In this document: positions 1 to 64,000 of the stretch, piece by piece
How positions within the stretch are numbered: position 1 is the stretch's first letter
Layout of the letters: each line of letters opens with the position of its first letter
Assembly: GCF_016863035.1 (NCBI RefSeq)
Contig: NZ_BOOC01000005.1
Span: forward strand, 1 to 64,000
Source: Microbispora corallina
GTDB lineage: Bacteria > Actinomycetota > Actinomycetes > Streptosporangiales > Streptosporangiaceae
Length of the DNA: 64,000 nucleotides
Direction of reading: 5' to 3'
The notes under the pieces: model-generated
The model's input: only the letters and a program-made list of their open reading frames with translations
Told to the model about the DNA's origin: nothing
Databases searched by the model: none
Position numbers and translations under genes: made by a program

Positions 1-32
1 CCCTCAACGGAGCCACCTGCACCATCGCCTGA
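1..32 (+). CDS. C-terminal end of a secreted protein, possibly a CBM2 module (partial)
   Basis: Only the last nine codons and the TGA (30-32) lie in the window. They read LNGATCTIA. Bacterial cellulose-binding CBM2 modules typically end in a similar phrase (F-x-LNG-x-x-C-T), with the cysteine forming the disulfide that closes the module. The gene would therefore be a secreted plant-polysaccharide hydrolase transcribed into the window from the left. The perfect terminator hairpin just downstream supports a real gene end here. The CBM2 assignment rests on nine residues and is tentative. Confidence 0.4.
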   Translation, partial: LNGATCTIA

Positions 33-70
33 CACCCCGCACCGCGCTACCGTCGCGGTGACACGAGCGC

Positions 71-106
71 CACCGGGGACCGGCCGTACACCGCCGGTCC
101 CCGGTG
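71..106 (+). terminator. Strong intrinsic-type hairpin after the left-edge gene
   Basis: A perfect 14-bp stem (71-84 with 93-106, CACCGGGGACCGGC and its complement) encloses an 8-nt loop. It starts 39 bp after the TGA at 30-32 and ends 65 bp before the next ATG. There is no long T tract, as is common for actinobacterial terminators. Confidence 0.75.
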
Positions 107-171
107 GATCCATTTCCACAGGGCGGGGGCGTCCGCCGCGGCGACACCGCTCGCCGATTCCTGGAGAGGTA

Positions 172-627
172 ATGACCGACGAGGCTTCCTTCCGCCTGGG
201 ACTCCGAGTCGAGGACGTGACCGAGGCGGCCGCGTTCTACCGAAGGCTCGGGTTCGAGCAGGCGGGGTCCATGTTCAGCCCGGAGGGCCGGACGATCATG
301 GCGATCCTGCGGCGCGGGGACCTGCAACTGCTGGTCGACGCCCTGACCGGCATGCCGTTCCCCGACAGCGACCGCGAACGGATGACCACGGCCGGCCCGC
401 GCGGCCTCGGCGTCGTCATCGGGATCCGGGTGAACGACGTCGACGCGACCGCCGACTACTGCCACTCCGCGGGGTGCGACGTCACGACCGCTCCGGTCGA
501 CGCGCCGTGGGGCGAGCGCTACGCCGAGATCGTCGATCCGTACGGCTATGCCTGGAAGTTCTTCCAGCTGCTTCCCGAGCCGCCGCAGGAGAGCCTGCGC
601 GCCGCCTACGACGTCTGGTTCACCTGA
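172..627 (+). CDS. VOC (glyoxalase/bleomycin-resistance) family protein
   Basis: A 151-residue protein with two beta-alpha-beta-beta-beta halves of the vicinal-oxygen-chelate fold. The N-terminal half begins FRLGLRVEDVTEAAAFYRRL and the second half contains the EIVDPYGYAWKF segment typical of VOC C-terminal strands. Family members are metal-dependent lyases, isomerases, dioxygenases or drug-sequestering proteins, and the substrate cannot be deduced here. The ATG at 172 is chosen because GGAGAGG lies just upstream and because the longer in-frame extension is a low-complexity arginine/proline stretch overlapping the preceding terminator. It is monocistronic as far as can be seen, and followed by about 240 bp without a gene. 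Confidence 0.85.
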   Translation: MTDEASFRLGLRVEDVTEAAAFYRRLGFEQAGSMFSPEGRTIMAILRRGDLQLLVDALTGMPFPDSDRERMTTAGPRGLGVVIGIRVNDVDATADYCHSAGCDVTTAPVDAPWGERYAEIVDPYGYAWKFFQLLPEPPQESLRAAYDVWFT

Positions 628-871
628 CCGGCGAAGGCACCGCCCGCCGTTCCGTCCGCCAGGCCGGCCGGCACGGTCACGGCCGTACGGCGAGGACGAA
701 CGGTGTCCGAGACCCGCCCCATCATTCCATCGCGGGAGACCGCCGACGAGGCCCTCACCGACGGCCCGGCCTCGTCTGGAAGCCGGGCGGCCGGACGTGC
801 CCAGGGGCCCGATTCGCCCGGTACTACTCTGGTTCGGCCACCCAGGGACGATCGCAGAGCGAGGACACATC

Positions 872-1960
872 GTGAGTGCACAGTCGGCAGGTCGCTTCGG
901 CATCGTCGGGAGCGGGTGGCGGTCGGAGTTCTTCCTGCGTCTGGCCAGGCAGCTGCCCGAGCGGATGTCGGTGTCGGGCGTCGTCACCCGTACGGCCGAG
1001 CGGGGGGCCGAGGTGGAGGCCCGCTGGGGCGTCCCGACGTTCCGCACGGTCGCGGAGATGCTGGCGGCCGAACGGCCCGAGTTCGTGATCCCCTCCGTGC
1101 CGTGGCCGGTCACCCCGGAGGTCACCAGGGAACTGGTGAAGCACGACATGCCGGTGCTCGCGGAGACCCCGCCCGCGCCCGACCTCGACGGGCTGCGCGA
1201 CCTGTGGTCCGCCGTGGGATCGAGCGGGCTGGTGCAGGTGGCCGAGCAGTACCTGCTCATGCCGGGCCACGCGGCGAGGCTGGCACTGCTGCGGGAGGGC
1301 GTCATCGGCCGGGTGACCTCCGTGCAGATGTCCTCGACGCACCTGTACCACGCGGTGTCGGTGATCCGGCACATGCTCGGGGCCGGGTTCGAGGACGTGA
1401 CGGTGAACGCCCGGTCGTTCACCGCCCCGCTGGCCGACCCGCTGACGCCCGCCGGCTGGACGGGCGACGCCACGCCCAGGGACGCCGCCACCACCATCGC
1501 CACCCTGGAGTTCTCCGGCGGGGGGATGGGCCTGTACGACTTCACCGACAACCAGTGGTGGAACCCGCTGCGCTCCCGCCGCATCGTCATCCGGGGATCG
1601 CTCGGCGAGCTGGTCGACGACCGTCTCGTCCGGCTGGCCGACCCGGCCACCCCTGTGGAGTCGCACCTGATCCGCCGGCAGACCGGCATCGACCTGAACC
1701 TCGAGGGCTTCGAGCTCGACCACATCAGCGTCGACGGCCGCGTGGTCTACCGCAACGACTTCAAGGGCGGGCGCTTCTCAGAAGACGACCTGGCCGTGGT
1801 CGCGCTGCTCGACAGGATGACCGCCTGGTGCCGGGGACGGGGCCCGGAGCCGTACCCCCTGGCGGAGGGCTGCCAGGACCACCTGATCAGCCTGGCGATC
1901 GGCGAGTCGATCGAGACGGGCGGTCCCGTCACCACCGCCCGCGAAGCCTGGGCGGGCTGA
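872..1960 (+). CDS. Gfo/Idh/MocA family NAD(P)-dependent oxidoreductase
   Basis: A 362-residue protein. The N-terminal Rossmann segment reads FGIVGSGWRSEFFLRLA and is followed by VSGVVTRTAERGAEVEARWGVPTF, the usual second strand and helix of sugar-type dehydrogenases, then the alpha/beta C-terminal substrate domain. Such enzymes oxidise or reduce hydroxyls of sugars, inositols or similar polyols; the substrate is not evident. The start is the GTG at 872, preceded by GAGGA six bases upstream. The region 628-871 before it holds no convincing gene, only the probable promoter area. Length fits the family (330-390 residues). No sugar genes are adjacent. Confidence 0.85.
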   Translation: MSAQSAGRFGIVGSGWRSEFFLRLARQLPERMSVSGVVTRTAERGAEVEARWGVPTFRTVAEMLAAERPEFVIPSVPWPVTPEVTRELVKHDMPVLAETPPAPDLDGLRDLWSAVGSSGLVQVAEQYLLMPGHAARLALLREGVIGRVTSVQMSSTHLYHAVSVIRHMLGAGFEDVTVNARSFTAPLADPLTPAGWTGDATPRDAATTIATLEFSGGGMGLYDFTDNQWWNPLRSRRIVIRGSLGELVDDRLVRLADPATPVESHLIRRQTGIDLNLEGFELDHISVDGRVVYRNDFKGGRFSEDDLAVVALLDRMTAWCRGRGPEPYPLAEGCQDHLISLAIGESIETGGPVTTAREAWAG

Positions 1961-2130
1961 CCTTCCGGCCGGCGCATCCCGTCCGTCAACGGGCGGCATC
2001 GCCCGCGGCTCCCGGGTGAGCGGACGGCAACGTTTCCGGCGCGTTCTCCCCCGGCTCGCGGCCGCGGGCGCCGATTCCGCGCGCCTCCGGGAAGCCCAGC
2101 AGGTAGCGGACGGCGACGGGAGCCTGGACC

Positions 2131-2841
2131 ATGCTGAAGGTCATCGGCGCGGGACTTCCGCGCACGGGGACGACGTCGATGAAGGCGGCCCTGGAACGGC
2201 TCGGTTTCGGGCCCTGCTACCACTTCTTCGAGGTCATGCGCCGGCCCGAGCTTGCCGAACGGTGGCTGCCGCTCTGCGCGGGCGGGCCGGTGGACTGGGA
2301 TCGGGTCTTCGACGGGTTCCGGTCGAGTCAGGACTGGCCGGCCAGTTTCTTCTGGCGGGAGCTGGCGCAGGCCTACCCGGACGCCAAGGTCGTGCTCACG
2401 GTCCGCGACCCGCACAGCTGGTACGTCAGCTTCCGCATGCTGGGATCGATCAACCCGCGCGGCCCGATGTCGCAGGACGAGGCGCCCGAGGGCATCCGCC
2501 CCGTTCTCGCCGCGATCGAACGGCTGCGCCCGCTCCTCGAGCGGATCACCGGGTTCCTCTTCGACGACGACTGGCACTTCGGGGCTCCCGTGCCGGACGA
2601 GGAGAAGGCCGTCGAGGCGTACCGGCGGCACGTCGCGGCCGTGCGGTCCGCCATCCCCGCCGAGCGGCTCCTCGTGTTCGACGTCCGCCAGGGCTGGGGG
2701 CCGCTGTGCCGGTTCCTCGGCGTCGCGGCTCCCCCGGACGACCCGTTCCCACACCTCAACGACGCCGAGTCGATCCAGAGGATGTTCGAGTGCATGCGCA
2801 CCGAAGGCCGGATCCACACGCCCTTCCACGCCGGCGACTAG
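2131..2841 (+). CDS. Sulfotransferase family protein
   Basis: A 236-residue protein starting MLKVIGAGLPRTGTTSMKAA. The PRTGTTS loop at residues 10-16 matches the 5'-phosphosulfate-binding motif of PAPS-dependent sulfotransferases. A later VRDPHSWYVSF segment (about residues 91-101) matches the 3'-phosphate-binding region with its R and S. It would transfer sulfate from PAPS to a hydroxyl acceptor that cannot be identified. GGGAG precedes the ATG. The stop overlaps the stop of the convergent downstream gene by four bases (CTAG shared), so the two messages are complementary at their ends. Confidence 0.85.
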   Translation: MLKVIGAGLPRTGTTSMKAALERLGFGPCYHFFEVMRRPELAERWLPLCAGGPVDWDRVFDGFRSSQDWPASFFWRELAQAYPDAKVVLTVRDPHSWYVSFRMLGSINPRGPMSQDEAPEGIRPVLAAIERLRPLLERITGFLFDDDWHFGAPVPDEEKAVEAYRRHVAAVRSAIPAERLLVFDVRQGWGPLCRFLGVAAPPDDPFPHLNDAESIQRMFECMRTEGRIHTPFHAGD

Positions 2842-3392
2842 CTCTGCGGCTCGTGGGCCAGCACGACGACTCCCGACGCGAACGTCCTGGTCCGGAGCAG
2901 CCGCATGGGCGTCTCGTCCCAGCCCGCGAACACGTGCTCACCCCGGCCGAGGACGACGGGGTGGACCCAGAGCCGGATCTCGTCGACCAGGCCGCGCCGC
3001 GTCAGAAGGCGGGCCAGGCCGCCGCAGCCGTACATGAGGATGTCCCCGCCCGGCTGGTGCCTCAGGTCGCGCACCGCGTCCACGACGTCGCCCTCGATCA
3101 GGTGCGAGTTGGTCCAGTCGAGCTCCCGCAGGGTGGTGGAGGCGACGTACTTCGGCATGGTGTTGATCCGGTCGGCGAAGCCCTCCGGGGCGCCGTCCTC
3201 GTCGGTCATGGTTGGCCAGCTGCCGGCGAACCCCTCATAGGTCACCCGGCCCATCAGCAGCGCGTCCGCGGCGAACAACTGGTCGCGGGCGTACCCGCTG
3301 TACTCGTCGGTCCAGTGGCCGAGCGACCACTCGTGGGGGTCGTCCTGCACGCCGTCCAGGGTCACGAAGACCGACACGATCACCTTGCGCAC
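2838..3392 (-). CDS. Dihydrofolate reductase family (RibD C-terminal domain) protein
   Basis: A 184-residue protein opening VRKVIVSVFVTLDGVQDDPHEW, the first beta strand and D-G signature of the RibD_C/DHFR-like superfamily. ALLMGRVTYEGFAGSWP and the ending VLGRGEHVFAGWDE (nucleotide-binding strand and loop) also fit. These NADPH-binding proteins are common stand-alone genes in actinomycetes and few have known substrates. The GTG at 3392 is chosen over a longer form because AGGAG lies upstream and homology-like sequence begins there. A paralogous gene lies at 5072-5668 on the same strand, so this neighbourhood carries two diverged copies. Confidence 0.88.
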   Translation of the reverse strand: MRKVIVSVFVTLDGVQDDPHEWSLGHWTDEYSGYARDQLFAADALLMGRVTYEGFAGSWPTMTDEDGAPEGFADRINTMPKYVASTTLRELDWTNSHLIEGDVVDAVRDLRHQPGGDILMYGCGGLARLLTRRGLVDEIRLWVHPVVLGRGEHVFAGWDETPMRLLRTRTFASGVVVLAHEPQS

Positions 3393-3593
3393 ATCGTGCT
3401 CCTCAGCTCGCCGTCCGGAAGTCCGATGATCCGGAATCGTCACGCCCACGACTGTGCCGTGAGCGGTTTACGGTCCGTTGACGGCCGCAGGGGGGCGGGC
3501 GTCAACGGACCGCAAGAGCCGTCCCGCATCGTGAGGGTGTGCCGGCGCGACGCCGGCGGCTCACGGACGACGAAGGCTTCGAGGAGGCCGGCC

Positions 3594-3950
3594 ATGCCCA
3601 GCGACGAGGTGGACGAGTTCGTGCGGAGCACTCTTCCCGAGCACCATCGGAGTGTGGTGGCGGCGCTGCGGGACCTGATGCGGGAGAGCGCGCCGGAGGC
3701 CGCGGAGGTGATCAGCCGGGGATCGCCCGCCTGGAAGGGCGACAAGATCCTCGCCATCATCAGCCACAGCAGGACGCACGTCACCTTCGCCTTCGCCCGA
3801 GGGGCGGAGTTCGACGACGGGCACGGCCTGCTGGAGGGCGTGGGCAAGACGACGAGGCACGTCAAGATCAAGAACCTGGGCGCCCTCGACCGGGACGCCC
3901 TGCGCGACTACATCCGCCAGGCCGTCGCCTTCGACAGCGGGACCGCCTGA
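3594..3950 (+). CDS. DUF1801 family protein
   Basis: A 118-residue protein: MPSDEVDEFVRSTLPEHHRS opens it, followed by ISRGSPAWKGDKILAIISH and ending in RHVKIKNLGALDRDALRDYI. This matches the small alpha+beta DUF1801 fold, whose members are of unknown function, often induced under stress and possibly binding small ligands. GAGGAGG stands about five bases before the ATG. The 201-bp gap before it (3393-3593) serves as the divergent control region with the reductase gene at 2838-3392. It is convergent with the regulator gene that ends at 3988. Confidence 0.85.
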   Translation: MPSDEVDEFVRSTLPEHHRSVVAALRDLMRESAPEAAEVISRGSPAWKGDKILAIISHSRTHVTFAFARGAEFDDGHGLLEGVGKTTRHVKIKNLGALDRDALRDYIRQAVAFDSGTA

Positions 3951-3987
3951 CGGACGCACCGCGGGTCGGCGTTCGCGTACGCCCGGG

Positions 3988-4878
3988 TCAGAATCCCGGT
4001 TCGGTGGCCCGCGCCTGGCCGGGCCGGCTCCACGGGGAGCGGGCGGCGCCGGAACCGCCGTCGGGGAGGGTGGCGGCCAGCCTGGCCAGTCCCTGTTCGG
4101 ACAGGCTCCCGGGCGGCGCCGCCATGATGCAGAGCTGCTGGCCCGACCCGCTGGTGACGGTGAGCCGGTGCAGGGCGAGGCTGATCTCGCCCACCTCGGG
4201 ATGGCGGAAGGACTTGTCCTCGGCCACCCGGGTCCCCACGTCGTGCCGTTCCCACATCGTGCGGAACACCTCGCTGTGCGCGCGGAGCTCCGCCACGAGC
4301 CGGGCCAGCGCGGGGTCGTCGGGGTCCGTCGCCGCGGCGCGGCGCAGCTGTGCCGTCTTGACGAAGGCCGCCCGTTCCCAGTCGGCGTAGAAGTCCTCGG
4401 CCTCGGGACTGAGAAAGATCATGCGCAGGCAGTTGTCCCGGTATGTCAGCCCGCCGTAGAGGGCGTCCGCCATCGAGTTGGAGGCCAGGACGTCCAGCCG
4501 GCGGCCGAGGACGAACGCGGGGACGTCGTTCCAGCCCGCGAGTATCCCGTACAACGTCGGGCTGACCCGCTCGGGCATGTCGACCGGGGCCGGCGACCGC
4601 AGGCCCGGGTAGGCGAGCTTGTACAGGTAGTCAGTGGTGTCGCCGTCCATCTGAAAGACCCGGGCCAGGGCGTTCAGCACCTGGTCCGAGGGGCGGCGTT
4701 CGCGTCCCTGCTCCAGCCGGGCGTAGTAGTCAAGGCTCACGCCCGCCAGCACCGCCACCTCCTCGCGGCGCAGACCGGGTGTGCGACGCGGCCCGGAGTG
4801 GGCAAGCCCCGCCTGCCGCGGAGAGGTCGCCATCCGGCGTGCGTGGAGGAACTCTCCGAGGAGCTTGTCGCTGTCCAT
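3988..4878 (-). CDS. XRE-type HTH transcriptional regulator with MmyB-like ligand domain
   Basis: A 296-residue protein. Residues 5-70 form a helix-turn-helix (LGEFLHARRMATSPRQAGL... TPGLRREEVAVLAGVSLDYYARLEQG). The rest is the MmyB-like ligand-binding region (GWNDVPAFVLGRRLDVLASN, LRMIFLSPEAEDFYADWERA). Relatives typically repress a neighbouring short-chain dehydrogenase or similar gene and their own gene, responding to an unknown small molecule. The ATG at 4878 has no Shine-Dalgarno but lies six bases after a TACAGT -10 box, so the mRNA is probably leaderless. Upstream 4879-5071 holds no gene. Confidence 0.88.
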   Translation of the reverse strand: MDSDKLLGEFLHARRMATSPRQAGLAHSGPRRTPGLRREEVAVLAGVSLDYYARLEQGRERRPSDQVLNALARVFQMDGDTTDYLYKLAYPGLRSPAPVDMPERVSPTLYGILAGWNDVPAFVLGRRLDVLASNSMADALYGGLTYRDNCLRMIFLSPEAEDFYADWERAAFVKTAQLRRAAATDPDDPALARLVAELRAHSEVFRTMWERHDVGTRVAEDKSFRHPEVGEISLALHRLTVTSGSGQQLCIMAAPPGSLSEQGLARLAATLPDGGSGAARSPWSRPGQARATEPGF

Positions 4879-4881
4879 TTT

Positions 4882-4896
4882 CCGACTGTAAGTCGG
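4882..4896 (-). promoter_or_regulatory. Operator and leaderless -10 box of the HTH regulator
   Basis: The inverted repeat CCGACT-GTA-AGTCGG occupies 4882-4896. On the minus strand its centre contains the hexamer TACAGT, followed by six bases and then the ATG of the regulator. A repressor bound to the palindrome would cover the -10 box, giving simple autorepression. No clear -35 box is seen. Confidence 0.55.
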
Positions 4897-5071
4897 GATT
4901 CCCGGGTCATGGGTGGCAGCAATCCTCCTACCCTCGCCCAGGCGCACGCTCCTGCGCCGCACTTCAGAGAACGCGCCCGGCCGCGGCGGCGGTCGCGGGC
5001 CACCGCCCACCCGCGCGCGGCCGTTCTCCGCCGAGGCCGTCGCCCCCGGCTCACGAGGGCGCCCGGCCGGA

Positions 5072-5668
5072 CTACTCCTCGCGGACCCGACGGTACGTGC
5101 ACACCTGCACGCCGGTGCCGCCCGCCGACGTGCCGGCCAGCTCGTACGCGCGCATCACGCCGTCGCCGGGGAAGATCGTCTTGCCTCCGCCGAGGATCAC
5201 CGGCGTGATCACGAGCCGGAGCTCGTCGACCAGTTCCTCGTGCAGGAGGGTGCGCACGAGCGTCGGGCTCCCCATGACCACGATGTCGCCGCCGTCGCCG
5301 TCGCGCAGCTTCCGGAGGTGGGCGACGGCCTCCCCGCCGGGGATGCGTGTGGTGTTGTTCCAGGTCAGCTCGTCGTCGCCGAGCGTCTCCGACACGACGT
5401 ACTTCGGGATCTCGTTCATCCGGTCGGCGAACGGGTCACCGGCCCGCTCGGGCCACGCCGCGGCCATCCCCTGCCACGTGCGGCGCCCGTACAGGAGCGC
5501 GTCGGCCCCGGTCACCGTGGCGGCGAACGCACCGCCCACCGTCTCCGGGTCGAAGAACGCGCCCATCCAGCCGCCGTGGGCGAAGCCGCCGTCGGTGTCC
5601 TCCTCGGGACCGCCCGGCGCCTGCACGACGCCGTCCAGGCTGATGAACTCGATGACCACGATCCGCAT
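5072..5668 (-). CDS. Dihydrofolate reductase family (RibD C-terminal domain) protein
   Basis: A 198-residue protein starting MRIVVIEFISLDGVVQAPGG, with ADALLYGRRTWQGMAAAWPE and the C-terminal strand LVITPVILGGGKTIFPGD, all hallmarks of RibD_C/DHFR-like reductases. It is a diverged paralogue of the gene at 2838-3392. The ATG at 5668 is preferred over the GTG three codons upstream because GAGGAG lies eight bases before the ATG. It is driven by a canonical promoter inside an unusually AT-rich pocket (5700-5740). The substrate is unknown. Confidence 0.88.
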   Translation of the reverse strand: MRIVVIEFISLDGVVQAPGGPEEDTDGGFAHGGWMGAFFDPETVGGAFAATVTGADALLYGRRTWQGMAAAWPERAGDPFADRMNEIPKYVVSETLGDDELTWNNTTRIPGGEAVAHLRKLRDGDGGDIVVMGSPTLVRTLLHEELVDELRLVITPVILGGGKTIFPGDGVMRAYELAGTSAGGTGVQVCTYRRVREE

Positions 5669-5706
5669 CTGACTCACTCCTCTTTGGGGTCGCTCTCAGT
5701 GATCCA

Positions 5707-5735
5707 AAGTTATTGCCGACAAATAAAATTGTCAA
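5707..5735 (-). promoter_or_regulatory. Near-consensus sigma-70 type promoter with overlapping inverted repeat
   Basis: On the minus strand TTGACA (5735-5730) and TAACTT (5712-5707) are separated by exactly 17 bp and drive the reductase gene starting at 5668. The inverted repeat GACAA-ATAAAA-TTGTC (5718-5733) overlaps the -35 box and spacer and could be a repressor site. The stretch is strikingly AT-rich against its surroundings. Confidence 0.7.
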
Positions 5736-5830
5736 GAGGGTTCTTCTTGTCGGTCTGCGCGCTGAACGATGCGGGCAGCCCGCCAGGGCCCGATGGTGCG
5801 GGAGGGGGCGGAGCCCATGACCTGCTCCGC

Positions 5831-6235
5831 ATGAGTGAGAACGACGAGCCCCTGCTGGTGGAGCCGCCGGTCGCGGGTAACGAGGCCGACACCCTGGTGG
5901 GGTCGCTGGAACGCCAGCGCAGGACCCTGGCGTGGAAGTGCTCGGGACTGGACGCGCCCGGCATGCGGGCCACGACCGCCGCGTCCTCGATGACCCTGGG
6001 CGGGCTGCTCAAGCACCTGGCCCTGGTCGAGGACGACATGCTCTCCCACAAGCTGTTCGGCCGGCCGCCGTCGCCTCCCTGGGACGCGGTCGACTTCGAC
6101 GCCGATCCCGAATGGGAGTGGCGCACCGCCGCCGAGGACACCCCCGGTCAGCTGATGGCGCTGGGGGAGGAGGCGGTCGCGCGCTCCCGCGCCAACCTCC
6201 GTCGGGGAGGACCCGCCGCGGTGACGCCAAGCTGA
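5831..6235 (+). pseudogene. C-terminally truncated DinB-like (DUF664) protein
   Basis: The first ~120 residues of this 134-residue frame match a DinB/DUF664 protein well (SENDEPLLVEPPVAGNEADT, then SSMTLGGLLKHLALVEDDML, then DPEWEWRTAAEDTPGQLMAL). Known full-length relatives run to about 175-185 residues and end in a conserved helix with LRWVLxHMIEEYARHxGHAD. Here the frame turns into unrelated RRGGPAAVTPS and stops. I found no trace of the missing helix in other frames before the convergent lacI-type gene ends at 6252. The metal-binding histidine pair of that helix is therefore absent and the product is probably non-functional. Confidence 0.65.
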
Positions 6236-6251
6236 CCGGGCAGGCCCACGC

Positions 6252-7274
6252 TCAGGCGGACGAGACGGGCGCGGTCGAGGCGCGCACCACGAGTTCGGTG
6301 GCGAGCTCGACGCGGTGGGAGTCCACCTTCTCCCCGGCCGCCAGGCGCAGCGCCGTGCGCACCGCGACCGCGCCCATCTCGCGCAGCGGCTGCCGGACGG
6401 TGGTCAGGGGCGGCGAGGCCATCGGGGCGATCTGGGTGTCGTCGAACCCCACGATGCTGAGGTCCTCCGGCACCCGCAGCCCCCGCGCCCTGGCGGCCTC
6501 CAGGACGCCCAGCGCGATCTCGTCGCAGCCCGCGAAGATGGCGGTCGGCGTGTCCGGCAGGTCGAACAGGGCCGCGCCGCCGGCCACCCCGTCCTGGTAG
6601 TGGAAGTGCCCCGACCGGACGTAGCAGGGCGGAACGGCGGCGCCGACGGACTCCATGGCGGCCCGGTAGCCGTGCAGCCTGGCCTGGTTGCAGCCGGCGG
6701 TGGCCAGCCCGCCGAGGTAGGCGATGCGCCGGTGACCGAGCGAGAGCAGGTGCTGCGTCGCGGCCAGGCCACCGGCGAAGTTCGTCGACCCGACGCTCGT
6801 GACCGGGGTCTGCGGCAGGTTCAGCGGGTCGATCACCACCAGCGGCAGCTGCGCGCGGGACAGGGCGGCGAGCTGGCCCGCGGTCAGCTCGCTGGTGACC
6901 GCGATCAGCGCCCGCCGTCCCGCCGCGACCAGGCCCCGCGCCCACGCCCCCACCCGGTCGGCGCTCGTCCGGATGCTCACGACGACCGCGACGTCGAGCT
7001 CGGTCCCGGCCTCCACCGCGCCCTGCACGATCTCGGTGGAGTACGCGTTGAGATCGGTGTCGAACTCCACCTCGATCGTGTCGAGCACGGCCGCCTCGCC
7101 CCGGCGCTGGGGCGGGGCGACGTACTCGTGCTGCTCGAGCAGGGACAGCACCAGGGAGCGGGTCGCCGGGGCGACGTCGCTGCGGCCGTTGAGGACTTTC
7201 GAGACGGTCGCGACCGACACACCCGCCGAGGCCGCGACCGTGGCCAGCGTGGCCCGCCTACGACTGGCCGGCAT
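6252..7274 (-). CDS. LacI family transcriptional repressor of the GH3/sugar-transport locus
   Basis: A 340-residue protein. Residues about 8-55 are the LacI-type HTH with hinge helix (ATLATVAASAGVSVATVSKV, then LNGRSDVAPATRSLVLSLL). Next comes a periplasmic-binding-protein-like effector domain (VSIRTSADRVGAWARGLVAA, LPLVVIDPLN, AIFAGCDEIALGVLEAARAR). GGAGG precedes the ATG. It lies 70 bp downstream of the GH3 gene on the same strand, behind a perfect 22-bp palindrome. By position it should control the GH3 gene and the divergent transporter through the CGAAA-n-TTTCG repeats between them, probably relieved by a xylo- or cello-oligosaccharide. The role resembles BxlR of Streptomyces. Confidence 0.88.
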   Translation of the reverse strand: MPASRRRATLATVAASAGVSVATVSKVLNGRSDVAPATRSLVLSLLEQHEYVAPPQRRGEAAVLDTIEVEFDTDLNAYSTEIVQGAVEAGTELDVAVVVSIRTSADRVGAWARGLVAAGRRALIAVTSELTAGQLAALSRAQLPLVVIDPLNLPQTPVTSVGSTNFAGGLAATQHLLSLGHRRIAYLGGLATAGCNQARLHGYRAAMESVGAAVPPCYVRSGHFHYQDGVAGGAALFDLPDTPTAIFAGCDEIALGVLEAARARGLRVPEDLSIVGFDDTQIAPMASPPLTTVRQPLREMGAVAVRTALRLAAGEKVDSHRVELATELVVRASTAPVSSA

Positions 7275-7317
7275 CTGTTCCTCCCTGCTGTGTGGCGCGA
7301 GAGTCCGGTGTCAGGCC

Positions 7318-7339
7318 ACCCCCGCCGCGCGGCGGGGGT
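7318..7339 (-). terminator. Perfect 22-bp G+C palindrome between GH3 and lacI-type genes
   Basis: ACCCCCGCCGC (7318-7328) is followed directly by its exact complement (7329-7339), 6 bp after the GH3 stop codon. In RNA it would fold into a tight hairpin, acting as an attenuator or partial terminator that lowers repressor expression relative to GH3. Confidence 0.6.
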
Positions 7340-7344
7340 CGCCG

Positions 7345-9744
7345 TCAGTCCACGTCCACGGGCGTGACCAGCCGCCGGCCCCGGCCGACGTGACGCACCG
7401 AGCCGGTCAGCCGCACGCGGCCCCGGCACGGCAGGTCGGTGGCCGACGTGCCCACGAACACCTCGACGTCCCCGGGCTCGACGATGCGCCGCAGGTCACG
7501 TCCGGTGAAGGCGGTGCGGTCGGCGTGCACGGTGAACGTCGCGCGCGCGCTCGCGCCGGGCTCCAGCCGGACCCGGGCGAACCCGGCGAGCTGCAGCACC
7601 GGCCGGGTGACCTGCGCGAGCACGTCGTGCAGGTAGAGCTGGACGACCTCGTCGCCCGCCCGCTCACCGGTGTTGCGCACGCGCACCGACACGGTGAACT
7701 CGCCGTCCGTGGACACCTCGTCGTCGCTGATCCGCAGGTCGTCGACCTCGAACGTGGTGTACGAGGCGCCGTATCCGAACGGGAACAGCGGGGTCGGGTC
7801 GAGGTTGCTGATGCCGTGGCTGTTGGAGCCGAGCGGCGGCTGCAGGTAGGTGCCCGGCTGGCCGCCGGGGACACGCGGGATCTGCACCGGCAGCTTCCCT
7901 CCGGGCTGCACGCGGCCGGACAGGACGCCCGCGATGGCCGCGCCGCCCTCCTCCCCCGGCATGAACGCCTGGACCAGCGCGGCCGCCCCGCCGGCCACCT
8001 CGCCCAGGGCGTACGGGCGGCCGGAGACCACGACCACCACGACCGGCGTGCCGGTGGCGGCCAGTTCGAGCAGCAGGTCCTCCTGCACCCCGGGCAGCCG
8101 CAGGTCCTCGGCGTCGCAGCCCTCGCCCGACGTCCCCTGCCCGAACAGCCCGGCGAGGTCGCCGACGACGGCCACGCAGAGGTCGGAGTCCCGGGCCGCC
8201 TCGACCGCGGCGGCGAACCCGGCCGTGTCGTCGCCGCGCACGTCGCAGCCGCGCTCGTGCACCAGCTCGGCGTCCGGCAGCTCGGCCCGCAGCGCGTCGA
8301 GCAGGCTGGGCGCGTCGACGCCGAGCCCGAGCCCGGGGTAGCGCGGCAGCACGTGGTTGGGGAAGGCGTAGCAGCCCATGAACGTCCGGGGGTCGTCGGC
8401 GCACGGCCCGACCACGGCCACCCGGCGCGGCTCCGTGCGCCCCTCTCCGCGCAGCGGCAGGGCGGTGCCCGCATCGAGCAGCACGATCGACCGCTCGGCC
8501 AGCTCCCGGGCCAGCTCCCGGTTGGCCGGCGAGTCCAGGTCCAGGGCCTCCGCCCCGGCGACCGACTTCTCCGGCGTCCATCCGGGGTCGAGCAGTCCGA
8601 GCTCGACCTTCTGCGTGAGCAGGCGGCGGGCCGCGCGGTCGATCAGGGACTCCGGCAGCTCGCCCCGCCGTACCCGCTCGGCCAGGTGCTGGCCGAAGCC
8701 GAGCGTGTCGGGCAGCTCGACGTCGATGCCCGCGGTGAGCGCCTGCACGCCCGCCTCGTCGTAGTCCGCGGCGACCTGATGGGTCGTCGCGAGGAACGGG
8801 ACCGCCCAGTAGTCCGACACGACGGTCCCGGTGAACCCCCACTCGCCGCGCAGCAGGTCGGTAAGCAGCCACGAGTCGGCCCCGGCGGGCACGCCGTCCA
8901 CGTCGGAGTAGGAGTTCATGACCGACCGCGCGCCGCCCTCGACGACGGCGGTCTCGAACGTCGGGAGGATCATGTCCATCAGCTCGCGCCGGCCCATCGG
9001 CACCGGCCCGTGGTTGCGGGCCCCGCGGGAGGCGGAGTATCCCGCGAAGTGCTTGAGCGTGGCGATGACCCCGGCGCTCTCCAGGCCGCGGACGTAGGCC
9101 GCGCCGAGCATCGCCACGAGGTACGGGTCCTCGCCCAGGGTCTCCTCGACCCGGCCCCACCGGTAGTCGCGCACCACGTCCAGCACCGGCGACAGACCCT
9201 GGTGGACGCCCACGGCGCGCATGTCGCGCCCGATGGCGGCGGCCATCCGCTCCACCAGGCCCGGGTCGAACGTCGCGCCCCACGCGATGGCCGACGGGTA
9301 GACGGTCGCGCCGTACGTGGTGAAACCGGTCAGGCACTCCTCATGCACCAGCGCGGGAATGCCCAGCCGCGACTGCTTCACCACCTCGCGCTGCAACCGC
9401 ACCACCTCGGCCGCACCCTCGGCCGGGGTCACCGGGGCGCTGCCGAAAACTCTCGTCAAATGGCCAAGCCCGTGGCGGATCGCCTCCTCGAACGGCACCG
9501 TTCCCGAAGCCCTGAAGACGTCCTGCATGGGGGCCACGTTCATCGGGCCCGGGCTGTCCTCGTCGGATTCACTTTCCTGCTCGAACTGCATGTCGTTGCC
9601 GATCCACCGGCTGCCGAGCTGGCCTATCTTCTCCTCCAGCGTCATCTCCCCGAGGAGGGCCTCAACGCGATCCGCCACCGGAAGCGCCGGGTCCTGCCAC
9701 GGCCGGAGGATCTGGTCCGCGGAAGTGCCGTCTAGCGCCGTCAT
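7345..9744 (-). CDS. Glycoside hydrolase family 3 (beta-glucosidase/beta-xylosidase type)
   Basis: A 799-residue protein with the GH3 layout: an N-terminal TIM barrel (QLGSRWIGNDMQFEQ, HEECLTGFTTYGATVYPSA, ATLKHFAGYSASRGARNH), then an alpha/beta sandwich (VAVVGPCADDPRTFMGCY) and a C-terminal fibronectin-III-like domain (FPFGYGASYTTFEVDDL). The catalytic nucleophile is the Asp of VVSDYWAVPF, about residue 310. There is no signal peptide, so it hydrolyses imported oligosaccharides in the cytoplasm. The ATG at 9744 has GGAGAG upstream; a longer frame is not preferred because it reads through the operator. It diverges from the transporter at 10102 and is co-directional with the LacI repressor. 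The order matches the bxl xylo-oligosaccharide loci of streptomycetes, but glucosidase and xylosidase specificity cannot be separated by eye. Confidence 0.9.
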   Translation of the reverse strand: MTALDGTSADQILRPWQDPALPVADRVEALLGEMTLEEKIGQLGSRWIGNDMQFEQESESDEDSPGPMNVAPMQDVFRASGTVPFEEAIRHGLGHLTRVFGSAPVTPAEGAAEVVRLQREVVKQSRLGIPALVHEECLTGFTTYGATVYPSAIAWGATFDPGLVERMAAAIGRDMRAVGVHQGLSPVLDVVRDYRWGRVEETLGEDPYLVAMLGAAYVRGLESAGVIATLKHFAGYSASRGARNHGPVPMGRRELMDMILPTFETAVVEGGARSVMNSYSDVDGVPAGADSWLLTDLLRGEWGFTGTVVSDYWAVPFLATTHQVAADYDEAGVQALTAGIDVELPDTLGFGQHLAERVRRGELPESLIDRAARRLLTQKVELGLLDPGWTPEKSVAGAEALDLDSPANRELARELAERSIVLLDAGTALPLRGEGRTEPRRVAVVGPCADDPRTFMGCYAFPNHVLPRYPGLGLGVDAPSLLDALRAELPDAELVHERGCDVRGDDTAGFAAAVEAARDSDLCVAVVGDLAGLFGQGTSGEGCDAEDLRLPGVQEDLLLELAATGTPVVVVVVSGRPYALGEVAGGAAALVQAFMPGEEGGAAIAGVLSGRVQPGGKLPVQIPRVPGGQPGTYLQPPLGSNSHGISNLDPTPLFPFGYGASYTTFEVDDLRISDDEVSTDGEFTVSVRVRNTGERAGDEVVQLYLHDVLAQVTRPVLQLAGFARVRLEPGASARATFTVHADRTAFTGRDLRRIVEPGDVEVFVGTSATDLPCRGRVRLTGSVRHVGRGRRLVTPVDVD

Positions 9745-9781
9745 CTGCTCTCCCCAGGTTGAAAGTGTTCCCGCAACCGAC

Positions 9782-9793
9782 CGAAACTTTTCG
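9782..9793. promoter_or_regulatory. Putative LacI-repressor operator, GH3 side
   Basis: Inverted repeat CGAAA-CT-TTTCG, 38 bp upstream of the GH3 ATG. It matches the second site at 9960-9974 and resembles the CGAA-n-TTCG box reported for BxlR-type repressors. On the minus strand a possible promoter for GH3 (TTGGGA, 16 bp, TACTCT) lies just upstream between about 9860 and 9890, so the operator would sit downstream of the start site. Confidence 0.6.
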
Positions 9794-9910
9794 ACGCGTC
9801 GGGGCGGCTCCGCCCGACATCCTGGTCTGTGCGAGATCACCAGGTGAACGCCCGTGCGAGAGTACCTTACACACGCTTCATCCCAATTTGGCGAGGGTGC
9901 GGGATCACCC

Positions 9911-9939
9911 TTGACAGTCCCGAAGTGGATATCTAAATT
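9911..9939 (+). promoter_or_regulatory. Promoter of the sugar ABC transporter operon
   Basis: TTGACA (9911-9916) and TAAATT (9934-9939) with an exact 17-bp spacer give a near-consensus promoter. The start site would fall near 9946, leaving a leader of about 155 nt before the GTG at 10102. The whole 357-bp gap 9745-10101 is the divergent control region: two operators, this promoter, a weaker minus-strand promoter, and no gene. Confidence 0.75.
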
Positions 9940-9959
9940 GACGTGCCACGCGGCCTGTT

Positions 9960-9974
9960 TCGAAAATGTTTCGA
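9960..9974. promoter_or_regulatory. Putative LacI-repressor operator, transporter side
   Basis: Inverted repeat TCGAAA-ATG-TTTCGA, starting about 14 bp downstream of the predicted transcription start of the transporter operon, a position where a bound repressor would block elongation. It pairs with the GH3-side site at 9782-9793; centre-to-centre distance is about 180 bp, so DNA looping is possible. Confidence 0.6.
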
Positions 9975-10101
9975 CACGGCGAGTTCAAGGAGGAGCGGGC
10001 GCGTGGCATCGGAGGCGTCGATCGCCGACCGCCGGCCACCCGCACTTTGATGGTTCACTTTGAGCCGCGGTCAGCCTCGGCATCGACGTACGGAGATCAG
10101 C

Positions 10102-11454
10102 GTGGAGTCCAGGACAACATCCCGCCGTACTTTTCTTTCTCTCTCCATGGGCCTCCCCTTGGGCGCCGCGTTGGCGGCCTGCGGCACCTCCGGCCCGGCC
10201 CCGAGCGGCGGGGGCGCCGGCGCCGGCGCCAGCGGCAGCGGGACCAAGGCCACCTACTGGTTCCTCCAGGGCCCGCCCGGTGAGGCGCCCCGCACCGCCG
10301 CCGTCAAGCGGTTCAACCAGGCCAACCCCAACGGCCAGATAGCGATCACCACGATCCAGAACGACGCCTACAAGACGAAGATCAAGACGGCGATCGGGGC
10401 CGGCCAGGCGCCCACCATCATCTGGGGCTGGGGCGGCGGCGGTCTGCGCAGCTACGTGCAGGCCGGTCAGGTCGAGGACCTGACCTCGTGGTTCGACCAG
10501 AACGCCGCGGTGAAGGACCGGCTGTTCCCCTCCTCGTTCGGCGCCGCGACGATCGACGGCAAGATCTACGCGATGCCCTGCGAGACCGTGCAGCCGATCG
10601 TCCTCTTCTACAACAAGAAGGTCTTCGAGCAGGTCGGGGTGCAGCCGCCGCAGTCGTACGGCGACATCCTGGACCTGGTGAAGAAGTTCAACGCCAAGGG
10701 CATCGCGCCGTTCTCCCTCGGCGGCCAGTCCCGCTGGACGAACATGATGTGGCTGGAGTTCCTCTTCGACCGCATCGGCGGCTCCGAGGTGTTCCAGGCC
10801 GTCTTCGACGGTGAGAAGGACGCCTGGAACAACCCGGCGTCCATCGAGGGCCTCACCAAGATGCAGGAGCTCATCAAGGCCAACGCCTTCGTCAAGGGCT
10901 TCTCCTCCATCACCGCCGACTCCAACGCCGACCAGGCGCTGCTGTACACCGGCAAGGCCGCGATGATGCTGCACGGCAGCTGGTCGTACGGCATCCAGCA
11001 GGCGCAGGGCGGCGACTTCGTCCCCAGCGGCGGCCTCGGCTGGATGAACTTCCCGCCGGTCGACGGCGGCAAGGGCGACCCGAGCGACACCGTCGGCAAC
11101 CCCGGCCAGTACCTGTCGATCTCCTCCAAGGCGTCCCCGGAGCAGAAGGAGATCGCCAAGAAGTTCTTCGCCAACGGCCTGCTCGACGACCAGGAGCAGA
11201 AGGACTGGGTCGGGACCGGCGGCGTGCCGATCGTCAAGGGCTCCGACAAGCTGTTCGCCGGCTCCAAGGACGCCGAGTTCCTGAACTTCATCTACGGCGT
11301 CGCCAGCAACGCCAAGGTGTTCGCCCAGTCCTGGGACCAGGCGCTCAGCCCGACCGCCGCCGAGGTGCTGCTCGACAACATCGCCAAGCTGTTCCAGCTG
11401 TCGATCAGCCCGCAGCAGTTCGCGACCAACATGAACGCGGTCATCGGCAAGTGA
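10102..11454 (+). CDS. Extracellular sugar-binding lipoprotein of an ABC importer (Tat-exported)
   Basis: A 450-residue solute-binding protein of the carbohydrate (SBP_bac_1) type. The N-terminus combines a twin-arginine motif (TSRRTFLSLS, residues 6-15) with a lipobox LAAC at Cys27, so it is a Tat-exported lipoprotein anchored on the membrane surface. A Gly/Ser/Ala linker follows, then the mature domain (TYWFLQGPPGEAPRTAAVKR, LFYNKKVFEQVGVQPPQSYG). It binds an oligosaccharide, probably a GH3 substrate such as xylobiose or cellobiose. The GTG at 10102 with GGAG upstream is chosen because it gives a normal Tat n-region. The stop overlaps the next start (GTGA). Confidence 0.9.
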   Translation: MESRTTSRRTFLSLSMGLPLGAALAACGTSGPAPSGGGAGAGASGSGTKATYWFLQGPPGEAPRTAAVKRFNQANPNGQIAITTIQNDAYKTKIKTAIGAGQAPTIIWGWGGGGLRSYVQAGQVEDLTSWFDQNAAVKDRLFPSSFGAATIDGKIYAMPCETVQPIVLFYNKKVFEQVGVQPPQSYGDILDLVKKFNAKGIAPFSLGGQSRWTNMMWLEFLFDRIGGSEVFQAVFDGEKDAWNNPASIEGLTKMQELIKANAFVKGFSSITADSNADQALLYTGKAAMMLHGSWSYGIQQAQGGDFVPSGGLGWMNFPPVDGGKGDPSDTVGNPGQYLSISSKASPEQKEIAKKFFANGLLDDQEQKDWVGTGGVPIVKGSDKLFAGSKDAEFLNFIYGVASNAKVFAQSWDQALSPTAAEVLLDNIAKLFQLSISPQQFATNMNAVIGK

Positions 11455-12377
11455 GCATGTCCGCGACAACCGCTGGACGGACGCCGTCCGCCGTCGCGCG
11501 TGAGGCGCGCGGCGGCGGCGTCCTGCCGTGGCTGGCCCTACCGGCCCTGCTGGCCTTCGTGGCCTTCGCGGTGATTCCGCTGGTCGGGGTCCTGCTGCTC
11601 AGCTTCACCTCGTGGGACACCCTCGGCGAGATCAAGCTGACCGGGTTCGAGAGCTGGCGGGCGGTGCTCACCGACCCCGGCCTGCCGCACGCGCTGTGGG
11701 TGACGTTCCTGATCACGGTGCTCTCCTGGGCGGTCCAGACACCCTCCAGCATCCTGATCGGGGTGTTCCTGGCGGGCCGCCAGCGGTACCGGGAACTGCT
11801 CGCGGTGCTGTACTTCATCCCGCTGCTGCTCAGCTCGGCGGCCATCGCGATCACCTTCAAGGCGCTGCTCGACCCGAACTTCGGGCTCGGCGCCGGGCTG
11901 CACATCGACCTGCTCACCCAGGACTGGCTCGGCGAGCCCAGCCTCGCCATGGGCGTCGTGATCTTCGTGGTGTCCTGGCAGTTCATCCCGTTCCACTCGC
12001 TGCTCTACCAGGGCGGCGTGCGGCAGATCCCGCGCTCGCTGTACGAGGCCGCGGAACTGGACGGCGCGGGGCGCGTCCGCGTGTTCTTCAACATCACCCT
12101 GCCGCAGCTCAAGTACACGATCATCACGTCCTCCACGCTGATGATCGTCGGCTCCCTGACCTTCTTCGACCTGATCTTCGTGCTGACCGAGGGCGGTCCC
12201 TCCGACGCCACCCGCGCGCTCGCCCTGGACATGTACAAGCGCGGCTTCCAGGCCAACCTCATGGGACAGGCCTGCGTGATCGGTGTCATCCTCGTTATCG
12301 TGGGCCTCGCCCTGGCACTGCTGCTGCGCCGGCTGGGCGGCCGCAACCCCAACGCCAGCCAGTTGGAAGGTGCCTGA
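11451..12377 (+). CDS. Sugar ABC transporter permease (MalF-like)
   Basis: A 308-residue integral membrane protein with about six transmembrane helices, the first being LPWLALPALLAFVAFAVIPL. The cytoplasmic EAA loop reads EAAELDGAGRVRVFFNITLP at about residue 200, the contact site for the ATPase. It overlaps the binding-protein gene by four bases (GTGA), and an ATG two codons in (11457) is an alternative start. With the next gene it forms the transmembrane pore. No ATPase is encoded here. Actinobacterial sugar importers usually share one MsiK-type ATPase encoded elsewhere, so the system is probably complete. Confidence 0.9.
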   Translation: MSMSATTAGRTPSAVAREARGGGVLPWLALPALLAFVAFAVIPLVGVLLLSFTSWDTLGEIKLTGFESWRAVLTDPGLPHALWVTFLITVLSWAVQTPSSILIGVFLAGRQRYRELLAVLYFIPLLLSSAAIAITFKALLDPNFGLGAGLHIDLLTQDWLGEPSLAMGVVIFVVSWQFIPFHSLLYQGGVRQIPRSLYEAAELDGAGRVRVFFNITLPQLKYTIITSSTLMIVGSLTFFDLIFVLTEGGPSDATRALALDMYKRGFQANLMGQACVIGVILVIVGLALALLLRRLGGRNPNASQLEGA

Positions 12378-12379
12378 CG

Positions 12380-13282
12380 GTGAGCGTGAGCCAGACGACG
12401 ACCGGGATCGAGCAGACGGCCGCGTCCAAGACGAGCCACCGCAGGCCCGGCAGGACCCGCCAGCGGCCCAACTGGCTGGGCGGCACGGTGAGCTGGCTGT
12501 GGCTGGCCGTGGTGATCATCCCGATCTACTGGATCGTCGTCACCAGTCTGAAGACGCAGACCAACTACTACATGACCAACCCGCTGGCGCCGCCGACCGA
12601 TCCGACCCTGGACAACTACCGGCTCGTGCTCCAGCTGGACTTCCCGCTGTACTTCCTGAACAGCCTCATCGTCGCTGTCGGCACGGTGATCCCGTCGGTG
12701 CTGTTCGCGTTCATGGCGGCGTACGCGATCGTCCGGAGCGCCGGCGCCAGCCGCTTCCTCCGCTCGGTGAACTCGCTCTTCCTCATGGGCCTGGCCATCC
12801 CGCTGCAGGCGACGATCATCCCGGTCTACCTGATCATCATCAAGCTGCGCCTCTACGACTCGCTGACGGGACTGGTCCTGCCGTCGATCGCCTTCGCGAT
12901 CCCGTTGTCGGTGCTGGTGCTGGCCAACTTCATCCGCGACGTGCCCAAGGAGCTGTTCGAGTCGATGCGGCTCGACGGCGCCACCGAGTGGATGACGCTC
13001 TGGCGGCTGGCCTTCCCGCTCACCCGGCCGGCCGTGGTGACGGTGTCGATCTACAACGCGCTGACGGTGTGGAACGGCTTCCTGCTGCCGCTGATCCTGA
13101 CCCAGAGCCCCGACAAGCGCACGCTGCCGCTGGCGCTGGCGGCGTTCCAGGGAGGCCCGTACGGCGTGAACGTGCCGGCCGTGCTCGCCTCCGTGGTGCT
13201 GACCATCGTGCCGATCCTGGCCCTCTACACGATCGGCCGCCGGCAGCTCCTCAGCGGACTGACCGCCGGCTTCGGCAGATAG
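12380..13282 (+). CDS. Sugar ABC transporter permease (MalG-like)
   Basis: A 300-residue membrane protein with six predicted helices, beginning with LWLAVVIIPIYWIVVTSLKT. The EAA-type loop FESMRLDGATEWMTLWRLAF lies near residue 193. The C-terminus ASVVLTIVPILALYTIGRRQ is typical of MalG-type subunits. The start is the GTG at 12380, two bases after the previous stop; a second GTG two codons later is possible. It completes the transport operon, which ends at a hairpin at 13297-13330. Confidence 0.9.
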   Translation: MSVSQTTTGIEQTAASKTSHRRPGRTRQRPNWLGGTVSWLWLAVVIIPIYWIVVTSLKTQTNYYMTNPLAPPTDPTLDNYRLVLQLDFPLYFLNSLIVAVGTVIPSVLFAFMAAYAIVRSAGASRFLRSVNSLFLMGLAIPLQATIIPVYLIIIKLRLYDSLTGLVLPSIAFAIPLSVLVLANFIRDVPKELFESMRLDGATEWMTLWRLAFPLTRPAVVTVSIYNALTVWNGFLLPLILTQSPDKRTLPLALAAFQGGPYGVNVPAVLASVVLTIVPILALYTIGRRQLLSGLTAGFGR

Positions 13283-13296
13283 CCGCACGCACACGA

Positions 13297-13330
13297 CGGC
13301 CCGGGCCCGCCGGACAGGCGGCCCGGGCCG
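13297..13330 (+). terminator. Terminator of the sugar-transport operon
   Basis: CGGCCCGGGCCCGCC (13297-13311) pairs with GGCGGCCCGGGCCG (13317-13330), a stem of about 14 bp with one bulged base and a 5-nt loop. It begins 15 bp after the permease stop codon. Confidence 0.7.
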
Positions 13331-13434
13331 CGGCGCGTCCAGGAGCCGGCGCCCGCGATGCTCGTGCGCCGACCTGATCGGGTCGCACCGCCCACGACTT
13401 GGTCAGCAGCACGCGGCTCAGGGCAGGCGGCGGG

Positions 13435-13932
13435 TCAGGGCATCAGCGGAAGGCGGCCCACGATCTTGTCGACCCGGTTACGCGGGCCGACCACGCTGAC
13501 GGCGTAGTAGGCGACGTCCTCGGCGGGAGTCTCCTTCATCGCCCCGAGGTAGTCGGCGTAGACCCGGGTGTGCTGGGCGGCGGCCGGCATGTCCGCCACG
13601 AAACAGCCGGCCGAGGAGGCCGCCTTCGCCCTGACGGCCCGGAGGGCGGCCGCGTCGGCGACCAGGACGGAGCACCCGGCCCAGGGCAGGCCCGGATGGA
13701 CGAGCCCGCCGCCGTCCACGGCGTCGTCGCCGAGCAGACCGCCGACCGCCGCCGAGGTCGCCGCCGCCACGCACGCCGCGGCGTTGACCGCGCGGCCCGC
13801 GGGCAGCCCGCCGTCGACCACGATCACCCACTTCAGGCGTGCGGCCCGGGTCGGCGCGGTGGGATCGATCTCGTCAGGCGCGAAGCCGACGGCCGGGCCG
13901 GTCGCGTTCTCCATCGTGTTCTCGTCGGCCAT
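13435..13932 (-). CDS. DUF2000 family protein
   Basis: A 165-residue protein. After a 30-residue variable start it reads RLKWVIVVDGGLPAGRAVNA, AACVAAATSAAVGGLLGDDA, GCSVLVADAAALRAVRAKA and VADMPAAAQHTRVYADYLGA, the conserved blocks of DUF2000, a peptidyl-tRNA-hydrolase-II-like fold of unknown function. It diverges from an Lrp/AsnC-type regulator across 113 bp. DUF2000 genes are often paired with Lrp-type regulators, so this one is probably its target. Its role may concern amino-acid handling, which is inference. Confidence 0.82.
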   Translation of the reverse strand: MADENTMENATGPAVGFAPDEIDPTAPTRAARLKWVIVVDGGLPAGRAVNAAACVAAATSAAVGGLLGDDAVDGGGLVHPGLPWAGCSVLVADAAALRAVRAKAASSAGCFVADMPAAAQHTRVYADYLGAMKETPAEDVAYYAVSVVGPRNRVDKIVGRLPLMP

Positions 13933-13982
13933 GCCGCCACCTTCCTGCTCGAACGTTCGGGGTTTCCCGTCGCATGCTATGA

Positions 13983-14014
13983 ATCCGTACGGCTATGCTG
14001 CAATCGATCCGTAC
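13983..14014. promoter_or_regulatory. Direct repeats in the DUF2000/Lrp divergent region
   Basis: ATCCGTAC occurs at 13983-13990 and again at 14007-14014, 24 bp apart, in a locally AT-richer stretch. Tandem half-sites at about two-turn spacing fit binding by an octameric Lrp-type regulator, but the repeats are short. Confidence 0.35.
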
Positions 14015-14045
14015 TTGTATCGGCGATCGACGCGTTTGGGCGGTC

Positions 14046-14504
14046 ATGGACGAACTTGATAAGGCGATCCTGGCGGAACTGCAGTCGGATGCACGGAAGA
14101 CCAACCGCGACGTCGCGGCGGCCGTGGGGGTCTCGCCCACGACGGCCCTCGACCGGACGCGGGCCCTAAGGGAGCGAGGGGTGATCCGCGGCGCAATCCT
14201 CGACGTGGACCTGCCGTCGATCGGCCGCCCGGTGCAGGCCCTCATCGCCGTCCGGGTGCGTCCTCCGTCGCGGCGGAACATCGAGGGCTTCCGCAACTGG
14301 GTCTCGGCCCTGCCGGACACCCTCGGCGTCTACGTGACGACCGGCACGGAGGACTTCATCGTGCACGTCGCCGTCCCGGACAACGCCGGCCTGTACGCGT
14401 TCGTGATCGACAGGCTCACCGAACGCCCCGAGGTCGCCGACGTCCGGACCTCGATCGTCTACGAGCACATCCGCAACACGCGGATCGCGCCGGCCGTCCC
14501 GTAG
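14046..14504 (+). CDS. Lrp/AsnC family transcriptional regulator
   Basis: A 152-residue protein. The N-terminal HTH reads MDELDKAILAELQSDARKTN, RDVAAAVGVSPTTALDRTRA, LRERGVIRGAILDVD. The C-terminal RAM ligand domain contains ALPDTLGVYVTTGTEDFIVH. Such proteins sense amino acids and usually regulate themselves and a divergent gene, here the DUF2000 gene. The ATG at 14046 lacks a strong Shine-Dalgarno; an in-frame ATG at 13995 would put 17 residues before the HTH and is less likely. Confidence 0.88.
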   Translation: MDELDKAILAELQSDARKTNRDVAAAVGVSPTTALDRTRALRERGVIRGAILDVDLPSIGRPVQALIAVRVRPPSRRNIEGFRNWVSALPDTLGVYVTTGTEDFIVHVAVPDNAGLYAFVIDRLTERPEVADVRTSIVYEHIRNTRIAPAVP

Positions 14505-14593
14505 ACGCGTTTCCCGGACAGATCGCCTAGAACGGGCGAGGATGCCGCCGGGACGGCTCCGCCGCCGGCCGGCTGAACGGCCGCTCCGTCCGG

Positions 14594-15817
14594 GTGACCG
14601 CCGGCGAGAATCTCCTCGTGGTCGACGCGGCGAGCGGCCGGCCGGCCGGTTCCCCGACGCCCCTGGGCGAGAGCAACTGGGTGCACGGCCTCGAGCTCGT
14701 CACGCTGGACGGCAGGCTCACCGCCGTGGTCGACGACAACGGGGGCTCCGAGAACGAACCCGGGCCGGACCCCCTCCGCTTCTACGACCTGGCGACCCGG
14801 CGGCGGCTCGACGGGATCGAGGGGGACTTCGCCGTCCTGCGGAAGGCGCAGGTGAGGGGGAGGACGGTCCTCGTCACGGTCAACGGCGCGCACCCGGCGC
14901 CGGGGGAGGTCGCGGTACCCGCGGGAAGCCTCTCCGTCTGGGACCCGGTCTCCCGGCGGCGGCTCGCGCTCCTGCCGGGCAACCCTCCAGCGGGCGCCGC
15001 CCACCCCGACACCTCCCCGCCGGCCGCCGCCGGAGTCTCCCTCGACGTCGGCGAGCTGCAGGGCCGGCCGATCGCGCTCACCGGCGGCTTCGACGACGTC
15101 GTACGCCTTTGGGACCTGGACACCGGCCGTCAGATCGCCGCCACCGTCCCGCCCGGCCACACCGACGAGATCGACATGATCCAGGTCACCCGGGCCGGGG
15201 GTCGCACGGTGGCGGTCACCAGGGGCTGGGACGGCCGGACCCTGGTCTGGGACCTGGCCACGCGCCGCAGGGTCGACGAGCCATGGCCCGGCACCTACCG
15301 GTCCCTCGCGGAGATCCCCGCCGACCGCCTGGACGACCGCCGCGTCCTCGTGGTGGACGGCGTGCCCGGGGTGCGGTTCCGGGACGTCGTCGCCCTGAGT
15401 GCCGACGTGTCGCCCGGCGACGAGAGGAGGGGGTGGGTGACCCGGGCCGGCGACCGCACCGTGCTGTTCGGACGCGACGGCGACCGGGTGTGGATCAGGG
15501 ATCCGGTCACGAGGGCGGACATCGGGGTCCCCGTGCGGCTCGGCAGGCGAGTGGCGCCGCCCCTCCGCGGGCACACCGAGCGCGTCGTGCAGATCCTTTA
15601 CGGCCGTCTCGGCGACATCCCCATCGGAGTGACCGTCGCCCTCGGCGGCGACATCCGGGTGTGGAACCTCCTCGACGGACGGCGGATCGGCACGCCGCTG
15701 CACGCCCCCAACCGCCTCAACGCCGTCGCGCTGGGTCAGGTGAACGGGCACGCGGTCGTCCTGGCCGCCGGGAGGTCCGAACAGGTCCGCATGTGGGACC
15801 TGGGCGGAGCCCCATGA
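14594..15817 (+). CDS. WD40-repeat protein, probably an N-terminally truncated remnant
   Basis: A 407-residue all-beta frame with degenerate WD40 blades, for example FDDVVRLWDLDTGRQIAATV, WDGRTLVWDLATRRRVDEPW, GGDIRVWNLLDGRRIGTPLH and the end EQVRMWDLGGAP. In actinomycetes such blades usually form the C-terminal part of large proteins with an N-terminal protease, kinase or NTPase. Here coding-like sequence in frame (RLNGRSVRVTAGENLL) continues upstream of the only usable start, the GTG at 14594, until a TAG at 14528. No Shine-Dalgarno precedes the GTG. I read this as a propeller fragment that lost its N-terminal domain; it may not be expressed. Confidence 0.6.
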   Translation: MTAGENLLVVDAASGRPAGSPTPLGESNWVHGLELVTLDGRLTAVVDDNGGSENEPGPDPLRFYDLATRRRLDGIEGDFAVLRKAQVRGRTVLVTVNGAHPAPGEVAVPAGSLSVWDPVSRRRLALLPGNPPAGAAHPDTSPPAAAGVSLDVGELQGRPIALTGGFDDVVRLWDLDTGRQIAATVPPGHTDEIDMIQVTRAGGRTVAVTRGWDGRTLVWDLATRRRVDEPWPGTYRSLAEIPADRLDDRRVLVVDGVPGVRFRDVVALSADVSPGDERRGWVTRAGDRTVLFGRDGDRVWIRDPVTRADIGVPVRLGRRVAPPLRGHTERVVQILYGRLGDIPIGVTVALGGDIRVWNLLDGRRIGTPLHAPNRLNAVALGQVNGHAVVLAAGRSEQVRMWDLGGAP

Positions 15818-15844
15818 CGACCCGAGGTCACGGAGACGCCCGGG

Positions 15845-16918
15845 TCAGCGGTCGAAGGCCGGGTAGACCGGCAGCGGCGGCGCCGCCCACGTCGCGGCGA
15901 AGGCGTCCAGCAGCAGCCGCGTCGTCCTCACGAGGGCGGGGAACTCCTCCAGCCCGCTCGCCGTCTCCCACCGGTGCCGCAGCACCTGCCGGATGGTCGG
16001 GACCGGCCGGCGCGTCGGGTGCATGGGCCCGTCCTCGTCCAGGACGCGCGCCAGCAGCGCCGCCGTCACGTCCACCGTCCACACGGCGACCGCCCGTGCC
16101 GTGCCCGCCTGCCAGACGGCGTCGTCCGCGAGGTCCGGGAACGCTGGGACGACCTCCGCGCGGAACGCCCGCTCCACCTCCGCCGCCATGCCGGCCGGCA
16201 GCCGGTAGACGCACCAGCAGGTGGAGAACGGCATCCGGCAGTACGCCGCCGTCAGGAAGACCGATTGGAAGCCGGCCGCCTCGAAGTCCAGCAGCCGCAG
16301 ACCGTCCGGTGTGAGCAGGTTGTTGTCGGGGCAGGTGTCGCCCGGCGTGAACGCCGGGTACTCCCGCTCGACCGTCTCGCGGATCGCGGACAGCTCGTCC
16401 GCCAGGCCGTACGGCACGGAGATGCGGGCCGCCTCCAGCCACGCGAGCAGACCGGACATCCGTTGCCCGATCCACGGCTCGTCCTCCCAGGACGGCACGC
16501 CCAGGTCGTAGCGGGCGCGCAGCCGGGCCAGGTCGGCGCGCCGGCCCGCCGACCGGGCGGCCAGCCGTCCGAGCCCCCGGGCCCAGGCCAGCAGGCCGTC
16601 GGCCGCCGCGGCGGGGTCGTCACCCAGCAGCACGTCCGCCAGCGTCGGCGCGGTGCCGAGATCGGCCATGACCACCAGCCGCGCCGCGGGGTCCGCGCCC
16701 AGCAGCCGGGGGCCGGCCAGGCCCAGCGACAGCCCGGCCGCCTCGGACGTGAAGGAGCGCAGGCCCTCCCGTTCGGCGGCGTACGACTTGACGATCACGC
16801 TGCCGCCGTCGCCGGTGCGGCATCGCAGCACCGTGCTGCGCCTGCTCCCGCCCAGGTCGACCGGGTCGTACAGGTCGGTCTTCAGCAGCTCCGCCGCGGC
16901 GCGCACGATCCGGTCCAC
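15845..16918 (-). CDS. Aminoglycoside-phosphotransferase-like kinase family protein
   Basis: A 357-residue protein. The N-lobe has SVIVKSYAAEREGLRSFTSE with the likely ATP-binding lysine. Further on are RLVVMADLGTAPTLADVLLG (hinge), then the catalytic loop FTPGDTCPDNNLLTPDGLRL and LLDFEAAGFQSVF with the metal-binding Asp. In true APH enzymes the loop reads HGDxxPxNxL; here the His is Pro (PGD) while Asp and Asn are kept. It is probably a small-molecule kinase of unknown substrate, not necessarily a resistance enzyme. It lies downstream of the SGNH hydrolase on the same strand (54-bp gap). Confidence 0.78.
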   Translation of the reverse strand: MDRIVRAAAELLKTDLYDPVDLGGSRRSTVLRCRTGDGGSVIVKSYAAEREGLRSFTSEAAGLSLGLAGPRLLGADPAARLVVMADLGTAPTLADVLLGDDPAAAADGLLAWARGLGRLAARSAGRRADLARLRARYDLGVPSWEDEPWIGQRMSGLLAWLEAARISVPYGLADELSAIRETVEREYPAFTPGDTCPDNNLLTPDGLRLLDFEAAGFQSVFLTAAYCRMPFSTCWCVYRLPAGMAAEVERAFRAEVVPAFPDLADDAVWQAGTARAVAVWTVDVTAALLARVLDEDGPMHPTRRPVPTIRQVLRHRWETASGLEEFPALVRTTRLLLDAFAATWAAPPLPVYPAFDR

Positions 16919-16971
16919 TCCCGCATGCTTTCAGCGCCGCTCCCGCTTATCCACCGGGATTCCGGTACGGC

Positions 16972-17958
16972 TCAGCGGGCCTGCGGCACGGCGAGAGCGG
17001 AGAGGATCTGGCGGGCGATGAGGCGGTGGCCGGCGGCCGCGGGGTGGTCGCCGTCGCCGGCGAGCAGGGCCGTGTCGTCCCCCGTGCCGCCGGGGCCCTT
17101 GAAGGGCGTGTAGAGGTCCACGTAGCGGACGCCCGCGGCCCGGGCCGACGCGGCGATCGTGTCGTTCACGGCGCGGGTGAGGCTGTCGCTGTTGGCCATG
17201 TACGCGTCGCCCTCCGCGCGGCCCACGGCCCCGTCAACGAACACGTTCCAGTAGCCGGTGACGAGGATGCGGCTGCCCCGGCGCGTCTGCAGCGCGCGCA
17301 CCCTGGCCAGGATGGCGTCCATGTCGGTGCGCAGCCGGGTCAGGTCGTCGCGGTAGCAGGCCAGGCCGGCGCCGGGGCCGCAGTCGTCGTCGGTGACGGA
17401 GCCGCTGTCGAAGTCGTTGGCGCCGATCGTGATGATCGTGAGGTCGGCGGAGACGAGCGTCCTGCGGGCGGAGTCGTCGTCGAGCTGGTCGAGCAGCCCC
17501 TGGGTGGTGAGCCCGCCGGAGGCGAGGTTGTCGGTCGCGACGTCCGTGCCCTGCCGGGCCGCCAGGGCCTGGCCGACCAGCGAGACGAACGGCGTGCAGT
17601 CGCAGGCGGACCCGGCGGGCACCGAGTCGCCCAGCGCGACCACCGTCCGCACCGCCGCGGAAGACGACGACGCGCGTGACGGCGACGCGGGGGACGGCGA
17701 GGCGGGGGACGGCGAGGCGGGGGACGGCGAGGCGGGCCGCCGCGACGCGGGGAGGCGGCGGGCGTGCGCCACCGTCATGTGGGGGGCGATGCCGGTCCGC
17801 TCCCCCGCGGGAAGCGACGCGTGCAGCGCGACGCCGGCGAGCGCGATCACGGACAGGAGGATCGCCCGCAGGCGGAGGCGCGTCCGGCGCGCTCCCCGGG
17901 CGGCGCGCCGGGAATGTCGATCACCTGCGGTCATGTCGCTCGTGAGGGGAGGGGACAT
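16972..17958 (-). CDS. Secreted SGNH/GDSL hydrolase with PASPS linker
   Basis: A 328-residue protein. A basic n-region and hydrophobic stretch (LRLRAILLSVIALAGVALHA) form a signal peptide or anchor, followed by a Pro/Ala/Ser repeat linker. The catalytic domain then shows block I VVALGDSVPAGS (nucleophile Ser), block III IGANDFDSGS and block V DGDHPAAAGH (Asp/His). It is an extracellular esterase or lipase of the SGNH fold. The ATG at 17958 is used; the ATG at 17934 would be nearly as good, and neither has a strong Shine-Dalgarno. It is probably co-transcribed with the esterase-like gene 83 bp upstream. Confidence 0.85.
   Translation of the reverse strand: MSPPLTSDMTAGDRHSRRAARGARRTRLRLRAILLSVIALAGVALHASLPAGERTGIAPHMTVAHARRLPASRRPASPSPASPSPASPSPASPSRASSSSAAVRTVVALGDSVPAGSACDCTPFVSLVGQALAARQGTDVATDNLASGGLTTQGLLDQLDDDSARRTLVSADLTIITIGANDFDSGSVTDDDCGPGAGLACYRDDLTRLRTDMDAILARVRALQTRRGSRILVTGYWNVFVDGAVGRAEGDAYMANSDSLTRAVNDTIAASARAAGVRYVDLYTPFKGPGGTGDDTALLAGDGDHPAAAGHRLIARQILSALAVPQAR
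17691..17735. repeat. 15-bp minisatellite in the SGNH hydrolase linker
   Basis: Three exact tandem copies of GGGACGGCGAGGCGG (17691-17705, 17706-17720, 17721-17735), with a degenerate copy at 17676-17690. In the gene they encode the PASPS linker repeats. The array is in frame (15 bp), so copy-number change would lengthen the linker without breaking the protein. Confidence 0.85.
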
Positions 17959-18041
17959 CCGGCCATGGTGCACCACGGGCCCGGGCGAGCCGTACCCGGA
18001 CCCCCGACGACGAGGGCGGGCGCCCCGTCCCCGGCCGGAGG

Positions 18042-19136
18042 TCACGAACGCGCCCGGCGGGGGTCGGACAGCTCGTGCGAGACCCACCGCAGCGCCGGTG
18101 GGAGCATCGTCCCCCAGACGCCGTAGTTGTGGCCGCCGCTGGGCAGGACGGACGAGGCCACCGTGGTCGGCGCGTGGACGACGGCGCGCAGCCGCGTCAC
18201 GTCGGCGGCCGTGTCCGCGTCCTGCCGGGTGCCCATCACCAGCAGCGACACCGGCGGGCGGCTCCGGGTCAGCACCTGCAGCAGATCGTTGGCCCGCAGG
18301 AGGCCGGGCGACCGCGTGACGGCCGGCGCGGTCGGCGTGAAGTAGCCGGACAGGCTGACGGCCGCCGTGTACTGCCGGGGATGCTGGACGGCGAGCTTGA
18401 CGGCGCAGAAACCGCCCTCGGAGTACCCCATCGCCGCCCAGCCCGCGCCGTCCATGCGGGCCCGGAAGTTGGCGGTCACCATGTCGCGCACGTCCTCGGC
18501 CGCCCAGGTCTCCACCGCCGGGCCACCCGGGATGTCGGTGCAGTCGGTGTCCAGGCCCGGGACCACCTCCATGGTGGGCGCCACGAGGATGGCGGGCTCC
18601 GCCTCGCCCCTGGCCATCTCGTGCCGGAGCAGGCCGGTGACGTCGAGCATGGTGAACCAGTTGTGGACGGGCCCGGGATAACCGGGCAGCAGCTCGATCG
18701 CCGGGAAGCGCGTGTGCCGGTAGGCGGGCAGGCCGTACTGCGGGGGCAGCCACACGTACACGTCGGCCCCGATGTGCGTCCTCGGCCCGGTGAAGTGCAC
18801 CACCCGCACCCCGTCCTCCCCGTACGGCGCGAACGTCAGGCCGGCCGCGGTCCGGAACCCGTGCTGGTCCTGCGGAGTGAGCGATGCGAACGAGCCGGCG
18901 GCGGAGTCGGACCCGACGAGGTCGTCCCAGGTCGCGTAGAACTCGAACTGGTCGTTCACGACGACGGCCACGGTGAGCACGGCGCACACCTGGCAGGCGA
19001 GGGCCAGCGCGGCCCTCCGCACGGCCTGCGACGACGCCGACCCGCGCAGCCGGCCCCCCAGCCACACGGACGCGGCCGTCACCGCGATCGTCAGGACGAT
19101 CGTCCCGACGAGAAGCGGCACCCCGAGAAGGCTCAT
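18042..19136 (-). CDS. Membrane-anchored alpha/beta-hydrolase, esterase (antigen-85-like) family
   Basis: A 364-residue protein. Two hydrophobic segments near the N-terminus (VPLLVGTIVLTIAVTAASVW and ALALACQVCAVLTVAVVV) anchor it. The external domain resembles the Esterase_PHB/antigen 85 fold: GADVYVWLPPQYGLPAYRHT, PAIELLPGYPGPVHNWFTML, the nucleophile elbow MGYSEGGFCAVKLAVQHP and a C-terminal catalytic His in LPSGGHNYGVWG. Relatives act as esterases or acyltransferases on cell-envelope or extracellular substrates. It is co-directional with the SGNH hydrolase, suggesting a two-enzyme extracellular ester-cleaving unit. The ATG at 19136 was used. Confidence 0.82.
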   Translation of the reverse strand: MSLLGVPLLVGTIVLTIAVTAASVWLGGRLRGSASSQAVRRAALALACQVCAVLTVAVVVNDQFEFYATWDDLVGSDSAAGSFASLTPQDQHGFRTAAGLTFAPYGEDGVRVVHFTGPRTHIGADVYVWLPPQYGLPAYRHTRFPAIELLPGYPGPVHNWFTMLDVTGLLRHEMARGEAEPAILVAPTMEVVPGLDTDCTDIPGGPAVETWAAEDVRDMVTANFRARMDGAGWAAMGYSEGGFCAVKLAVQHPRQYTAAVSLSGYFTPTAPAVTRSPGLLRANDLLQVLTRSRPPVSLLVMGTRQDADTAADVTRLRAVVHAPTTVASSVLPSGGHNYGVWGTMLPPALRWVSHELSDPRRARS

Positions 19137-19283
19137 GAGACGGCCTCACACAGTTTCTGGCCCCCACCCCCCGCCGGCGTTGGCCGCGACCCGTCGCACG
19201 TTACTACAGGCCCCGTCAAGCCTCCCTAAGCATCGGGAAGATCCCCGGTCCTACCGGACAGACCACATCGAACCTCTGATCGA

Positions 19284-19311
19284 TTGATAAATCATGATCG
19301 CCACCTAGGCT
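19284..19311 (+). promoter_or_regulatory. Leaderless promoter of the MetE-like gene
   Basis: TTGATA (19284-19289), 16-bp spacer, TAGGCT (19306-19311), then seven bases and the ATG at 19319. No Shine-Dalgarno is present, so transcription probably starts at the initiation codon. The surrounding AT-rich segment 19277-19300 contains overlapping TGAT/ATCA half-sites that could be an operator. Confidence 0.6.
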
Positions 19312-19318
19312 CGCGCGT

Positions 19319-20383
19319 ATGGGAATCCCTACGGAACCGATAGGTAGCATCCCCCGGCCCGCGGCCCTGATCGCCGCGCTCGCCGACCACGCCGCCGGAC
19401 GGATCGGCGACGCCGACCTGGCCGCCCGGCAGGAGGAGGCGGTCGCCGACACGATCGCCCGCCTGGAGCGGATCGGCTCCCCCGTCCTCACCGACGGAGA
19501 GCAGTCCAAGCCGAGTTTCGTGACCTATCCCCTCTCCGGGCACGACGGCCACCGTCCCGACGGAGCCGTCATCCCGTTCGCCGACGGCCACACCCGGCGG
19601 CTGCCGCGCCTGACGGCCGGGCCGTTCCGGTACGGCGCGCACGCCGCGACCTACCTTCGCGCCGCGCGGCGGCACACGGACCTGCCCGTCAAGCAGGCCG
19701 TGATCGCGCCGTCGGCGCTGAGCCTGCTGTACCCCGCGGAGGGCGTCGACGGATACCCCCGCGAGGCGTTCGTCGACGACCTGGCCGACGAGGCCGAGGC
19801 CGACATCCGCGGCTGTCTGGAGGCCGGCGCGCACGTGGTCCAGCTGGACTTCACAGAAGGACGGTTGTCGCTCAAGCTCGATCCCGGCGGAGGGCTGCTG
19901 GACGACTTCGTCGCCCTCAACAACCGGGTGCTGGAGCGCTTCTCCCCGGCCGAGCGCGCCCGGCTCGGCGTGCACACCTGCCCCGGCGGCGACCAGGACT
20001 CCACCCACAGCCTCGACGTCGACTACGCCGGCCTGCTGCCGAAGCTCTTCCGGCTGAACGTCGGGAACTTCTACGTCCAGCTCGCGAGTGAGCCGGACCC
20101 GGAGCGGGTGCTGGCCGTCATCCGGGACCACCTGCCGCCCGGGGCTCGGGTCTTCGTGGGCGTGACCGACCCGATCAGCGGCGTGGCCGAGACGGCTGAG
20201 CAGGTGCGCGACCGGGTGCTGCTGGCCGCCCGCCACATCCCCGCCGATCGGCTCGGCACCTGCGACGACTGCGGGTTCGCGCCGTTCGCCGACGACACCT
20301 CGACCTCGCGCGACCTCGCCTTCGACAAGATCGCCGCCAGGATCGAGGGGACGGCCGCGGCCGCCGAGGCCCTGGGCGTCTGA
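19319..20383 (+). CDS. Cobalamin-independent methionine synthase-like (MetE C-terminal domain) protein
   Basis: A 354-residue single-domain protein of the UROD/MetE_C fold: MGIPTEPIGSIPRPAALIAA, then PVLTDGEQSKPSF, AHVVQLDFTEGRLSLKL and VHTCPGGDQDSTHS. The zinc-site residues of MetE have counterparts in H219/C221 and in the GTCDDCGFAPF segment (C315, C318). Full-length MetE is about 750 residues with two barrels. This class lacks the folate-binding N-terminal half and may use another methyl donor or carry out a C-S cleavage. A leaderless promoter precedes it and a hairpin at 20410-20433 follows. Confidence 0.85.
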   Translation: MGIPTEPIGSIPRPAALIAALADHAAGRIGDADLAARQEEAVADTIARLERIGSPVLTDGEQSKPSFVTYPLSGHDGHRPDGAVIPFADGHTRRLPRLTAGPFRYGAHAATYLRAARRHTDLPVKQAVIAPSALSLLYPAEGVDGYPREAFVDDLADEAEADIRGCLEAGAHVVQLDFTEGRLSLKLDPGGGLLDDFVALNNRVLERFSPAERARLGVHTCPGGDQDSTHSLDVDYAGLLPKLFRLNVGNFYVQLASEPDPERVLAVIRDHLPPGARVFVGVTDPISGVAETAEQVRDRVLLAARHIPADRLGTCDDCGFAPFADDTSTSRDLAFDKIAARIEGTAAAAEALGV

Positions 20384-20409
20384 CGGGCGGCCGTTCACCC
20401 CCGGGCGTG

Positions 20410-20433
20410 CCACGGGCCCTGATCGGCCCGTGG
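20410..20433 (+). terminator. Hairpin after the MetE-like gene
   Basis: CCACGGGCC (20410-20418) and GGCCCGTGG (20425-20433) form a perfect 9-bp stem with a 6-nt loop, 26 bp after the stop codon and 28 bp before the next ATG. Pairing can continue three bases outward including a G-T. Confidence 0.65.
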
Positions 20434-20460
20434 TACACCGGAAGGGGGGAGGTGGCGCGC

Positions 20461-21213
20461 ATGCCCCGTCACCTGGAGGTGGACGCGCCGGCGCTCGCGG
20501 CCGCGCTGGTCGCCCCGTTCGTCCTGGCGGCCGTCCTCGTCCCGTTCCGGGCACGCCTGCCGGTCGTGGAGGTCGCGCTCGTGCTGGTCGTGGTCGTGGT
20601 CGCGGTGGCCGTGCTCGGGTCCCGGCTCGCCGGGGTGGTCGCGGCGCTGTCGGCCGCCCTGTGGTTCGACTTCTTCTTCACCCGGCCGTATGAGCGCTTC
20701 GCCATCGGCAAGGCGGCCGACCTGGAGACCACGGCCCTGCTGCTCGTGGTCGCGCTGGCCGTCTCCCAGCTGGCCGCCCGCGCCCGCCGCCTGGAGGTGG
20801 TGGCGATCACCGACGCGAAGTACCTGTCCCTCATCCACGACACGGCCGCGCTGACGCAGTCGGCCCGGTCGGCCGACACGGTGGTCGACCACGTGTGCGA
20901 GCAGCTCGGCGACCTGCTGGGCCTGCGCGGCTGCCGGTTCGAGTACGGCGCGCTGCTCGGCCGTCCGGCCCGGCTCGAACAGGACGGCTCGCTGGTCGTG
21001 GGCCACCGGCGGTGGGACGTCGACCGGCGGGGCCTCCCGGACGAGGAGATCGAGCTGCGCACCTTCGGCAACGGGCACTTCTACGGCAGGTTCATGCTCC
21101 GGCCCGTGCCCGGCACGATCCCGCCGCCGCAGGCGCGCCTCGTCGCGGTCATCCTCGCCGACCAGGCCGGGCGCGCCCTCGACACCGCGGCCACCGCCCG
21201 CGGCCGCGAGTGA
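20461..21213 (+). CDS. DUF4118 membrane protein (KdpD-like sensory module without kinase)
   Basis: A 250-residue protein. Three or four transmembrane helices (ALAAALVAPFVLAAVLVPF, VEVALVLVVVVVAVAVLGS, TTALLLVVALAVSQLAA) and the hallmark AALWFDFFFTRPYERFAI identify the DUF4118 region found in KdpD-type histidine kinases. A cytoplasmic GAF-like region follows (VVDHVCEQLGDLLGLRGCRF). No H-box or ATPase domain is present, so it is a sensory module alone. The ATG at 20461 has GGAGG eight bases upstream; the longer frame would start inside the preceding terminator. The stop lies within the first copy of a 22-bp direct repeat. Confidence 0.8.
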   Translation: MPRHLEVDAPALAAALVAPFVLAAVLVPFRARLPVVEVALVLVVVVVAVAVLGSRLAGVVAALSAALWFDFFFTRPYERFAIGKAADLETTALLLVVALAVSQLAARARRLEVVAITDAKYLSLIHDTAALTQSARSADTVVDHVCEQLGDLLGLRGCRFEYGALLGRPARLEQDGSLVVGHRRWDVDRRGLPDEEIELRTFGNGHFYGRFMLRPVPGTIPPPQARLVAVILADQAGRALDTAATARGRE

Positions 21214-21255
21214 CGGAGGGCCCTCGCGCGTCCCCGCCCGCGGCCGCGAGTGACG
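21194..21255. repeat. 22-bp direct repeat around the end of the DUF4118 gene
   Basis: The same 22 bases, beginning CCGCCCGCGGCCGCGAGTGA, occur at 21194-21215 and 21234-21255 with a 40-bp period. The first copy carries the last codons and the TGA of the DUF4118 gene; the second is intergenic and just precedes the stop of the convergent LLM gene. It looks like a recent slippage or local duplication. Confidence 0.85.
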
Positions 21256-21261
21256 CGCGGA

Positions 21262-22374
21262 TCAGTGAGCGGTGGTCTCCGCCGGCGTCCCGGTCGCGGG
21301 GCCGGCTGCGGTCCCGGCGGCGTCCCCGCTCCCGGGAGTGCCTTCCGCCAGGAGCTCCCGCACCCGCGGGATCACCGTCTCGCCGTACAGGCGGATCGTG
21401 GTCATGAGCTTCTCGTGCGGCAGCGTGCCGGAGCTGTACTTGAGCGTGAACCGGTCGACGCCGAGGGCGCGCACGGTCCCGGCGATCTTCGCGGCCACCG
21501 TCTCTGCCGAGCCGACGTAGAGCGCGCCCCTGTCGGCCTCGGCCTCGAAGCGGGCCCGCGTCGTGGGACCCCAGCCCCGCTCGCGGCCGATGCGGTCGTG
21601 CATGGCCCGGTAGTGCGGCCAGAGCTCCTCGCGCGCCCGCTCGTCGGTCTCGGCGACATGGCCGGGCGAATGCACCCCGACCGGCAGCCGCTCGGCGCCG
21701 AACTGCTCCAGGGCGTGGTGGTACAGCTCCACGTACGGCGCGAAACGCTCCGGCTGCCCGCCGATGATCGCGAGCATGAGCGGCATCCCGTAACGCGCCG
21801 CGCGGACCACCGACTCCGGGCTGCCGCCGACGCCGACCCAGGCGCGCAGCCGCCCCGACTCCGTCTTCGGGTACACGTGCTGGTCCTCCAGCCCGGGACG
21901 CAGCCGGCCGTGCCAGGTCACCGGGCCCTCGTCGAGCAGGTGGTGGAGCAGGTCGAGCTTCTCCTCGAACAGCTCCTCGTACTGCCCGAGGTCGTAGCCG
22001 AACAGGGGGAACGACTCGGTGAACGAGCCGCGGCCGAGGATGATCTCGGCGCGGCCCCGGGACACCGCGTCGAGCGTCGCGAACTTCTCGAACACCCGCA
22101 CCGGGTCGTCCGAGCTGAGCACCGTCACGGCCGTGCCGAGCCGGATGCGCTCGGTGCGGCCCGCGATCGCCGCCAGCACGATCTCGGGCGCGGAGACGGC
22201 GAAGTCGTCCCGGTGGTGCTCCCCGACGCCGATCGCGTCGATCCCCACCTCGTCGGCGAGCACGGCCTCCTCGACCACGTCGCGGATCACCTGCGCGTAC
22301 GGCAGCCGGGTGCCGTCGGCGCCCACGGTGACGTCGCCGAACGTGTCGACACCGAACTCGAGTGGTACGGACAT
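21262..22374 (-). CDS. LLM class flavin-dependent oxidoreductase (luciferase-like)
   Basis: A 370-residue TIM-barrel protein: MSVPLEFGVDTFGDVTVGAD, IDAIGVGEHHRDDFAVSAPE, RTERIRLGTAVTVLSSDDPV, and SRGRAEIILGRGSFTESFPL are the signature blocks of bacterial luciferase-like monooxygenases (FMN or F420 users). The substrate is unknown. The last 25 residues are a low-complexity Gly/Thr/Ala tail. AAGAGG precedes the ATG at 22374. It stands alone on the minus strand, convergent with the DUF4118 gene, and is followed upstream by a SnoaL-like gene in the same direction. Confidence 0.88.
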   Translation of the reverse strand: MSVPLEFGVDTFGDVTVGADGTRLPYAQVIRDVVEEAVLADEVGIDAIGVGEHHRDDFAVSAPEIVLAAIAGRTERIRLGTAVTVLSSDDPVRVFEKFATLDAVSRGRAEIILGRGSFTESFPLFGYDLGQYEELFEEKLDLLHHLLDEGPVTWHGRLRPGLEDQHVYPKTESGRLRAWVGVGGSPESVVRAARYGMPLMLAIIGGQPERFAPYVELYHHALEQFGAERLPVGVHSPGHVAETDERAREELWPHYRAMHDRIGRERGWGPTTRARFEAEADRGALYVGSAETVAAKIAGTVRALGVDRFTLKYSSGTLPHEKLMTTIRLYGETVIPRVRELLAEGTPGSGDAAGTAAGPATGTPAETTAH

Positions 22375-22459
22375 CCTTCGCCTCTTTCTCTCCTGCGCGA
22401 GCAGTAGAGGCCAACCACGGCGCCGCGACGGGAATTCCGGCGGCCGGGGGCGTCCGCGC

Positions 22460-22888
22460 TCAGGACGCGTCGAAGGAGAGGGGGAGGCGCAGCCCGAGCT
22501 GGGCGTATATCTGCAGCTGGTCGTAGTAGGCCCGGTGGCTGGCCACGAGGCCGTCCGCCACGGTGCAGAACCAGGAGCAGCGGGTGTGCACGATATGGCC
22601 CGTGGCCTCCAGGACGTCGCCCCCGACGACCAGGTACGGCCCGGTGTTCGTGCCGGTCGCCAGCAGCTCCATCGCGACGGAGTCGCCGTCGGCGAGCTTC
22701 TCCCAGAGCGTGAAGTGGAGGTCGGGGAACCCCTGCCACATCTGGACGTAGTACGAGGCGATCTCCTCGGGGTCGGCCGACTCCATCTCCGGGCCCACCA
22801 GGACCGCGTCCGGCCGGTAGCACCGCAGCACGGCGTCCAGGTCGTGTGCGTTCATCGCGTCCACCAGCCGGTCCACGACGTCGGGCAT
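22460..22888 (-). CDS. SnoaL/NTF2-like fold protein
   Basis: A 142-residue protein: VVDRLVDAMNAHDLDAVLRC opens the cone-shaped alpha+beta fold, followed by SADPEEIASYYVQMWQGFPD, LHFTLWEKLADGDSVAMELL and the final strand RAYYDQLQIYAQLGL. This is the SnoaL-like polyketide cyclase/ester-hydrolase group, often of unknown function outside biosynthetic clusters. The ATG at 22888 is preferred because the family consensus begins there. It may be co-transcribed with the LLM gene 85 bp downstream. Confidence 0.82.
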   Translation of the reverse strand: MPDVVDRLVDAMNAHDLDAVLRCYRPDAVLVGPEMESADPEEIASYYVQMWQGFPDLHFTLWEKLADGDSVAMELLATGTNTGPYLVVGGDVLEATGHIVHTRCSWFCTVADGLVASHRAYYDQLQIYAQLGLRLPLSFDAS

Positions 22889-22984
22889 CGCGGAAGCACC
22901 CCCTTTCCGACAGCGTACTGAGAGGGGGGCAACACCAGGCCAAGCAGAGCACATGGGTCCAAATGGAACCTCTCGGCGCCGCCC

Positions 22985-23437
22985 CTACCGTTGTGAGGGG
23001 GACCGATCGCCGGCGGAGGCCCGCGACAGCCCGTCCGGTACGGCGTGTGCCGCGAACCTCCGGTGGACCACGATGAGCGCGAGCAGGACGATCGCGACGC
23101 CGTCGAACACGATGCCGGAGACGGCGCCGGCTCTCACGTCGGCCGGCAGCATCGCCATGAGGGCCAGGAAGACGGACTTGGTGACGATCGCCGTCACCGC
23201 CGCCGGGACCCGCGCGACGGCGGCGAACGCCGCCCACACGAGGGCGGCGCCCAGCGCCGCCTGGAGGACTCCCCGATGCTGGAGCAGCGCCGCGGCCATG
23301 GGATCCGAGGGGACGGGGATCCCGTAGGAGAAGCCGAGCGCCCATCGCGGGGACACCAGCGCGAGGGCGGGAAGCGCGGTGATCACCCCTAGGAGGACCA
23401 GGACGACCCGGATGGTCCGTTCGATCGTCGACGTCAC
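22985..23437 (-). CDS. Small integral membrane protein, unknown function
   Basis: A 150-residue protein with four predicted transmembrane helices (IRVVLVLLGVITALPALALV, GVLQAALGAALVWAAFAAVA, AVTAIVTKSVFLALMAMLPA, GIVFDGVAIVLLALIVVHRR). I do not recognise the family with certainty; layout and length resemble DUF4345-type proteins. The GTG at 23437 has GGAGCT upstream. The C-terminal tail is short and basic. Confidence 0.7.
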   Translation of the reverse strand: MTSTIERTIRVVLVLLGVITALPALALVSPRWALGFSYGIPVPSDPMAAALLQHRGVLQAALGAALVWAAFAAVARVPAAVTAIVTKSVFLALMAMLPADVRAGAVSGIVFDGVAIVLLALIVVHRRFAAHAVPDGLSRASAGDRSPSQR

Positions 23438-23745
23438 GTGAGCTCCCTGTCCTAGGGGCGGACGAGGACCCTGCCCGGCCGCTCGCGGAGGTGCCCGGCA
23501 GCGGACGTTCCCCGGCGGCCAGAAGCGATCAGCGGGGTTTCCACCCTACTGAGCGCAGGCCGTCCCCCGGCGCGACGAGCCGTGATCGGCCCGCGCCGGA
23601 GGCCCGCGATCCCTGGGGAGCTGGAAAGGGGCCCGGCCGTCGCGCCGGGCCCCTATCCTGTGGCGGCCGTGTTTCCTGTGGCGTGGGCCTGCCCCGCCGG
23701 GTCGTCGCGGGCGTCCACGGGCTCGTGGATCGCCCGGAGGACGGC
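23438..23745. other. Gene-free stretch, 308 bp
   Basis: No frame here has a convincing start, composition or family resemblance. It holds the upstream region of the membrane-protein gene on the left and the 3' trailer and terminator hairpin (23627-23654) of the VOC gene on the right. Confidence 0.6.
23627..23654 (-). terminator. Terminator of the VOC gene
   Basis: AGGGGCCCGGC (23627-23637) pairs perfectly with GCCGGGCCCCT (23644-23654), an 11-bp stem with a 6-nt loop. It lies about 90 bp downstream of the VOC stop codon at 23746. Confidence 0.65.
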
Positions 23746-24147
23746 TCAGCCTTCGGCGTCCTGCGGATACCAGCGCAGCTCCACCGTGTTGCCGTCCGGG
23801 TCGCGGACGTAGACCGAGGTCGCGCGGCCCCGGGCGCCGAAGCGCGGCACGGGCCCCTCCAGCACGTCGAAGACCCCCGAGCGGATGACCTCGTCCCAGT
23901 CGAGCGGCTCGACCACCAGGCAGATGTGGTCCACGTTCGACTCGCCGCGCGTGCCCCGCATGAAGTCGATGATCGTCTCCGGGGTGACCCGCGCCGAGGG
24001 GAACGGCGCCGAGCCCGCCCGCCATTCGGTCACCCGCACCGGCTCCAGGCCGAGCAGGCCGCAGTAGAACTCGAGCGACTTCTCGACGTCGCCGACGGTG
24101 AGCACGAGGTGGTCGAAGGCCTTCACCCGAAGGCCGGCGGCCGTCAC
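23746..24147 (-). CDS. VOC family protein (glyoxalase/dioxygenase superfamily)
   Basis: A 133-residue protein. FDHLVLTVGDVEKSLEFYCG carries the first metal-ligand His, NVDHICLVVEPLDWDEVI the second, and VYVRDPDGNTVELRWYPQD the Glu ligand and closing strand. This matches single-domain VOC enzymes of the virulence-protein/glyoxalase group; the substrate is unknown. The GTG at 24147 is used with GGGAG upstream; a GTG at 24126 is a possible alternative. No functional partner is adjacent. Confidence 0.87.
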   Translation of the reverse strand: MTAAGLRVKAFDHLVLTVGDVEKSLEFYCGLLGLEPVRVTEWRAGSAPFPSARVTPETIIDFMRGTRGESNVDHICLVVEPLDWDEVIRSGVFDVLEGPVPRFGARGRATSVYVRDPDGNTVELRWYPQDAEG

Positions 24148-24332
24148 CGCGTCTCCCCGTCTGTCTCGCCGGTTCCCCTCGCGTGGTCGCTGATCGTCGT
24201 CGCGCTCATCGGATCCCTGTCGTCGTATGAGTGGTCTTCGCGCTCCTCACGATGCTCCGGGCGGCGCCGGGGATCAAGACCGGCTGGGGACCCCGATCCC
24301 CTGTCCGGGGGCGGCGACGCCGGCGGCTGGGG

Positions 24333-25199
24333 TCAGGCGGCCAGCAGGGCGAGGTCGGCAGGGGTCAGCCGGATCCGGGCGGCGGCCATGTTCTCCTCCA
24401 GGTGGCCGAGGGAGCCGGTCCCGGGGATGGCGAGCGCGACCGGGGAGGCCGCCAGCAGCCACGCGAGCGCCACCTGCGCGGGAGTGGCCTCGTGGCGGGC
24501 CGTGACCTCGGCCATCCGGGCCGGGTCGAGCGGGCGCAGGCCGCCCCCGAGCGGGAAGAACGGCACGAACGCGATGCCGTCCTCCTCGCACTGCTTGAGG
24601 ACGTCCTCGCCGCCCCGGTCCTGCACGTGGAAGTTGTTCTGCACCGCGGCCACCGGCGCGATCGCCCGGGCCTCGGCGAGCTGGGCGGCGTCGACGTGGC
24701 TGACGCCCAGGTGCCGGATCAGGCCCTCCTCCCTCAGGGCGGCGAGCACGGCGAACCGGTCGGCGATCGACTCGCCGCCGGGGTCGCCCATGCCGCCCAC
24801 CCTCAGGTACACGAGGTCGAGCCGGTCGAGGCCGAGGCTGCGCAGGTTGTCCTCCACCAGGCCGCGCAGCTGCTCCGGGCCCGCCTGGTGGCTGGGGACG
24901 CCCTCGTCGCCGAGCAGCGGCCCCACCTTCGTCGCGATCACCAGGTCGTCCGGGTACGGCGACAGCGCCGTCCTGATGAGGTCGTTGGCCGCCACGCCGC
25001 CCCACCGGTAGAACCAGGCCGTGTCGATGTGGTCGACCCCCAGCTCGATGGCGCGGCGCAGCACCGCGACACCGGTCTCCGGGTCGCGGACGGCCCCGCG
25101 GAACGTGCCCGTCGGAAGCCGCATGGCCCCGAAGCCCAGCCGGTGGACGGGGAGGTCCCCGCCGAGAAGGAACGTGGTCACAGGTGTGTCGGTCGTCAT
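24333..25199 (-). CDS. Aldo/keto reductase
   Basis: A 288-residue (beta/alpha)8 protein: VHRLGFGAMRLPTGTFRGA, GVDHIDTAWFYRWGGVAAND (catalytic Asp and Tyr), LVIATKVGPLL (catalytic Lys), LGLDRLDLVYLRVG, IRHLGVSHVDAAQLAEARA and the NADPH-binding C-terminus VALAIPGTGSLGHLEENMAA. The usual His of the tetrad (normally LxH) is replaced by Arg in VYLRVG. It reduces carbonyls with NADPH. It diverges across 82 bp from a LuxR-type regulator with a perfect inverted repeat between them, so that regulator probably controls it. Confidence 0.9.
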   Translation of the reverse strand: MTTDTPVTTFLLGGDLPVHRLGFGAMRLPTGTFRGAVRDPETGVAVLRRAIELGVDHIDTAWFYRWGGVAANDLIRTALSPYPDDLVIATKVGPLLGDEGVPSHQAGPEQLRGLVEDNLRSLGLDRLDLVYLRVGGMGDPGGESIADRFAVLAALREEGLIRHLGVSHVDAAQLAEARAIAPVAAVQNNFHVQDRGGEDVLKQCEEDGIAFVPFFPLGGGLRPLDPARMAEVTARHEATPAQVALAWLLAASPVALAIPGTGSLGHLEENMAAARIRLTPADLALLAA

Positions 25200-25240
25200 G
25201 CGCCCAGCCTTCACCCGGGGGCGCCCGCGGCCCAACGCCA

Positions 25241-25256
25241 TGGCAGCAAGCTGCCA
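25241..25256. promoter_or_regulatory. Operator between aldo/keto reductase and its regulator
   Basis: Perfect inverted repeat TGGCAG-CAAG-CTGCCA, centred about 50 bp upstream of the reductase ATG and 33 bp upstream of the regulator GTG. A GATAAT hexamer (25270-25275) six bases before that GTG suggests a leaderless regulator transcript whose -35 region the operator overlaps. Confidence 0.6.
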
Positions 25257-25281
25257 GACCGCCGGGGACGATAATGAAGGG

Positions 25282-25941
25282 GTGGCGGACGACCGGGTCA
25301 TCACCGTACGCGGCGACGCGGAGCTCGTCGCCCGCGCCGGCCACCTGTTCGCCGGCGTCCGGAGCGAGTTCGTGTGCGCGGCCCGCGACCTCGACACGTG
25401 GTCGCAGCCGGAGGCGCGGCGTGCGACCCTGCGACGGATGCCCGTCGAGGGCGGCTTCCGGGTGCGCAAGCTGCTCACCCCGTCCGCCCTGGCCGGCGAG
25501 GAGGCGCGCCGCCACCTCCGCGAGGTCGCGGAGTACGGCGGGCACGTGCGGATCAGCTCCGCGCCGCTCCCGCACGAGACGATCGTGATCGACCGGCGGG
25601 TGATGATCCTCGCCGGCGCCGACGGCCCCGGCCCGCGCGAGTACACGCTGACCGCCTCCCCCGCCCTCGTGAACGGCGTGTACGCCCTGTTCGAGGCCGC
25701 GTGGGACAGCGCGTCCGACCTGGACGCCTACCTCGGCCGCGACGCGCCCCACCTCGACGCCGGTGGCCGGGCGATCCTGCGCGCCCTCGGGTCGGGGCAC
25801 ACCGACGAGACGGCCGCCCGGGAGCTCGGGCTGTCGCTGCGCACGTACCGCAGGCGCGTCGCCGAGCTGATGGCGACGCTGGAGGCGGAGTCGCGGTTCC
25901 AGGCCGGCCTGCGCGCGGGCGAGCTCGGGCTCGGCGGCTGA
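25282..25941 (+). CDS. TrmB/LuxR-type HTH transcriptional regulator
   Basis: A 219-residue protein. The first 150 residues resemble the PLD-like effector domain of TrmB-type regulators (LFAGVRSEFVCAARDLDTWS, FRVRKLLTPSALAGEEARRH, LPHETIVIDRRVMILAGADG). The C-terminus is a LuxR-type HTH in which the usual GLT/S-x-x-E is replaced by SGHTDETAARELGLSLRTYR. This class is common in actinomycetes as a local regulator. The GTG at 25282 is used because a -10 box sits at leaderless distance. It probably controls the divergent aldo/keto reductase through the palindrome at 25241-25256. Confidence 0.8.
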   Translation: MADDRVITVRGDAELVARAGHLFAGVRSEFVCAARDLDTWSQPEARRATLRRMPVEGGFRVRKLLTPSALAGEEARRHLREVAEYGGHVRISSAPLPHETIVIDRRVMILAGADGPGPREYTLTASPALVNGVYALFEAAWDSASDLDAYLGRDAPHLDAGGRAILRALGSGHTDETAARELGLSLRTYRRRVAELMATLEAESRFQAGLRAGELGLGG

Positions 25942-25947
25942 GTCACC

Positions 25948-25970
25948 CCGCGCCCTAGGGGTGGGCGCGG
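25948..25970 (+). terminator. Terminator after the TrmB/LuxR-type regulator
   Basis: CCGCGCCC (25948-25955), loop TAGGGGT, GGGCGCGG (25963-25970): a perfect 8-bp stem seven bases after the stop codon. Confidence 0.65.
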
Positions 25971-26057
25971 ACATGGTTAGGGGTTGGGCGGCCCCTGGGG
26001 CCCCGGTCACTGTGGAAGTCGACCGAACTCCCCTCCGACTCCCCCTCGGGAGAGGCC

Positions 26058-27395
26058 ATGAGGCACGCCGTCGTCATCGGAGCCAGCATGTCCGGCCTGC
26101 TGGCCGCCGCCGCGCTCGGCACGGTCGCCGAGCGGGTCACCGTCCTCGACCGGGACGAGCTGCCCGAGGGCGACGTCCACCGGCGCGGCACCGCGCAGAG
26201 CAGGCACGCCCACGGCCTCCTCGCCCGCGGCCTGCAGGTCATGGAGGTGCTGCTCCCGGGCCTGACGGAGGAGCTCACCGAGCGCGGGGCGTTCGGCGGC
26301 GACCTGCAGGGCGACGTCCGGTGGATCAACGAGGGCCGCCGCCTGGCCCCCGCCCGGGGCGACATGCCGGGGCTCCTGGTCAGCCGCCCGCTGCTGGAGG
26401 GTCAGATCCGGCGCCGCGTGGCGCTGCTGCCCGGCGTCGAGCTGTGCGGCGGCCGCCAGGTGGGCGACCTGGTCGCCGACGGCGACCGGGTCACCGGCGT
26501 GCGGCTGGTCACCGGCGAGACGATCGGCGCCGACCTCGTGGTCGACGCCTCGGGCCGGGGCTCGCGCGCCCCCGCCTGGCTGCGCGGGCTCGGCTTCCCC
26601 GCCCCCGAGGAGGAACGGGTCGAGATCGACCTGACGTACTGCACGCGCCTGTTCCGCAGGCGGCCCGACCACCTGGACGGGGACTCGGCCGTCATCATGG
26701 CCGCGACCCGGGCGGCGCCCCGCGCCGGGGTCGCCCTGGCCATGGAGGGCGACCGGTGGATCGTCACGATCGGCGGGTACGGCGACGCTCCGCCGTCCGG
26801 CCATGACGGCTTCGTGGCCTACGCCCGGTCCCTGCCCGCGCCGGACATCCACGAGCTGGTCGCCTCGGCCGAGCCGCTCGACGAGGGACGGCACCACCGC
26901 ACGCCCGCCAGCGTGCGGCGGCGGTACGAGCGCCTCGCCCGGTTCCCCCACGGCCTCGCCGTCGTCGGCGACGCCGTGTGCGCCTTCAACCCGATCTACG
27001 GCCAGGGCATGAGCGTGGCCGCGGTCGAGGCGCTCGCCCTGCGGGAGTGGGCGGGGCGCGGCCGGCCCGCCCGGGAGCTGTTCCGGTCGATCGCCCGCGT
27101 CGTCGACCGGCCGTGGGAGATCGTGGTGAACGGCGACCTGCGGCTGCCCGGGGTGCGCGGGCGGAGCACGCCGCGCGTCCGGCTGGTGAACGCCTACCTG
27201 GAGCGCTTCCACCGGGCGGCCGAGCACGACGCCGAGCTGGGCCGCCGCTTCCTGCGGGTGGCCAACCTCATCGACCCGCCGTCGGCCCTCGTGCGCCCGG
27301 CCTGCCTGCTCCGGGTCGTCCGCGCCGCCGGACGGCCGCGCGGCGCCCCGGACCCGGCCGTCCGCGACGACCGGAGCCGCGTCCCCTCCCGGTAG
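26058..27395 (+). CDS. FAD-dependent monooxygenase/oxidoreductase
   Basis: A 445-residue flavoprotein. The FAD-binding Rossmann turn is HAVVIGASMSGLLAAAALGT, with VTVLDRDELP at the second strand. The second FAD motif is HGLAVVGDAVCAFNPIYGQG and MSVAAVEALALREWAG. This layout belongs to the tryptophan-halogenase/geranylgeranyl-reductase-like FAD hydroxylases that lack a fused reductase. No halogenase motif (WxWxIP) is visible. The substrate is unknown. GGGAGAGG precedes the ATG. It is convergent with the IclR gene, ending 17 bp away. Confidence 0.85.
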   Translation: MRHAVVIGASMSGLLAAAALGTVAERVTVLDRDELPEGDVHRRGTAQSRHAHGLLARGLQVMEVLLPGLTEELTERGAFGGDLQGDVRWINEGRRLAPARGDMPGLLVSRPLLEGQIRRRVALLPGVELCGGRQVGDLVADGDRVTGVRLVTGETIGADLVVDASGRGSRAPAWLRGLGFPAPEEERVEIDLTYCTRLFRRRPDHLDGDSAVIMAATRAAPRAGVALAMEGDRWIVTIGGYGDAPPSGHDGFVAYARSLPAPDIHELVASAEPLDEGRHHRTPASVRRRYERLARFPHGLAVVGDAVCAFNPIYGQGMSVAAVEALALREWAGRGRPARELFRSIARVVDRPWEIVVNGDLRLPGVRGRSTPRVRLVNAYLERFHRAAEHDAELGRRFLRVANLIDPPSALVRPACLLRVVRAAGRPRGAPDPAVRDDRSRVPSR

Positions 27396-27411
27396 CCGGC
27401 GGGAGGACCGG

Positions 27412-28218
27412 TCAGGCGGAGGACGCGGTGACGTGGGGCACGGCCTCGTAGAGGGCCCAGTCGGCGCTGATCGCCCCGGCGGTCTGGAGCAGCAGCGGCA
27501 GGTACTCCTCCGTCAGCTTCTCCACGGACGTCTCGGCGGCGTGCGCGTTGACGTTGACGGCCGCGATCACGTTGCCGAGGCCGTCGCGGAGCGGGGCGGC
27601 CACCGACCTGATGCCCAGGGCGAGCTGCTCGTCGGTGAGCGCCCAGCCCGTGGCCCGCACCTCGCGCAGCGCCGCCCCGCGCTCCTCCGGCGTGGGCCGC
27701 CACCGCGGCTCGATGCCGGAGCGGCTCGGCTCGGCCAGGACCCGCTCCACCTCGCCGGGCGGCAGCGCGGCCAGCAGGACCTTGCCGAGCGAGGTCTGGA
27801 GCGCGGGGAACCGGGTGCCGATCTGCACCGACAGGGCGACGATCTTCGGCACGGCCACCCGGGCCACGTAGACGATGTCGGACCCGTCGAGCTGGGCGAT
27901 GGACGACGACTCCCCCGTCCGCGCGACCAGCCGCTCCAGGTGCGGCCGGGCCAGGTCCCACAGCCCCATCGAGCGCACGTACGTCAGGCCGAGTTCGAGC
28001 ACGCGGGGGGTGAGCGCGAAGCCGCCCTGCTCGACCCGGGCGTACCCCAGTTCCTGCAGGGTCAGCAGGATGCGGCGCGCCGTGGGGCGGGCCAGCCCGG
28101 CGGCGGCCGCCACCTCGCTCAGCGACATCACGGGCCGGCCGGGACGGAACACCCGGATGACCTCCAGGCCCCGGGCCAGCGCCTCGATGAAGTCGGGACC
28201 GGTGTCCGCACGCGCCAT
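27412..28218 (-). CDS. IclR family transcriptional regulator (PcaR/PobR-like)
   Basis: A 268-residue protein. Residues 10-75 form the winged HTH (FIEALARGLEVIRVFRPGRP, LSEVAAAAGLARPTARRILL, TLQELGYARVEQGGFALTPR). The GAF-like effector domain follows (ARTGESSSIAQLDGSDIVYV, LPPGEVERVLAE, LALGIRSVAAPLRDGLGNVI). The closest remembered pattern is PcaR/PobR-type regulators of aromatic catabolism. It lies at the edge of the catabolic island, downstream of and co-directional with the amidohydrolase, and is the likely regulator of the divergent promoter region 29844-30081. The ATG at 28218 has GAGGCGG upstream. Confidence 0.88.
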   Translation of the reverse strand: MARADTGPDFIEALARGLEVIRVFRPGRPVMSLSEVAAAAGLARPTARRILLTLQELGYARVEQGGFALTPRVLELGLTYVRSMGLWDLARPHLERLVARTGESSSIAQLDGSDIVYVARVAVPKIVALSVQIGTRFPALQTSLGKVLLAALPPGEVERVLAEPSRSGIEPRWRPTPEERGAALREVRATGWALTDEQLALGIRSVAAPLRDGLGNVIAAVNVNAHAAETSVEKLTEEYLPLLLQTAGAISADWALYEAVPHVTASSA

Positions 28219-28329
28219 GTACGACCGCCTCACTCGCTCGGATCCGCCGGTCCGACTCTAGCTCCCGCGCGCGGCCGCCCTGTCCGCACAGCGGCCGGCC
28301 TCGGGAGTGAGCCCCCCGCGGCCGGCCAG

Positions 28330-28357
28330 CCCCTCCCCTGCCGTACGGCCGGAGGGG
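28330..28357 (-). terminator. Hairpin downstream of the amidohydrolase gene
   Basis: CCCCTCC (28330-28336) pairs with GGAGGGG (28351-28357), enclosing the self-complementary GCCGTACGGC. It begins 38 bp after the amidohydrolase stop and 112 bp before the IclR start, so the two genes are probably only partly co-transcribed. Confidence 0.5.
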
Positions 28358-28394
28358 CCGCCCGACCGGCCGCTGTACGGACGGCCGTCCGCGG

Positions 28395-29843
28395 TCACAC
28401 GCCGCGGGTCGCGGAGCTGTGGTAGTCCGTGTACGTGTAGGGGTTGTCGAGGATCTTCGTCTCGGGGATGTCGGGGTTCATGCCCTTGAGCCAGGCCTCC
28501 TCGCCCATGGTCGACCGCAGGTGGTCGACGGTCCGCTCGACCTCCCGGCGGGCCGCGGCGAGGTCGGCGCCGACGAGCCGGTGATCGTGCTTCACCACCC
28601 GGCCGTTCACGAGCACGGTGTGCACGTCGCCGCGCTGGGCCTGGAAGGCGACGTGCCCGTACGGGTTGAGCAGCGGGAACGAGACGGGCGACGCGTCGTT
28701 CTTGATGAGAACCAGGTCGGCCTTGAACCCCGGCTCGATCCTGCCGAGGTCGCCCGCCCGGCCGATCGCGCGGGCGCCGCCGCGCGTGGCCCACTCGACG
28801 ACCTGGTCGGACCGGAGGCCGCAGTGGGTGACGGTGCCGCCCGTGGCGTGGGCCTCCATGTGCTCCCGGGACCTGTCGGCGCCGAGGGTGGTGCGCATGG
28901 CCGAGAACAGGTCGCCGCTCCACCACACGCTGGTGTCCATCGACAGCGACACCGGGATGCCGTGGGCGCGGATGGCCCAGGTGGGCGGGTAGCCCTGCCC
29001 GGCGCTCTGCTCGCTCTCGGTGGAGACCGAGATGGAGCCGCCGGTGGCGGCGATGCGGTGGTAGGAGTCGGCCGACAGCGAGGCGGCGTGCACGTAGACC
29101 GTCTCCGGGGTCATGAAGCCGTGGTCGTACATGAGCCGGATGCCGTCGTCGCTGGTCGCGCCCCAGACGCCGGCGTGGGTCGTGACCGGGACGCCGAGCT
29201 CGCGGGCGACCTCGAAGGCGGGCTTCTCCGGGAAGGCAGGGTCGCCGGTCACGTCGAACGCGAGCTGGAAGCCCAGCATGTCGTCGCCCGTGATCCGGCG
29301 GCGGACGAAGTCGCGGAACTCGGGAGCGGCCGTCCACTCGGCGGGCGGCTGCTGGATGTTGCCGTAGGCGAGGACGAACCGGCCGGGCACCGCCCGCAGG
29401 GCGTCGACCGCCGCCTCGGCGTGGTCGACCGTCTGCAGGCCGTGCGACCAGTCGACGACGGTGGTGACGCCGGCGTCGAGGGCCTCGATCGCGGCCAGCA
29501 GGTTGCCGGCGTGCACGTCCTCGGGCCGGAAGAGCCTGCCGTACTCCAGGTAGTACCAGACGAAGTACTGCGTCAGCGTCCAGTCGGCGCCGTAGCCGCG
29601 CATCGCGGTCTGCCACATGTGGCGGTGGGTGTCGATCATGCCGGGCATCACGACGCCGCCGGTCGCGTCGATCTCGGCCGTGCCCTCCGGCACGTCGAGG
29701 GCGGGGCCGACCGCGGCGATCCGCTCGCCGACGACGAGGACGTCGGTCCCGGACAGGACGCCTCGGGTGTCGTCCATCGGCAGGACCGTCCCGCCCCGCA
29801 GCACCACGGGCCGTCCGGCCTCCAGCTCGGTCCACTCGCTCAT
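28395..29843 (-). CDS. Amidohydrolase family protein (AtzA/TrzN-type, cytosine-deaminase-like)
   Basis: A 482-residue metal-dependent hydrolase. It has the composite beta-sandwich start (VVLRGGTVLPMDDTRGVLSG), the HxH metal motif GMIDTHRHMWQ (H73, H75), later metal and substrate residues in VTTHAGVWGATSDDG and VYVHAASLSADSYHRIAATG, and the Asp in PVSLSMDTSVWWSGDLFSA. The family deaminates or dechlorinates nitrogen heterocycles and hydrolyses related C-N bonds. It diverges from the CoA-transferase/LigAB operon across a 238-bp control region, suggesting it feeds a substrate into that route, possibly by removing an amino group from a ring compound. That link is inference. Confidence 0.88.
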   Translation of the reverse strand: MSEWTELEAGRPVVLRGGTVLPMDDTRGVLSGTDVLVVGERIAAVGPALDVPEGTAEIDATGGVVMPGMIDTHRHMWQTAMRGYGADWTLTQYFVWYYLEYGRLFRPEDVHAGNLLAAIEALDAGVTTVVDWSHGLQTVDHAEAAVDALRAVPGRFVLAYGNIQQPPAEWTAAPEFRDFVRRRITGDDMLGFQLAFDVTGDPAFPEKPAFEVARELGVPVTTHAGVWGATSDDGIRLMYDHGFMTPETVYVHAASLSADSYHRIAATGGSISVSTESEQSAGQGYPPTWAIRAHGIPVSLSMDTSVWWSGDLFSAMRTTLGADRSREHMEAHATGGTVTHCGLRSDQVVEWATRGGARAIGRAGDLGRIEPGFKADLVLIKNDASPVSFPLLNPYGHVAFQAQRGDVHTVLVNGRVVKHDHRLVGADLAAARREVERTVDHLRSTMGEEAWLKGMNPDIPETKILDNPYTYTDYHSSATRGV

Positions 29844-29896
29844 CCCGGGCTCCTCACGTGCCTCGACCTCCGACGGCGACGTTTCCGAACGACTGT

Positions 29897-29955
29897 CCGT
29901 CAGACGGTCACCCTTCTTCGCCAGTCACTTTGATGACGCCCGATCGACCTGTCAA
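29897..29955 (-). promoter_or_regulatory. Promoter and possible operator of the amidohydrolase gene
   Basis: On the minus strand TTGACA (29955-29950) and CAAAGT (29932-29927) are separated by 17 bp. The inverted repeat CCGTC-A-GACGG (29897-29907) lies just downstream of the expected start site near 29920. The Shine-Dalgarno GAGGAG and the ATG at 29843 follow. Confidence 0.6.
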
Positions 29956-29970
29956 GAGCAATGTTCTGGC

Positions 29971-30050
29971 CAGTATCACCGGTGTCACTTGACCTCATGA
30001 AGGCGATTCCCGCAGTATCACCGGTGCGGACGATTGTCCGTGTAGCGGAC
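29971..30050 (+). promoter_or_regulatory. CoA-transferase operon promoter with repeated regulator sites
   Basis: CAGTATCACCGGTG occurs exactly twice, at 29971-29984 and 30013-30026, 42 bp apart (four helical turns). A plausible promoter is TTGACC (29989-29994), 18 bp, CAGTAT (30013-30018), so the downstream copy covers the -10. Immediately downstream CGGAC/GTCCG arms alternate (30027-30031, 30036-30040, 30046-30050), forming two overlapping inverted repeats. These are good candidates for IclR-type sites. Confidence 0.6.
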
Positions 30051-30081
30051 GTAACGGGGAACGGACGAAAGGCGAAGCCGG

Positions 30082-31275
30082 ATGGCGGAGAGCACGCGAG
30101 CGGACGGACCTACCGGGGGCGGGCCGCTGTCCGGCGTGCTGGTGGCCGACTTCTCCCGGGTCCTGGCGGGCCCGTACGCCACGATGCTGCTGGCGGACAT
30201 GGGCGCCGAGGTCGTCAAGGTGGAGGGCCCGAAGGGGGACGACACCCGCAGCTGGACGCCGCCGACGCGGGGCGAGGTGTCGACCTACTACCTGGGGGTC
30301 AACCGGGGGAAGCGGTCGATCGCGCTGGACCTGCGCGACGAGGCCGACGCGGCGGCGGCCCGCGAGCTGGCCCGCCGCGCCGACGTGCTGGTGGAGAACT
30401 TCAAGCCGGGCGGCCTGGCGAAGTACGGGCTCGGCTACGACGCGGTGAGCGCCGGCAACCCCGGGGTCGTCTACGCCTCGATCAGCGGCTTCGGCTCCGG
30501 CCTCGGGAGCGACGTGCCGGGATACGACCTGATGGTGCAGGCGATGTCGGGCCTGATGAGCCTCACCGGCGACCCGGACGGTCCGCCGTACCGCGCCGGG
30601 ATCTCGGTGTTCGACGTGATGGCGGGCAACCACGCGGTCATCGGCATCCTCGCCGCGCTGCGCCACCGCGACGCCACCGGGCAGGGCCAGCACGTCGAGG
30701 TCAACCTGCTGTCCTCGGCCCTCACCGGACTGGTCAACCACAGCTCGGCGTACGTGGCCGGGGGCGTCGTGCCGTACCGGATGGGCAACGCGCACCCGAG
30801 CGTGTTCCCCTACGAGCCGCTGCCGACCGCGGACAACGACCTCATCGTGGCCGCGGGCAACGACGCCCAGTTCCGCAGGCTCTGCGAGGTCCTCGGCATC
30901 CCGGAGGTCGCCGACGACCCGCGGTTCGCCCGCAACGCCGGCCGGACCGAGCGGCGCGAGGAGCTGCGGCCCATCCTGGTCGAACGGCTCGCCGCCAAGG
31001 GCGCGGTCGAGTGGTTCGAGCTGCTGGTGGAGGCCGGGGTGCCGAGCGGGCCGATCAACACCATCGACGGGGGGTTCGCCATGGCCGAGCGGTTCGGGCT
31101 GGACCCGGTCGTCGAGGTGGGCGAGGGCGACCGGGCGGTCCCGACCACGCGCCACCCCATCCGGTTCTCGCGGACGCCCGCCGGCTACCGGCTGCCCCCT
31201 CCCGAACTCGACGAGCACGGCGCCGAGCTGCGCGAATGGCTGACCGGCCCGGAAAAGGAGGACGACGGTGCCTGA
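30082..31275 (+). CDS. CaiB/BaiF (class III) CoA transferase
   Basis: A 397-residue protein of the class III CoA-transferase fold. Conserved blocks include GVLVADFSRVLAGPYATMLL, ADMGAEVVKVEGPKGDDTRS, the catalytic-Asp region of the family (GYDLMVQAMSGLMSLTGDPD), GQGQHVEVNLLSSALTGLVN and the C-terminal DDPRFARNAGRTERREELRP. It transfers CoA between carboxylic acids without an acyl-enzyme anhydride lost to solvent. As the first gene of an operon with a citryl-CoA-lyase-like enzyme and a ring-cleavage dioxygenase, it probably activates a di- or tricarboxylic ring-cleavage product as its CoA thioester. Confidence 0.9.
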   Translation: MAESTRADGPTGGGPLSGVLVADFSRVLAGPYATMLLADMGAEVVKVEGPKGDDTRSWTPPTRGEVSTYYLGVNRGKRSIALDLRDEADAAAARELARRADVLVENFKPGGLAKYGLGYDAVSAGNPGVVYASISGFGSGLGSDVPGYDLMVQAMSGLMSLTGDPDGPPYRAGISVFDVMAGNHAVIGILAALRHRDATGQGQHVEVNLLSSALTGLVNHSSAYVAGGVVPYRMGNAHPSVFPYEPLPTADNDLIVAAGNDAQFRRLCEVLGIPEVADDPRFARNAGRTERREELRPILVERLAAKGAVEWFELLVEAGVPSGPINTIDGGFAMAERFGLDPVVEVGEGDRAVPTTRHPIRFSRTPAGYRLPPPELDEHGAELREWLTGPEKEDDGA

Positions 31276-32086
31276 GTACCCCACCGCGCTCGGCGCGTCC
31301 ACGCGGACCTCGATCACGCTGCTCGGCCACGACCTCGCGCGGGACGTCATGGGCGAGGTCGGCTTCGGCGAGCTGGCCTTCTGGCTGGCGGCCCAGCGGC
31401 GCCCGACGGCCGGGGAGACCCGGGTGTTCGAGGCCGTGCTGGCCGCGCTGGCCGACCACGGCTTCACCCCGACCGCGATCGTGACCCGGCTGACGTACCT
31501 CTCGGCGCCCGACTCGATCCAGGGCGCGCTCGCGGCCGGGCTGCTCGGCGGCGGCTCGCGGTTCCTCGGCGTGACCGAGGACTCCGGCCGGTTCCTGCAC
31601 GACGTGCTCGCCGGGCTCGGCGGGCCGCCGCCGTCCGACGACGCCGGCTGGGACGCCCTCGCGCTGGAGACCGTACGGGAGCGGCGCAAGACGGGGCGGT
31701 TCATCCCCGGGCTCGGGCACCACGTGCACAAGGACGGCGACCCGCGCGCCCCGCGGCTGATGGCGATCGCGACCGAGGAGGGCCTGTTCGGGCCGCACCT
31801 GTCGCTGTTCGCCGCCATCGGCCGCGTCCATCCCGAGGTGCTCGGCCGGACGCTCCCGCTCAACGGCGCGGGCGTCTGCGGCGCCGCCCTCGCCGACCTC
31901 GGCCTGCCGCTGGAGCTGCTGCGCGGCTTCGCCCTCCTCGCCCGTACGGCGGGGCTGATCGGCCAGCTCGCCGAGGAGCTGCGCCACCCGGTGGCGAACG
32001 AGATCTTCCTGTCCGTCGACCTGAACAACCGGTCCGTCCCGCCCGATCCGTACGCTCCCGAGGCCTCTGGAGGTTCGCATGGCTGA
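31268..32086 (+). CDS. Citryl-CoA lyase-like (citrate-synthase fold) protein
   Basis: A 272-residue protein, much shorter than citrate synthase (about 370-430) and lacking its N-terminal part. Conserved elements are TSITLLGHDLARDVMGEVGF, GFTPTAIVTRLTYLSAPDSI, the active-site His region FIPGLGHHVHKDGDPRAPRL and NGAGVCGAALADLGLPLELL. Such stand-alone domains are annotated as citryl-CoA lyases, splitting a hydroxy-tricarboxyl-CoA into a 2-oxoacid and an acyl-CoA. The GTG at 31268 overlaps the CoA-transferase gene by eight bases, with AAGGAGG upstream, so the two are translated together. A retro-aldol/Claisen role on a CoA-activated ring-cleavage product fits. Confidence 0.85.
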   Translation: MPEYPTALGASTRTSITLLGHDLARDVMGEVGFGELAFWLAAQRRPTAGETRVFEAVLAALADHGFTPTAIVTRLTYLSAPDSIQGALAAGLLGGGSRFLGVTEDSGRFLHDVLAGLGGPPPSDDAGWDALALETVRERRKTGRFIPGLGHHVHKDGDPRAPRLMAIATEEGLFGPHLSLFAAIGRVHPEVLGRTLPLNGAGVCGAALADLGLPLELLRGFALLARTAGLIGQLAEELRHPVANEIFLSVDLNNRSVPPDPYAPEASGGSHG

Positions 32087-32942
32087 ACTGGTCGCGGTCA
32101 TCGCGTCCACCCACCACCCGTTCTACTACCGCGCCAGCACCTCGACCGGGGAGGACCGCCCGCCGTTCGCGGACGAGTGGGTGCGCAAGGTGGAGGCGTT
32201 CCGGGAGACGCTGACGCGGGCCCGGCCTGACGTGCTGGTCATGGTCGGCTCCGACCACTTCCACCAGCTCTGGCTGGACAACATGCCGCAGTTCCTCGTG
32301 GGCAAGGCGCCGTTCTACGACGCCAACTGGTACAACGAGGAGCGCGAGTTCGGGCTGCCGCGGATGTTCTTCACCGGGCAGGAGGACCTGTCGGCGTACA
32401 TCCTGCGGGAGGGCCTCGACGCGGGCTTCGACCTGGCCTTCTCCAACGAGCTGCGGATCGACCACTCGATCACGTGCCCGATCATCACGCTGCGGCCGCA
32501 GAACGACCTGCCGATCGTGCCCGTCTACACCAACATCTTCGCCCCGCCGCTGCCGCAGCCGAAGCGGTTCGTGCAGCTCGGCCGGACGATCCGGGAGCTG
32601 GTGGAGTCGTGGCCGGCCGACAAGCGGGTGGCGGTGATCGGCACCGGGCACCTGTCCCTCGAACTGGGCGGGCCGCGCCAGTTCGGGCCGCACGGGCCCG
32701 ACCCCGAGTTCGACCGGAAGGCCGTCGAGTGGATCTCCTCGGGGGACATCGAGGGCTGCCTGTCCGAGGTCACCCTCGACAGCCTGCACCTGCCCGGCAA
32801 CGCCACCCACGGCTTCATGGACTTCATGCTGATGATGGGCGTGGCCGGCGAGGGCCGCAAGGCCGACTACGTGGACACCTACGACCTGTTCCACACGATG
32901 GAGGCCTACTTCACCTGGTACCCCAACGGAGGCCCGGCGTGA
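32079..32942 (+). CDS. Class III extradiol ring-cleavage dioxygenase, catalytic (LigB-like) subunit
   Basis: A 287-residue protein of the LigB superfamily: MAELVAVIASTHHPFYYRAS (Fe-ligand His12 region), DVLVMVGSDHFHQLWLDNMP (second His), ELRIDHSITCPIITLRPQND and VAVIGTGHLSLELGG. The enzyme opens catechol-type rings meta to the hydroxyls using non-heme Fe(II) and O2; gallate- or protocatechuate-4,5-dioxygenase are the nearest known activities. It overlaps the lyase gene by eight bases and the small-subunit gene by four. The subunit order (B then A) is reversed from the classic ligAB. Confidence 0.87.
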   Translation: MAELVAVIASTHHPFYYRASTSTGEDRPPFADEWVRKVEAFRETLTRARPDVLVMVGSDHFHQLWLDNMPQFLVGKAPFYDANWYNEEREFGLPRMFFTGQEDLSAYILREGLDAGFDLAFSNELRIDHSITCPIITLRPQNDLPIVPVYTNIFAPPLPQPKRFVQLGRTIRELVESWPADKRVAVIGTGHLSLELGGPRQFGPHGPDPEFDRKAVEWISSGDIEGCLSEVTLDSLHLPGNATHGFMDFMLMMGVAGEGRKADYVDTYDLFHTMEAYFTWYPNGGPA

Positions 32943-33298
32943 GCAAGTATCTGCTGAACAAGTTCCTGTTCACCGTGGACCGCGACCCCGAACTGGTCGA
33001 GCGCTACCGAGAGGACCCGCGGGCCACCGTGGAGGTGTGGGAGGCGGAGTACGCCAACCGCATCCTCAGCTGCCACCTGGGCGAGTCGTCCACCTGGCTG
33101 ACGTTCGACGACGTCGAGCGCGAGGCCCTGGCGACGCACGACTACCCGAAGCTGTTCGAGCTCGGCGCCCACCCGTTCCTCACGCTCACGCTGTTCATCG
33201 CGATGTTCGAGCGCGACCACGAGCCGCTGGGCTTCCAGCTCGAGTACGCGAGCCGGCTGGCCCACATGAGCCTGCCCTACCCCGACATCGCCACCTGA
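32939..33298 (+). CDS. LigA-like small subunit of the extradiol dioxygenase
   Basis: A 119-residue all-helical protein: LLNKFLFTVDRDPELVERYR, EDPRATVEVWEAEY, LTFDDVEREALATHDYPKLF, ELGAHPFLTLTLFIAMFERD. LigA subunits cap the LigB active site and contain the same L-x-x-K-x-F-x-x-D-x-E/P opening. The GTG at 32939 overlaps the LigB stop by four bases (GTGA), indicating translational coupling and equimolar synthesis. The C-terminus (SRLAHMSLPYPDIAT) is longer than a bare LigA domain and may form extra subunit contacts. Confidence 0.82.
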   Translation: MSKYLLNKFLFTVDRDPELVERYREDPRATVEVWEAEYANRILSCHLGESSTWLTFDDVEREALATHDYPKLFELGAHPFLTLTLFIAMFERDHEPLGFQLEYASRLAHMSLPYPDIAT

Positions 33299-33300
33299 CC

Positions 33301-34260
33301 ATGCGGGCCGCGTTGATCGAGGAGCCCGGGCGGCCGCCGCGCGTGGACGCCCGGGCGGTCCCCGTGCCCGGCCCCGGCGAGGAGCTCGTCGAGGTCCTCG
33401 CCGCCCCCGTCACCCCGCTCGACCTGCTCTGCGCGAGCGGGACGTCCTACTTCGGCCGGCCGGCCACGCCGTACGTGCCCGGCGTCCAGGGGGTGGGGAC
33501 GGCCGGGGGGCGGGCCGTGTGGTTCGCCACCTCCGCCGGGATGAGGCCGGGCGACGGGAGCATGGCCGAGGCCGCCGCCGTCCCCGTGACGGACCTCGTC
33601 GAGCTGCCCGGCGGGGTGGACCCCGTCGCGGTCGCCGCGCTCGGGCTGTCCGCGGTCGCGGCGCACATGGCGCTGACCTGGCGCGGCGAGCTCGCCGCGG
33701 GCGAGCAGGTGGTGGTCCTGGGGGCGGGCGGCGTGGTCGGCCAGGCCGCCGTCCAGCTGGCCCGGCTCGCAGGCGCGCGCAGGGTGGTCGCCGCGGCCCG
33801 GTCGGCGGCGGGGCGCACGCGGGCGGAACAGGCCGGCGCGGACGCCGTCGTCGCCCTGGACACCGACGACGTCGCCGAACTGGCGGCCCGGTTCTCCGCC
33901 GCCGCCGACGGCCCGGTCGACCTGGTGCTCGACCCGCTGTTCGGCGCTCCGGCGGCCGCCGCCGCGCGCGCCCTGCGGCCGGGCGGCCGGCTGGTGAACC
34001 TCGGCGGGTCGGCCGCGGAGACCTGCCCCATCGACTCCTCGACCCTGCGCAGCAGGTCGCTGCGCCTGCTGGGGTACACGAACAACGAGCTCACCCCCGA
34101 GCAGCGCGCGGAGGCCGTCCGCCTGATCGCGGAGCAGGCCGCGCGCGGACGGCTGGCCGTCGCGCACGAGGTCGTCCCGCTCGACGAGGCCGGAGCGGCG
34201 TGGCGGCGCCAGGCCGACGGCGCGGCCGGAGGCCGGATCGTCCTCAGCATGACCGGCTGA
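33301..34260 (+). CDS. Zinc-type alcohol dehydrogenase/quinone oxidoreductase-like protein (MDR superfamily)
   Basis: A 319-residue MDR protein. The GroES-like start is MRAALIEEPGRPPRVDARAV, and PYVPGVQGVGTAGG corresponds to the substrate-side loop. The Rossmann turn is VVVLGAGGVVGQAAVQLARL, followed by ADAVVALDTDDVAELAARF. No catalytic or structural zinc cysteine cluster is seen, so it resembles NADPH:quinone or enoyl reductases. It starts two bases after the LigA stop and closes the operon, so it probably reduces an unsaturated intermediate after ring cleavage. Confidence 0.83.
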   Translation: MRAALIEEPGRPPRVDARAVPVPGPGEELVEVLAAPVTPLDLLCASGTSYFGRPATPYVPGVQGVGTAGGRAVWFATSAGMRPGDGSMAEAAAVPVTDLVELPGGVDPVAVAALGLSAVAAHMALTWRGELAAGEQVVVLGAGGVVGQAAVQLARLAGARRVVAAARSAAGRTRAEQAGADAVVALDTDDVAELAARFSAAADGPVDLVLDPLFGAPAAAAARALRPGGRLVNLGGSAAETCPIDSSTLRSRSLRLLGYTNNELTPEQRAEAVRLIAEQAARGRLAVAHEVVPLDEAGAAWRRQADGAAGGRIVLSMTG

Positions 34261-34432
34261 GCCGCCGCGCGGCCCCGGCTCTCCCGCCGCAGCGGCCGGC
34301 TCGGCTCGCCGGCGTCCGTTCCGGACAAGCACAAATATCGGGCGACATTTTCGTTGATCGCGTTACCTGCCCGCCCGCCCCTCGCCCTGCCAGCGTGGTG
34401 ATCCGGCTTCGGAACGGCTGAGGGGGTCGTCG

Positions 34433-35656
34433 ATGGGCGACGGAATGACGGCGGGCGTGTCGGTCACAGGACTCGGCGCCACCACGCCACTCGGTGGGGA
34501 CGCCGTCTCCACCTGGACCGCCCTGCTGGAGGGGCGGTCCGGAATCGAGCGCATCCGGGACGACTGGGCAGAGGGCCTGGCGACGCGGATCGCCGGGCGG
34601 ATGGCCGTGGACCCGGCGGAGGCGCTCGGGCGGGTGACGGCCCGGCGGCTGGACCGCTGCCAGCAGGCCGCCCTCGTCGCCGCGCGGGAGGCGTGGGCGG
34701 ACGCCGGCGCACCGGACGTCGAGCCCGAGCGCCTGGCCGTCGTCGTCGGCACGGGCGTCGGCGGCATGCTGACCACGCTGGCCCAGCGGGACGTCCTGGA
34801 GGCGTCGGGACCGCGGAGGGTCTCGCCGTACACCGTCCCCATGCTGATGCCGAACGGGCCGGCGGCGGTGGTGAGCATCGAGTTCGGCGCACGGGCCGGC
34901 GCCTTCACGCCGGTCAGCGCGTGCGCCTCGGGCGCCGAGGCGATCGCGGCGGGCCTGGACCTCATCCGCCTCGGCCGGGCCGACGTGGTGATCGCCGGCG
35001 GCGCGGAGGCGTGCGTCCACCCGCTGACCCTCGCCGGGTTCGGCCAGGCGAAGGCCCTGTCCACGCGCAACGACGCGCCTGCGGAGGCGTCGCGGCCGTT
35101 CGACGCGGGACGGGACGGCTTCGTCCTCGGCGAGGGGGCCGCCCTGCTGGTCCTCGAACGGGAGGGCTTCGCGGCGGCCCGGGGAGCGAGGGTCCACGCC
35201 ACCCTGGCCGGCGCGGCCGTCTCCTCCGACGCGTACCACATCACGGGCGCGGACGCGGGCGGCCAGATGCGGGCGATCCGGGGGGCGCTGGCCTCGGCGG
35301 GGCTCGACCCCCGCGACATCGGGCACGTGAACGCCCACGCCACCTCGACGCCGAGCGGCGACCTGACGGAGACGCGGTCGATCACCGGGACGCTCGGCGC
35401 GCACGCGGCCGTCACCGCGATCAAGTCGATGACCGGGCACACGTGCGGGGCGTCGGGGGCGCTGGCCGCCCTCGCGACCGTCCTCGCCCTCCGGGACGGG
35501 GTGATCCCCGCAACCCGGAACCTGGACGACCCCGATCCCCGGATCGACCTCGACATCGTCACGGGCCGGCCGCGCCGGGGACGGTGGACGGCCGCGGTCG
35601 CGAACTCCTTCGGCTTCGGCGGCCACAACGCCTGTCTCGCCTTCACCGCCGTCTGA
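34433..35656 (+). CDS. Stand-alone beta-ketoacyl synthase (FabF-type KS)
   Basis: A 407-residue thiolase-fold condensing enzyme. The catalytic triad is intact: Cys164 in VSACASGAEAIA, His302 in NAHATSTPSGD and His336 in KSMTGHTCGASG, plus GFGGHNACL at the C-terminus. Full length and active residues suggest a functional FabF/KASII. No ACP, KR or malonyltransferase gene adjoins, so it is either an orphan fatty-acid elongation enzyme or recruited by a pathway encoded elsewhere. GAGGGGG precedes the ATG at 34433. The ATG at 34445 is an alternative start. Confidence 0.87.
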   Translation: MGDGMTAGVSVTGLGATTPLGGDAVSTWTALLEGRSGIERIRDDWAEGLATRIAGRMAVDPAEALGRVTARRLDRCQQAALVAAREAWADAGAPDVEPERLAVVVGTGVGGMLTTLAQRDVLEASGPRRVSPYTVPMLMPNGPAAVVSIEFGARAGAFTPVSACASGAEAIAAGLDLIRLGRADVVIAGGAEACVHPLTLAGFGQAKALSTRNDAPAEASRPFDAGRDGFVLGEGAALLVLEREGFAAARGARVHATLAGAAVSSDAYHITGADAGGQMRAIRGALASAGLDPRDIGHVNAHATSTPSGDLTETRSITGTLGAHAAVTAIKSMTGHTCGASGALAALATVLALRDGVIPATRNLDDPDPRIDLDIVTGRPRRGRWTAAVANSFGFGGHNACLAFTAV

Positions 35657-35790
35657 GCCCGCGGCCCTTCGCCCGACGGCGTGGGGTCCGAGCGATGTGG
35701 ATCGCGCGCCACGTGCATCACCCGTTACACCGCACCTAGCGCCTTTTCCACACCTTTTACCCGTTACCGGACATAACCGGAGGTATCGCC

Positions 35791-35802
35791 ATGGCACCCT
35801 AA
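35791..35802 (+). other. Three-codon leader ORF upstream of the carboxypeptidase gene
   Basis: GGAGG (35779-35783) is spaced for the ATG at 35791, which opens the minimal frame ATG GCA CCC TAA (M-A-P-stop). The real carboxypeptidase ATG is five bases after this TAA (35808) and has no Shine-Dalgarno of its own within 20 bp, so it may depend on re-initiation. It could also be chance. Confidence 0.4.
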
Positions 35803-35807
35803 ACGGC

Positions 35808-36698
35808 ATGCATAAGCTCAAACTCGGCATCACCACAGCGGCCTTTGCCCTGGTCACCCCCCTGACCACCGCTGTGCTGGCCGAAGCGCCCCCGGCGTCG
35901 GCCTCCCCCGCGCGCGTCGCGGCCGCGGACCCCGCGCCGGAGGTGTACGGGCGCGCCGTCTACCTTCTCGACGCGTCCTCCGAGAAGGCGCGGCTCGACA
36001 AGAACGGCGGCAAGCGCATGCCGATCGCCAGCCTCACCAAGATGATGACCGCGTACCTGGTGCTGCGGCAGGCGAAGCCCACGGACGAGGTCAAGGTCAC
36101 GTCCGCCGACGTGGACTACGCCAACGACGGCGGCGGCACGACGGCCGACCTGAGCCCCGGTGACCGCGTCCCGGTCAAGGACCTGCTGTACGGCCTCCTG
36201 CTGCCGTCGGGCGCGGACGCCGCCCACGCGCTGGCGCGCACGTACGGCCCCGGCGTGGACGGCTTCGTGGCCAAGATGAACGCGACGGCCAAGCAGCTCG
36301 GGCTGAACGACACCCACTACGTCAACCCCGACGGCCTGCCCACCTCGAAGGGCGACGGCTACTCGACCGCACGGGACCAGGCGCGGCTCGCCGAGATCGC
36401 CCTGCGCGACCCCGCGTTCGCCAAGGTCACCTCGACGCCGGAGTACACGGCGCCGGAGACGGACGGGCACGGCGAGTACGACTGGACCAACACCAACCAC
36501 CTGCTGGGCGAGCCGGGCGTGATCGGCGTGAAGACCGGATTCACCGACGCCGCCGGGTTCTGCCTCGCGTTCGCCGCCGACCGCCACGGGCGCCGGCTGG
36601 TGGGCGTGATCCTCGGCGAGGACGTCTCCAGCCGCCGTTTCGACACGGCCGAGTCGCTCCTGGACTGGGCGGGCACGGATCCTGACGCCGCCGCCTGA
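35808..36698 (+). CDS. Secreted D-alanyl-D-alanine carboxypeptidase (PBP5-like, S11)
   Basis: A 296-residue penicillin-binding protein. A signal peptide (LKLGITTAAFALVTPLTTAV) leads to the catalytic domain with SxxK at Ser75-Lys78 (IASLTKMM), SGA at 134 in LLPSGADAAHAL in place of SxN, and KTG at 242-244 (GVKTGFTDAAGFC). It trims the terminal D-Ala from peptidoglycan stem peptides outside the membrane. There is no C-terminal amphipathic anchor, so it is probably released or wall-bound. The start at 35808 is the only one giving a normal signal peptide. It is convergent with the LLM gene, 12 bp apart. Confidence 0.88.
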   Translation: MHKLKLGITTAAFALVTPLTTAVLAEAPPASASPARVAAADPAPEVYGRAVYLLDASSEKARLDKNGGKRMPIASLTKMMTAYLVLRQAKPTDEVKVTSADVDYANDGGGTTADLSPGDRVPVKDLLYGLLLPSGADAAHALARTYGPGVDGFVAKMNATAKQLGLNDTHYVNPDGLPTSKGDGYSTARDQARLAEIALRDPAFAKVTSTPEYTAPETDGHGEYDWTNTNHLLGEPGVIGVKTGFTDAAGFCLAFAADRHGRRLVGVILGEDVSSRRFDTAESLLDWAGTDPDAAA

Positions 36699-36710
36699 GG
36701 CCGCCGGGTG

Positions 36711-37676
36711 TTACGCCGGCTCGCGCAGGACGGGGAGCAGGCCGGCGATCCGCTCCATCTGGGCCCGCTGCGACCCGAAATCGACCGTCCCGATCCGGCA
36801 CACGAGGTGGCGGGCCCCGGCGTCCACGTACGACCGCAGCCGCGCGACGACGTCCCCGGCCGGGCCGGCGACCACGGCCTGGATCTTCTCCAGTTCCTCG
36901 AGCGGGAGGCCGTAGTTGGCCCTGCTGTATCGCTCCATGATCCGCCGTCCCTCGTCGGGGTCGTCGTCGACGAGCACGGAGACGAACAGGGCGGGCGTGA
37001 GGGCGTCCGGGGAGCGACCGGCCTCCGCCGCCACCCGGCGCAGCTCGGCGAGCCCGGTCTCGTACTGCTCCGGCGCCGGCGGATAGGGAAGCCAGCCGTC
37101 GTACAGACGGGCGGTCCTGGCGAGCGCGGCGGGGGTCGCGCCGCCGAGCCAGATCGGCGGCCCGCCCGGGCGGAACGGCCTCGTCTGCGGGGGGACTCCG
37201 TCGAACCGCAGCGCCGTCCCGTGGAAGGACACCGGCCCGTCCTCCGACCACAGGCGCCGCCACAGGGCCACGGTCTCGTCGAGCCGGGTGAAGCGCCCCT
37301 CCCACGGGACCCCGGACACCTCATGCAGTGGCCGTCCGAACCGCCCGGGGAACCCGGCGCCGACCGCGACGGCCAGCCGGCCGCCCGACAGCAGGTCGAT
37401 CGAGGCGAGGGCGTGGGCCGCCTGCACCGGCCGCCGCAGCACGGGCATGAGCGCGGCGGTGCCGAGCGTGACGCGGCCGGTCACCGCGGCCGCCGCGGCC
37501 AGCATGGTGAGGGCCTCGACGCGCGGCGTGAGCAGCGAGTCGTTCACCCAGAGGGAGTCGTAGCCGAGCTCCTCGGCACGCGTGGCCAGCCCGACCAGCT
37601 CGCGCGGGTCGCCGCCCTCGCCCCACTGGGCCCGGGACACCGGCAGGAGCACGCCGATGCGGATGTCGTCGTCCAT
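36711..37676 (-). CDS. LLM class flavin-dependent oxidoreductase
   Basis: A 321-residue luciferase-like barrel: IRIGVLLPVSRAQWGEGGDP, EELGYDSLWVNDSLLTPRVE, VTGRVTLGTAALMPVLRRPV, LDLLSGGRLAVAVGAGFPGR and RPGGPPIWLGGATPAALART. These are typical of F420- or FMN-dependent LLM proteins of actinomycetes (TIGR-type probable F420 reductases). The substrate is unknown. The start at 37676 is chosen because the family begins at IRIGVL and the upstream extension is arginine-rich. A second, only distantly similar LLM gene lies at 21262-22374. Confidence 0.86.
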   Translation of the reverse strand: MDDDIRIGVLLPVSRAQWGEGGDPRELVGLATRAEELGYDSLWVNDSLLTPRVEALTMLAAAAAVTGRVTLGTAALMPVLRRPVQAAHALASIDLLSGGRLAVAVGAGFPGRFGRPLHEVSGVPWEGRFTRLDETVALWRRLWSEDGPVSFHGTALRFDGVPPQTRPFRPGGPPIWLGGATPAALARTARLYDGWLPYPPAPEQYETGLAELRRVAAEAGRSPDALTPALFVSVLVDDDPDEGRRIMERYSRANYGLPLEELEKIQAVVAGPAGDVVARLRSYVDAGARHLVCRIGTVDFGSQRAQMERIAGLLPVLREPA

Positions 37677-37758
37677 GCGGCCGATCGTCGCGGTGAGCCG
37701 TGGACGGCGGCAATTCCCGGCAGGGAATCGCGACTCGCGCGTCAACCCTCGAGGGACG

Positions 37759-38115
37759 TCAGTCGAGCCAGCTGCTCAGGTTGATGTGGCAGTGCTTCAC
37801 CCACTTCTTGCAGAAGCCCAGCTGGGTGTTGGTCTGGCCGCTGATGCTGATGGCCACGTTCTGGTCGCCCCGGAACATCGTGGGGCTGTTGACCGCCGCG
37901 TAGTTCTTGTTCCTCGAGGCGTGCCCGGTGTTGATGTTGGTGGATCCCCCGCCTCCGCCGTGTCCCGCCACGAGGATCCCGGCCGGGGGCGCGCTCGCCG
38001 CCTGCGCGGTGGACGTGACCGCCCCCGACGCCGCCGCGACTACCAGGGCCGCCGACGCCAGCCGCCGCGCGAGCGGGGCGATACCCGCACGCCGCATGCC
38101 GATCTGGTCTCTCAT
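37759..38115 (-). CDS. Small secreted protein, unknown function
   Basis: A 118-residue protein with a signal peptide (RRLASAALVVAAASGAVTS, cleavage likely at AQA-AS). The mature part of about 75 residues is unusual: a Gly run (GHGGGGGSTNINTGHAS), then NKNYAAVNSPTMFRGDQNVA and a C-terminus with two Cys (GFCKKWVKHCHIN). I do not recognise the family. The Asn/Gly-rich repetitive-strand character suggests a surface or spore-coat type protein. GGGAGG precedes the ATG. It diverges from the amino-acid transporter operon across 247 bp. Confidence 0.7.
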   Translation of the reverse strand: MRDQIGMRRAGIAPLARRLASAALVVAAASGAVTSTAQAASAPPAGILVAGHGGGGGSTNINTGHASRNKNYAAVNSPTMFRGDQNVAISISGQTNTQLGFCKKWVKHCHINLSSWLD

Positions 38116-38252
38116 GTCAGCGCCCACCTCCCTCTTCACGCCGAGCACACGATGCCTGCGCGATCTCGTACCCGGAGCGTGGACGCGACTCCCCCACACG
38201 GTGATCTCTTTACCGCAGTCGGGGACAGAGCGGCACAGACCCCGTTCGCGCC

Positions 38253-38286
38253 GGCCCGAGCATCGAAGACGTCGATGCTCAGGGCC
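38253..38286 (+). promoter_or_regulatory. Long hairpin in the leader of the amino-acid transporter operon
   Basis: GGCCC+GAGCATCGA (38253-38266) pairs with TCGATGCTC (38272-38280) and, after one bulged A, GGGCC (38282-38286): 14 bp with a 5-nt loop. It lies 76 bp before the ATG at 38363 and is 5' to both divergent genes, so it is not an ordinary end-of-gene terminator. It may be an attenuator, mRNA-stability element or protein-binding site. No known riboswitch class was recognised. Confidence 0.55.
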
Positions 38287-38362
38287 GCAAGCCTTCACGA
38301 CTCTTGGGACCGTTACCTGCCGTGGCCAGCATGAGCTCAATCGCTCGCAAACAGGAGGAACC

Positions 38363-39247
38363 ATGACAAAGCGCCTATACGTGGCCATAGTCGGCGCGAT
38401 CGTCGTGTCGGCCCTCGCCGGCGGCTGCGGGCGTTCGTCATCGGGCACCGACGCGGGCGAGAGCACGGCCGCGGCGGCCGGGAAGACCGCGAAGGACATG
38501 GTGCCCGAGGCCGTGCGCGCGGCGGGCGTGCTGCGCGTGGCCACGTCGGAGGGCTACCCGCCGATGGAGATGTACAAGAAGGGCACCCAGGAGCTCACCG
38601 GCGTGGACCCCGACCTGGGCGCGGCCATCGCGGCCAAGCTGGGACTGAAGTTCTCCATCACCAACGCGGCGTTCGACGGCCTCATCCCCGGGCTGCAGGG
38701 CGGCCGGTGGGACGTCGTGATGTCGTCCATGAGCGACACGCAGGAACGGCGGGCGGCGGTCGACTTCGTCGACTACTTCAACGCGGGCGGCGCGATCATG
38801 GTGAAGAAGGGCAACCCCGACGGCGTCGCGAAGCTCGACGACCTGTGCGGGAAGACGGTCGTGCTGGCCAAGGGCAGCTCGAACCTCGCGATCGGCGAGA
38901 AGCAGAACGAGAAGTGCGCGACCAAGATGACGATCATGCAGAGCGAGGACGCGCCGACCGGCCTGCTGTCCATCGACTCCGGCCGCGCCGTCGCCACCAT
39001 CGTCGACTACCCCGTCGCGGTCATGTACGCGAAGGACACCGGCCGGTACGACGTGCTGCCCGAGCAGTACGAGGCCGGGCCGTGGGGCATCGCGGTCGAC
39101 AAGCGCAACGGCGCGCTGCGCGACGCGGTCGCCAAGGCCATGCAGGAGCTGCAGGCCGACGGCGGCTACGCGAAGGTCCTCGACTCCTACGGCGTGAAGG
39201 CCAACGCCGTCGACGGTGTCCTGGTGAACACGCAGCCGTGGAAGTGA
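38363..39247 (+). CDS. Amino-acid ABC transporter substrate-binding lipoprotein (SBP_bac_3)
   Basis: A 294-residue polar-amino-acid binding protein. The lipobox SALAGGC gives lipid-anchored Cys22. The mature domain has [60 protein letters not shown] and [16 protein letters not shown], the signatures of the HisJ/GlnH family. AGGAGG precedes the ATG. It is the first gene of a five-gene operon with overlapping stops and starts. Because a D-aminoacylase follows, the ligand may be an N-acyl- or D-amino acid rather than a common L-amino acid (inference). Confidence 0.9.
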
Positions 39248-40170
39248 CCGGGGAGGAGCGGGCGGACGCCGACCTGCCCGTCGACGCCGACCTGCCGATC
39301 GACGCCGTCCGCCCGGTGCGACCCGGCCGCTGGGTCGCCGCGGCCGCCGCGCTCCTCTTCCTGGCCTGGCTGGCGTACACGGTCGTCGTCAACCAGAACC
39401 TGCACTGGGACGTGATCGTCGCCTACCTCGGCGACGGCAGGATCCTCGGCGGCCTGTGGGTGACGATCCAGCTCACTGTGCTGTCCATGGCCATCGGCCT
39501 GGCGCTGGGCGTGCTCGCCGCGGTGATGCAGCTGTCCGACAGCCCGGTGCTGCGCGGCACCTCCGCCCTCTACACCTGGTTCTTCCGCGGCACTCCGCTG
39601 CTCGTGCAGCTCATCTTCTGGTTCAACATCGGACTGGTCTTCCCCACCTTCGGCATCGGCGTGCCGTTCGGCGGCCCGAAGCTGGTGGAGTGGCAGGCCA
39701 ACCAGGTGATCACGCCGTTCACCGCGGCGCTGCTCGGCCTGGCCATCAACGAGGGCGCGTACATGGCCGAGATCGTCCGCGCCGGCATCCGCTCGGTCGA
39801 CCCGGGCCAGCGCGAGGCCGCCGAGTCGCTCGGGATGTCGCACCGGCAGGTGCTGCGCCGGGTCGTGCTGCCCCAGGCGATGCGGGTGATCATCCCGCCC
39901 ACCGGCAACCAGTTCATCTCGATGCTGAAGACCACCTCGATGGTGTCGGTCATCGCGGGGGCCGAGCTGCTCACCGTGGCGCAGCGCATCTACCTCGGCA
40001 ACTTCGAGGTGATCGCGATGCTCGTGGTCGCCTCGATCTGGTACGTCGTGCTCACCACGATCGCGAGCGTCGGCCAGCACTTCGTCGAGAAGCGGTTCGA
40101 GCGGGGCCACGTCCGGCTGCCGTCCCGGGTGCGCCGCAACCTCCGTCCCTTCCCCAAGGAGCCCTCATGA
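39244..40170 (+). CDS. Amino-acid ABC transporter permease
   Basis: A 308-residue HisM/GlnP-type permease. A 30-residue acidic cytoplasmic start is followed by transmembrane helices ([40 protein letters not shown], and others). The hallmark loop is [20 protein letters not shown] and [20 protein letters not shown]. The fused N-terminal segment is longer than usual for the family, giving one extra helix. The GTG at 39244 overlaps the binding-protein stop (GTGA); the GTG at 39238 is an alternative. The stop overlaps the ATPase start (ATGA). Confidence 0.9.
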
Positions 40171-40934
40171 ACGAGCGGCCGATGGTGCGGATCCAGTCGG
40201 TGCGCAAGCGGTTCGGCCCGCTGGAGGTGCTGAAGGGCGTCAGCCTCGACGTCCCCGCGGGCGAGGTGGTCTGCGTCGTCGGGCCGTCCGGGTCGGGCAA
40301 GTCCACGCTGCTGCGCTGCGTCAACCGGCTGGAGACGATCGACTCGGGCCGGGTCTGGGTGAACGGCGAGCTGATGGGCTACGAGGAGCGCGGCGGGCGG
40401 CTGCACGCGCTCCGCCCGGCCGAGCTGTGCCGGCAGCGCCGCGGCATCGGCATGGTGTTCCAGCGGTTCCACCTGTTCCCGCACCGCACGGCGCTGGAGA
40501 ACGTCATGGAGGGCCCGGTCACCGTGCTGCGGACCCCGGCGGCGCGGGCGCGGCGGGAGGCCGGGGAACTGCTCGACCGCGTTGGGCTGGCCGACCGCGC
40601 CCACCACTACCCGGCCCAGCTGTCGGGCGGCCAGCAGCAGCGCGTCGCCATCGCCCGCAGCCTCGCCATGCGGCCGCACCTGATGCTGTTCGACGAGCCC
40701 ACCAGCGCCCTCGACCCCGAACTGGTGCAGGAGGTGCTCGCCGTCATGCGCGACCTCGCGGCGAGCGGCATGACGATGATGGTCGTGACCCACGAGATGG
40801 CGTTCGCCCGGGAGGTCGGCGACCAGCTCGTCTTCATGGACCACGGCGTCGTCCTGGAGCGGGGCCACCCCCGTGAGGTGCTCACAGCGCCCCGCCACGA
40901 GCGGCTGCGCGCCTTCCTCGGGCAGGTCGGATGA
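40167..40934 (+). CDS. Amino-acid ABC transporter ATP-binding protein
   Basis: A 255-residue ATPase of the HisP/GlnQ type: Walker [10 protein letters not shown] (39-47), Q-loop [20 protein letters not shown], signature [19 protein letters not shown], Walker [15 protein letters not shown] and H-switch [15 protein letters not shown]. It powers the importer formed by the preceding two genes. The four-base overlaps on both sides indicate strict translational coupling with the permease and the aminoacylase. Confidence 0.93.
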
Positions 40935-42532
40935 GCCGCGCCGACCTCCTGGTCCGGGGCGGCGTCCTCGTGGACGGCACGGGCGCGCCGGGCCGGGCCG
41001 CCGACGTGGCCGTGACCGGGGGCCGGCTGGCCGTCCTGCCTCCGGGCGCCGCCGTCGAGGCTACCGAGGTGCTCGACGCCCGCGGGCGGATCGTCGCCCC
41101 CGGCTTCGTCGACGTCCACACCCATTCCGACGGCACGGCCCTGCTCGGCGAGGCGGACGCCGGACGGGCCCTGGTCCGGGCGGCCGTGCTTCAGGGCGTG
41201 ACGACCGAGATCTGCGGCAACTGCGGCTCGGGCCTGTTCCCCGCCCTGCCCGCGCGGCTGCCCGCGATGCGCGCCGACGCCAGGGTCACCTTCGGCGGCG
41301 ACACCGGAATGTTCCGCGACTTCGCGGGGTTCGCCGCCGCGCACACCGCCGCCGGCCGGGCCAACAACGTCGCGTCCCTCGTCGGCCACGGCACGCTGCG
41401 GTCCGGCGTGCTCGGGCCCGTCGACCGCCCCGCCCGGCCCGAGGAGCTGCGCGAGATGTGCGCGCTGCTCGACCTCGCCCTCTCCCAGGGCGCCGCGGGC
41501 CTGTCGACCGGTCTCATCTACACCCCCGGCTCGTACGCCGGCACGGACGAGGTGGTCGCGCTCGCCGCCGTCGCCGCCCGGCACGGCAAGCCGTACGTCA
41601 CCCACCTGCGCGACGAGATGTCCCGGGTGGAGGAGGCGCTGGAGGAGGCGGTCGAGATCTCGGTGCGCAGCGGCGCGGCGCTGCACGTCTCGCACCACAA
41701 GACCGCCGGCCGGTACGCCTGGGGGCGCACCGAGCGCACCCTCCCGCGCATCTCCGCGCTACGCGCCGCCGGGATGGACGTGACCTGCGACGTCTACCCG
41801 TACACGGCCGCCAGCACCGCGCTGTCCGCCATGCTGCCGCCCTGGGCGAACGACGGCGGCCTCGCGGCCCTCGCGGCGCGGCTCGGCGACCCGGCGCAGC
41901 GCGACCGCATGCGGCGGGCCATCGCCGAGGGCGTGCCGGGCTGGGAGAACACGGTGGGCAACGGCGGCTGGGACCGCATCTCTGTCGCGTGCGCCCCGCG
42001 CCATCCGCAGACCGAGGGCAGGACGATCGCCGAGCTCGCCGCCGCCGCGTCGGCCGACCCCCTCGACACGGCCGCCGGCCTCCTGGTGGCCGAGCGCGGC
42101 GAGGTGACGATCATCAGCCACTCGATGGTGGAGGAGGACGTGCGGCGGGTGCTGGCCGCGCCGTACGCGATGATCGGCTCGGACGGCGTGCCGAAGCCCG
42201 GCGGGCGGCCCCACCCGCGCTGGGCCGGGACGTTCCCCCGGGTGCTCGGCCGGTACACGCGCGAGCTTGGACTGCTCACGCTGGAGGAGGCGGTGCACAA
42301 GATGACCGGCATGGCGGCGGCCCGGTTCGGGCTGGCCGGGCGCGGCGTGGTCCGCGACGGCGCGCACGCCGACCTGGTGGTGTTCGACGCGGAGCGGGTG
42401 GCCGACCGGGCGACGTTCACCGATCCGCTGCTCCCGCCCGAGGGGATCGAGGCCGTGGTCGTCTCCGGCGCGGTCGTGGTGCGGGACGGCGAGGAGACGG
42501 GCGCCCGCCCGGGACGGGTCCTGACCACGTGA
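40931..42532 (+). CDS. N-acyl-D-amino-acid deacylase (D-aminoacylase, amidohydrolase superfamily)
   Basis: A 533-residue protein. The composite sandwich start [20 protein letters not shown] leads to the metal motif [12 protein letters not shown] (H63, H65), [12 protein letters not shown] (bridging Cys region of D-aminoacylases), [35 protein letters not shown], and the late Asp in [20 protein letters not shown]. These are the diagnostic blocks of D-aminoacylase/N-acyl-D-Glu deacylase. It releases D-amino acids from N-acyl derivatives in the cytoplasm. Overlap with the transporter ATPase links uptake and hydrolysis in one operon. Confidence 0.92.
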
Positions 42533-43452
42533 GCCGCGAAACCCCCGCCCGCCCGGACGCCGGGCTCGCGGGCACGTTGGATACCGGGCTCGCGGGCACG
42601 GGGGCCGCCGGGCTCGCGGACATGCCGGACGCCTTCGGCGAGGGGTGCCCGGGGACGCTGGCCGTCTGCGTTCCCGGCCTGCTCGCCCTCAACGAGGACG
42701 TCGAGCTCCCCCTGGCCAGCACGGGCAAGCTGCTGCTGCTCGCCGCGCTCGCCCAGGACATCGCGTCGGGCGCCGTCGACCCGGCCGAGCCGGTCACACT
42801 GCTGGAGGAGGACCGCGCGGGCGGGTCGGGCCTGCTGACCGGCTCCGGGGAGACGCCCGGGCTGTCGGCGGCCACGTGGACGGTCGCCGACCTCGCCCTG
42901 CTCACGGCCGCGGTCAGCGACAACACGGCGACGAACGCGCTGCTGCGGCGGCTCGGGCTCGACCGGGCCGACGCGGCGGCCCGCGGGCTCGGGATGGCCC
43001 GCACGCGGATCCACGACCGGATCCGCGAGCCCCGGCTGCCCGTCCATCCGCCGGCGTTCGCCACCGGCACGGCCCGGGAGCTGGCCTCCCTCACCACGGC
43101 CCTCGCCCACGGGCACGAGCCGTGGCACGGGCTCCTGCTCGGGTGGATGGCGCACAACACCGACAGAGGCTTGGTCCCCGCCCTGCTCCCCCACGATCCG
43201 GAGGACCGGCTCCCGCCGCGGGCGGTGCCGTACCCGGGGGTCTGGGTGGCGAACAAGACCGGCACGGACACCGGGACGCGGGCCGACGCCGGCGTGATCG
43301 TGGGCGCGCGCCGCGCGGGCTACGCCGTCCTCGCGCACGGCCCGGCCGGGTCGGAGCACGCACTGGTCCAGGCCGTACGGCGGGCGGGACTGGCCATCGG
43401 CTCCCTCGTGCAGCCTGGGCCAGGGCCGGCGGTCGGCGCGGAGCAACGCTGA
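42529..43452 (+). CDS. Cytoplasmic class A beta-lactamase-like serine hydrolase
   Basis: A 307-residue protein with class A landmarks at near-Ambler positions: STGK (Ser64-Lys67), SDN (130-132) in TAAVSDNTATNALL, and KTG (243-245) in NKTGTDTGTRADAG. The omega loop reads HDRIREPRLP, keeping the E-P-x-L of true enzymes but with Pro where the deacylation-assisting Asn should be. No signal peptide is present. Instead the first 35 residues are a GLAGT-type repeat. A cytoplasmic member next to a D-aminoacylase suggests a peptidase, amidase or esterase acting on imported D-amino-acid compounds rather than drug resistance. Ends before a possible bidirectional hairpin near 43472-43504. Confidence 0.75.
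   Translation: MSRETPARPDAGLAGTLDTGLAGTGAAGLADMPDAFGEGCPGTLAVCVPGLLALNEDVELPLASTGKLLLLAALAQDIASGAVDPAEPVTLLEEDRAGGSGLLTGSGETPGLSAATWTVADLALLTAAVSDNTATNALLRRLGLDRADAAARGLGMARTRIHDRIREPRLPVHPPAFATGTARELASLTTALAHGHEPWHGLLLGWMAHNTDRGLVPALLPHDPEDRLPPRAVPYPGVWVANKTGTDTGTRADAGVIVGARRAGYAVLAHGPAGSEHALVQAVRRAGLAIGSLVQPGPGPAVGAEQR
42560..42624. repeat. 24-bp tandem repeat at the start of the beta-lactamase-like gene
   Basis: CCGGGCTCGCGGGCACG occurs at 42560-42576 and 42584-42600, and with two changes at 42608-42624, a 24-bp period in frame. It encodes three near-copies of GLAGT in the N-terminal tail, which is probably disordered. Confidence 0.75.
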
Positions 43453-43535
43453 GCCGGGGCCGGGACGGCGCGCCCGGGCTGGCAGCAGGGGGTGACAGCC
43501 GGGCCGAGCCGACGCATTGCAGCCCCGGCCGGAGA

Positions 43536-44447
43536 TCAGCGCAGGGTGACGCTGAGCCGGGCCGAGGCGTCGCGGAGGTAGTCGAGGAACGCCCGGAGCG
43601 CCGGGTTGGGATTGGTGGGCCGGGTGGCGGCGCCCACCCGCCGGTAGAGCTTCGGCCCCTCCACGTGACAGACCTGCACCCCGGTGGCCCCCTGGACGCC
43701 GAGGCTCGGGACCAGGGCCACCCCCAGCCCGGCCCGCACCAGGCCGAGCGTGACCTCGTAGTGGTCGCTGCGGCAGCGGATGGCGGGGGTGAAGCCCTCC
43801 AGCGCGCTCGCGCGTTCCAGCACCGACACCGGCGTCTCGGTGCCGAACGTGGTGATCCACGGATCGTCGGCCAGGTCGGCGAGCCGCACCCGGGGCCGGC
43901 GCGCCGCCGGATGACCGAGCGGCACGACCAGCAGGTGCGGCTCGTCGAAGAGGTGGACGACCTCCACGCCCTTCGGCGGCTTCCAGGTGTCGAGGGCGTG
44001 CTCGAAGACGACCAGCACGTCGAGCGCGCCGCGTTCGACGTCGGGGAGCAGCTCGTGGGGCTGGCCGAGCACCAGGTCGAGCTCGACGCCGGGGTGGCGG
44101 GCCGTGAACGACGACAGGGCGAGCGGCAACAGCCGGTACCCGGCCGAGGCGAAGAACCCGATGCGCAGCTGGCCCGCGTCGGCCCTGGCCTGCGCGAACA
44201 GGTCCTTCTCCGCCGACTCGATGAGGTCGAGCACCTCCTGGGCCCGGGTCGCCAGCCGCCGCCCGGCCGCGGTCAGCTGGAGGCTGTGGGCGGACCGCTC
44301 CACCAGGCCCACCCCGGCCTCCTCCTCCAGCCGGGCGAGCTGGTGGGAGACGGCGGAGGGCGACAGCCGCAACGTCCGGGCGGCTCCGGCGATGCTCCCG
44401 GTCCTGAAGACCTCCTGGAGCACCTTCAGGCGGTGGCTGCTGAGCAT
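43536..44447 (-). CDS. LysR family transcriptional regulator
   Basis: A 303-residue LysR-type protein: N-terminal wHTH HRLKVLQEVFRTGSIAGAAR, TLRLSPSAVSHQLARLEEEA, then a periplasmic-binding-like effector domain (LRIGFFASAGYRLLPLALSS, LDVLVVFEHALDTWKPPKGV, VTLGLVRAGLGVALVPSLGV). It is convergent with the D-aminoacylase operon and lies 40 bp from the NTF2-like gene on its own strand. Its targets cannot be assigned, since no gene is divergent from it. TGGGGGA serves as Shine-Dalgarno before the ATG. Confidence 0.88.
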   Translation of the reverse strand: MLSSHRLKVLQEVFRTGSIAGAARTLRLSPSAVSHQLARLEEEAGVGLVERSAHSLQLTAAGRRLATRAQEVLDLIESAEKDLFAQARADAGQLRIGFFASAGYRLLPLALSSFTARHPGVELDLVLGQPHELLPDVERGALDVLVVFEHALDTWKPPKGVEVVHLFDEPHLLVVPLGHPAARRPRVRLADLADDPWITTFGTETPVSVLERASALEGFTPAIRCRSDHYEVTLGLVRAGLGVALVPSLGVQGATGVQVCHVEGPKLYRRVGAATRPTNPNPALRAFLDYLRDASARLSVTLR

Positions 44448-44487
44448 TCCCCCAGTATCGGCGCCGCCCGGACCGTCGCGTCCCAGG

Positions 44488-44910
44488 TCAGGGGCCGGGG
44501 AACTGGTAGTCGGTCACGATGCGGCCGTCCTCGCCGAGCACCAGGACCTCCAGCCCGCCGCCCACCGGGTCGCCGCCGCCGACCGGCACCATCTCCCAGG
44601 TGAACTTCACCATCTCGCGGAGGCGGACGACGTCCCCGGCGGACCGGAACGTGTACTCCCCCGGGGCGACGAACGTCCGGTAGGCGTGGGCCACCCGCGC
44701 CTCGATGGCGTCGTACCCGTGGACCTCCAGGGTGGTGTGGTCGAAGCCCAGGCCGGCGGCCGTCTCCCGGATCTCCTGGGGCGGCTGGAGCACGTGGCCC
44801 CCGCCCTCCGCCCACAACTCCTCGATGGTCGTACGACGTACCCCGGCGTCCGGCTCGCCCCAGAGGGCGACGTAGCGGCCGACCAGGTTCCCCGCGTCGA
44901 TGTCGATCAC
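44488..44910 (-). CDS. NTF2-like/SnoaL-like protein
   Basis: A 140-residue protein. VGRYVALWGEPDAGVRRTTI opens the fold, followed by TIEELWAEGGGHVLQPPQEI, TLEVHGYDAIEARVAHAYRT and the closing strand LVLGEDGRIVTDYQFP. It has the NTF2-like cone with a polar pocket; function unknown. The GTG at 44910 is preferred because GAGGAGA lies just upstream. It probably starts a two-gene unit with the LysR gene 40 bp downstream. The 207-bp gap 44911-45117 to the divergent secreted-protein gene has no other gene. Confidence 0.75.
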   Translation of the reverse strand: MIDIDAGNLVGRYVALWGEPDAGVRRTTIEELWAEGGGHVLQPPQEIRETAAGLGFDHTTLEVHGYDAIEARVAHAYRTFVAPGEYTFRSAGDVVRLREMVKFTWEMVPVGGGDPVGGGLEVLVLGEDGRIVTDYQFPGP

Positions 44911-45117
44911 TGTTTCTCCTCGCAGGCATGTCCGTGCGCGTTCCCCTCCGCGAACCCGCGAACGGTCGCGGAGCACTCCGAATGCTCCCGAGGGCCCCGC
45001 CGACCGGCAATTCCCGAAAAGGAATGACCATCCCCGCTTCGCGTCGGCAACCGCGAAGTGGGATCGGCCGTCTTCTCCTGCGTCCCGTTCTTCACAGACA
45101 TCACCAGAGGAGTCGCC

Positions 45118-45861
45118 GTGCGCGTCCGTTCTCTGTTATCCGTCGTCATCGTCGCCCTCGGGCTGCTCGTCGCCCCGTTCGCGGCCCAGGCCGGCGCCGT
45201 CGCCCACTCCGCCTCGGCGAGCTGCTACCGGCAGGTCGGCGACCACTGGGAGTGCGTCACGCCCGGCGCGTTCTGCCCGGCCGCCGCGCACGGCAAGTAC
45301 GGCTACTCGGAGGACGGCGACGCCTACAGGTGCGTGCAGGACGGGTCGTACTGGCGGTGGAAGCCCACCTCGACGTCCGGCCCGGCGCCGACGCCCACGC
45401 CGAGCCCCACCGCGAAGCCCGTGAAGCCCGCCTGCTCCCGCGCCTATCTGCCGCTGCCCGACCCGAAGTGCCAGCCCGGCGCCCGCAACCCCGCCGTCAC
45501 CCAGGCCACGATCGCCACCACCGTCTGCAGGGCCGGCTGGGTCAAGAAGATCCAGGCGCCCGCGAGCTACACGAACGCGCTGCGGGTCAAGCAGATCGCC
45601 CAGTACGGCCACAAGGACACCCGGCCGTCCCACTACCAGGAGGACGCCCTCATCCCGCTGTCTCTGGGCGGGGCGCCGAAGAGCGTCAAGAACCTGTGGC
45701 CCGAGCCCCTCTACAAGGCCGGCGGCCGCACGGCACTCGACAAGGACGCCGTGGAGCGCCGGCTCGCCAGGGCCGTCTGCGCCGGTGACGTACGGCTCTC
45801 GGCCGCGCAGAAGGCGATCGCGAAGGACTGGCGGACGGCCCTGAAGAGGCTCGGCCTGTAG
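45118..45861 (+). CDS. Secreted HNH-nuclease-like domain protein with altered active site
   Basis: A 247-residue protein. A signal peptide (LLSVVIVALGLLVAPFAAQA) is followed by a Cys-containing region (ASCYRQVGDHWECVTPGAFC) and a Pro/Thr linker. The C-terminal domain reads NPAVTQATIATTVCRAGWVK and HYQEDALIPLSLGGAPKSVK, then NLWPEP. Secreted actinobacterial relatives that I recall have D-H-L-I-P-L-E-L-G-G at this point, an HNH/ββα-metal-like motif. Here the His is Ala and the following Glu is Ser, so catalysis is doubtful. AGAGGAG precedes the GTG at 45118. Confidence 0.7.
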   Translation: MRVRSLLSVVIVALGLLVAPFAAQAGAVAHSASASCYRQVGDHWECVTPGAFCPAAAHGKYGYSEDGDAYRCVQDGSYWRWKPTSTSGPAPTPTPSPTAKPVKPACSRAYLPLPDPKCQPGARNPAVTQATIATTVCRAGWVKKIQAPASYTNALRVKQIAQYGHKDTRPSHYQEDALIPLSLGGAPKSVKNLWPEPLYKAGGRTALDKDAVERRLARAVCAGDVRLSAAQKAIAKDWRTALKRLGL

Positions 45862-45911
45862 GACGTGACCCCGCCGCGCCGCTCACCGTCCCGTGAGCGG
45901 CGCCGGCGGCC

Positions 45912-46304
45912 TCAGCGCGGGCTGACGATCCTCTCGGGCTCGATCACGAAGATCACGCGTACCTGGTCGCGTCCGCCGAACCAGGGGTACGGCCCGCCCA
46001 GGTACTTCTGCGCCAGCGCCTCGATGTGGTCGGCCGCGCCGTCGGTCGTGACCTTGACCACCCGGCCGCGTACCTGGACGTACCGCGACGGCTGGTCGGG
46101 GTCGGAGACGGCGAGAGCCACCCGCGGGTCCCGGTCGACGTTGCGGGTCTTCACGTGGGTCTGCACGGTGTTGACGAGGATGTGCTCGCCGTCGGTGTCC
46201 ACCCACGTCTGGGTGAGCTGCGGCGACCCGTCGGGCATCGTGGTCGCGAGATAGCAGGTGCTCGGCCGCCGCAGCAGCGCGATCAGTTCTTCGGTGAGTT
46301 TCAC
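45912..46304 (-). CDS. PPOX-class (probable F420-dependent) oxidoreductase
   Basis: A 130-residue split-barrel flavin/F420-binding protein: LTEELIALLRRPSTCYLATT, MPDGSPQLTQTWVDTDGEHI, LVNTVQTHVKTRNVDRDPRV and ALAVSDPDQPSRYVQVRGRV are the conserved blocks of actinobacterial PPOX proteins. It would reduce an unknown substrate with F420H2 or FMNH2. The GTG at 46304 is chosen since the family starts at VKLTEELIALL. The 270-bp region 46305-46574 upstream contains no recognisable gene. Confidence 0.86.
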   Translation of the reverse strand: MKLTEELIALLRRPSTCYLATTMPDGSPQLTQTWVDTDGEHILVNTVQTHVKTRNVDRDPRVALAVSDPDQPSRYVQVRGRVVKVTTDGAADHIEALAQKYLGGPYPWFGGRDQVRVIFVIEPERIVSPR

Positions 46305-46574
46305 GACGGTCTCTCGGCAGGGCGGGGCGCGGCGGACGCGCCCGCACGGCATGGTCGTGCGGCAGGATACGTGCCCCACCTGCGAGCCCATACGCAAGCC
46401 ACGCCCACACCGCCCGTCCGGGCCGCGCCGCCGTCTCCCGTCCCCGTACGGCGGTCCCGCGGGACTCCGTCCCGGTGAGCGCACCACGGCCTCAGCGGTC
46501 GCGGCGGCGGGCGATGCGTTTGCGCCGGGCGACCTCGCGGCGGTGCGGGGTTCAGGGTATCTCGCGGGGCCTCG

Positions 46575-47084
46575 TCAGGCCCGTCCCACGAGGGACGCCG
46601 AGAGCGGCAGCCCGTTCCTCCTCAGCTCCCTGACCCGGCCCAGCGCCGCCCGTACCTCCCGGGAGACCAGCAGCGCGACGACCCAGGAGATCACGGCGGA
46701 GGTGATGCACAGCGTGCAGAACGTGCCGGTCAGGACGGGCTGCGTGATCACCAGGCCGACGCCGGTGACCGCGAACGCGGCCGCCGTCAGCCCGACGAGC
46801 AGCACGAGCCACGGCCGGTCGTGCCACCGCCGGCTGCCTCCGGACAGCTCCAGGACCGCCTCGGCGAGGTAGGCGACCGCGCCCAGCGTCGCGTCGGACA
46901 CCGGGAGCATGCGGGACACGGCCGACGTCAGCACCGCCCGGGAGCCGTCCCCGAAGAACGGATCCCACACCGACGACAGCACGCCGTACTGGAACAGCGC
47001 CAGGTAGGTCGAGACCGCGCACCCGAAAAGGGCCAGGACGGCGATGGGCACCCTGCTGCGGAACGAACTGGGACCATCCGACAT
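46575..47084 (-). CDS. Vitamin K epoxide reductase (VKOR) family membrane protein
   Basis: A 169-residue protein with four or five transmembrane helices (VPIAVLALFGCAVSTYLALF, WLVLLVGLTAAAFAVTGVGL, ITSAVISWVVALLVSREV). The redox motif is CTLC (Cys123-Cys126) in LTGTFCTLCITSAV. The conserved loop VWDPFFGDGSRAVL and the SRMLPVSDATLGA segment fit bacterial VKOR. It reoxidises periplasmic thiol oxidases using menaquinone. The paired loop cysteines found in full VKORs are not seen (only Cys22), so it may be a variant. It lies 38 bp after crcB on the same strand. Confidence 0.82.
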   Translation of the reverse strand: MSDGPSSFRSRVPIAVLALFGCAVSTYLALFQYGVLSSVWDPFFGDGSRAVLTSAVSRMLPVSDATLGAVAYLAEAVLELSGGSRRWHDRPWLVLLVGLTAAAFAVTGVGLVITQPVLTGTFCTLCITSAVISWVVALLVSREVRAALGRVRELRRNGLPLSASLVGRA

Positions 47085-47122
47085 GACGCCTCGACTACCC
47101 CTCAGGGCCCGGCGCAACCGGA

Positions 47123-47485
47123 TCAGGCGGTGAGCGCCTGCGCGATCACCAGGCCGACGAAAGCGGCACCCAGACCGGCGACCAGACCGGCCACGACGTT
47201 GGCGAGCGCGTAGAAGCGGGCGCCGTCCTGGACCAGGCGCAGGGTCTCGTAGCTGAAGGTGGAGTAGGTGGTCAGCGCCCCGCAGAAGCCCGTCCCCACG
47301 AACGCGGTGACCGCGGGGCCGGCGGGCAGCCCGGCGAGCAGGCCGAGCACCAGCGACCCCGCGACGTTGACCGCGAGGGTCCCCCACGGGAACACCGAGT
47401 CGTGGCGCGCCTGGACGAACCGGTCGGTGAGGTAGCGCAGGGGCGCGCCGATCGCGGCCCCCAGCACGACGAGCAGGACCGTCAT
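47123..47485 (-). CDS. crcB: Fluoride channel CrcB/Fluc subunit (second copy)
   Basis: A 120-residue membrane protein with four helices: [20 protein letters not shown] (GxxxGxxxRY start), [19 protein letters not shown] with the pore Asn, and [20 protein letters not shown], the fluoride-selective GFCGxLTTFS motif. Two CrcB subunits make an antiparallel dual-topology dimer that exports fluoride. Its start overlaps the DUF190 stop by four bases. Together with the copy at 47838-48350 it probably forms a heterodimeric channel, since paired crcB genes often encode opposite-topology subunits. Confidence 0.93.
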
Positions 47486-47838
47486 CCGGCGCCGCCCTCG
47501 GACGCGGGCCGCCCGGCGTAGCGGATCACCTCGACCGGGTCGAGCACGACCAGGCCCTCGGTGATCAGCTCGTCGAGCTGCGGGAGGAACGCCCGGATCC
47601 GGTCCTCCGCGTCGACGATGACGACCGCCACCGGCAGGTCGTCCGACAGCGACAGGATCCGGTCGGTGTGGACGCGGCTCGACGCGCCGTACCCCTCGAT
47701 GCCGCGCAGCACGGACGCGCCCGCCAGCCCGGCCGCGTGGGCGCGCGCCACGATCTCGTGATACAGCGGCCGGTGACGCCACCGGTCGGTCTCCCCGATG
47801 AAGACGGTCAGCCGTACGGCGGGGCCCGTCAGCCTCAT
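47482..47838 (-). CDS. DUF190 family protein of the fluoride-resistance operon
   Basis: A 118-residue protein: [60 protein letters not shown] and [20 protein letters not shown] are the DUF190 signature, a PII-like trimeric fold. DUF190 genes very often accompany crcB, but the role is unknown; a PII-like modulator of the channel is a reasonable guess. It is sandwiched between two crcB genes with TGATG and ATGA overlaps, so all three are translated as a unit. Confidence 0.92.
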
Positions 47839-48350
47839 CACGGCCTCCTCTCCCGGTGGCTCTCCCGGCGGCTCTGCGCGCGGGCCCGGCCGGCGCGGAC
47901 GGCGAACGACGTGACGGCGGCGCCGGCCCACACCGCCGTGAGGGCCGCGGCGAGCGTCGCCACGAGGTACGCGAGCGCCGTCACCGCCGCGCCCGCCGCC
48001 AGGGCCTGGTGGATGTCGACGACGTACGTCGAGAAGGTGGTGTAGCCGCCGAGCACCCCCACGCCCAGGAACGGCCGCAGCAGCCGGCGCCCGCTCCACA
48101 CCTCGCCGATCAGCACCATCAGCACACCGATCAGGAAACACCCGGACACGTTGACCAGGAACGTCGACCAGGGGAACCCGCCGGGCGGATGCGGCAGGGC
48201 GGTGGAGATCCCGAAGCGGGCGAGAGCCCCGAGCACGCCACCCGCGGAGACGGCGGCCAGAACCGGCAGCGGGCTGGGCCGCACCTCGGCGCGATCGGCC
48301 GGGACGTGGAGGTCGACATCGGGGTCGACGGGCGTGACCGGCTCCTGCAC
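47838..48350 (-). CDS. crcB: Fluoride channel CrcB/Fluc subunit (first copy)
   Basis: A 170-residue protein. A 30-residue acidic cytoplasmic extension is followed by four helices with [40 protein letters not shown] (pore Asn) and [18 protein letters not shown]. The conserved GFxGGxTTFS element appears here as [11 protein letters not shown]. The GTG at 48350 has GGAGG six bases upstream, and that Shine-Dalgarno is overlapped by a riboswitch-controlled hairpin. It exports fluoride together with the second copy and is the first gene of the operon. Confidence 0.93.
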
Positions 48351-48358
48351 TCGATCCT

Positions 48359-48390
48359 CCTACCGGCATGAACGCATCGCATGCGGTAGG
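48359..48390 (-). promoter_or_regulatory. Anti-Shine-Dalgarno hairpin coupled to the fluoride riboswitch
   Basis: On the minus-strand RNA CCTACC (48390-48385), the last strand of the fluoride aptamer, can pair with GGTAGG (48364-48359), which runs into the Shine-Dalgarno GGAGG (48360-48356). Inner pairing of GCATG with CATGC (48384-48380 with 70-66) extends the stem to 11 bp with one bulged G. Aptamer folding and this hairpin are mutually exclusive, giving translational ON control by fluoride. Confidence 0.65.
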
Positions 48391-48450
48391 GACCGTCGGC
48401 GACGCGGCGTCGCGGTTCTCCCCCTCGGGAACGGCGGGCCCCACCGCCGC
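48385..48450 (-). promoter_or_regulatory. Fluoride riboswitch (crcB motif)
   Basis: The minus-strand RNA shows the ordered conserved blocks of the fluoride aptamer: GGCGGTGGGGCCCGCC (48448-48433; consensus GGnGATGGnGYCCGCC), AACCGC (48417-48412), a short hairpin (GACGC/GCGTC, 48411-48401) and GCCGACGGTCCCTACC (48400-48385; consensus GCTGATGnCTCCTACC). It precedes crcB, its usual partner. The single departure at GATGG to GGTGG is a weakness to test. Confidence 0.8.
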
Positions 48451-48478
48451 CGCCCAGGACCGGCCAGGGCGTGCCACC

Positions 48479-48484
48479 ACTATA
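48479..48484 (-). promoter_or_regulatory. Likely -10 box of the fluoride operon
   Basis: TATAGT on the minus strand, about 30 bp before the first aptamer block, puts the transcript start near 48472. No good -35 hexamer is seen at 16-18 bp. Confidence 0.5.
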
Positions 48485-48567
48485 CGGGCCGCCGGGCGAC
48501 CCCTCCCTTCCTCGGGGGCGCCGCCCACGGCATCGGGAGGTACGGTGCCGGTGAGGAGGAACGGCCC

Positions 48568-48852
48568 ATGACGGACGAGAACATCACCGCGATCGGCCGC
48601 TGCTACGGCTGCAAGCGCAGATTCCGCTTCGACCCGGACACGGTCACGATGTTCCTGGTCGACCCGGAGACGAACCTCCCGCCCGGCATGAGTCCGCTGG
48701 GATCCCGGCGCGAACCCACCCCTGAGGCGCTGGCGCGGTCGGTGAAACTGCCGGTCTGCCCGGCCTGCGTCGAACGGGCCAAGCGGGTCCTGGAGGCCGG
48801 GACCGACCCCCGGCCTCCGGAGTTCCCCGTTTGGCACCGGCCCTCGTCCTGA
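48568..48852 (+). CDS. Small CxxC...CxxC zinc-ribbon-like protein, unknown function
   Basis: A 94-residue protein starting [20 protein letters not shown] with CYGC and, 50 residues later, [16 protein letters not shown]. The two CxxC pairs probably hold one zinc ion. The middle ([20 protein letters not shown]) is conserved in many actinobacterial and actinophage hypothetical proteins as I remember them. GAGGAGGA precedes the ATG. It is divergent from the fluoride operon and convergent with the serine hydrolase gene. Confidence 0.72.
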
Positions 48853-48880
48853 CCCCGCGCCGGAGCGTGCACGTGGGCCG

Positions 48881-50035
48881 TCACTCCGGGCGCAGGCACT
48901 CCCGTACGGCGGCGGCGAGCCGGGTGGCACGGCCGTCGCCGTGGCCGACCATGCGGTTGCTCACGTAGGCGAAGCCCACGCCGTACTCGTCGTCGCCGAA
49001 GGCGAACTGGCCGCCCGCGCCGTCGTTGCCGAAGCCGCGCGGGCCGAGCATGGGCCGGAAGCCCGGCGAGTCGAGCAGGAAGCCGGTCCCCCACCGGGCC
49101 CCCAGGTCGGGGAACCCCGACCACGAGGGCCCGGACGACTGCTCGCGCAGGGCGTCGTCCAGCGTGTCCCGGCCGAGCAGCGGCGGCGCGCCGTCGATCC
49201 CGGTGGCGGCCGCGGCGTAGAGCCCGGCGAGCCCGCTCGCCGACGAGACGGCGCCCGCTCCGGGGAACTCCGCGGTGAGCATCGCCGGGTCGTTCCAGCC
49301 GTGCGGCTCGTCGATGCCGGGGAAGACGAGCACGCCGTTCATGGTCACGATGCGCACGGGCAGCGAATCGGGACCGGGCATCGAGGGCCGGCCCTCGGCC
49401 TCCGACAGGCGGGCCAGGTGGCCGAGCTCGTCCTCCGGCAGGCCGATCCAGGTCCGCAGCCCGAGGTCGTCCGCGACGGCCTTGCGGAAGTACGCGCCCG
49501 GGGTGAGGCCGGTGATCCGCCGGATCACCTCGCCGATGAGGAAGCCGAAGACGTGGCCGTGGTACTCGTGGGCGGTGCCAGGCTCCCACAACGGCTCCTG
49601 CTCCTCGATCGCCCGGACCACCGGCGTCCACGCGACGATCTCCTCGAAGCCGGGCGTGCGGTCGAGGACGGGGAGCCCGGCGCGGTGCCCGAGGACCATG
49701 CGCGACGTGATCGCCTCCTTGCCGGCCCGTGCGAACTCGGGCCAGTACCGGCTCACCGGGGCGTCGAGGTCCAGCCGTCCCTGCTGGGCGAGGAGGTGGG
49801 CGCAGACGCTCACGACACCCTTGGCACAGGAGAAGATCGGCACGACGGTCTCCGCGGACCACGCCCGGCCGTCGCGCGCGTCCGCGACCCCGCCCCACAG
49901 GTCCACCACCTGCCGCCCGCCGGCGAACACGGCCACGGCCGCGCCCAGCTCGCCGTACTCGTCGAAGTCGCGGCGGAAGACGTCGGCCACGCGGCCGAAC
50001 GCCTCGTCGGCCCATCCGTTGTCGAGTGCTTTCAT
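48881..50035 (-). CDS. Serine hydrolase, class C beta-lactamase/EstB-like family
   Basis: A 384-residue protein: SxxK at Ser69-Lys72 ([19 protein letters not shown]), Tyr in [19 protein letters not shown] as the second catalytic residue, and [19 protein letters not shown] near the third-motif region (the KTG box is replaced). These features fit EstB-like esterases/lactone hydrolases. No signal peptide is seen, so it acts in the cytoplasm. It diverges from a TetR regulator with two tandem operators in the 70-bp gap, so TetR repression in response to its substrate is likely. Confidence 0.86.
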
Positions 50036-50054
50036 GGCGGGGAACGCTACTTCG

Positions 50055-50090
50055 CCTATTGGTATTAGGCAACTACTTATTGGTCTTAGG
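50055..50090. promoter_or_regulatory. Two tandem TetR operators
   Basis: CCTATTGGTATTAGG (50055-50069) and CTTATTGGTCTTAGG (50076-50090) agree at 13 of 15 positions and stand 21 bp apart (two helical turns). Each is an imperfect palindrome with CCTA/TAGG-like ends. They fill the gap between the divergent serine hydrolase and TetR genes and are much more AT-rich than their surroundings. Confidence 0.7.
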
Positions 50091-50105
50091 AAGAGGAGGC
50101 GGCGG

Positions 50106-50696
50106 ATGGCTCGTGCGGGCCTGACGACCGAGCGCGTGACGGAGGCCGCCGCGGAGCTGGCGGACGCGGTCGGGTTCGAGAACGTGACGGTGGCGGCGCT
50201 GGCGCGCAGCTTCGGAGTCAAGGAGCCGAGCCTGTACTCGCACGTCAAGAACCTGAAGGACCTGCGGGAACGGGTCGCCCTGCTGGCCGCGGGCGAGATG
50301 GCCGACCGCATCGCCGCCGCGGTCGCCGGCCGGTCGGGGGTGGACGCGCTGGCCGCGTTCGCGAACGCGTACCGGGACTACGCGCTGACCCATCCCGGCC
50401 GCTACGCGGCGACGCAGGTCCGGCACGACCCGGCCGTGGTGGCCGCCTCCCCGGCCTTCGCCCGCCACGTCGAGCTCACCCACGCGATGCTGCGGGCGTA
50501 CCGGCTGGAGGAACCGGACCTGACCGACGCGGGACGGCTGCTGCGCAGCTCCTTCCACGGCTACGTGACACTGGAGACCAACGGCGTCTTCACCCACACC
50601 CGGGAGATCCGGGCGTCGTGGGAGCGGGGGGTCGCGGCGCTCCACTTCCTGCTGGAGAACTGGTCCGCCGCCTCGGTTCGCGCGGGGAATGTCTGA
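50106..50696 (+). CDS. TetR family transcriptional regulator
   Basis: A 196-residue protein. The HTH reads RVTEAAAELADAVGFENVTV, AALARSFGVKEPSLYSHVKN, LKDLRERVALLA. The ligand domain (YALTHPGRYAATQVRHDP, LLRSSFHGYVTLETNGVF) matches the TetR_C_33/WHG-type group. GGAGG lies just before the ATG at 50106. It should repress itself and the divergent EstB-like gene through the repeats at 50055-50090. Confidence 0.88.
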   Translation: MARAGLTTERVTEAAAELADAVGFENVTVAALARSFGVKEPSLYSHVKNLKDLRERVALLAAGEMADRIAAAVAGRSGVDALAAFANAYRDYALTHPGRYAATQVRHDPAVVAASPAFARHVELTHAMLRAYRLEEPDLTDAGRLLRSSFHGYVTLETNGVFTHTREIRASWERGVAALHFLLENWSAASVRAGNV

Positions 50697-50724
50697 GGGC
50701 CATCATGGGTTCTATCGCACGTAC

Positions 50725-50736
50725 TTGAAGTTTCAA
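50725..50736 (+). promoter_or_regulatory. Palindrome upstream of the pirin gene
   Basis: TTGAA-GT-TTCAA lies 15 bp before the pirin ATG, with AAGGGG as Shine-Dalgarno following it. MarR-type repressors commonly use such TTGAA-type sites near pirin or quinone-reductase genes, but no MarR gene is in the window, so the binder is unknown. Confidence 0.45.
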
Positions 50737-50751
50737 CCAGAAGGGGTGGCC

Positions 50752-51741
50752 ATGCCCGCCGTCACCGCCGACACACTGACGCTGCCGCGCGTCGCCGTAC
50801 CGGATCCGGCCGTCGCCGGACCGCGCCCCGTGCGGTCGGTGACGACCGCGCCCAGCGGCTTCGAGGGCGAGGGCTTCCCCGTCCGGCGCGCGTTCGCCGG
50901 GGTCCCCCAGTCCGCGCTCGACCCGTTCATCCACATGGACCAGATGGGCGAGGTCGAGTACGCCCCGGGCGAGCCCAAGGGCACGCCGTGGCACCCGCAC
51001 CGCGGCTTCGAGACCGTCACGTACATCATCGACGGGATCTTCGAGCACCAGGACTCCAACGGGGGCGGCGGCACGATCACCGACGGCGACACGCAGTGGA
51101 TGACCGCCGGCTCGGGCCTGCTGCACATCGAGAAGCCGCCGGAGCACCTGGTCGTCTCGGGAGGCCTGTTCCACGGCATCCAGCTGTGGGTCAACCTGCC
51201 GCGTGCGCACAAGTTCCACCTGCCCCGTTACCAGGACATCCGCGGGGGCGAGTCGGCGCTGCTCACCTCGCCCGACGGCGGCGCGCTGCTGCGCGTGATC
51301 GCCGGCGAGCTGGACGGCCACGCCGGCCCCGGCGTGACGTTCACCCCGATCACGATGGTCCACGCCACCGTCGCCCCCGGCGCCCGGCTCGACCTGCCGT
51401 GGAACCCGGACTTCAACGCCCTCGCCTACGTGCTCGCGGGCCAGGGGTCCGTGGGCGCCGAGCGCCGGCCGGTCCGCAAGGGACAGCTGGCCGTATTCGG
51501 CCCCGGCGGGTCGCTGACGCTAGCGGCGGACACCGCCCAGCCCCTGGCGGAGCCCAACCTGGAGGTGCTGCTGCTCGGCGGGCGGCCGATCCGCGAGCCG
51601 GTCGTCCACTACGGCCCGTTCGTGATGAACACGCGCGCCGAGATCATCCAGGCGATGGAGGACTACCAGGCGGGCCGTCTCGGCGTCATCCCCGCCGAGC
51701 GGGTCCCGCACGCGGACGGGCCGATGCCCGGAAAGGAGTGA
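50752..51741 (+). CDS. Pirin family protein
   Basis: A 329-residue bicupin. The metal site lies in GTPWHPHRGFETVTYIIDGI (two His) with IFEHQDSNGGGGTITDGDTQ (His, and Glu for the fourth ligand), then MTAGSGLLHIEKPPEHLVVS and GGLFHGIQLWVNLPRAHKFH. Bacterial pirins act as quercetinases or redox-responsive regulators. The ATG at 50752 is used, with AAGGGG before it. The stop is immediately followed (ATG at 51743) by a TPR gene, and a strong terminator closes the pair. Confidence 0.9.
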   Translation: MPAVTADTLTLPRVAVPDPAVAGPRPVRSVTTAPSGFEGEGFPVRRAFAGVPQSALDPFIHMDQMGEVEYAPGEPKGTPWHPHRGFETVTYIIDGIFEHQDSNGGGGTITDGDTQWMTAGSGLLHIEKPPEHLVVSGGLFHGIQLWVNLPRAHKFHLPRYQDIRGGESALLTSPDGGALLRVIAGELDGHAGPGVTFTPITMVHATVAPGARLDLPWNPDFNALAYVLAGQGSVGAERRPVRKGQLAVFGPGGSLTLAADTAQPLAEPNLEVLLLGGRPIREPVVHYGPFVMNTRAEIIQAMEDYQAGRLGVIPAERVPHADGPMPGKE

Positions 51742-51742
51742 G

Positions 51743-52060
51743 ATGGACAGGCTTGCCGAGGAGTACGAGCGGGGCCGGCTGTTCTTCGAGCTGAAGGACT
51801 ACATCGGCGCCGCGCGCATCCTGGCGGACGTGGTGGCCGAGGCCCCGGACGACCTGGCGGCCCGGCTGCTACTGGCCCGCGCCTACTACCACTCGGCCCA
51901 GCTCGGCCGGGCCGAGTCCGAGCTCCGCCTGATCCTGGAGCGCCATCCGGCCGAGGACTACGCCTGCCTGCTGCTCGGCCGGACCCTGGAGCGGCGGAGC
52001 AGGCCCGAGGAGGCCGCCCGCTACCTGCGGCTGCACGCGGCCATGACCGGGGCGGCCTGA
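51743..52060 (+). CDS. Small tetratricopeptide-repeat protein
   Basis: A 105-residue helical protein made almost entirely of two and a half TPR units: FELKDYIGAARILADVVAEA, PDDLAARLLLARAYYHSAQL, GRAESELRLILERHPAEDYA, CLLLGRTLERRSRPEEAARY. GGAG lies just before the ATG, inside the end of the pirin gene. It is probably an adaptor for protein contacts. Pairing of a pirin with a short TPR gene recurs in actinomycetes as I recall, but the function is unknown. Confidence 0.85.
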   Translation: MDRLAEEYERGRLFFELKDYIGAARILADVVAEAPDDLAARLLLARAYYHSAQLGRAESELRLILERHPAEDYACLLLGRTLERRSRPEEAARYLRLHAAMTGAA

Positions 52061-52072
52061 CCGTCCACCACT

Positions 52073-52106
52073 GAGGGGCCGGCGACCACGCGTCGCCGGC
52101 CCCCTC
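52073..52106 (+). terminator. Terminator of the pirin-TPR operon
   Basis: GAGGGGCCGGCGA (52073-52085) pairs with TCGCCGGCCCCCTC (52093-52106): 13 bp with one bulged C and a 7-nt loop, 13 bp after the TPR stop. Confidence 0.75.
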
Positions 52107-52193
52107 TGTGTGTCGGCGGAGCGCGCCGGAGACGCCGGCGACGAGCCCGGGAACGGCGCCTGGCAAAGGCGCACGGGGACGGCCCGCGGCCGT

Positions 52194-52838
52194 TCAGCCG
52201 GGAACGACGAGGCCGGACTCGTAGGCGAAGATCACCGCCTGGATGCGGTCGCGCAGGCCGAGCTTGGTGAGGATGCGGCTGACGTGGGTCTTGGCCGTCG
52301 TGTCGGAGATGAACAGCTCGGCCGCGATCTCCGGGTTTGACAGGCCCCGGGCCATCAGCCTCAGCACCTCGATCTCGCGGGCCGTGAGGACGTCGAGGGC
52401 GGGTGAGCGGCGCGGCAGGGGGGCCGCGGCGAACGCCTCGATGACCCGCCGCGTCACCCCCGGCGTCAGGATTCCGTCCCCCGCCGCCACGACCCGGACC
52501 GCCTCGATCAGCCGCTCGGCGGGCGCCTCCTTGGTCAGGAAGCCGGCGGCGCCCGCCCGCAGCGCCTCGTAGACGTACTCGTCGAGGTCGAACGTGGTCA
52601 GCACGATGATCCGGGTGGCCACCCCGGCGAGGCGGCGGGTCGCCTCCAGGCCGTTGACCCCCGGCATGCGGATGTCCATGAGCGCGACGTCCGGGGCGAG
52701 CGAACGGATCGCCCGCACGGCCTGCTCTCCGTCGCCGGCCTCGGCGACCACCTCGATGTCGGGCTCGTCGTCCAGCATCAGCCGGAAGCCGCGCCGCACC
52801 ATCGCCTGATCGTCGGCCACCACCACACGAATGCTCAT
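52194..52838 (-). CDS. NarL/LuxR-type response regulator
   Basis: A 214-residue protein. The receiver domain contains VVVADDQAMVRRGFRLML, the phospho-acceptor Asp55 in VALMDIRMPGVNGLEATRRL, Thr in IIVLTTFDLDEYVYEALRAG and Lys in GFLTKEAPAERLIEAVRVV. The C-terminal LuxR HTH is LTAREIEVLRLMARGLSNPE, IAAELFISDTTAKTHVSRIL, TKLGLRDRIQAVIFAYESG. It is co-transcribed with the histidine kinase, overlapping it by four bases, and is phosphorylated by it. The likely target is the nearby membrane-protein gene across the gap 53993-54227, which is inference. Confidence 0.93.
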   Translation of the reverse strand: MSIRVVVADDQAMVRRGFRLMLDDEPDIEVVAEAGDGEQAVRAIRSLAPDVALMDIRMPGVNGLEATRRLAGVATRIIVLTTFDLDEYVYEALRAGAAGFLTKEAPAERLIEAVRVVAAGDGILTPGVTRRVIEAFAAAPLPRRSPALDVLTAREIEVLRLMARGLSNPEIAAELFISDTTAKTHVSRILTKLGLRDRIQAVIFAYESGLVVPG

Positions 52839-53992
52839 CGCCCGCCTCCGCCGAACGGGAGCGCCGCGCGCACCCGGAAGCCGCGCCGGTACGGCCCGGC
52901 CTCCAGCGTCCCGTCATACAGCGCCGCCCGCTCGCGCATGCCGATCAGCCCGTGACCGGTGCCCGGGGTGGCGCCGTTCCCGCCGGCGCCCGCGGCCGGA
53001 CCGTCGTCGCGAACCTCCAGCTCGACGGCCTCGCCGGTCCACCGCAGCGCGATCTCGGCGCGCGCGCCCCGCCCCGCGTGCCGGAGCGTGTTGGTGAGCG
53101 CCTCCTGCACAATCCGGTAGGCGGCCAGGTCGACGCCCGGCGGCAGCGCGGACGGCTCCCCCTCCACCGTCATCCCGACCGCCAGCCCTGTCTCGCGCAT
53201 CTGGTCGAGCAGGGACGGCAGCCGGTCGAGGCCGGGCTGCGGGGCGAGCGAGAGCTCCTCGTCGTCGGCGCGGAGGATCCCCAGCAGCCGCCGCAGCTCG
53301 CCGATGGCGCCCCGGCCCGTCTGCTCGACCTCGTCGAGCAGCTCGCTGTCGTCCGGGCGGTCGTGGCGCAGGCGCCGCCGTACGACGCCGGTCTGGACGA
53401 CCATGACGCTGAGGCTGTGCGCGACCACGTCGTGGAGCTCGCGGGCGATCCTGGTTCGCTCGGCCAGCACGGCCCGCTGCGCGTCCTCGGCCCGGCGGCG
53501 TTCGAGCTCGGCCGCCTTGTCCTTGAGGACGCGCGCCTCCAGGCCGCGCCTGCGGATGAGGTACCCCAGCGTCCAGGCGCCGCCGAACAGCACGCCGGTG
53601 AACAGGTAGTCGCCCGCGCCGCCGCGGCCGGGGTCGATCGCGAAGCCGACCAGCACGAACGCGGCCACCATGGCCGCGCCGAGGACGGCGTCCCGCAGCT
53701 TGGCGTTGGCCGCGACGGAGTAGCTGACCACGATCATGGCGAAGAACGCGTACCCGCTCTCGAAATTGTGCGCCACGGGCGAGAAGGCGGCCACGGCCAC
53801 GAGGTCGGCCGCGACCACGCCGAGCGGCCAGACCCGCCGCCAGGCGACGGGGACGACGGCGGCGGCCGCCGCGAGCATCTCGACGGCGGTCAGGGGGATG
53901 TCGCCGGTCGTCGCCTCCAGCACGGCCGTGACGCCGAGCAGCGCGGCGACCGCGACGTCGGTCCACGGGGGCCGGGGCGGGAGCCAGCGCAT
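52835..53992 (-). CDS. Sensor histidine kinase (NarL-partner, HisKA_3 type)
   Basis: A 385-residue kinase with five or six transmembrane helices in the first 145 residues (VAVAALLGVTAVLEATTGDI, MLAAAAAVVPVAWRRVWPLG, FFAMIVVSYSVAANAKLRDA, VLGAAMVAAFVLVGFAIDPG). The H-box is ERTRIARELHDVVAHSLSVM with His187. The HATPase is reduced: YRIVQEALTNTLRHAGRGAR (N-box), EVRDDGPAAGAGGNG and GHGLIGMRERAALYDGTLEA. This layout matches actinobacterial membrane-stress sensors. The ATG at 53992 is used; a GTG at 54001 is possible. Confidence 0.92.
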   Translation of the reverse strand: MRWLPPRPPWTDVAVAALLGVTAVLEATTGDIPLTAVEMLAAAAAVVPVAWRRVWPLGVVAADLVAVAAFSPVAHNFESGYAFFAMIVVSYSVAANAKLRDAVLGAAMVAAFVLVGFAIDPGRGGAGDYLFTGVLFGGAWTLGYLIRRRGLEARVLKDKAAELERRRAEDAQRAVLAERTRIARELHDVVAHSLSVMVVQTGVVRRRLRHDRPDDSELLDEVEQTGRGAIGELRRLLGILRADDEELSLAPQPGLDRLPSLLDQMRETGLAVGMTVEGEPSALPPGVDLAAYRIVQEALTNTLRHAGRGARAEIALRWTGEAVELEVRDDGPAAGAGGNGATPGTGHGLIGMRERAALYDGTLEAGPYRRGFRVRAALPFGGGGR

Positions 53993-54120
53993 GGCGCTCA
54001 CGATAACCCCGGACCCCGGCGGGCCGGATCGCCCGAGCGGACGACGGCAGCGTCCTCCAGCCGCCCGATGCGCGCGGCCGCCGTGCTCGTCCCACAGCCG
54101 GACGCGCACGGCCGTCCGAG

Positions 54121-54172
54121 TCGTCGTACGGCCGGACGATCGCGGTCGCCGGAATCGTCGTACGGCTGGACG
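54121..54172. promoter_or_regulatory. 18-bp direct repeats upstream of the membrane-protein gene
   Basis: TCGTCGTACGGCCGGACG (54121-54138) recurs with one change at 54155-54172, a 34-bp spacing. They lie between the histidine kinase start and the membrane-protein gene at 54228 and may be response-regulator sites. Confidence 0.45.
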
Positions 54173-54227
54173 CGCCCGGGCGAGGGGCGCGCCTACGGTG
54201 GCGGCCTCACCGACCGAGGAGGCTCAC

Positions 54228-54866
54228 ATGTCCGCATCCGCCGCAGATCTCCGCCGCCGCTTCGCCGGGGCCTGCCTGATCGCCGGGCCCGCCGCGATGG
54301 CCGCGGCGATGGCGCTGAAGACGCCGGGCGGCGACGCCCGCGCCCTGCTCGCCGAGGTCGCCGCCGACCCCGGCCGGTTCCGCCTGGCCGTCCTGCTGCA
54401 ACTGATCGCCTCCGTCGTCATGCTGCCCGGGCTCGCCGGACTGCCCCGGCTGTTCCCCGGCCGGGGCGCCGTGCTCGGGCACCTCGGCCTCGGCCTGCTC
54501 GGGCTCAACATCCTGGGCAACCTCGGCGACGCCGCGAGCGGCACGGCCCTCGGCGCGCTCGCGGCGGGCGGCGTGACCGATCAGGACGTGGCGGCGGCGA
54601 ACGGCGTGGCCGCCGAGCCGGCCTTCGCCGTCGTCCAGATCATGGTGCTGGCCGGCATGCTCGGGTTCGTCCTGCTGCCGGCCGCGCTGCTGCGGTCCCG
54701 TACGGTCCACTGGGCCGTCCCGGCACTGATCCTGGCAACGCTGGTCTCGTTCTTCCTTCCGGTCACCGAGGGGCTGGGCGGCGTCCTGCTCACTTCGGCC
54801 CTCGGCACGGTGGGCGTCCGCTTCCTGCGGCCCGCCCCGGCCGACGCGGAATCCGTGCTCGTGTGA
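54228..54866 (+). CDS. Integral membrane protein, unknown function
   Basis: A 212-residue protein with about six transmembrane helices (CLIAGPAAMAAAMALKTPGG, LAVLLQLIASVVMLPGLAGL, LGHLGLGLLGLNILGNLGDA, VVQIMVLAGMLGFVLLPAAL, WAVPALILATLVSFFLPVTE). I do not recognise the family firmly; it resembles DUF4386-type proteins. GAGGAGG precedes the ATG. Its position, divergent from the two-component system with repeats in between, makes it the likeliest regulated gene. Confidence 0.68.
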   Translation: MSASAADLRRRFAGACLIAGPAAMAAAMALKTPGGDARALLAEVAADPGRFRLAVLLQLIASVVMLPGLAGLPRLFPGRGAVLGHLGLGLLGLNILGNLGDAASGTALGALAAGGVTDQDVAAANGVAAEPAFAVVQIMVLAGMLGFVLLPAALLRSRTVHWAVPALILATLVSFFLPVTEGLGGVLLTSALGTVGVRFLRPAPADAESVLV

Positions 54867-54878
54867 CGGCTCCCCCGG

Positions 54879-55460
54879 TCAGCCCTCCGGCCGCCCCGCC
54901 CGGATCGCGCGCAGCGCCTCCACGAGGTCGTGGGCGGAGGGGGCGCTGTCCGGGTCGACCAGCCACTGGGTCGCCAGTCCGGCGAGCAGCGCCTGGTAGA
55001 ACGAGCCGACGGCCATGGCCTTCTTCTCGTCATCCGCCGGGTCGAGGCCCTCGAAGAGCGCCGCCAGCCCCAGCCGGGCCTGCCGGTTGGCGCCCGCGAA
55101 GGCCTCCCGCAGCTCGGGCAGGCGGTCCATCTGCGCGACGAGCTCGAACTGGATGGCCCACAGGGGCCGGAGCCTGCCGTACGACTCGATGATCCGCGCC
55201 CAGGTGGCCTCGAACCGCTGGGTCGGGGTGGCGTCCGGCGGGGCCTCGGCAGCCAGGGTGCTCTCGAGCTCCTGCCCCCACTCCTCCATCGCCTCGATGA
55301 GGGCGGCGTCGAGCAGGGCCTTCGTCGACCTGAAGTGGTAGCCGATCGAGGCGAGGCTGGTGCCCGACGCCGCGGCGATGTCCCGGGCGGTGGTGCCCGA
55401 GTACCCCTTCTCCATCAGGCACCGCTTGGCCCCGGCGAGCAGGTCTTCCCGATTTCCCAT
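54879..55460 (-). CDS. TetR family transcriptional regulator
   Basis: A 193-residue protein. HTH: DLLAGAKRCLMEKGYSGTTA, RDIAAASGTSLASIGYHFRS, TKALLDAALIEAM. The ligand domain has RIIESYGRLRPLWAIQFELV and GSFYQALLAGLATQWLVDPD. It diverges from the flavin monooxygenase gene at 55544. The 83-bp gap holds a 24-bp near-perfect palindrome that should be its operator, so it probably represses the monooxygenase and itself until a substrate-like drug or aromatic binds. Confidence 0.9.
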   Translation of the reverse strand: MGNREDLLAGAKRCLMEKGYSGTTARDIAAASGTSLASIGYHFRSTKALLDAALIEAMEEWGQELESTLAAEAPPDATPTQRFEATWARIIESYGRLRPLWAIQFELVAQMDRLPELREAFAGANRQARLGLAALFEGLDPADDEKKAMAVGSFYQALLAGLATQWLVDPDSAPSAHDLVEALRAIRAGRPEG

Positions 55461-55489
55461 GCCCAGAGCCTAGCGGATCCTCGTACAGA

Positions 55490-55513
55490 TGTCTTGGACA
55501 ATTGTGCTAGACA
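55490..55513. promoter_or_regulatory. TetR operator between regulator and monooxygenase
   Basis: A 24-bp palindrome, left half TGTCTTGGACAA, right half TTGTGCTAGACA, with only two mismatched pairs. It is centred at 55501/55502, midway between the divergent starts at 55460 and 55544. TTGGAC inside it could be a -35 element, so binding would block transcription. Confidence 0.75.
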
Positions 55514-55543
55514 GATGAGTGAGACGTTTGTACAGTCAGGGCC

Positions 55544-56743
55544 ATGACGAACATCCTGATCTCCGGCGGAGGCGTCGCCGGGTCCACGCTGGCCTTCTGG
55601 CTCCGCAGGCACGGGTTCACCCCGACCGTGGTGGAGCGCGCGCCCTCCCTCAGGGACGGCGGCTACAAGATCGACATTCGCGGCGCGGCCCTTGAGGTCG
55701 TCGACCGCATGGGACTGTCCGACGAGGTGCGCCGGCACGGCACCGACATGCGGATCGCGCGGTTCGTCGACGCCCGCGGCAGGGAGCGGGCGACCATGAG
55801 CGCCGACCTGTTCGGCGGCCGCGAGGGCGACGACGTCGAGATCATGCGCGGCGACCTGGCCCGCATCCTGCACGAGGCGACCCGGGACGACGTGGAGCAC
55901 CTGTTCGGCGACTCCATCACCGGGATGGAGGAGACGCCCGAGGGCGTCCGCGTCACCTTCGAGACGGCCCCGCCCCGGACGTTCGACCTCGTGGTGGGCG
56001 CCGACGGGCTGCACTCCACCGTCCGCGAGCTGGCCTTCGGCGAGGAGTCCCGGTTCGTCCACGACCTCGGCCACTACATCTCGATCTTCACGGTCCCCAA
56101 CCACCTGGGCCTCGACCGCACCGAGATGATGCACCCGGCCCCCGGCCGGAGCGCCGGGATGTACAGCACGCGCGGCGCCGCCGACGCCAAGGCGCTGTTC
56201 CTGTTCTCCTCGCCTCCGATGGCGTACGACCGGCGCGACGTGGCGGGGCAGAAGAAGCTGCTGGCCGAGGCCTTCGCCGGCACGGGCTGGGAGGTGCCGC
56301 GGCTCCTGGAGGCGATGGAGGACGCCCCCGACTTCTACCTCGACTCCATCAGCCAGGTGCGGATGGACCACTGGTCGTCCGGACGGGTCGTCCTCCTGGG
56401 CGACGCCGCCTACGGCCCCTCGCCCGCCTCCGGCCAGGGCACCAGCCTGGCCCTCGTCGGCGCGTACGTCCTGGCCGGCTCCCTCGCCGCCGCGCGCGGG
56501 GACCACCGGGCCGCGTTCGCCGCGTACGAGCGCGACATGCGCCACTTCGCCGAGGAGAACCAGAAGCTCGCCGAGGGCAACCTCAAGGGCATGGTGCTGA
56601 CGTCGCCGGGCCGGATCAGGTTCCAGATGCTCATGCTCCGGCTGATGCCGCACCTGCCGGGCCGGAACAGCATGATCAAGCGGGTCACCGAGCCCATCCG
56701 CAGGGCCGCCTCCGCCATCACGCTCAAGGACTACCGGCCTTGA
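55544..56743 (+). CDS. FAD-dependent monooxygenase (TetX/PHBH-like)
   Basis: A 399-residue single-component flavin hydroxylase. FAD Rossmann turn NILISGGGVAGSTLAFWLRR; GD motif VVGADGLHSTVRELAFGEES; second FAD motif RVVLLGDAAYGPSPASGQGT and SLALVGAYVLAGSLAAARGD. The overall plan matches TetX-like and polyketide-hydroxylase enzymes that insert oxygen into aromatic or tetracycline-type molecules using NADPH. It is under probable TetR control, like many drug-modifying monooxygenases, but the substrate cannot be told from sequence. Confidence 0.88.
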   Translation: MTNILISGGGVAGSTLAFWLRRHGFTPTVVERAPSLRDGGYKIDIRGAALEVVDRMGLSDEVRRHGTDMRIARFVDARGRERATMSADLFGGREGDDVEIMRGDLARILHEATRDDVEHLFGDSITGMEETPEGVRVTFETAPPRTFDLVVGADGLHSTVRELAFGEESRFVHDLGHYISIFTVPNHLGLDRTEMMHPAPGRSAGMYSTRGAADAKALFLFSSPPMAYDRRDVAGQKKLLAEAFAGTGWEVPRLLEAMEDAPDFYLDSISQVRMDHWSSGRVVLLGDAAYGPSPASGQGTSLALVGAYVLAGSLAAARGDHRAAFAAYERDMRHFAEENQKLAEGNLKGMVLTSPGRIRFQMLMLRLMPHLPGRNSMIKRVTEPIRRAASAITLKDYRP

Positions 56744-56827
56744 TGCCTGGCCCTTCCCGTACGACCATGACAGAGGTACGGCGAGCCCGTCGGCCAGGGG
56801 CTCGGCGAATTCGATACGGGTGGGGAT

Positions 56828-57898
56828 ATGTCAGTCGTCCACGTCCTCAACCGTGTCAAGATCGGGCACGGCCGCGGATTGAGCGCGATCGCTCTCGCGC
56901 AGGCCCAGCACCGGGCCGGGTGGAACGTCCGGCTGCTGGTCAGCGGCGTTCACAGCCCTCGGCTCCTGCCTCGCTCGCCGGAGCCCGAGGCTCTCCTGGG
57001 CGACTTCGGCGCGGACGTTTACCACAAGGTGGATGCGATCGACCGCGTCGCCGAGGCGCTGGACCGCGGCACCCGGCCCGGCGACGCCGTCGTCAGCCAC
57101 GAGAGCATCGACCTGGCGGCGGCCTGCCGTCTCCGGGGCCGCCGGGTCGTGGCGGCGCTGCACTCCGTTCCCGAGGTGTCCCTCAACTACCTGCCCGCGG
57201 CTCACCTCCGGACGATCGCCGACCGGGTCGACCACTGGGTCACGTGGGGCAGTCTCGCGGCCGGCAGGCTGGCCGACCAGCTGAAGGTGGGCCCGGAGCG
57301 GATCACCGTCAGCGGCCAGTGCGTGGAGCCGGACGACCGCGTCGTACGGCGGCTTCCCGGCTCGCCCGCGTGCCTGACCGTGGCACGCGTGGACCCCGTC
57401 AAGAACCACGGGCTCATCCTCGACGCGCTGGCCGTCCTCGCCCGGCGCATGCCCGGCATCCGATGGCACATGGTGGGGCCCTCCGTCGACGACGCGCACC
57501 TTCACGGCCTGCTCGGGAGGGCGGCGCGCCTCGGGGTCGACGGGATGGTCACCTGGCACGGATCCCGCGACGACGTGGCCGCGGTCATGCTCGGCAGCGA
57601 CGTGAGCGTGCTGACGTCGCACGCCGAGGGTCTCCCCCGTGCGACGCAGGAGGCGATGGCCCTCGGCGTCCCGACGGTCATGCCCGCCGCACTGGTCCGC
57701 GATCTCACCCATGCGGGGCTGCCGGTCACGTACGAGGGAACCGCCCCGGAGGCGGTCGCCGCGGCCGTCGAGACCGCGCTCCGCGTCGCGCCGGAGCGGC
57801 GGGCGGCCGCGGCGTCGTGGGTCCGCAGGACGTGGAGCTGGGAGCGCGTGCTGGCCGACTGGGCGGGAGCGCTGGCGGACGGGACGCGTGACGCCTGA
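56828..57898 (+). CDS. Glycosyltransferase family 4/1 protein
   Basis: A 356-residue GT-B enzyme. N-terminal acceptor domain starts VVHVLNRVKIGHGRGLSAIA. The donor domain has CLTVARVDPVKNHGLILDAL and the family E-x7-E motif in SHAEGLPRATQEAMALGVPT (EGLPRATQE). It transfers a sugar from an NDP-sugar with retention, typically in envelope polysaccharide or glycolipid synthesis. No sugar operon adjoins. Hairpins directly after its stop (57909-57926) separate it from the STAND gene, so a functional link to that gene is uncertain. Confidence 0.85.
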   Translation: MSVVHVLNRVKIGHGRGLSAIALAQAQHRAGWNVRLLVSGVHSPRLLPRSPEPEALLGDFGADVYHKVDAIDRVAEALDRGTRPGDAVVSHESIDLAAACRLRGRRVVAALHSVPEVSLNYLPAAHLRTIADRVDHWVTWGSLAAGRLADQLKVGPERITVSGQCVEPDDRVVRRLPGSPACLTVARVDPVKNHGLILDALAVLARRMPGIRWHMVGPSVDDAHLHGLLGRAARLGVDGMVTWHGSRDDVAAVMLGSDVSVLTSHAEGLPRATQEAMALGVPTVMPAALVRDLTHAGLPVTYEGTAPEAVAAAVETALRVAPERRAAAASWVRRTWSWERVLADWAGALADGTRDA

Positions 57899-57908
57899 CC
57901 CGCGGCCC

Positions 57909-57926
57909 GGCGGACGGCTCCGCCGG
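57909..57926 (+). terminator. Terminator after the glycosyltransferase
   Basis: CGGCGGA-CGGC-TCCGCCG (57909-57926) is a perfect 7-bp stem and 4-nt loop, 10 bp after the stop codon. Further G+C inverted repeats follow up to about 57960. Confidence 0.55.
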
Positions 57927-57960
57927 CACACGGGCCGGGCCGGCGTCGCCGGGCGGCCCG

Positions 57961-57989
57961 TTGACGCGCGTGTGCCGATGATGGAGGGT
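57961..57989 (+). promoter_or_regulatory. Possible promoter of the STAND operon
   Basis: TTGACG (57961-57966), 17 bp, GAGGGT (57984-57989). The -35 is good and the -10 weak. It follows the glycosyltransferase terminator and would start the transcript near 57996, ahead of the GTG at 58067. Confidence 0.4.
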
Positions 57990-58066
57990 GACGAGGTGCG
58001 CTCGTCGTGGTCGCCGTGGACAGGCCGGGAGGCCGGGGCGCGTGGGCCGGTCGCCCGGGAGGCGCC

Positions 58067-61000
58067 GTGACGGTCCATGCGGAGGGAGCCGGCTCGATCG
58101 CCGTCGGCGGGGACGCCATCAACAGCATCTTCGTCACGGGCGGCGTCAACCAGTTCTTCGTCGGGCAGTACGAGCGTCTGGCGGAGGCTTACCTCAGTCC
58201 GCGGGCGCTGTACCGGGAGCTGCGGCTCGACGAGTACACCGGCCGGGACTGGCTGGTGCGGGAGATCGACAGCTTCCTGTCGTCGAACGACCGCGGCTAC
58301 CTCCTCATCGAGGCCGAAGCCGGGATGGGCAAGACCGCGTTCATGGCGTGGATCGCGAGGGAGCGGAAGTACGTCCACCACTTCGTCCGGCTCATGCCCG
58401 ACGTGAACGACCTGGGTGTGGCCCTGCGCAACCTGTCCGCCCAGCTGATCCGCGCGTGGGACCTCCGCTCGATGGCGGTCGGCGGGGTGCTCGGGGCCAA
58501 CGCCTCCCGGCCGGACTTCTTCACCGAGGTCCTTTACGAGGCCGCCGACATGCGGGACGCGACACGTCCGGGCGAGCCGATCGTCATCGCCGTGGACGGG
58601 CTGAACGAGACGGCGGCCCTGCCCTTCCAGAACCCGCTCGCCCTGCCGTCCGAGCTCCCGGACGGCGTCTACGTCCTGGCCACCCAGCGCACGACGCACC
58701 TCCCCCTGGTGGTGAACACACCGCGCCGGGTGCTCCGGATCCGGCCCGACAGCCCCGAGAACCTCGGCGACATCCGGGCCTACCTGCACCGCATGGTCGG
58801 CGCTCCGGACCTGGCGGAGCGCCTGGCCGCCTCCGGCGCGGCGCCCGCCGACGTGGTCGACAGGCTGGCGCTCTGGTGCGGCGGCGTGTGGCTGGTCCTG
58901 CGCTACGTCCTGGCGGAGCTGCGGACGGGCGCCAGGAGCCCGAGCGAACTCTCGTCGCTGCCCATCGGCCTGTGGCAGTACTACGCCCGCTTCTGGCGGG
59001 ACTGGCAGCGGGCGCACGAGAGCACCTGGGCCGGCGTCGACCTCCCACTGCTCGTCGCCCTCACCGCCGCGCAGGAGCCGCTGACGCTGGACCTGCTCTG
59101 CGAGATGAGCCGGTGCCCGGATCCCGGGCGTGCGGCCGACCTCGTGGGCGACGCGTGGCGGCCCTTCCTCCACATCAGCGGCGAGGGGACGGACGAGCGC
59201 TACGCCGCCTTCCACGACAGCCTCGGGGAGTTCATGGCGGGCCAGGTGGACGCGTCCGCGCTGAGCAGCGCCGAGCGGTTCTTCGTCGACCGGCTGAGTG
59301 TGGCGCAGCGCGAGGCGCACCGGCGCGTCGCGGAGCGCTACCTCACCGCCTGGGGCGAGCTTCCGGAGGGGCTGCCGCGGCTGCGCGGCGACGCCGCCGC
59401 CATGGACGACGGCTACGGTCTGCGGCATCTGGTGCATCACCTCGTCCACGCGAGTGAGGACGCCGTCCTGCACAGCCTGATGGCGCTCGAGTGGCCACGG
59501 GCTGACGCCGGAGACGAGGCGGGGCCGTCCCCGGCGTCCAACGCCTGGTACGAGGTGCACCGGGCCCGCCGCGAGTTCGCCGGTTACGCCCTCGACGTGC
59601 AGCGGGCCTGGAGCCGTGCCGAACAGGTGCCGGACAAGGCGGCCGCCCCGGCCGCCCCCCGGACGGTCGCCCTCGAGCTGCGGTACGCGCTGATCGCGTC
59701 ATCCGTCGACAGCGTGGCCGGCAACGTTCCCAGCGAACTGCTGCTCCTGCTCATCGACCACGGGATGCTCACCGCCGCACAGGCCCTTGAGCTCACCGGG
59801 GAGATGTCCGACGCTCGGGCCAGGGCCGAGTCGCTGAGCGCGCTCGTGCCGCGCCTGACCGGGCCGGCCCACGCCGAGGCGGTCCGCGAGGCGCTCGCGA
59901 GCGTCCAGCTGGTGCCCGACGGGTACTGGCGGGCGGGCGAGCTGCTGCGTCTCGCGCAGGTGGCCGGGCCGGAGCACCACGACGACCTGCGCCGCATCGC
60001 CGGCGGCATGGGCAGGCCGTACGAACGCGACATCGCGCACCGGGGACTGGACGCCCTGAGCCTCCCCGGCCCGGTCGCGCCGGTGCTGTCGGGAGACGCG
60101 CACGAGCCGCGGGATCCGGCGGAGTTCCTGGAGCAGTACCGCCGCCGGACCCGTCGCGGCGTGGCCACCCTCCTGATCGGCCTCGACGATGACCCGGCCG
60201 CGTCCGGCGCCGACCGGCACGTGGCGTCCAGCGGCTTCGTGCGGTCGCCGCGATGGCGCGCCGAGCTGCTCACGGAGTCGGCGAGGACCGCCCCGGCGGA
60301 GACGCGTGAGGCCGTGCTGCGGGCGGCGCTGGACATCTCCCTCCTCGTGGGCGACCGGCAGATCCTCACCACCACCATGGGGTCGATCGCGGCGTGCCTG
60401 GCCGCGACCGGCGCCGTCGACATGGCGCTGGCCTGCGCCTCCGAGATGCCGGACGCCGAGGGACTGGCGAGGGCGCTGTTCGCGATCGCGGCGGAGACCG
60501 GCGAGGCCGTGCGGCCCGGCCTGACGCGCCGCGCGCTCGACGTCGCGGCGGCCCTCGACGATCCCGCGACCCGCGGTGAACTGCTGCGGGCGAACGCGGC
60601 CGGGCTCGTTCCGATGGCGGCCGACGGGTCGCTCGCTCCGGTGCTCGCGGACCTCCCCGGAGGCTGGCGCGCCGCGGTGCTGGGCGCCGTGGCCGTCCAC
60701 GACGAGCCCGCGCAGCGGGTCCGGCTGCTCGCCGACGCGCTGGACATCGCCCTGGCCTCCCCGGACGACGGCGGCGCGGTCCTGGCCGGGCTGGTCGCCG
60801 TGGCGCCCGCCGGGCTCCTGCCCGCCGCTCGCGAGGCGGTGGCCGCCGTCCACGACCGCGAGCGGCACGACGCCGCCGCCGCCGCGCTCGCCGCGAGGCT
60901 GGGCCGGGAGGGCCGGGCGGAGGCCGCGGACGAGGTCGTGGGGACGATCCGCGATCCGTACTGGAGGATGACGGCCGAGTTCGGCGCGGCGTCCGGGCTC

Positions 61001-61663
61001 GCCGCCGCCGGCCGCGCCGACCAAGCCGCCGAGCTGGCCGCCCGGCTGCCTTCGCGCCACTGGCGGGCCGAGGTCCTCGCGTCAGCCGGCCGTACGGACT
61101 CGGCGTACGCCGTGGCCGACGGGATCGCGGAGCCGAGCGGGCGGATCTCCGCCCTCCTCCGGATCGCGTCGGCTGCGCCGCCCGGCGGAGATCGGGACGG
61201 CCTGGAGGAGGCCCGGACGACGCTCCCCGCGATCACCGATCCGGTGACGCTCGGGCAGGCGACCATCGCCGTCGCCCTCGCCCTGGGACGACGCGGCCGG
61301 GCGGGCGACGCCCTCGACCTCGTACGGATGCTGCCCGACATCGAACGGGAGAACGCCCTGACCCGGGTCCGCCCGCTGCCGGGCGAGGCGCTCGCCGTCG
61401 CGGTCCTCCTCGCGCGGGGACTGCCCGACCCGGTCGCCAGGGGGCGGGTGCTGGCGAGCCTGACCGGGCCGCTGGTGGCCGCGGGCACCTTCGACGTCCT
61501 CGACCATGTGCGGACGGTTCTGCGCCTGCTCGCCACCGGCGCCCGCGCCCAACTGCTGGAGGTGACGCCCGGTCTGCTGCCCGGGCTGCTCGAACTGGCC
61601 GGGCCGCAGGGACTGGTCGACATGGCGGCGGCGGTCACGGCCGCGTACCGGTGGTGGCCGTGA
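58067..61663 (+). CDS. STAND-type P-loop NTPase with glycine-rich N-terminal motif and helical-repeat C-terminus
   Basis: A 1198-residue protein in three parts. Residues 1-30 (VTVHAEGAGSIAVGGDAINS, IFVTGGVNQF) form a glycine-rich strand motif. Residues about 45-480 are a signal-transduction NTPase: Walker A EAEAGMGKTAFM (about 82-92), Walker B PIVIAVDGLNE (171-181), sensor-1-like VLATQRTTHLPL, then winged-helix-like and helical segments ending near FHDSLGEFMAG. The remaining ~700 residues are degenerate alpha-helical repeats (for example GRADQAAELAARLPSRHWRA, GRISALLRIASA). STAND proteins are ligand-triggered oligomerising switches in immunity or development; the helical repeats would sense and the N-terminus recruit an effector. 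The GTG at 58067 has GGAGG four bases upstream; a GTG at 58007 would add 20 Arg/Gly-rich residues. Its stop overlaps the next start. Confidence 0.8.
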   Translation: MTVHAEGAGSIAVGGDAINSIFVTGGVNQFFVGQYERLAEAYLSPRALYRELRLDEYTGRDWLVREIDSFLSSNDRGYLLIEAEAGMGKTAFMAWIARERKYVHHFVRLMPDVNDLGVALRNLSAQLIRAWDLRSMAVGGVLGANASRPDFFTEVLYEAADMRDATRPGEPIVIAVDGLNETAALPFQNPLALPSELPDGVYVLATQRTTHLPLVVNTPRRVLRIRPDSPENLGDIRAYLHRMVGAPDLAERLAASGAAPADVVDRLALWCGGVWLVLRYVLAELRTGARSPSELSSLPIGLWQYYARFWRDWQRAHESTWAGVDLPLLVALTAAQEPLTLDLLCEMSRCPDPGRAADLVGDAWRPFLHISGEGTDERYAAFHDSLGEFMAGQVDASALSSAERFFVDRLSVAQREAHRRVAERYLTAWGELPEGLPRLRGDAAAMDDGYGLRHLVHHLVHASEDAVLHSLMALEWPRADAGDEAGPSPASNAWYEVHRARREFAGYALDVQRAWSRAEQVPDKAAAPAAPRTVALELRYALIASSVDSVAGNVPSELLLLLIDHGMLTAAQALELTGEMSDARARAESLSALVPRLTGPAHAEAVREALASVQLVPDGYWRAGELLRLAQVAGPEHHDDLRRIAGGMGRPYERDIAHRGLDALSLPGPVAPVLSGDAHEPRDPAEFLEQYRRRTRRGVATLLIGLDDDPAASGADRHVASSGFVRSPRWRAELLTESARTAPAETREAVLRAALDISLLVGDRQILTTTMGSIAACLAATGAVDMALACASEMPDAEGLARALFAIAAETGEAVRPGLTRRALDVAAALDDPATRGELLRANAAGLVPMAADGSLAPVLADLPGGWRAAVLGAVAVHDEPAQRVRLLADALDIALASPDDGGAVLAGLVAVAPAGLLPAAREAVAAVHDRERHDAAAAALAARLGREGRAEAADEVVGTIRDPYWRMTAEFGAASGLAAAGRADQAAELAARLPSRHWRAEVLASAGRTDSAYAVADGIAEPSGRISALLRIASAAPPGGDRDGLEEARTTLPAITDPVTLGQATIAVALALGRRGRAGDALDLVRMLPDIERENALTRVRPLPGEALAVAVLLARGLPDPVARGRVLASLTGPLVAAGTFDVLDHVRTVLRLLATGARAQLLEVTPGLLPGLLELAGPQGLVDMAAAVTAAYRWWP

Positions 61664-62229
61664 TGCCGGGATTCGAGCTGGTCGTCCACCACCGGTACAC
61701 GTCGGGAAGCTCCGCCGACCTGTCAGGGCACGGCAACCACGGGCACAGCGCGACGCGGCCCGACCCGGACGGGATGCCCTTCGACGGCCGCGGCTCCCGG
61801 GTGGTCGTGTTCCCCTCGCCCAGCCTCGCCGACCTCGGGGGCGTCCGGGCCCGCGTGCGCCTCCGCGCGGACGCCCTGGCGGAACGGCGGACCCTCGTCG
61901 AGGGCTATCTGGCCTTCTCCTTCTCCATCGAGCCGGACGGCGCCCTGCTGGGCAGCGTGTACGCGGGCCTGCAGTGGCACGTCCTGGCCACCGCGCCCGG
62001 CCTGGTCCCGACCGGCCGTTGGGTGGACGTGAGCTTCGTGTACGACGGCCTGGACCTGATGACGCTCTCCGTGGACGGCGCCCTCGCCGCTTCCCGGGAG
62101 GACAATCTCGGCCGCGTGGGCGGCGTGGAGTGGCCGTACGGGCTGAACATCGGGGCCTGGCCGGACGACGACGTGCGGGTGTTCGACGGGCGGATGGCGG
62201 AGGTCTGGTTGTGGCGGCTTCGCCGCTGA
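61663..62229 (+). CDS. LamG/concanavalin A-like lectin-fold protein coupled to the STAND gene
   Basis: A 188-residue all-beta protein without signal peptide: FELVVHHRYTSGSSADLSGH, GNHGHSATRPDPDGMPFDGR, GSRVVVFPSPSLADLGGVRA, GRWVDVSFVYDGLDLMTLSV, VEWPYGLNIGAWPDDDVRVF, DGRMAEVWLWRLRR. The order (DxSGHGNHG, surface strands, DG-x-x-D-E/A-V-x-x-W) is that of LamG/jellyroll domains, which bind carbohydrate or protein ligands. The ATG overlaps the STAND stop (TGATG); a GTG at 61660 is an alternative. Intracellular location and coupling suggest it is a recognition partner of the STAND protein rather than a secreted lectin. Confidence 0.75.
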   Translation: MPGFELVVHHRYTSGSSADLSGHGNHGHSATRPDPDGMPFDGRGSRVVVFPSPSLADLGGVRARVRLRADALAERRTLVEGYLAFSFSIEPDGALLGSVYAGLQWHVLATAPGLVPTGRWVDVSFVYDGLDLMTLSVDGALAASREDNLGRVGGVEWPYGLNIGAWPDDDVRVFDGRMAEVWLWRLRR

Positions 62230-62326
62230 CGCCCAGGTGGGCGCCCACGCCGGACCCGGCCCCCGGACCCGGCCGCGGGCGTGCTCGGCGTCCGGTCGCT
62301 CTCGCCCCGGAGCCGCCGCCCGGCCC

Positions 62327-62752
62327 TCAGCCGGTCGGTCCCGTGCCGCCGGTGGTGATCGTGCTGCCCGTGGCGTCGCGCCCGATGGCCACGGACCCGG
62401 CTCCGCTGGCGGTCACGTTCGTGACGACTCCTCCTGTCGCGGCCGTCGCCTGCCGCCACAGCCCCTCCACCTCGGCCGCGAGCTCCGGGTCCTCCGCGAG
62501 CAGCTTCTTCAGCTGAACCCGCAGAACGGCCCGCAGATCCTCGTCGTCGGGATCCCGCGCGACGTCGATGACGGCCTCCTTGGCCGCGTCCTTCTCGTCG
62601 ACCTTCCCGCGCAGGGCGGACCAGATCCTCTGGGCGAACCCGAAGGTCTCCTGGCCGATCTTCTCGGCCGCGGCGTCCCCGAACTTCTCCCCCGCCTTCA
62701 GCAGGTACGGCAGCAGGGGGGCGAGGAACGCGGTCAAAGCGGCGATGTCCAT
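62327..62752 (-). CDS. Small protein ending in the STAND-type glycine-rich motif (possible effector-associated adaptor)
   Basis: A 141-residue protein. The N-terminus is hydrophobic/amphipathic helix (IAALTAFLAPLLPYLLKAGE, KFGDAAAEKIGQETFGFAQR), then charged helices (VRVQ-like AVLRVQLKKLLAEDPELAAE, VEGLWRQATA). It ends in VTNVTASGAGSVAIGRDATG, STITTGG. The tail matches the STAND N-terminus (EGAGSIAVGGDAINSIFVTG) at GAGS, A, G, DA, S and TGG. Proteins with this plan are widespread in multicellular actinomycetes and often lie near STAND NTPases. It is convergent with the LamG gene, 97 bp apart. The hydrophobic N-terminus could insert in membranes. Confidence 0.65.
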   Translation of the reverse strand: MDIAALTAFLAPLLPYLLKAGEKFGDAAAEKIGQETFGFAQRIWSALRGKVDEKDAAKEAVIDVARDPDDEDLRAVLRVQLKKLLAEDPELAAEVEGLWRQATAATGGVVTNVTASGAGSVAIGRDATGSTITTGGTGPTG

Positions 62753-62794
62753 CTCGACCTCGATCCCGTCGGAGAAGGGGAGGACACAGATGAT

Positions 62795-62834
62795 ACGGCC
62801 CCGCGTCCCTGGCAGCGAGGGGACGCGGGGCCGT
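62795..62834 (-). terminator. Terminator of the GH64-type gene
   Basis: A perfect 15-bp stem (62795-62809 with 62820-62834, arm ACGGCCCCGCGTCCC) and 10-nt loop, 25 bp after the stop codon of the glucanase gene. It insulates that gene from the small protein gene downstream on the same strand. Confidence 0.8.
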
Positions 62835-62858
62835 CGCGGGCGTGCGGTCAGGCGGGGA

Positions 62859-64000
62859 TCACCAGCCGACGGCGACCAGCAGCCACTGCGGGTTGCCGTG
62901 CGAGATGAAGGACGACTGGCCCGCGTAGTCGTCGTACGGGAAGCCGTACGCCAGGTGGTTGATCGCGTGGTCGTGCCAGAACTTGGCGTAGTAGTTGGCC
63001 GGGGCGGCCTGGTAGTACAGGCTCGGCGTCGACCACTGCGACTGCGGCAGATGCGCGACGTGCCGGTTCAGCGCGGCGCAGTGCCCCGGGTCGTTGGCGA
63101 GCGACCCGGCGCAGCCGAAGATGTCGGAGGTCGCCGCCGAGATGCCGTTGGCGGTGGCGTAGCTGGTGAAGTAGTTCGCGTTCGCCCCGCCGGCCCGGAA
63201 GCCGCTGTAGCTGCCGGGCGCCGGGATCCGGTACGGCGCCTGGACCTGGGCCAGCGGCTTGAACTCGGCCGGCACCTCGTTGGCGAACCGCTGGAAGGTG
63301 GTCGCGCGGTCCTCCTGGAAGGTGGCGTAGTCCTCGCCCACCTGCACGTCGTACCCGTCCTTGGCGTGCAGCCGCATGGCCAGCTTGAGGCCGAACGCGT
63401 CGACGCGCGTGGTGTTGCCGTTGAACACGGTCGGCCCGACGGTGAACTCGATGAAGTCGTAGTACTGGCTGTCGGGCGAACCCAGGTAGAAGTACATCCG
63501 CCCGGCGGAGTTGGCCGGCATGTCCAGGTACGGCTGCTCCGCGATGGAGTGGACCTGGCCGTTGAAGCTCCAGTAGACCTGGCTGTCGGGGTACTTGCCG
63601 TTGGTCCGGTTCAGGATCTTGACCGTGAGCACGTTCCTGGCGGCCGGGATGCTGCCGGTGTCGCCCCAGAACGCGTCCGGCGGGTTGGAGCCGGTCGGGC
63701 TCGGCGTGGGGGTGGGGGTCGGCGTCGGGGTGGTCGTCCCGCCCGTCGTGTGGACGACGAACTCCCACAGGGAGTAGCCGTACGCGGTGGCGCGGGCCGT
63801 GGCGTACAGGCGGACGTACCGGCCGGTGCCCGTCACGTTGAGCGTCTGCGTGCCGCCCGTGCCCGTCGTCGTGGAGTAGACGGTCGTCCACGACGAGCCG
63901 TCGCCGGACGTCTGGATCTGGAACGCCTTCGCGTAGGCCGCCTCCCAGTTGAGCACGACCTGGCAGACCGTGGTGCTGCCGCCGAGGTCGACCTGCAGCC
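62859..64000 (-). CDS. Secreted GH64-type beta-1,3-glucanase with N-terminal discoidin-like CBM (partial)
   Basis: The 3' 380 codons of a gene continuing past the right edge. From the edge inward: LQVDLGGSTTVCQVVLNWEA, AYAKAFQIQTSGDGSSWTTV, YVRLYATARATAYGYSLWEF, the end of an F5/8-type (CBM32-like) module; a TPTPTPTPSPT linker; then VLTVKILNRTNGKYPDSQVY, WSFNGQVHSI, MYFYLGSPDSQYYDFIEFTV, KDGYDVQVGEDYATFQEDRA and FWHDHAINHLAYGFPYDDYA, the pattern of GH64 laminaripentaose-producing beta-1,3-glucanases. These attack fungal wall glucan outside the cell. The apparent start at 63956 is internal; the true start and signal peptide lie outside. Confidence 0.85.
   Translation of the reverse strand, partial: LQVDLGGSTTVCQVVLNWEAAYAKAFQIQTSGDGSSWTTVYSTTTGTGGTQTLNVTGTGRYVRLYATARATAYGYSLWEFVVHTTGGTTTPTPTPTPTPSPTGSNPPDAFWGDTGSIPAARNVLTVKILNRTNGKYPDSQVYWSFNGQVHSIAEQPYLDMPANSAGRMYFYLGSPDSQYYDFIEFTVGPTVFNGNTTRVDAFGLKLAMRLHAKDGYDVQVGEDYATFQEDRATTFQRFANEVPAEFKPLAQVQAPYRIPAPGSYSGFRAGGANANYFTSYATANGISAATSDIFGCAGSLANDPGHCAALNRHVAHLPQSQWSTPSLYYQAAPANYYAKFWHDHAINHLAYGFPYDDYAGQSSFISHGNPQWLLVAVGW

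Follow-up and report, generated by a model that had tools for sequence, protein, structure and literature searches.

Introduction

The crcB motif is widespread in bacteria and archaea, where it often overlaps terminators (PMC2864571), and in the fluoride aptamers whose structures have been solved A6·U38 forms a reversed Watson-Crick pair and A40·U48 a Hoogsteen linchpin (PMC11586693, PMC10687018; the position numbers used here are taken from the former). According to a review, about 15% of Fluc (crcB) genes and about 30% of CLC-F genes are regulated by riboswitches, other, unknown regulation of these genes is said to exist, and enolase and formate hydrogenlyase are named among the fluoride-riboswitch genes (PMC11139923). 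A study that profiled 1901 riboswitches drawn from the Rfam family RF01734 used the fluoride riboswitches of P. syringae and B. pseudomallei as translational controls (PMC13273304), and since translational fluoride riboswitches are thus already known, a translational mechanism alone is not new. The open-access literature, mostly in the form of titles and abstract beginnings, yielded neither a G6·C38 subclass nor an actinomycete subclass of these riboswitches.

Here we describe an element before crcB1 of Microbispora corallina that is, with a probability of about 0.86, a translational ON fluoride riboswitch of an actinomycete G6·C38 subclass. Judged by its sequence and by that of its relatives, it is a variant of a known riboswitch, with an ordinary purpose and an unusual core, which is largely invisible to the current model.

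The aptamer and the operon behind it

The window, that is, the whole 64-kb stretch that was analysed, comprises positions 1-64,000 of M. corallina contig NZ_BOOC01000005.1, and the element lies on its minus strand, as do all the features of the window given below. All blocks of the fluoride aptamer are present between 48448 and 48385, which bears out an earlier note on this DNA that had placed them on the minus strand before crcB-DUF190-crcB. Conserved block 1, GGCGGUGGGGCCCGCC (48448-48433), corresponds in sequence and in covariance-model alignments to the P1 stem (GGCG/CGCC) with its loop (48433-48448), where the alignment puts G6, which is A in canonical aptamers, at 48444 and U7 at 48443, followed by the 5' pseudoknot strand GGGGCC (48442-48437). 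Between P1 and the conserved AACCGC block (48412-48417), the final GC of which opens P2, sits an optional inserted hairpin, UUCCC/GGGGA (48419-48431), that was recognised by covariation in the alignment, as was the P2 stem-loop GCGAC/GUCGC (48399-48413). Conserved block 3, GCCGACGGUCCCUACC (48400-48385), contains the core strand C38-G39-A40-C41 (48395-48398; mostly UGAU in canonical aptamers), in which C38 (48398) is the partner of G6 and A40 that of U48, and the 3' pseudoknot strand GGUCCC (positions 42-47, 48389-48394), which covaries with its partner GGGGCC. The aptamer ends 34 nt from the GTG of crcB1 (48350), the Shine-Dalgarno sequence of which, GGAGG (48356-48360), is found 5 nt 5' of that start codon. 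As for a promoter, a consensus scan detected none of sigma-70 type in the leader, and a weak possible -10 box, TATAGT (48479-48484), was picked out by eye (the identical hexamer stands 5' of the aptamer in locus L039).

The aptamer is followed by crcB, DUF190 and crcB, and then by a gene of the VKOR family (gene order from Pfam). The first open reading frame, crcB1 (47838-48350, GTG start, 170 aa), belongs to the fluoride channel family (Pfam CRCB, 2.8e-26), and it falls below the curated cut-offs of the NCBIfam models for fluoride efflux transporter CrcB among the 25 matches listed. The translations of the next two identify a DUF190 gene (47482-47841; Pfam DUF190, 1.6e-39) and crcB2 (47123-47485; Pfam CRCB, 8.8e-29), the latter also scoring above the cut-off of TIGR00494. 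The VKOR-family gene occupies 46575-47090. Within the genus, the best crcB is about 48-52% identical to the M. corallina gene in 13 of 14 other genomes and 78% identical in the remaining one (G006), and no aptamer was seen by eye in the same-genus plus-strand crcB loci L011-L015 and L021-L023.

Detection by covariance models

The check proposed with the earlier note, a run of the Rfam crcB model over the region, gave no match at the gathering score, there or anywhere in the 64-kb window. A permissive search returned a full-length alignment to RF01734 of 14.9 bits, against a gathering cut-off of 34 (E = 0.13 in a 371-base search), 12 inserted nt separating P1 from the AACCGC block, and across the organism's own genome the same model had 13 matches of at most 19 bits, none of them at this locus. 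The model itself accounts for at least part of that miss, since among 20 named loci Rfam at its gathering score passes only the canonical aptamer of L079 and finds none of the 18 other loci of the G·C form; a canonical aptamer in one of those 18, L078:1364, escapes it too. Ten further loci searched permissively showed RF01734 in L134, L172 and L180 (28.9, 22.5 and 21 bits) and none in the other seven, all matches being below 34.

Relatives were collected by a search of genome contigs for the CrcB protein, which supplied at least 80 named loci, and 29 of these contained aptamers that fit a motif pattern, 30 in total; 28 stand directly 5' of a crcB match, and the canonical L078:1364 and L079:2483 stand before other genes. 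A covariance model built from 28 sequences (R1) included the window copy, for which reason a second one (R2) was built from 26 relatives, leaving out both that copy and its nearest relative, L039. Over the whole 8.36-Mb genome, R2 gives the window aptamer 71.7 bits (E = 1.6e-13) and the runner-up, among the 15 places listed, 22.2 bits. By this comparison, homology to the fluoride aptamer is confirmed and is not due to chance.

The actinomycete G6·C38 subclass

The M. corallina copy has G at position 6, C at position 38 (48398) and C at position 41. The earlier note had taken GGTGG for an unusual variant at a conserved position, of which the departure from canonical A6 stands and the rarity does not; on the evidence of the relatives, GGTGG marks a subclass that is common in actinomycetes and is not a local oddity. 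G6 is matched by C38, and the tertiary pair is therefore kept as G·C, so that across the subclass the reversed Watson-Crick pair of the core, A6·U38, appears to be replaced by G6·C38.

The spread of this form was gauged in 394 sampled genomes of the class Actinomycetes, with R1 and RF01734 both run under Infernal's stricter filters. R1 picked out 70 places scoring 35 bits or more, spread over 65 genomes, and RF01734 exceeded its cut-off in 11 of the 394, the CrcB protein itself being present in 362. The sample holds 62 G·C aptamers in 59 genomes (60 when M. corallina's own is counted, which makes at least 60 of 394) and 20 A·U aptamers in 12 genomes. Pooling of the R1 matches of all four sources (named loci, class genomes, RF01734 loci and other classes of the phylum) left 148 distinct ones, of which 136 could be anchored; the 12 that were dropped are three incomplete pieces (L138:1205 and both halves of a split element in L217), two G·C aptamers in which a base close to the 3' end is unusual (L198, L203) and seven with A at position 6 that do not fit the pattern (L159, L165, L175, L223, L224, L225, L234). 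The letters at positions 6/38 are G/C in 95, A/U in 22, C/C in 2, G/U in 1 and G/G in 1 of the 121 anchored matches of class Actinomycetes and A/U in 15 of 15 from other Actinomycetota classes, counts that mix genome-sampled matches with loci fetched via CrcB. U41 is usually C in the subclass, the commonest core being G6 with CAAC at 38-41 (79 non-redundant sequences); that of M. corallina, G6 with CGAC, is less common (10), and the canonical A6 with UGAU accounts for 17 sequences in the class and 14 outside it.

The two forms can be close neighbours. In Streptomyces HNM0575 (L078), the canonical aptamer at 1364 and variants at 2860 and 4746, the latter on the opposite strand, lie within 3.5 kb, and on the small contig of L161 an A·U aptamer stands about 180 nt from a G·C aptamer on the opposite strand. 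A gene for a dynamin-like GTPase follows the G·C aptamer there (L161:1-825, minus strand). In L122, a Rfam Transposase-2 RNA (1285-1368; 46.7 bits, cut-off 42.7) is found close 5' of a G·C aptamer.

Helices, pseudoknot and covariation

The fold was assessed in an alignment (A3) of 91 distinct rows aligned to R1, a model whose own structure contains neither the pseudoknot nor the pair 6·38. When both are added to the full structure, 96.9% of cells are paired, against 34.9-53.2% when the structure is slid along the alignment, and changes on both sides of a pair number 171, compared with 46.5 for shuffles and 9-42 for the slid versions. P1 is paired in 99.5% of cells, with both-side changes in three of its four pairs, the pseudoknot in 98.1% (three of six pairs) and P2 in 94.4% (five of five), and covariation thus recovers the P1 and P2 helices and the H-type pseudoknot of a fluoride riboswitch. 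Pair 6·38 is GC in 66 rows, AU in 22, GU in 1 and something else in 2 of the 91. The linchpin A40·U48 is present as letters only, A at 48396 and U at 48388 in M. corallina and, again as letters, each in 97 of 99 G·C matches.

Two points temper this picture. A tree of 148 CrcB proteins, computed from 145 alignment columns and with 35 of its 144 branches starred, can account for the A·U/G·C label with as few as two changes, and the covariation of 6·38 may accordingly rest on very few events. The inserted hairpin was 87.7% paired in an earlier alignment, with both-side changes in all five pairs, and it is 91.9% paired in A3, in which 70-72 of the 91 rows nevertheless have no letters there; since most rows lack it and some A·U aptamers, like some G·C ones, possess it, it is not a marker of the subclass. 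As for the leader taken as a whole, its 117 nt fold no better than shuffles (z 0.28), and the predicted minimum is the hairpin considered below, not the aptamer.

Gene context and the putative ligand

Fluoride is the ligand suggested by gene context. CrcB genes lie directly downstream of the window aptamer, as expected for the leader of a fluoride regulon, and crcB follows 53 of the 62 class-sampled G·C aptamers against 3 of the 20 A·U ones (Fisher p = 1.4e-8, kinship ignored). Of the 15 anchored A·U aptamers from sister classes, 11 lie within 800 nt of a CrcB match. A close relative of the aptamer precedes crcB-DUF190-crcB on plasmid pFRL5 of Streptomyces, the annotation of which calls crcB a fluoride efflux transporter. 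That site (L238; NC_023285.1, 45768-53823, from Streptomyces sp. F8) has a Tn3-family transposase nearby and, on its opposite side, a gene for a SulP-family transporter, and the riboswitch-crcB-DUF190-crcB cassette may therefore be mobile. Other genes found after G·C aptamers code for enolase (L215), a universal stress protein (Usp; L212) and an MFS-like protein that is below Pfam's cut-off (L201). Genes of the PPE family follow fluoride-type aptamers of both forms, A·U in L149 (445-1473) and G·C in L214 (436-900).

The alternative that survives best, although we consider it unlikely, is that the G6·C38/C41 core binds a ligand other than fluoride, or binds fluoride with a clearly different affinity or Mg2+ need. 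Changes in the core have altered the ligands of other riboswitches, and here positions 6, 38, 39 and 41 mostly change together, as the core strings show, five of the class-sampled genomes retain both core types, and the two types differ in their gene partners in the proportions just given. Against it stand the membership of CrcB in the fluoride channel family and the fact that A·U aptamers of the sister classes are also placed before crcB. The tRNA Levitt pair, moreover, is a precedent for G-C replacing A-U in a reversed pair. The aptamer in front of enolase points the same way, for this is one of the genes that the review lists behind fluoride riboswitches (PMC11139923). In our main reading, fluoride is the probable ligand.

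It is likely that the division of labour runs along taxonomic lines, with a canonical, partly terminator-type crcB switch outside the class and a translational crcB switch of the G·C type inside it. A more ambitious idea, which we put forward tentatively, is that the subclass, with its rebuilt core (G6·C38, mostly A39, C41), is specialised for crcB translation and is set apart from the A·U type by its affinity, its speed or its need for Mg2+, in which case genomes with both types would own two tuned sensors and respond to fluoride in a graded manner.

Proposed control of crcB1

How the aptamer might act on crcB1 is suggested by its 3' end. CCUACC (48390-48385) and GGUAGG (48364-48359) are perfect complements, as the earlier note had said of CCTACC and the GGTAGG that overlaps the crcB Shine-Dalgarno sequence. 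The contiguous match extends to 7 bp between the anti-Shine-Dalgarno strand CCUACCG (positions 46-52, 48384-48390) and CGGUAGG (48359-48365), with four further pairs beyond one bulged C, and the helix covers the first GG of the Shine-Dalgarno sequence. The resulting hairpin has a predicted energy of -15.2 kcal/mol, and an equal or better fold was obtained from 8 of 200 shuffles. The anti-Shine-Dalgarno strand overlaps the last two bases of the pseudoknot and the linchpin U48 (48388), and because the 5' side of the helix takes these bases, the aptamer and hairpin folds would compete; as in translational riboswitches, the Shine-Dalgarno sequence would thus lie in a helix that excludes the ligand-bound fold.

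We propose that (i) in the absence of fluoride, CCUACCG would pair with CGGUAGG, burying the first two G of the Shine-Dalgarno sequence, so that crcB1 would be poorly translated, (ii) fluoride and Mg2+ would allow the pseudoknot (42-47 with the P1 loop) and A40·U48 to hold C46, C47 and U48 and (iii) with this strand held by the aptamer, the full hairpin would be blocked, the Shine-Dalgarno sequence would be free and the fluoride exporter would be made. That fluoride turns the gene on, and that it acts at the step of translation, is inferred, and translational control by anti-Shine-Dalgarno switching is the best supported reading.

A rival, which we regard as improbable, is control of transcription, the hairpin being part of a terminator that is intrinsic or Rho-dependent. 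In its favour, a U-run (6 T in 8 bases, 5-100 nt past the aptamer) follows 8 of 15 canonical A·U aptamers in the sister classes (L220, L221, L226, L227 and L228 are examples; the U-run of L230 falls inside a gene), and a link between translational control and Rho-dependent termination features in the title of a reference in PMC13273304. However, not one of 95 G·C aptamers has a U-run after it, a consensus scan found no terminator in the M. corallina leader, and the 3' arm of the hairpin shows covariation where it runs into the Shine-Dalgarno sequence. These findings favour what the earlier note had proposed, a translational and not a terminator switch, although the lack of U-runs is not special to the G·C form, since none follows the 22 A·U aptamers of the class Actinomycetes either.

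It might be argued that CCUACC:GGUAGG is a chance match between the pyrimidine-rich end of an aptamer and a purine-rich Shine-Dalgarno sequence. This was examined in 97 G·C matches with an identifiable Shine-Dalgarno sequence (window copy included, two artefact rows dropped), in which the native helix running through positions 47-48 has a mean length of 7.99 bp. When arms are swapped between genomes the mean is 6.04 bp (sd 0.13; highest of 500 swaps, 6.42), and since swapped arms still pair, consensus alone yields much of the match. At a threshold of 5 bp the difference is accordingly small (88 of 97 native against 75.2 swapped, the helix being shorter in the other 9), and it widens at 7 bp (75 of 97 against 33.5 on average). 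With a second measure, helices of at least 6 bp occur in 86 of 99 G·C matches, against 60.5 after swapping and 29.6 after shuffling of letters; the native mean exceeds all 1000 swaps by one measure and all 500 by the other. Compensating pair types are found at positions 49-52, position 51 alone being CG, UA, UG, GC, AU or GU. Chance is thus a very improbable explanation, and the relatives lend support to the role of anti-Shine-Dalgarno that the earlier note had assigned to the last aptamer strand. The signal is weaker in A·U aptamers (10 of 20 against 6.5 swapped, with 3 of 1000 swaps reaching the mean score). Finally, that this is a decayed, non-functional copy of a fluoride riboswitch, as its low Rfam score might suggest, is hardly credible, for its helices are intact and, at positions 6, 38 and 41, the letters that set it apart from the Rfam consensus are those of its relatives too.

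Comparison with known fluoride riboswitches

Set beside the crcB motif of RF01734, the subclass shares P1, P2, the pseudoknot, the AACCGC block, A40 and U48, as well as its position 5' of crcB and other fluoride-regulon genes. It differs in having G6·C38 for A6·U38, C41 for U41 and, in most relatives, A39 for G39 (the M. corallina copy, which scores below the gathering cut-off, keeps G39). The hairpin inserted after P1 is absent from the Rfam consensus and present in some class A·U aptamers. RF01734 reports 11 of 394 genomes, and the G·C form alone occurs in no fewer than 60 of the 394; a blind spot of the model may thus explain some of the apparent gap in riboswitch control that the review describes, and collections that start from RF01734, among them the 1901 riboswitches of PMC13273304, would not be expected to include the G·C subclass. 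The subclass could also be of use to structural studies, since nature has here exchanged A·U for G·C in a tertiary pair of the core, and what fluoride trapping demands of that pair can readily be tested on the two forms.

As for how the aptamer is coupled to gene expression, the element resembles the transcriptional fluoride riboswitches of B. cereus and T. petrophila in that the 3' strand of the pseudoknot is shared by the aptamer and a competing hairpin, and it differs from them in that the competing hairpin holds the Shine-Dalgarno sequence and lacks a U-run. With the translational fluoride riboswitches of P. syringae and B. pseudomallei, by their description in PMC13273304, it probably shares a control that does not use an intrinsic terminator.
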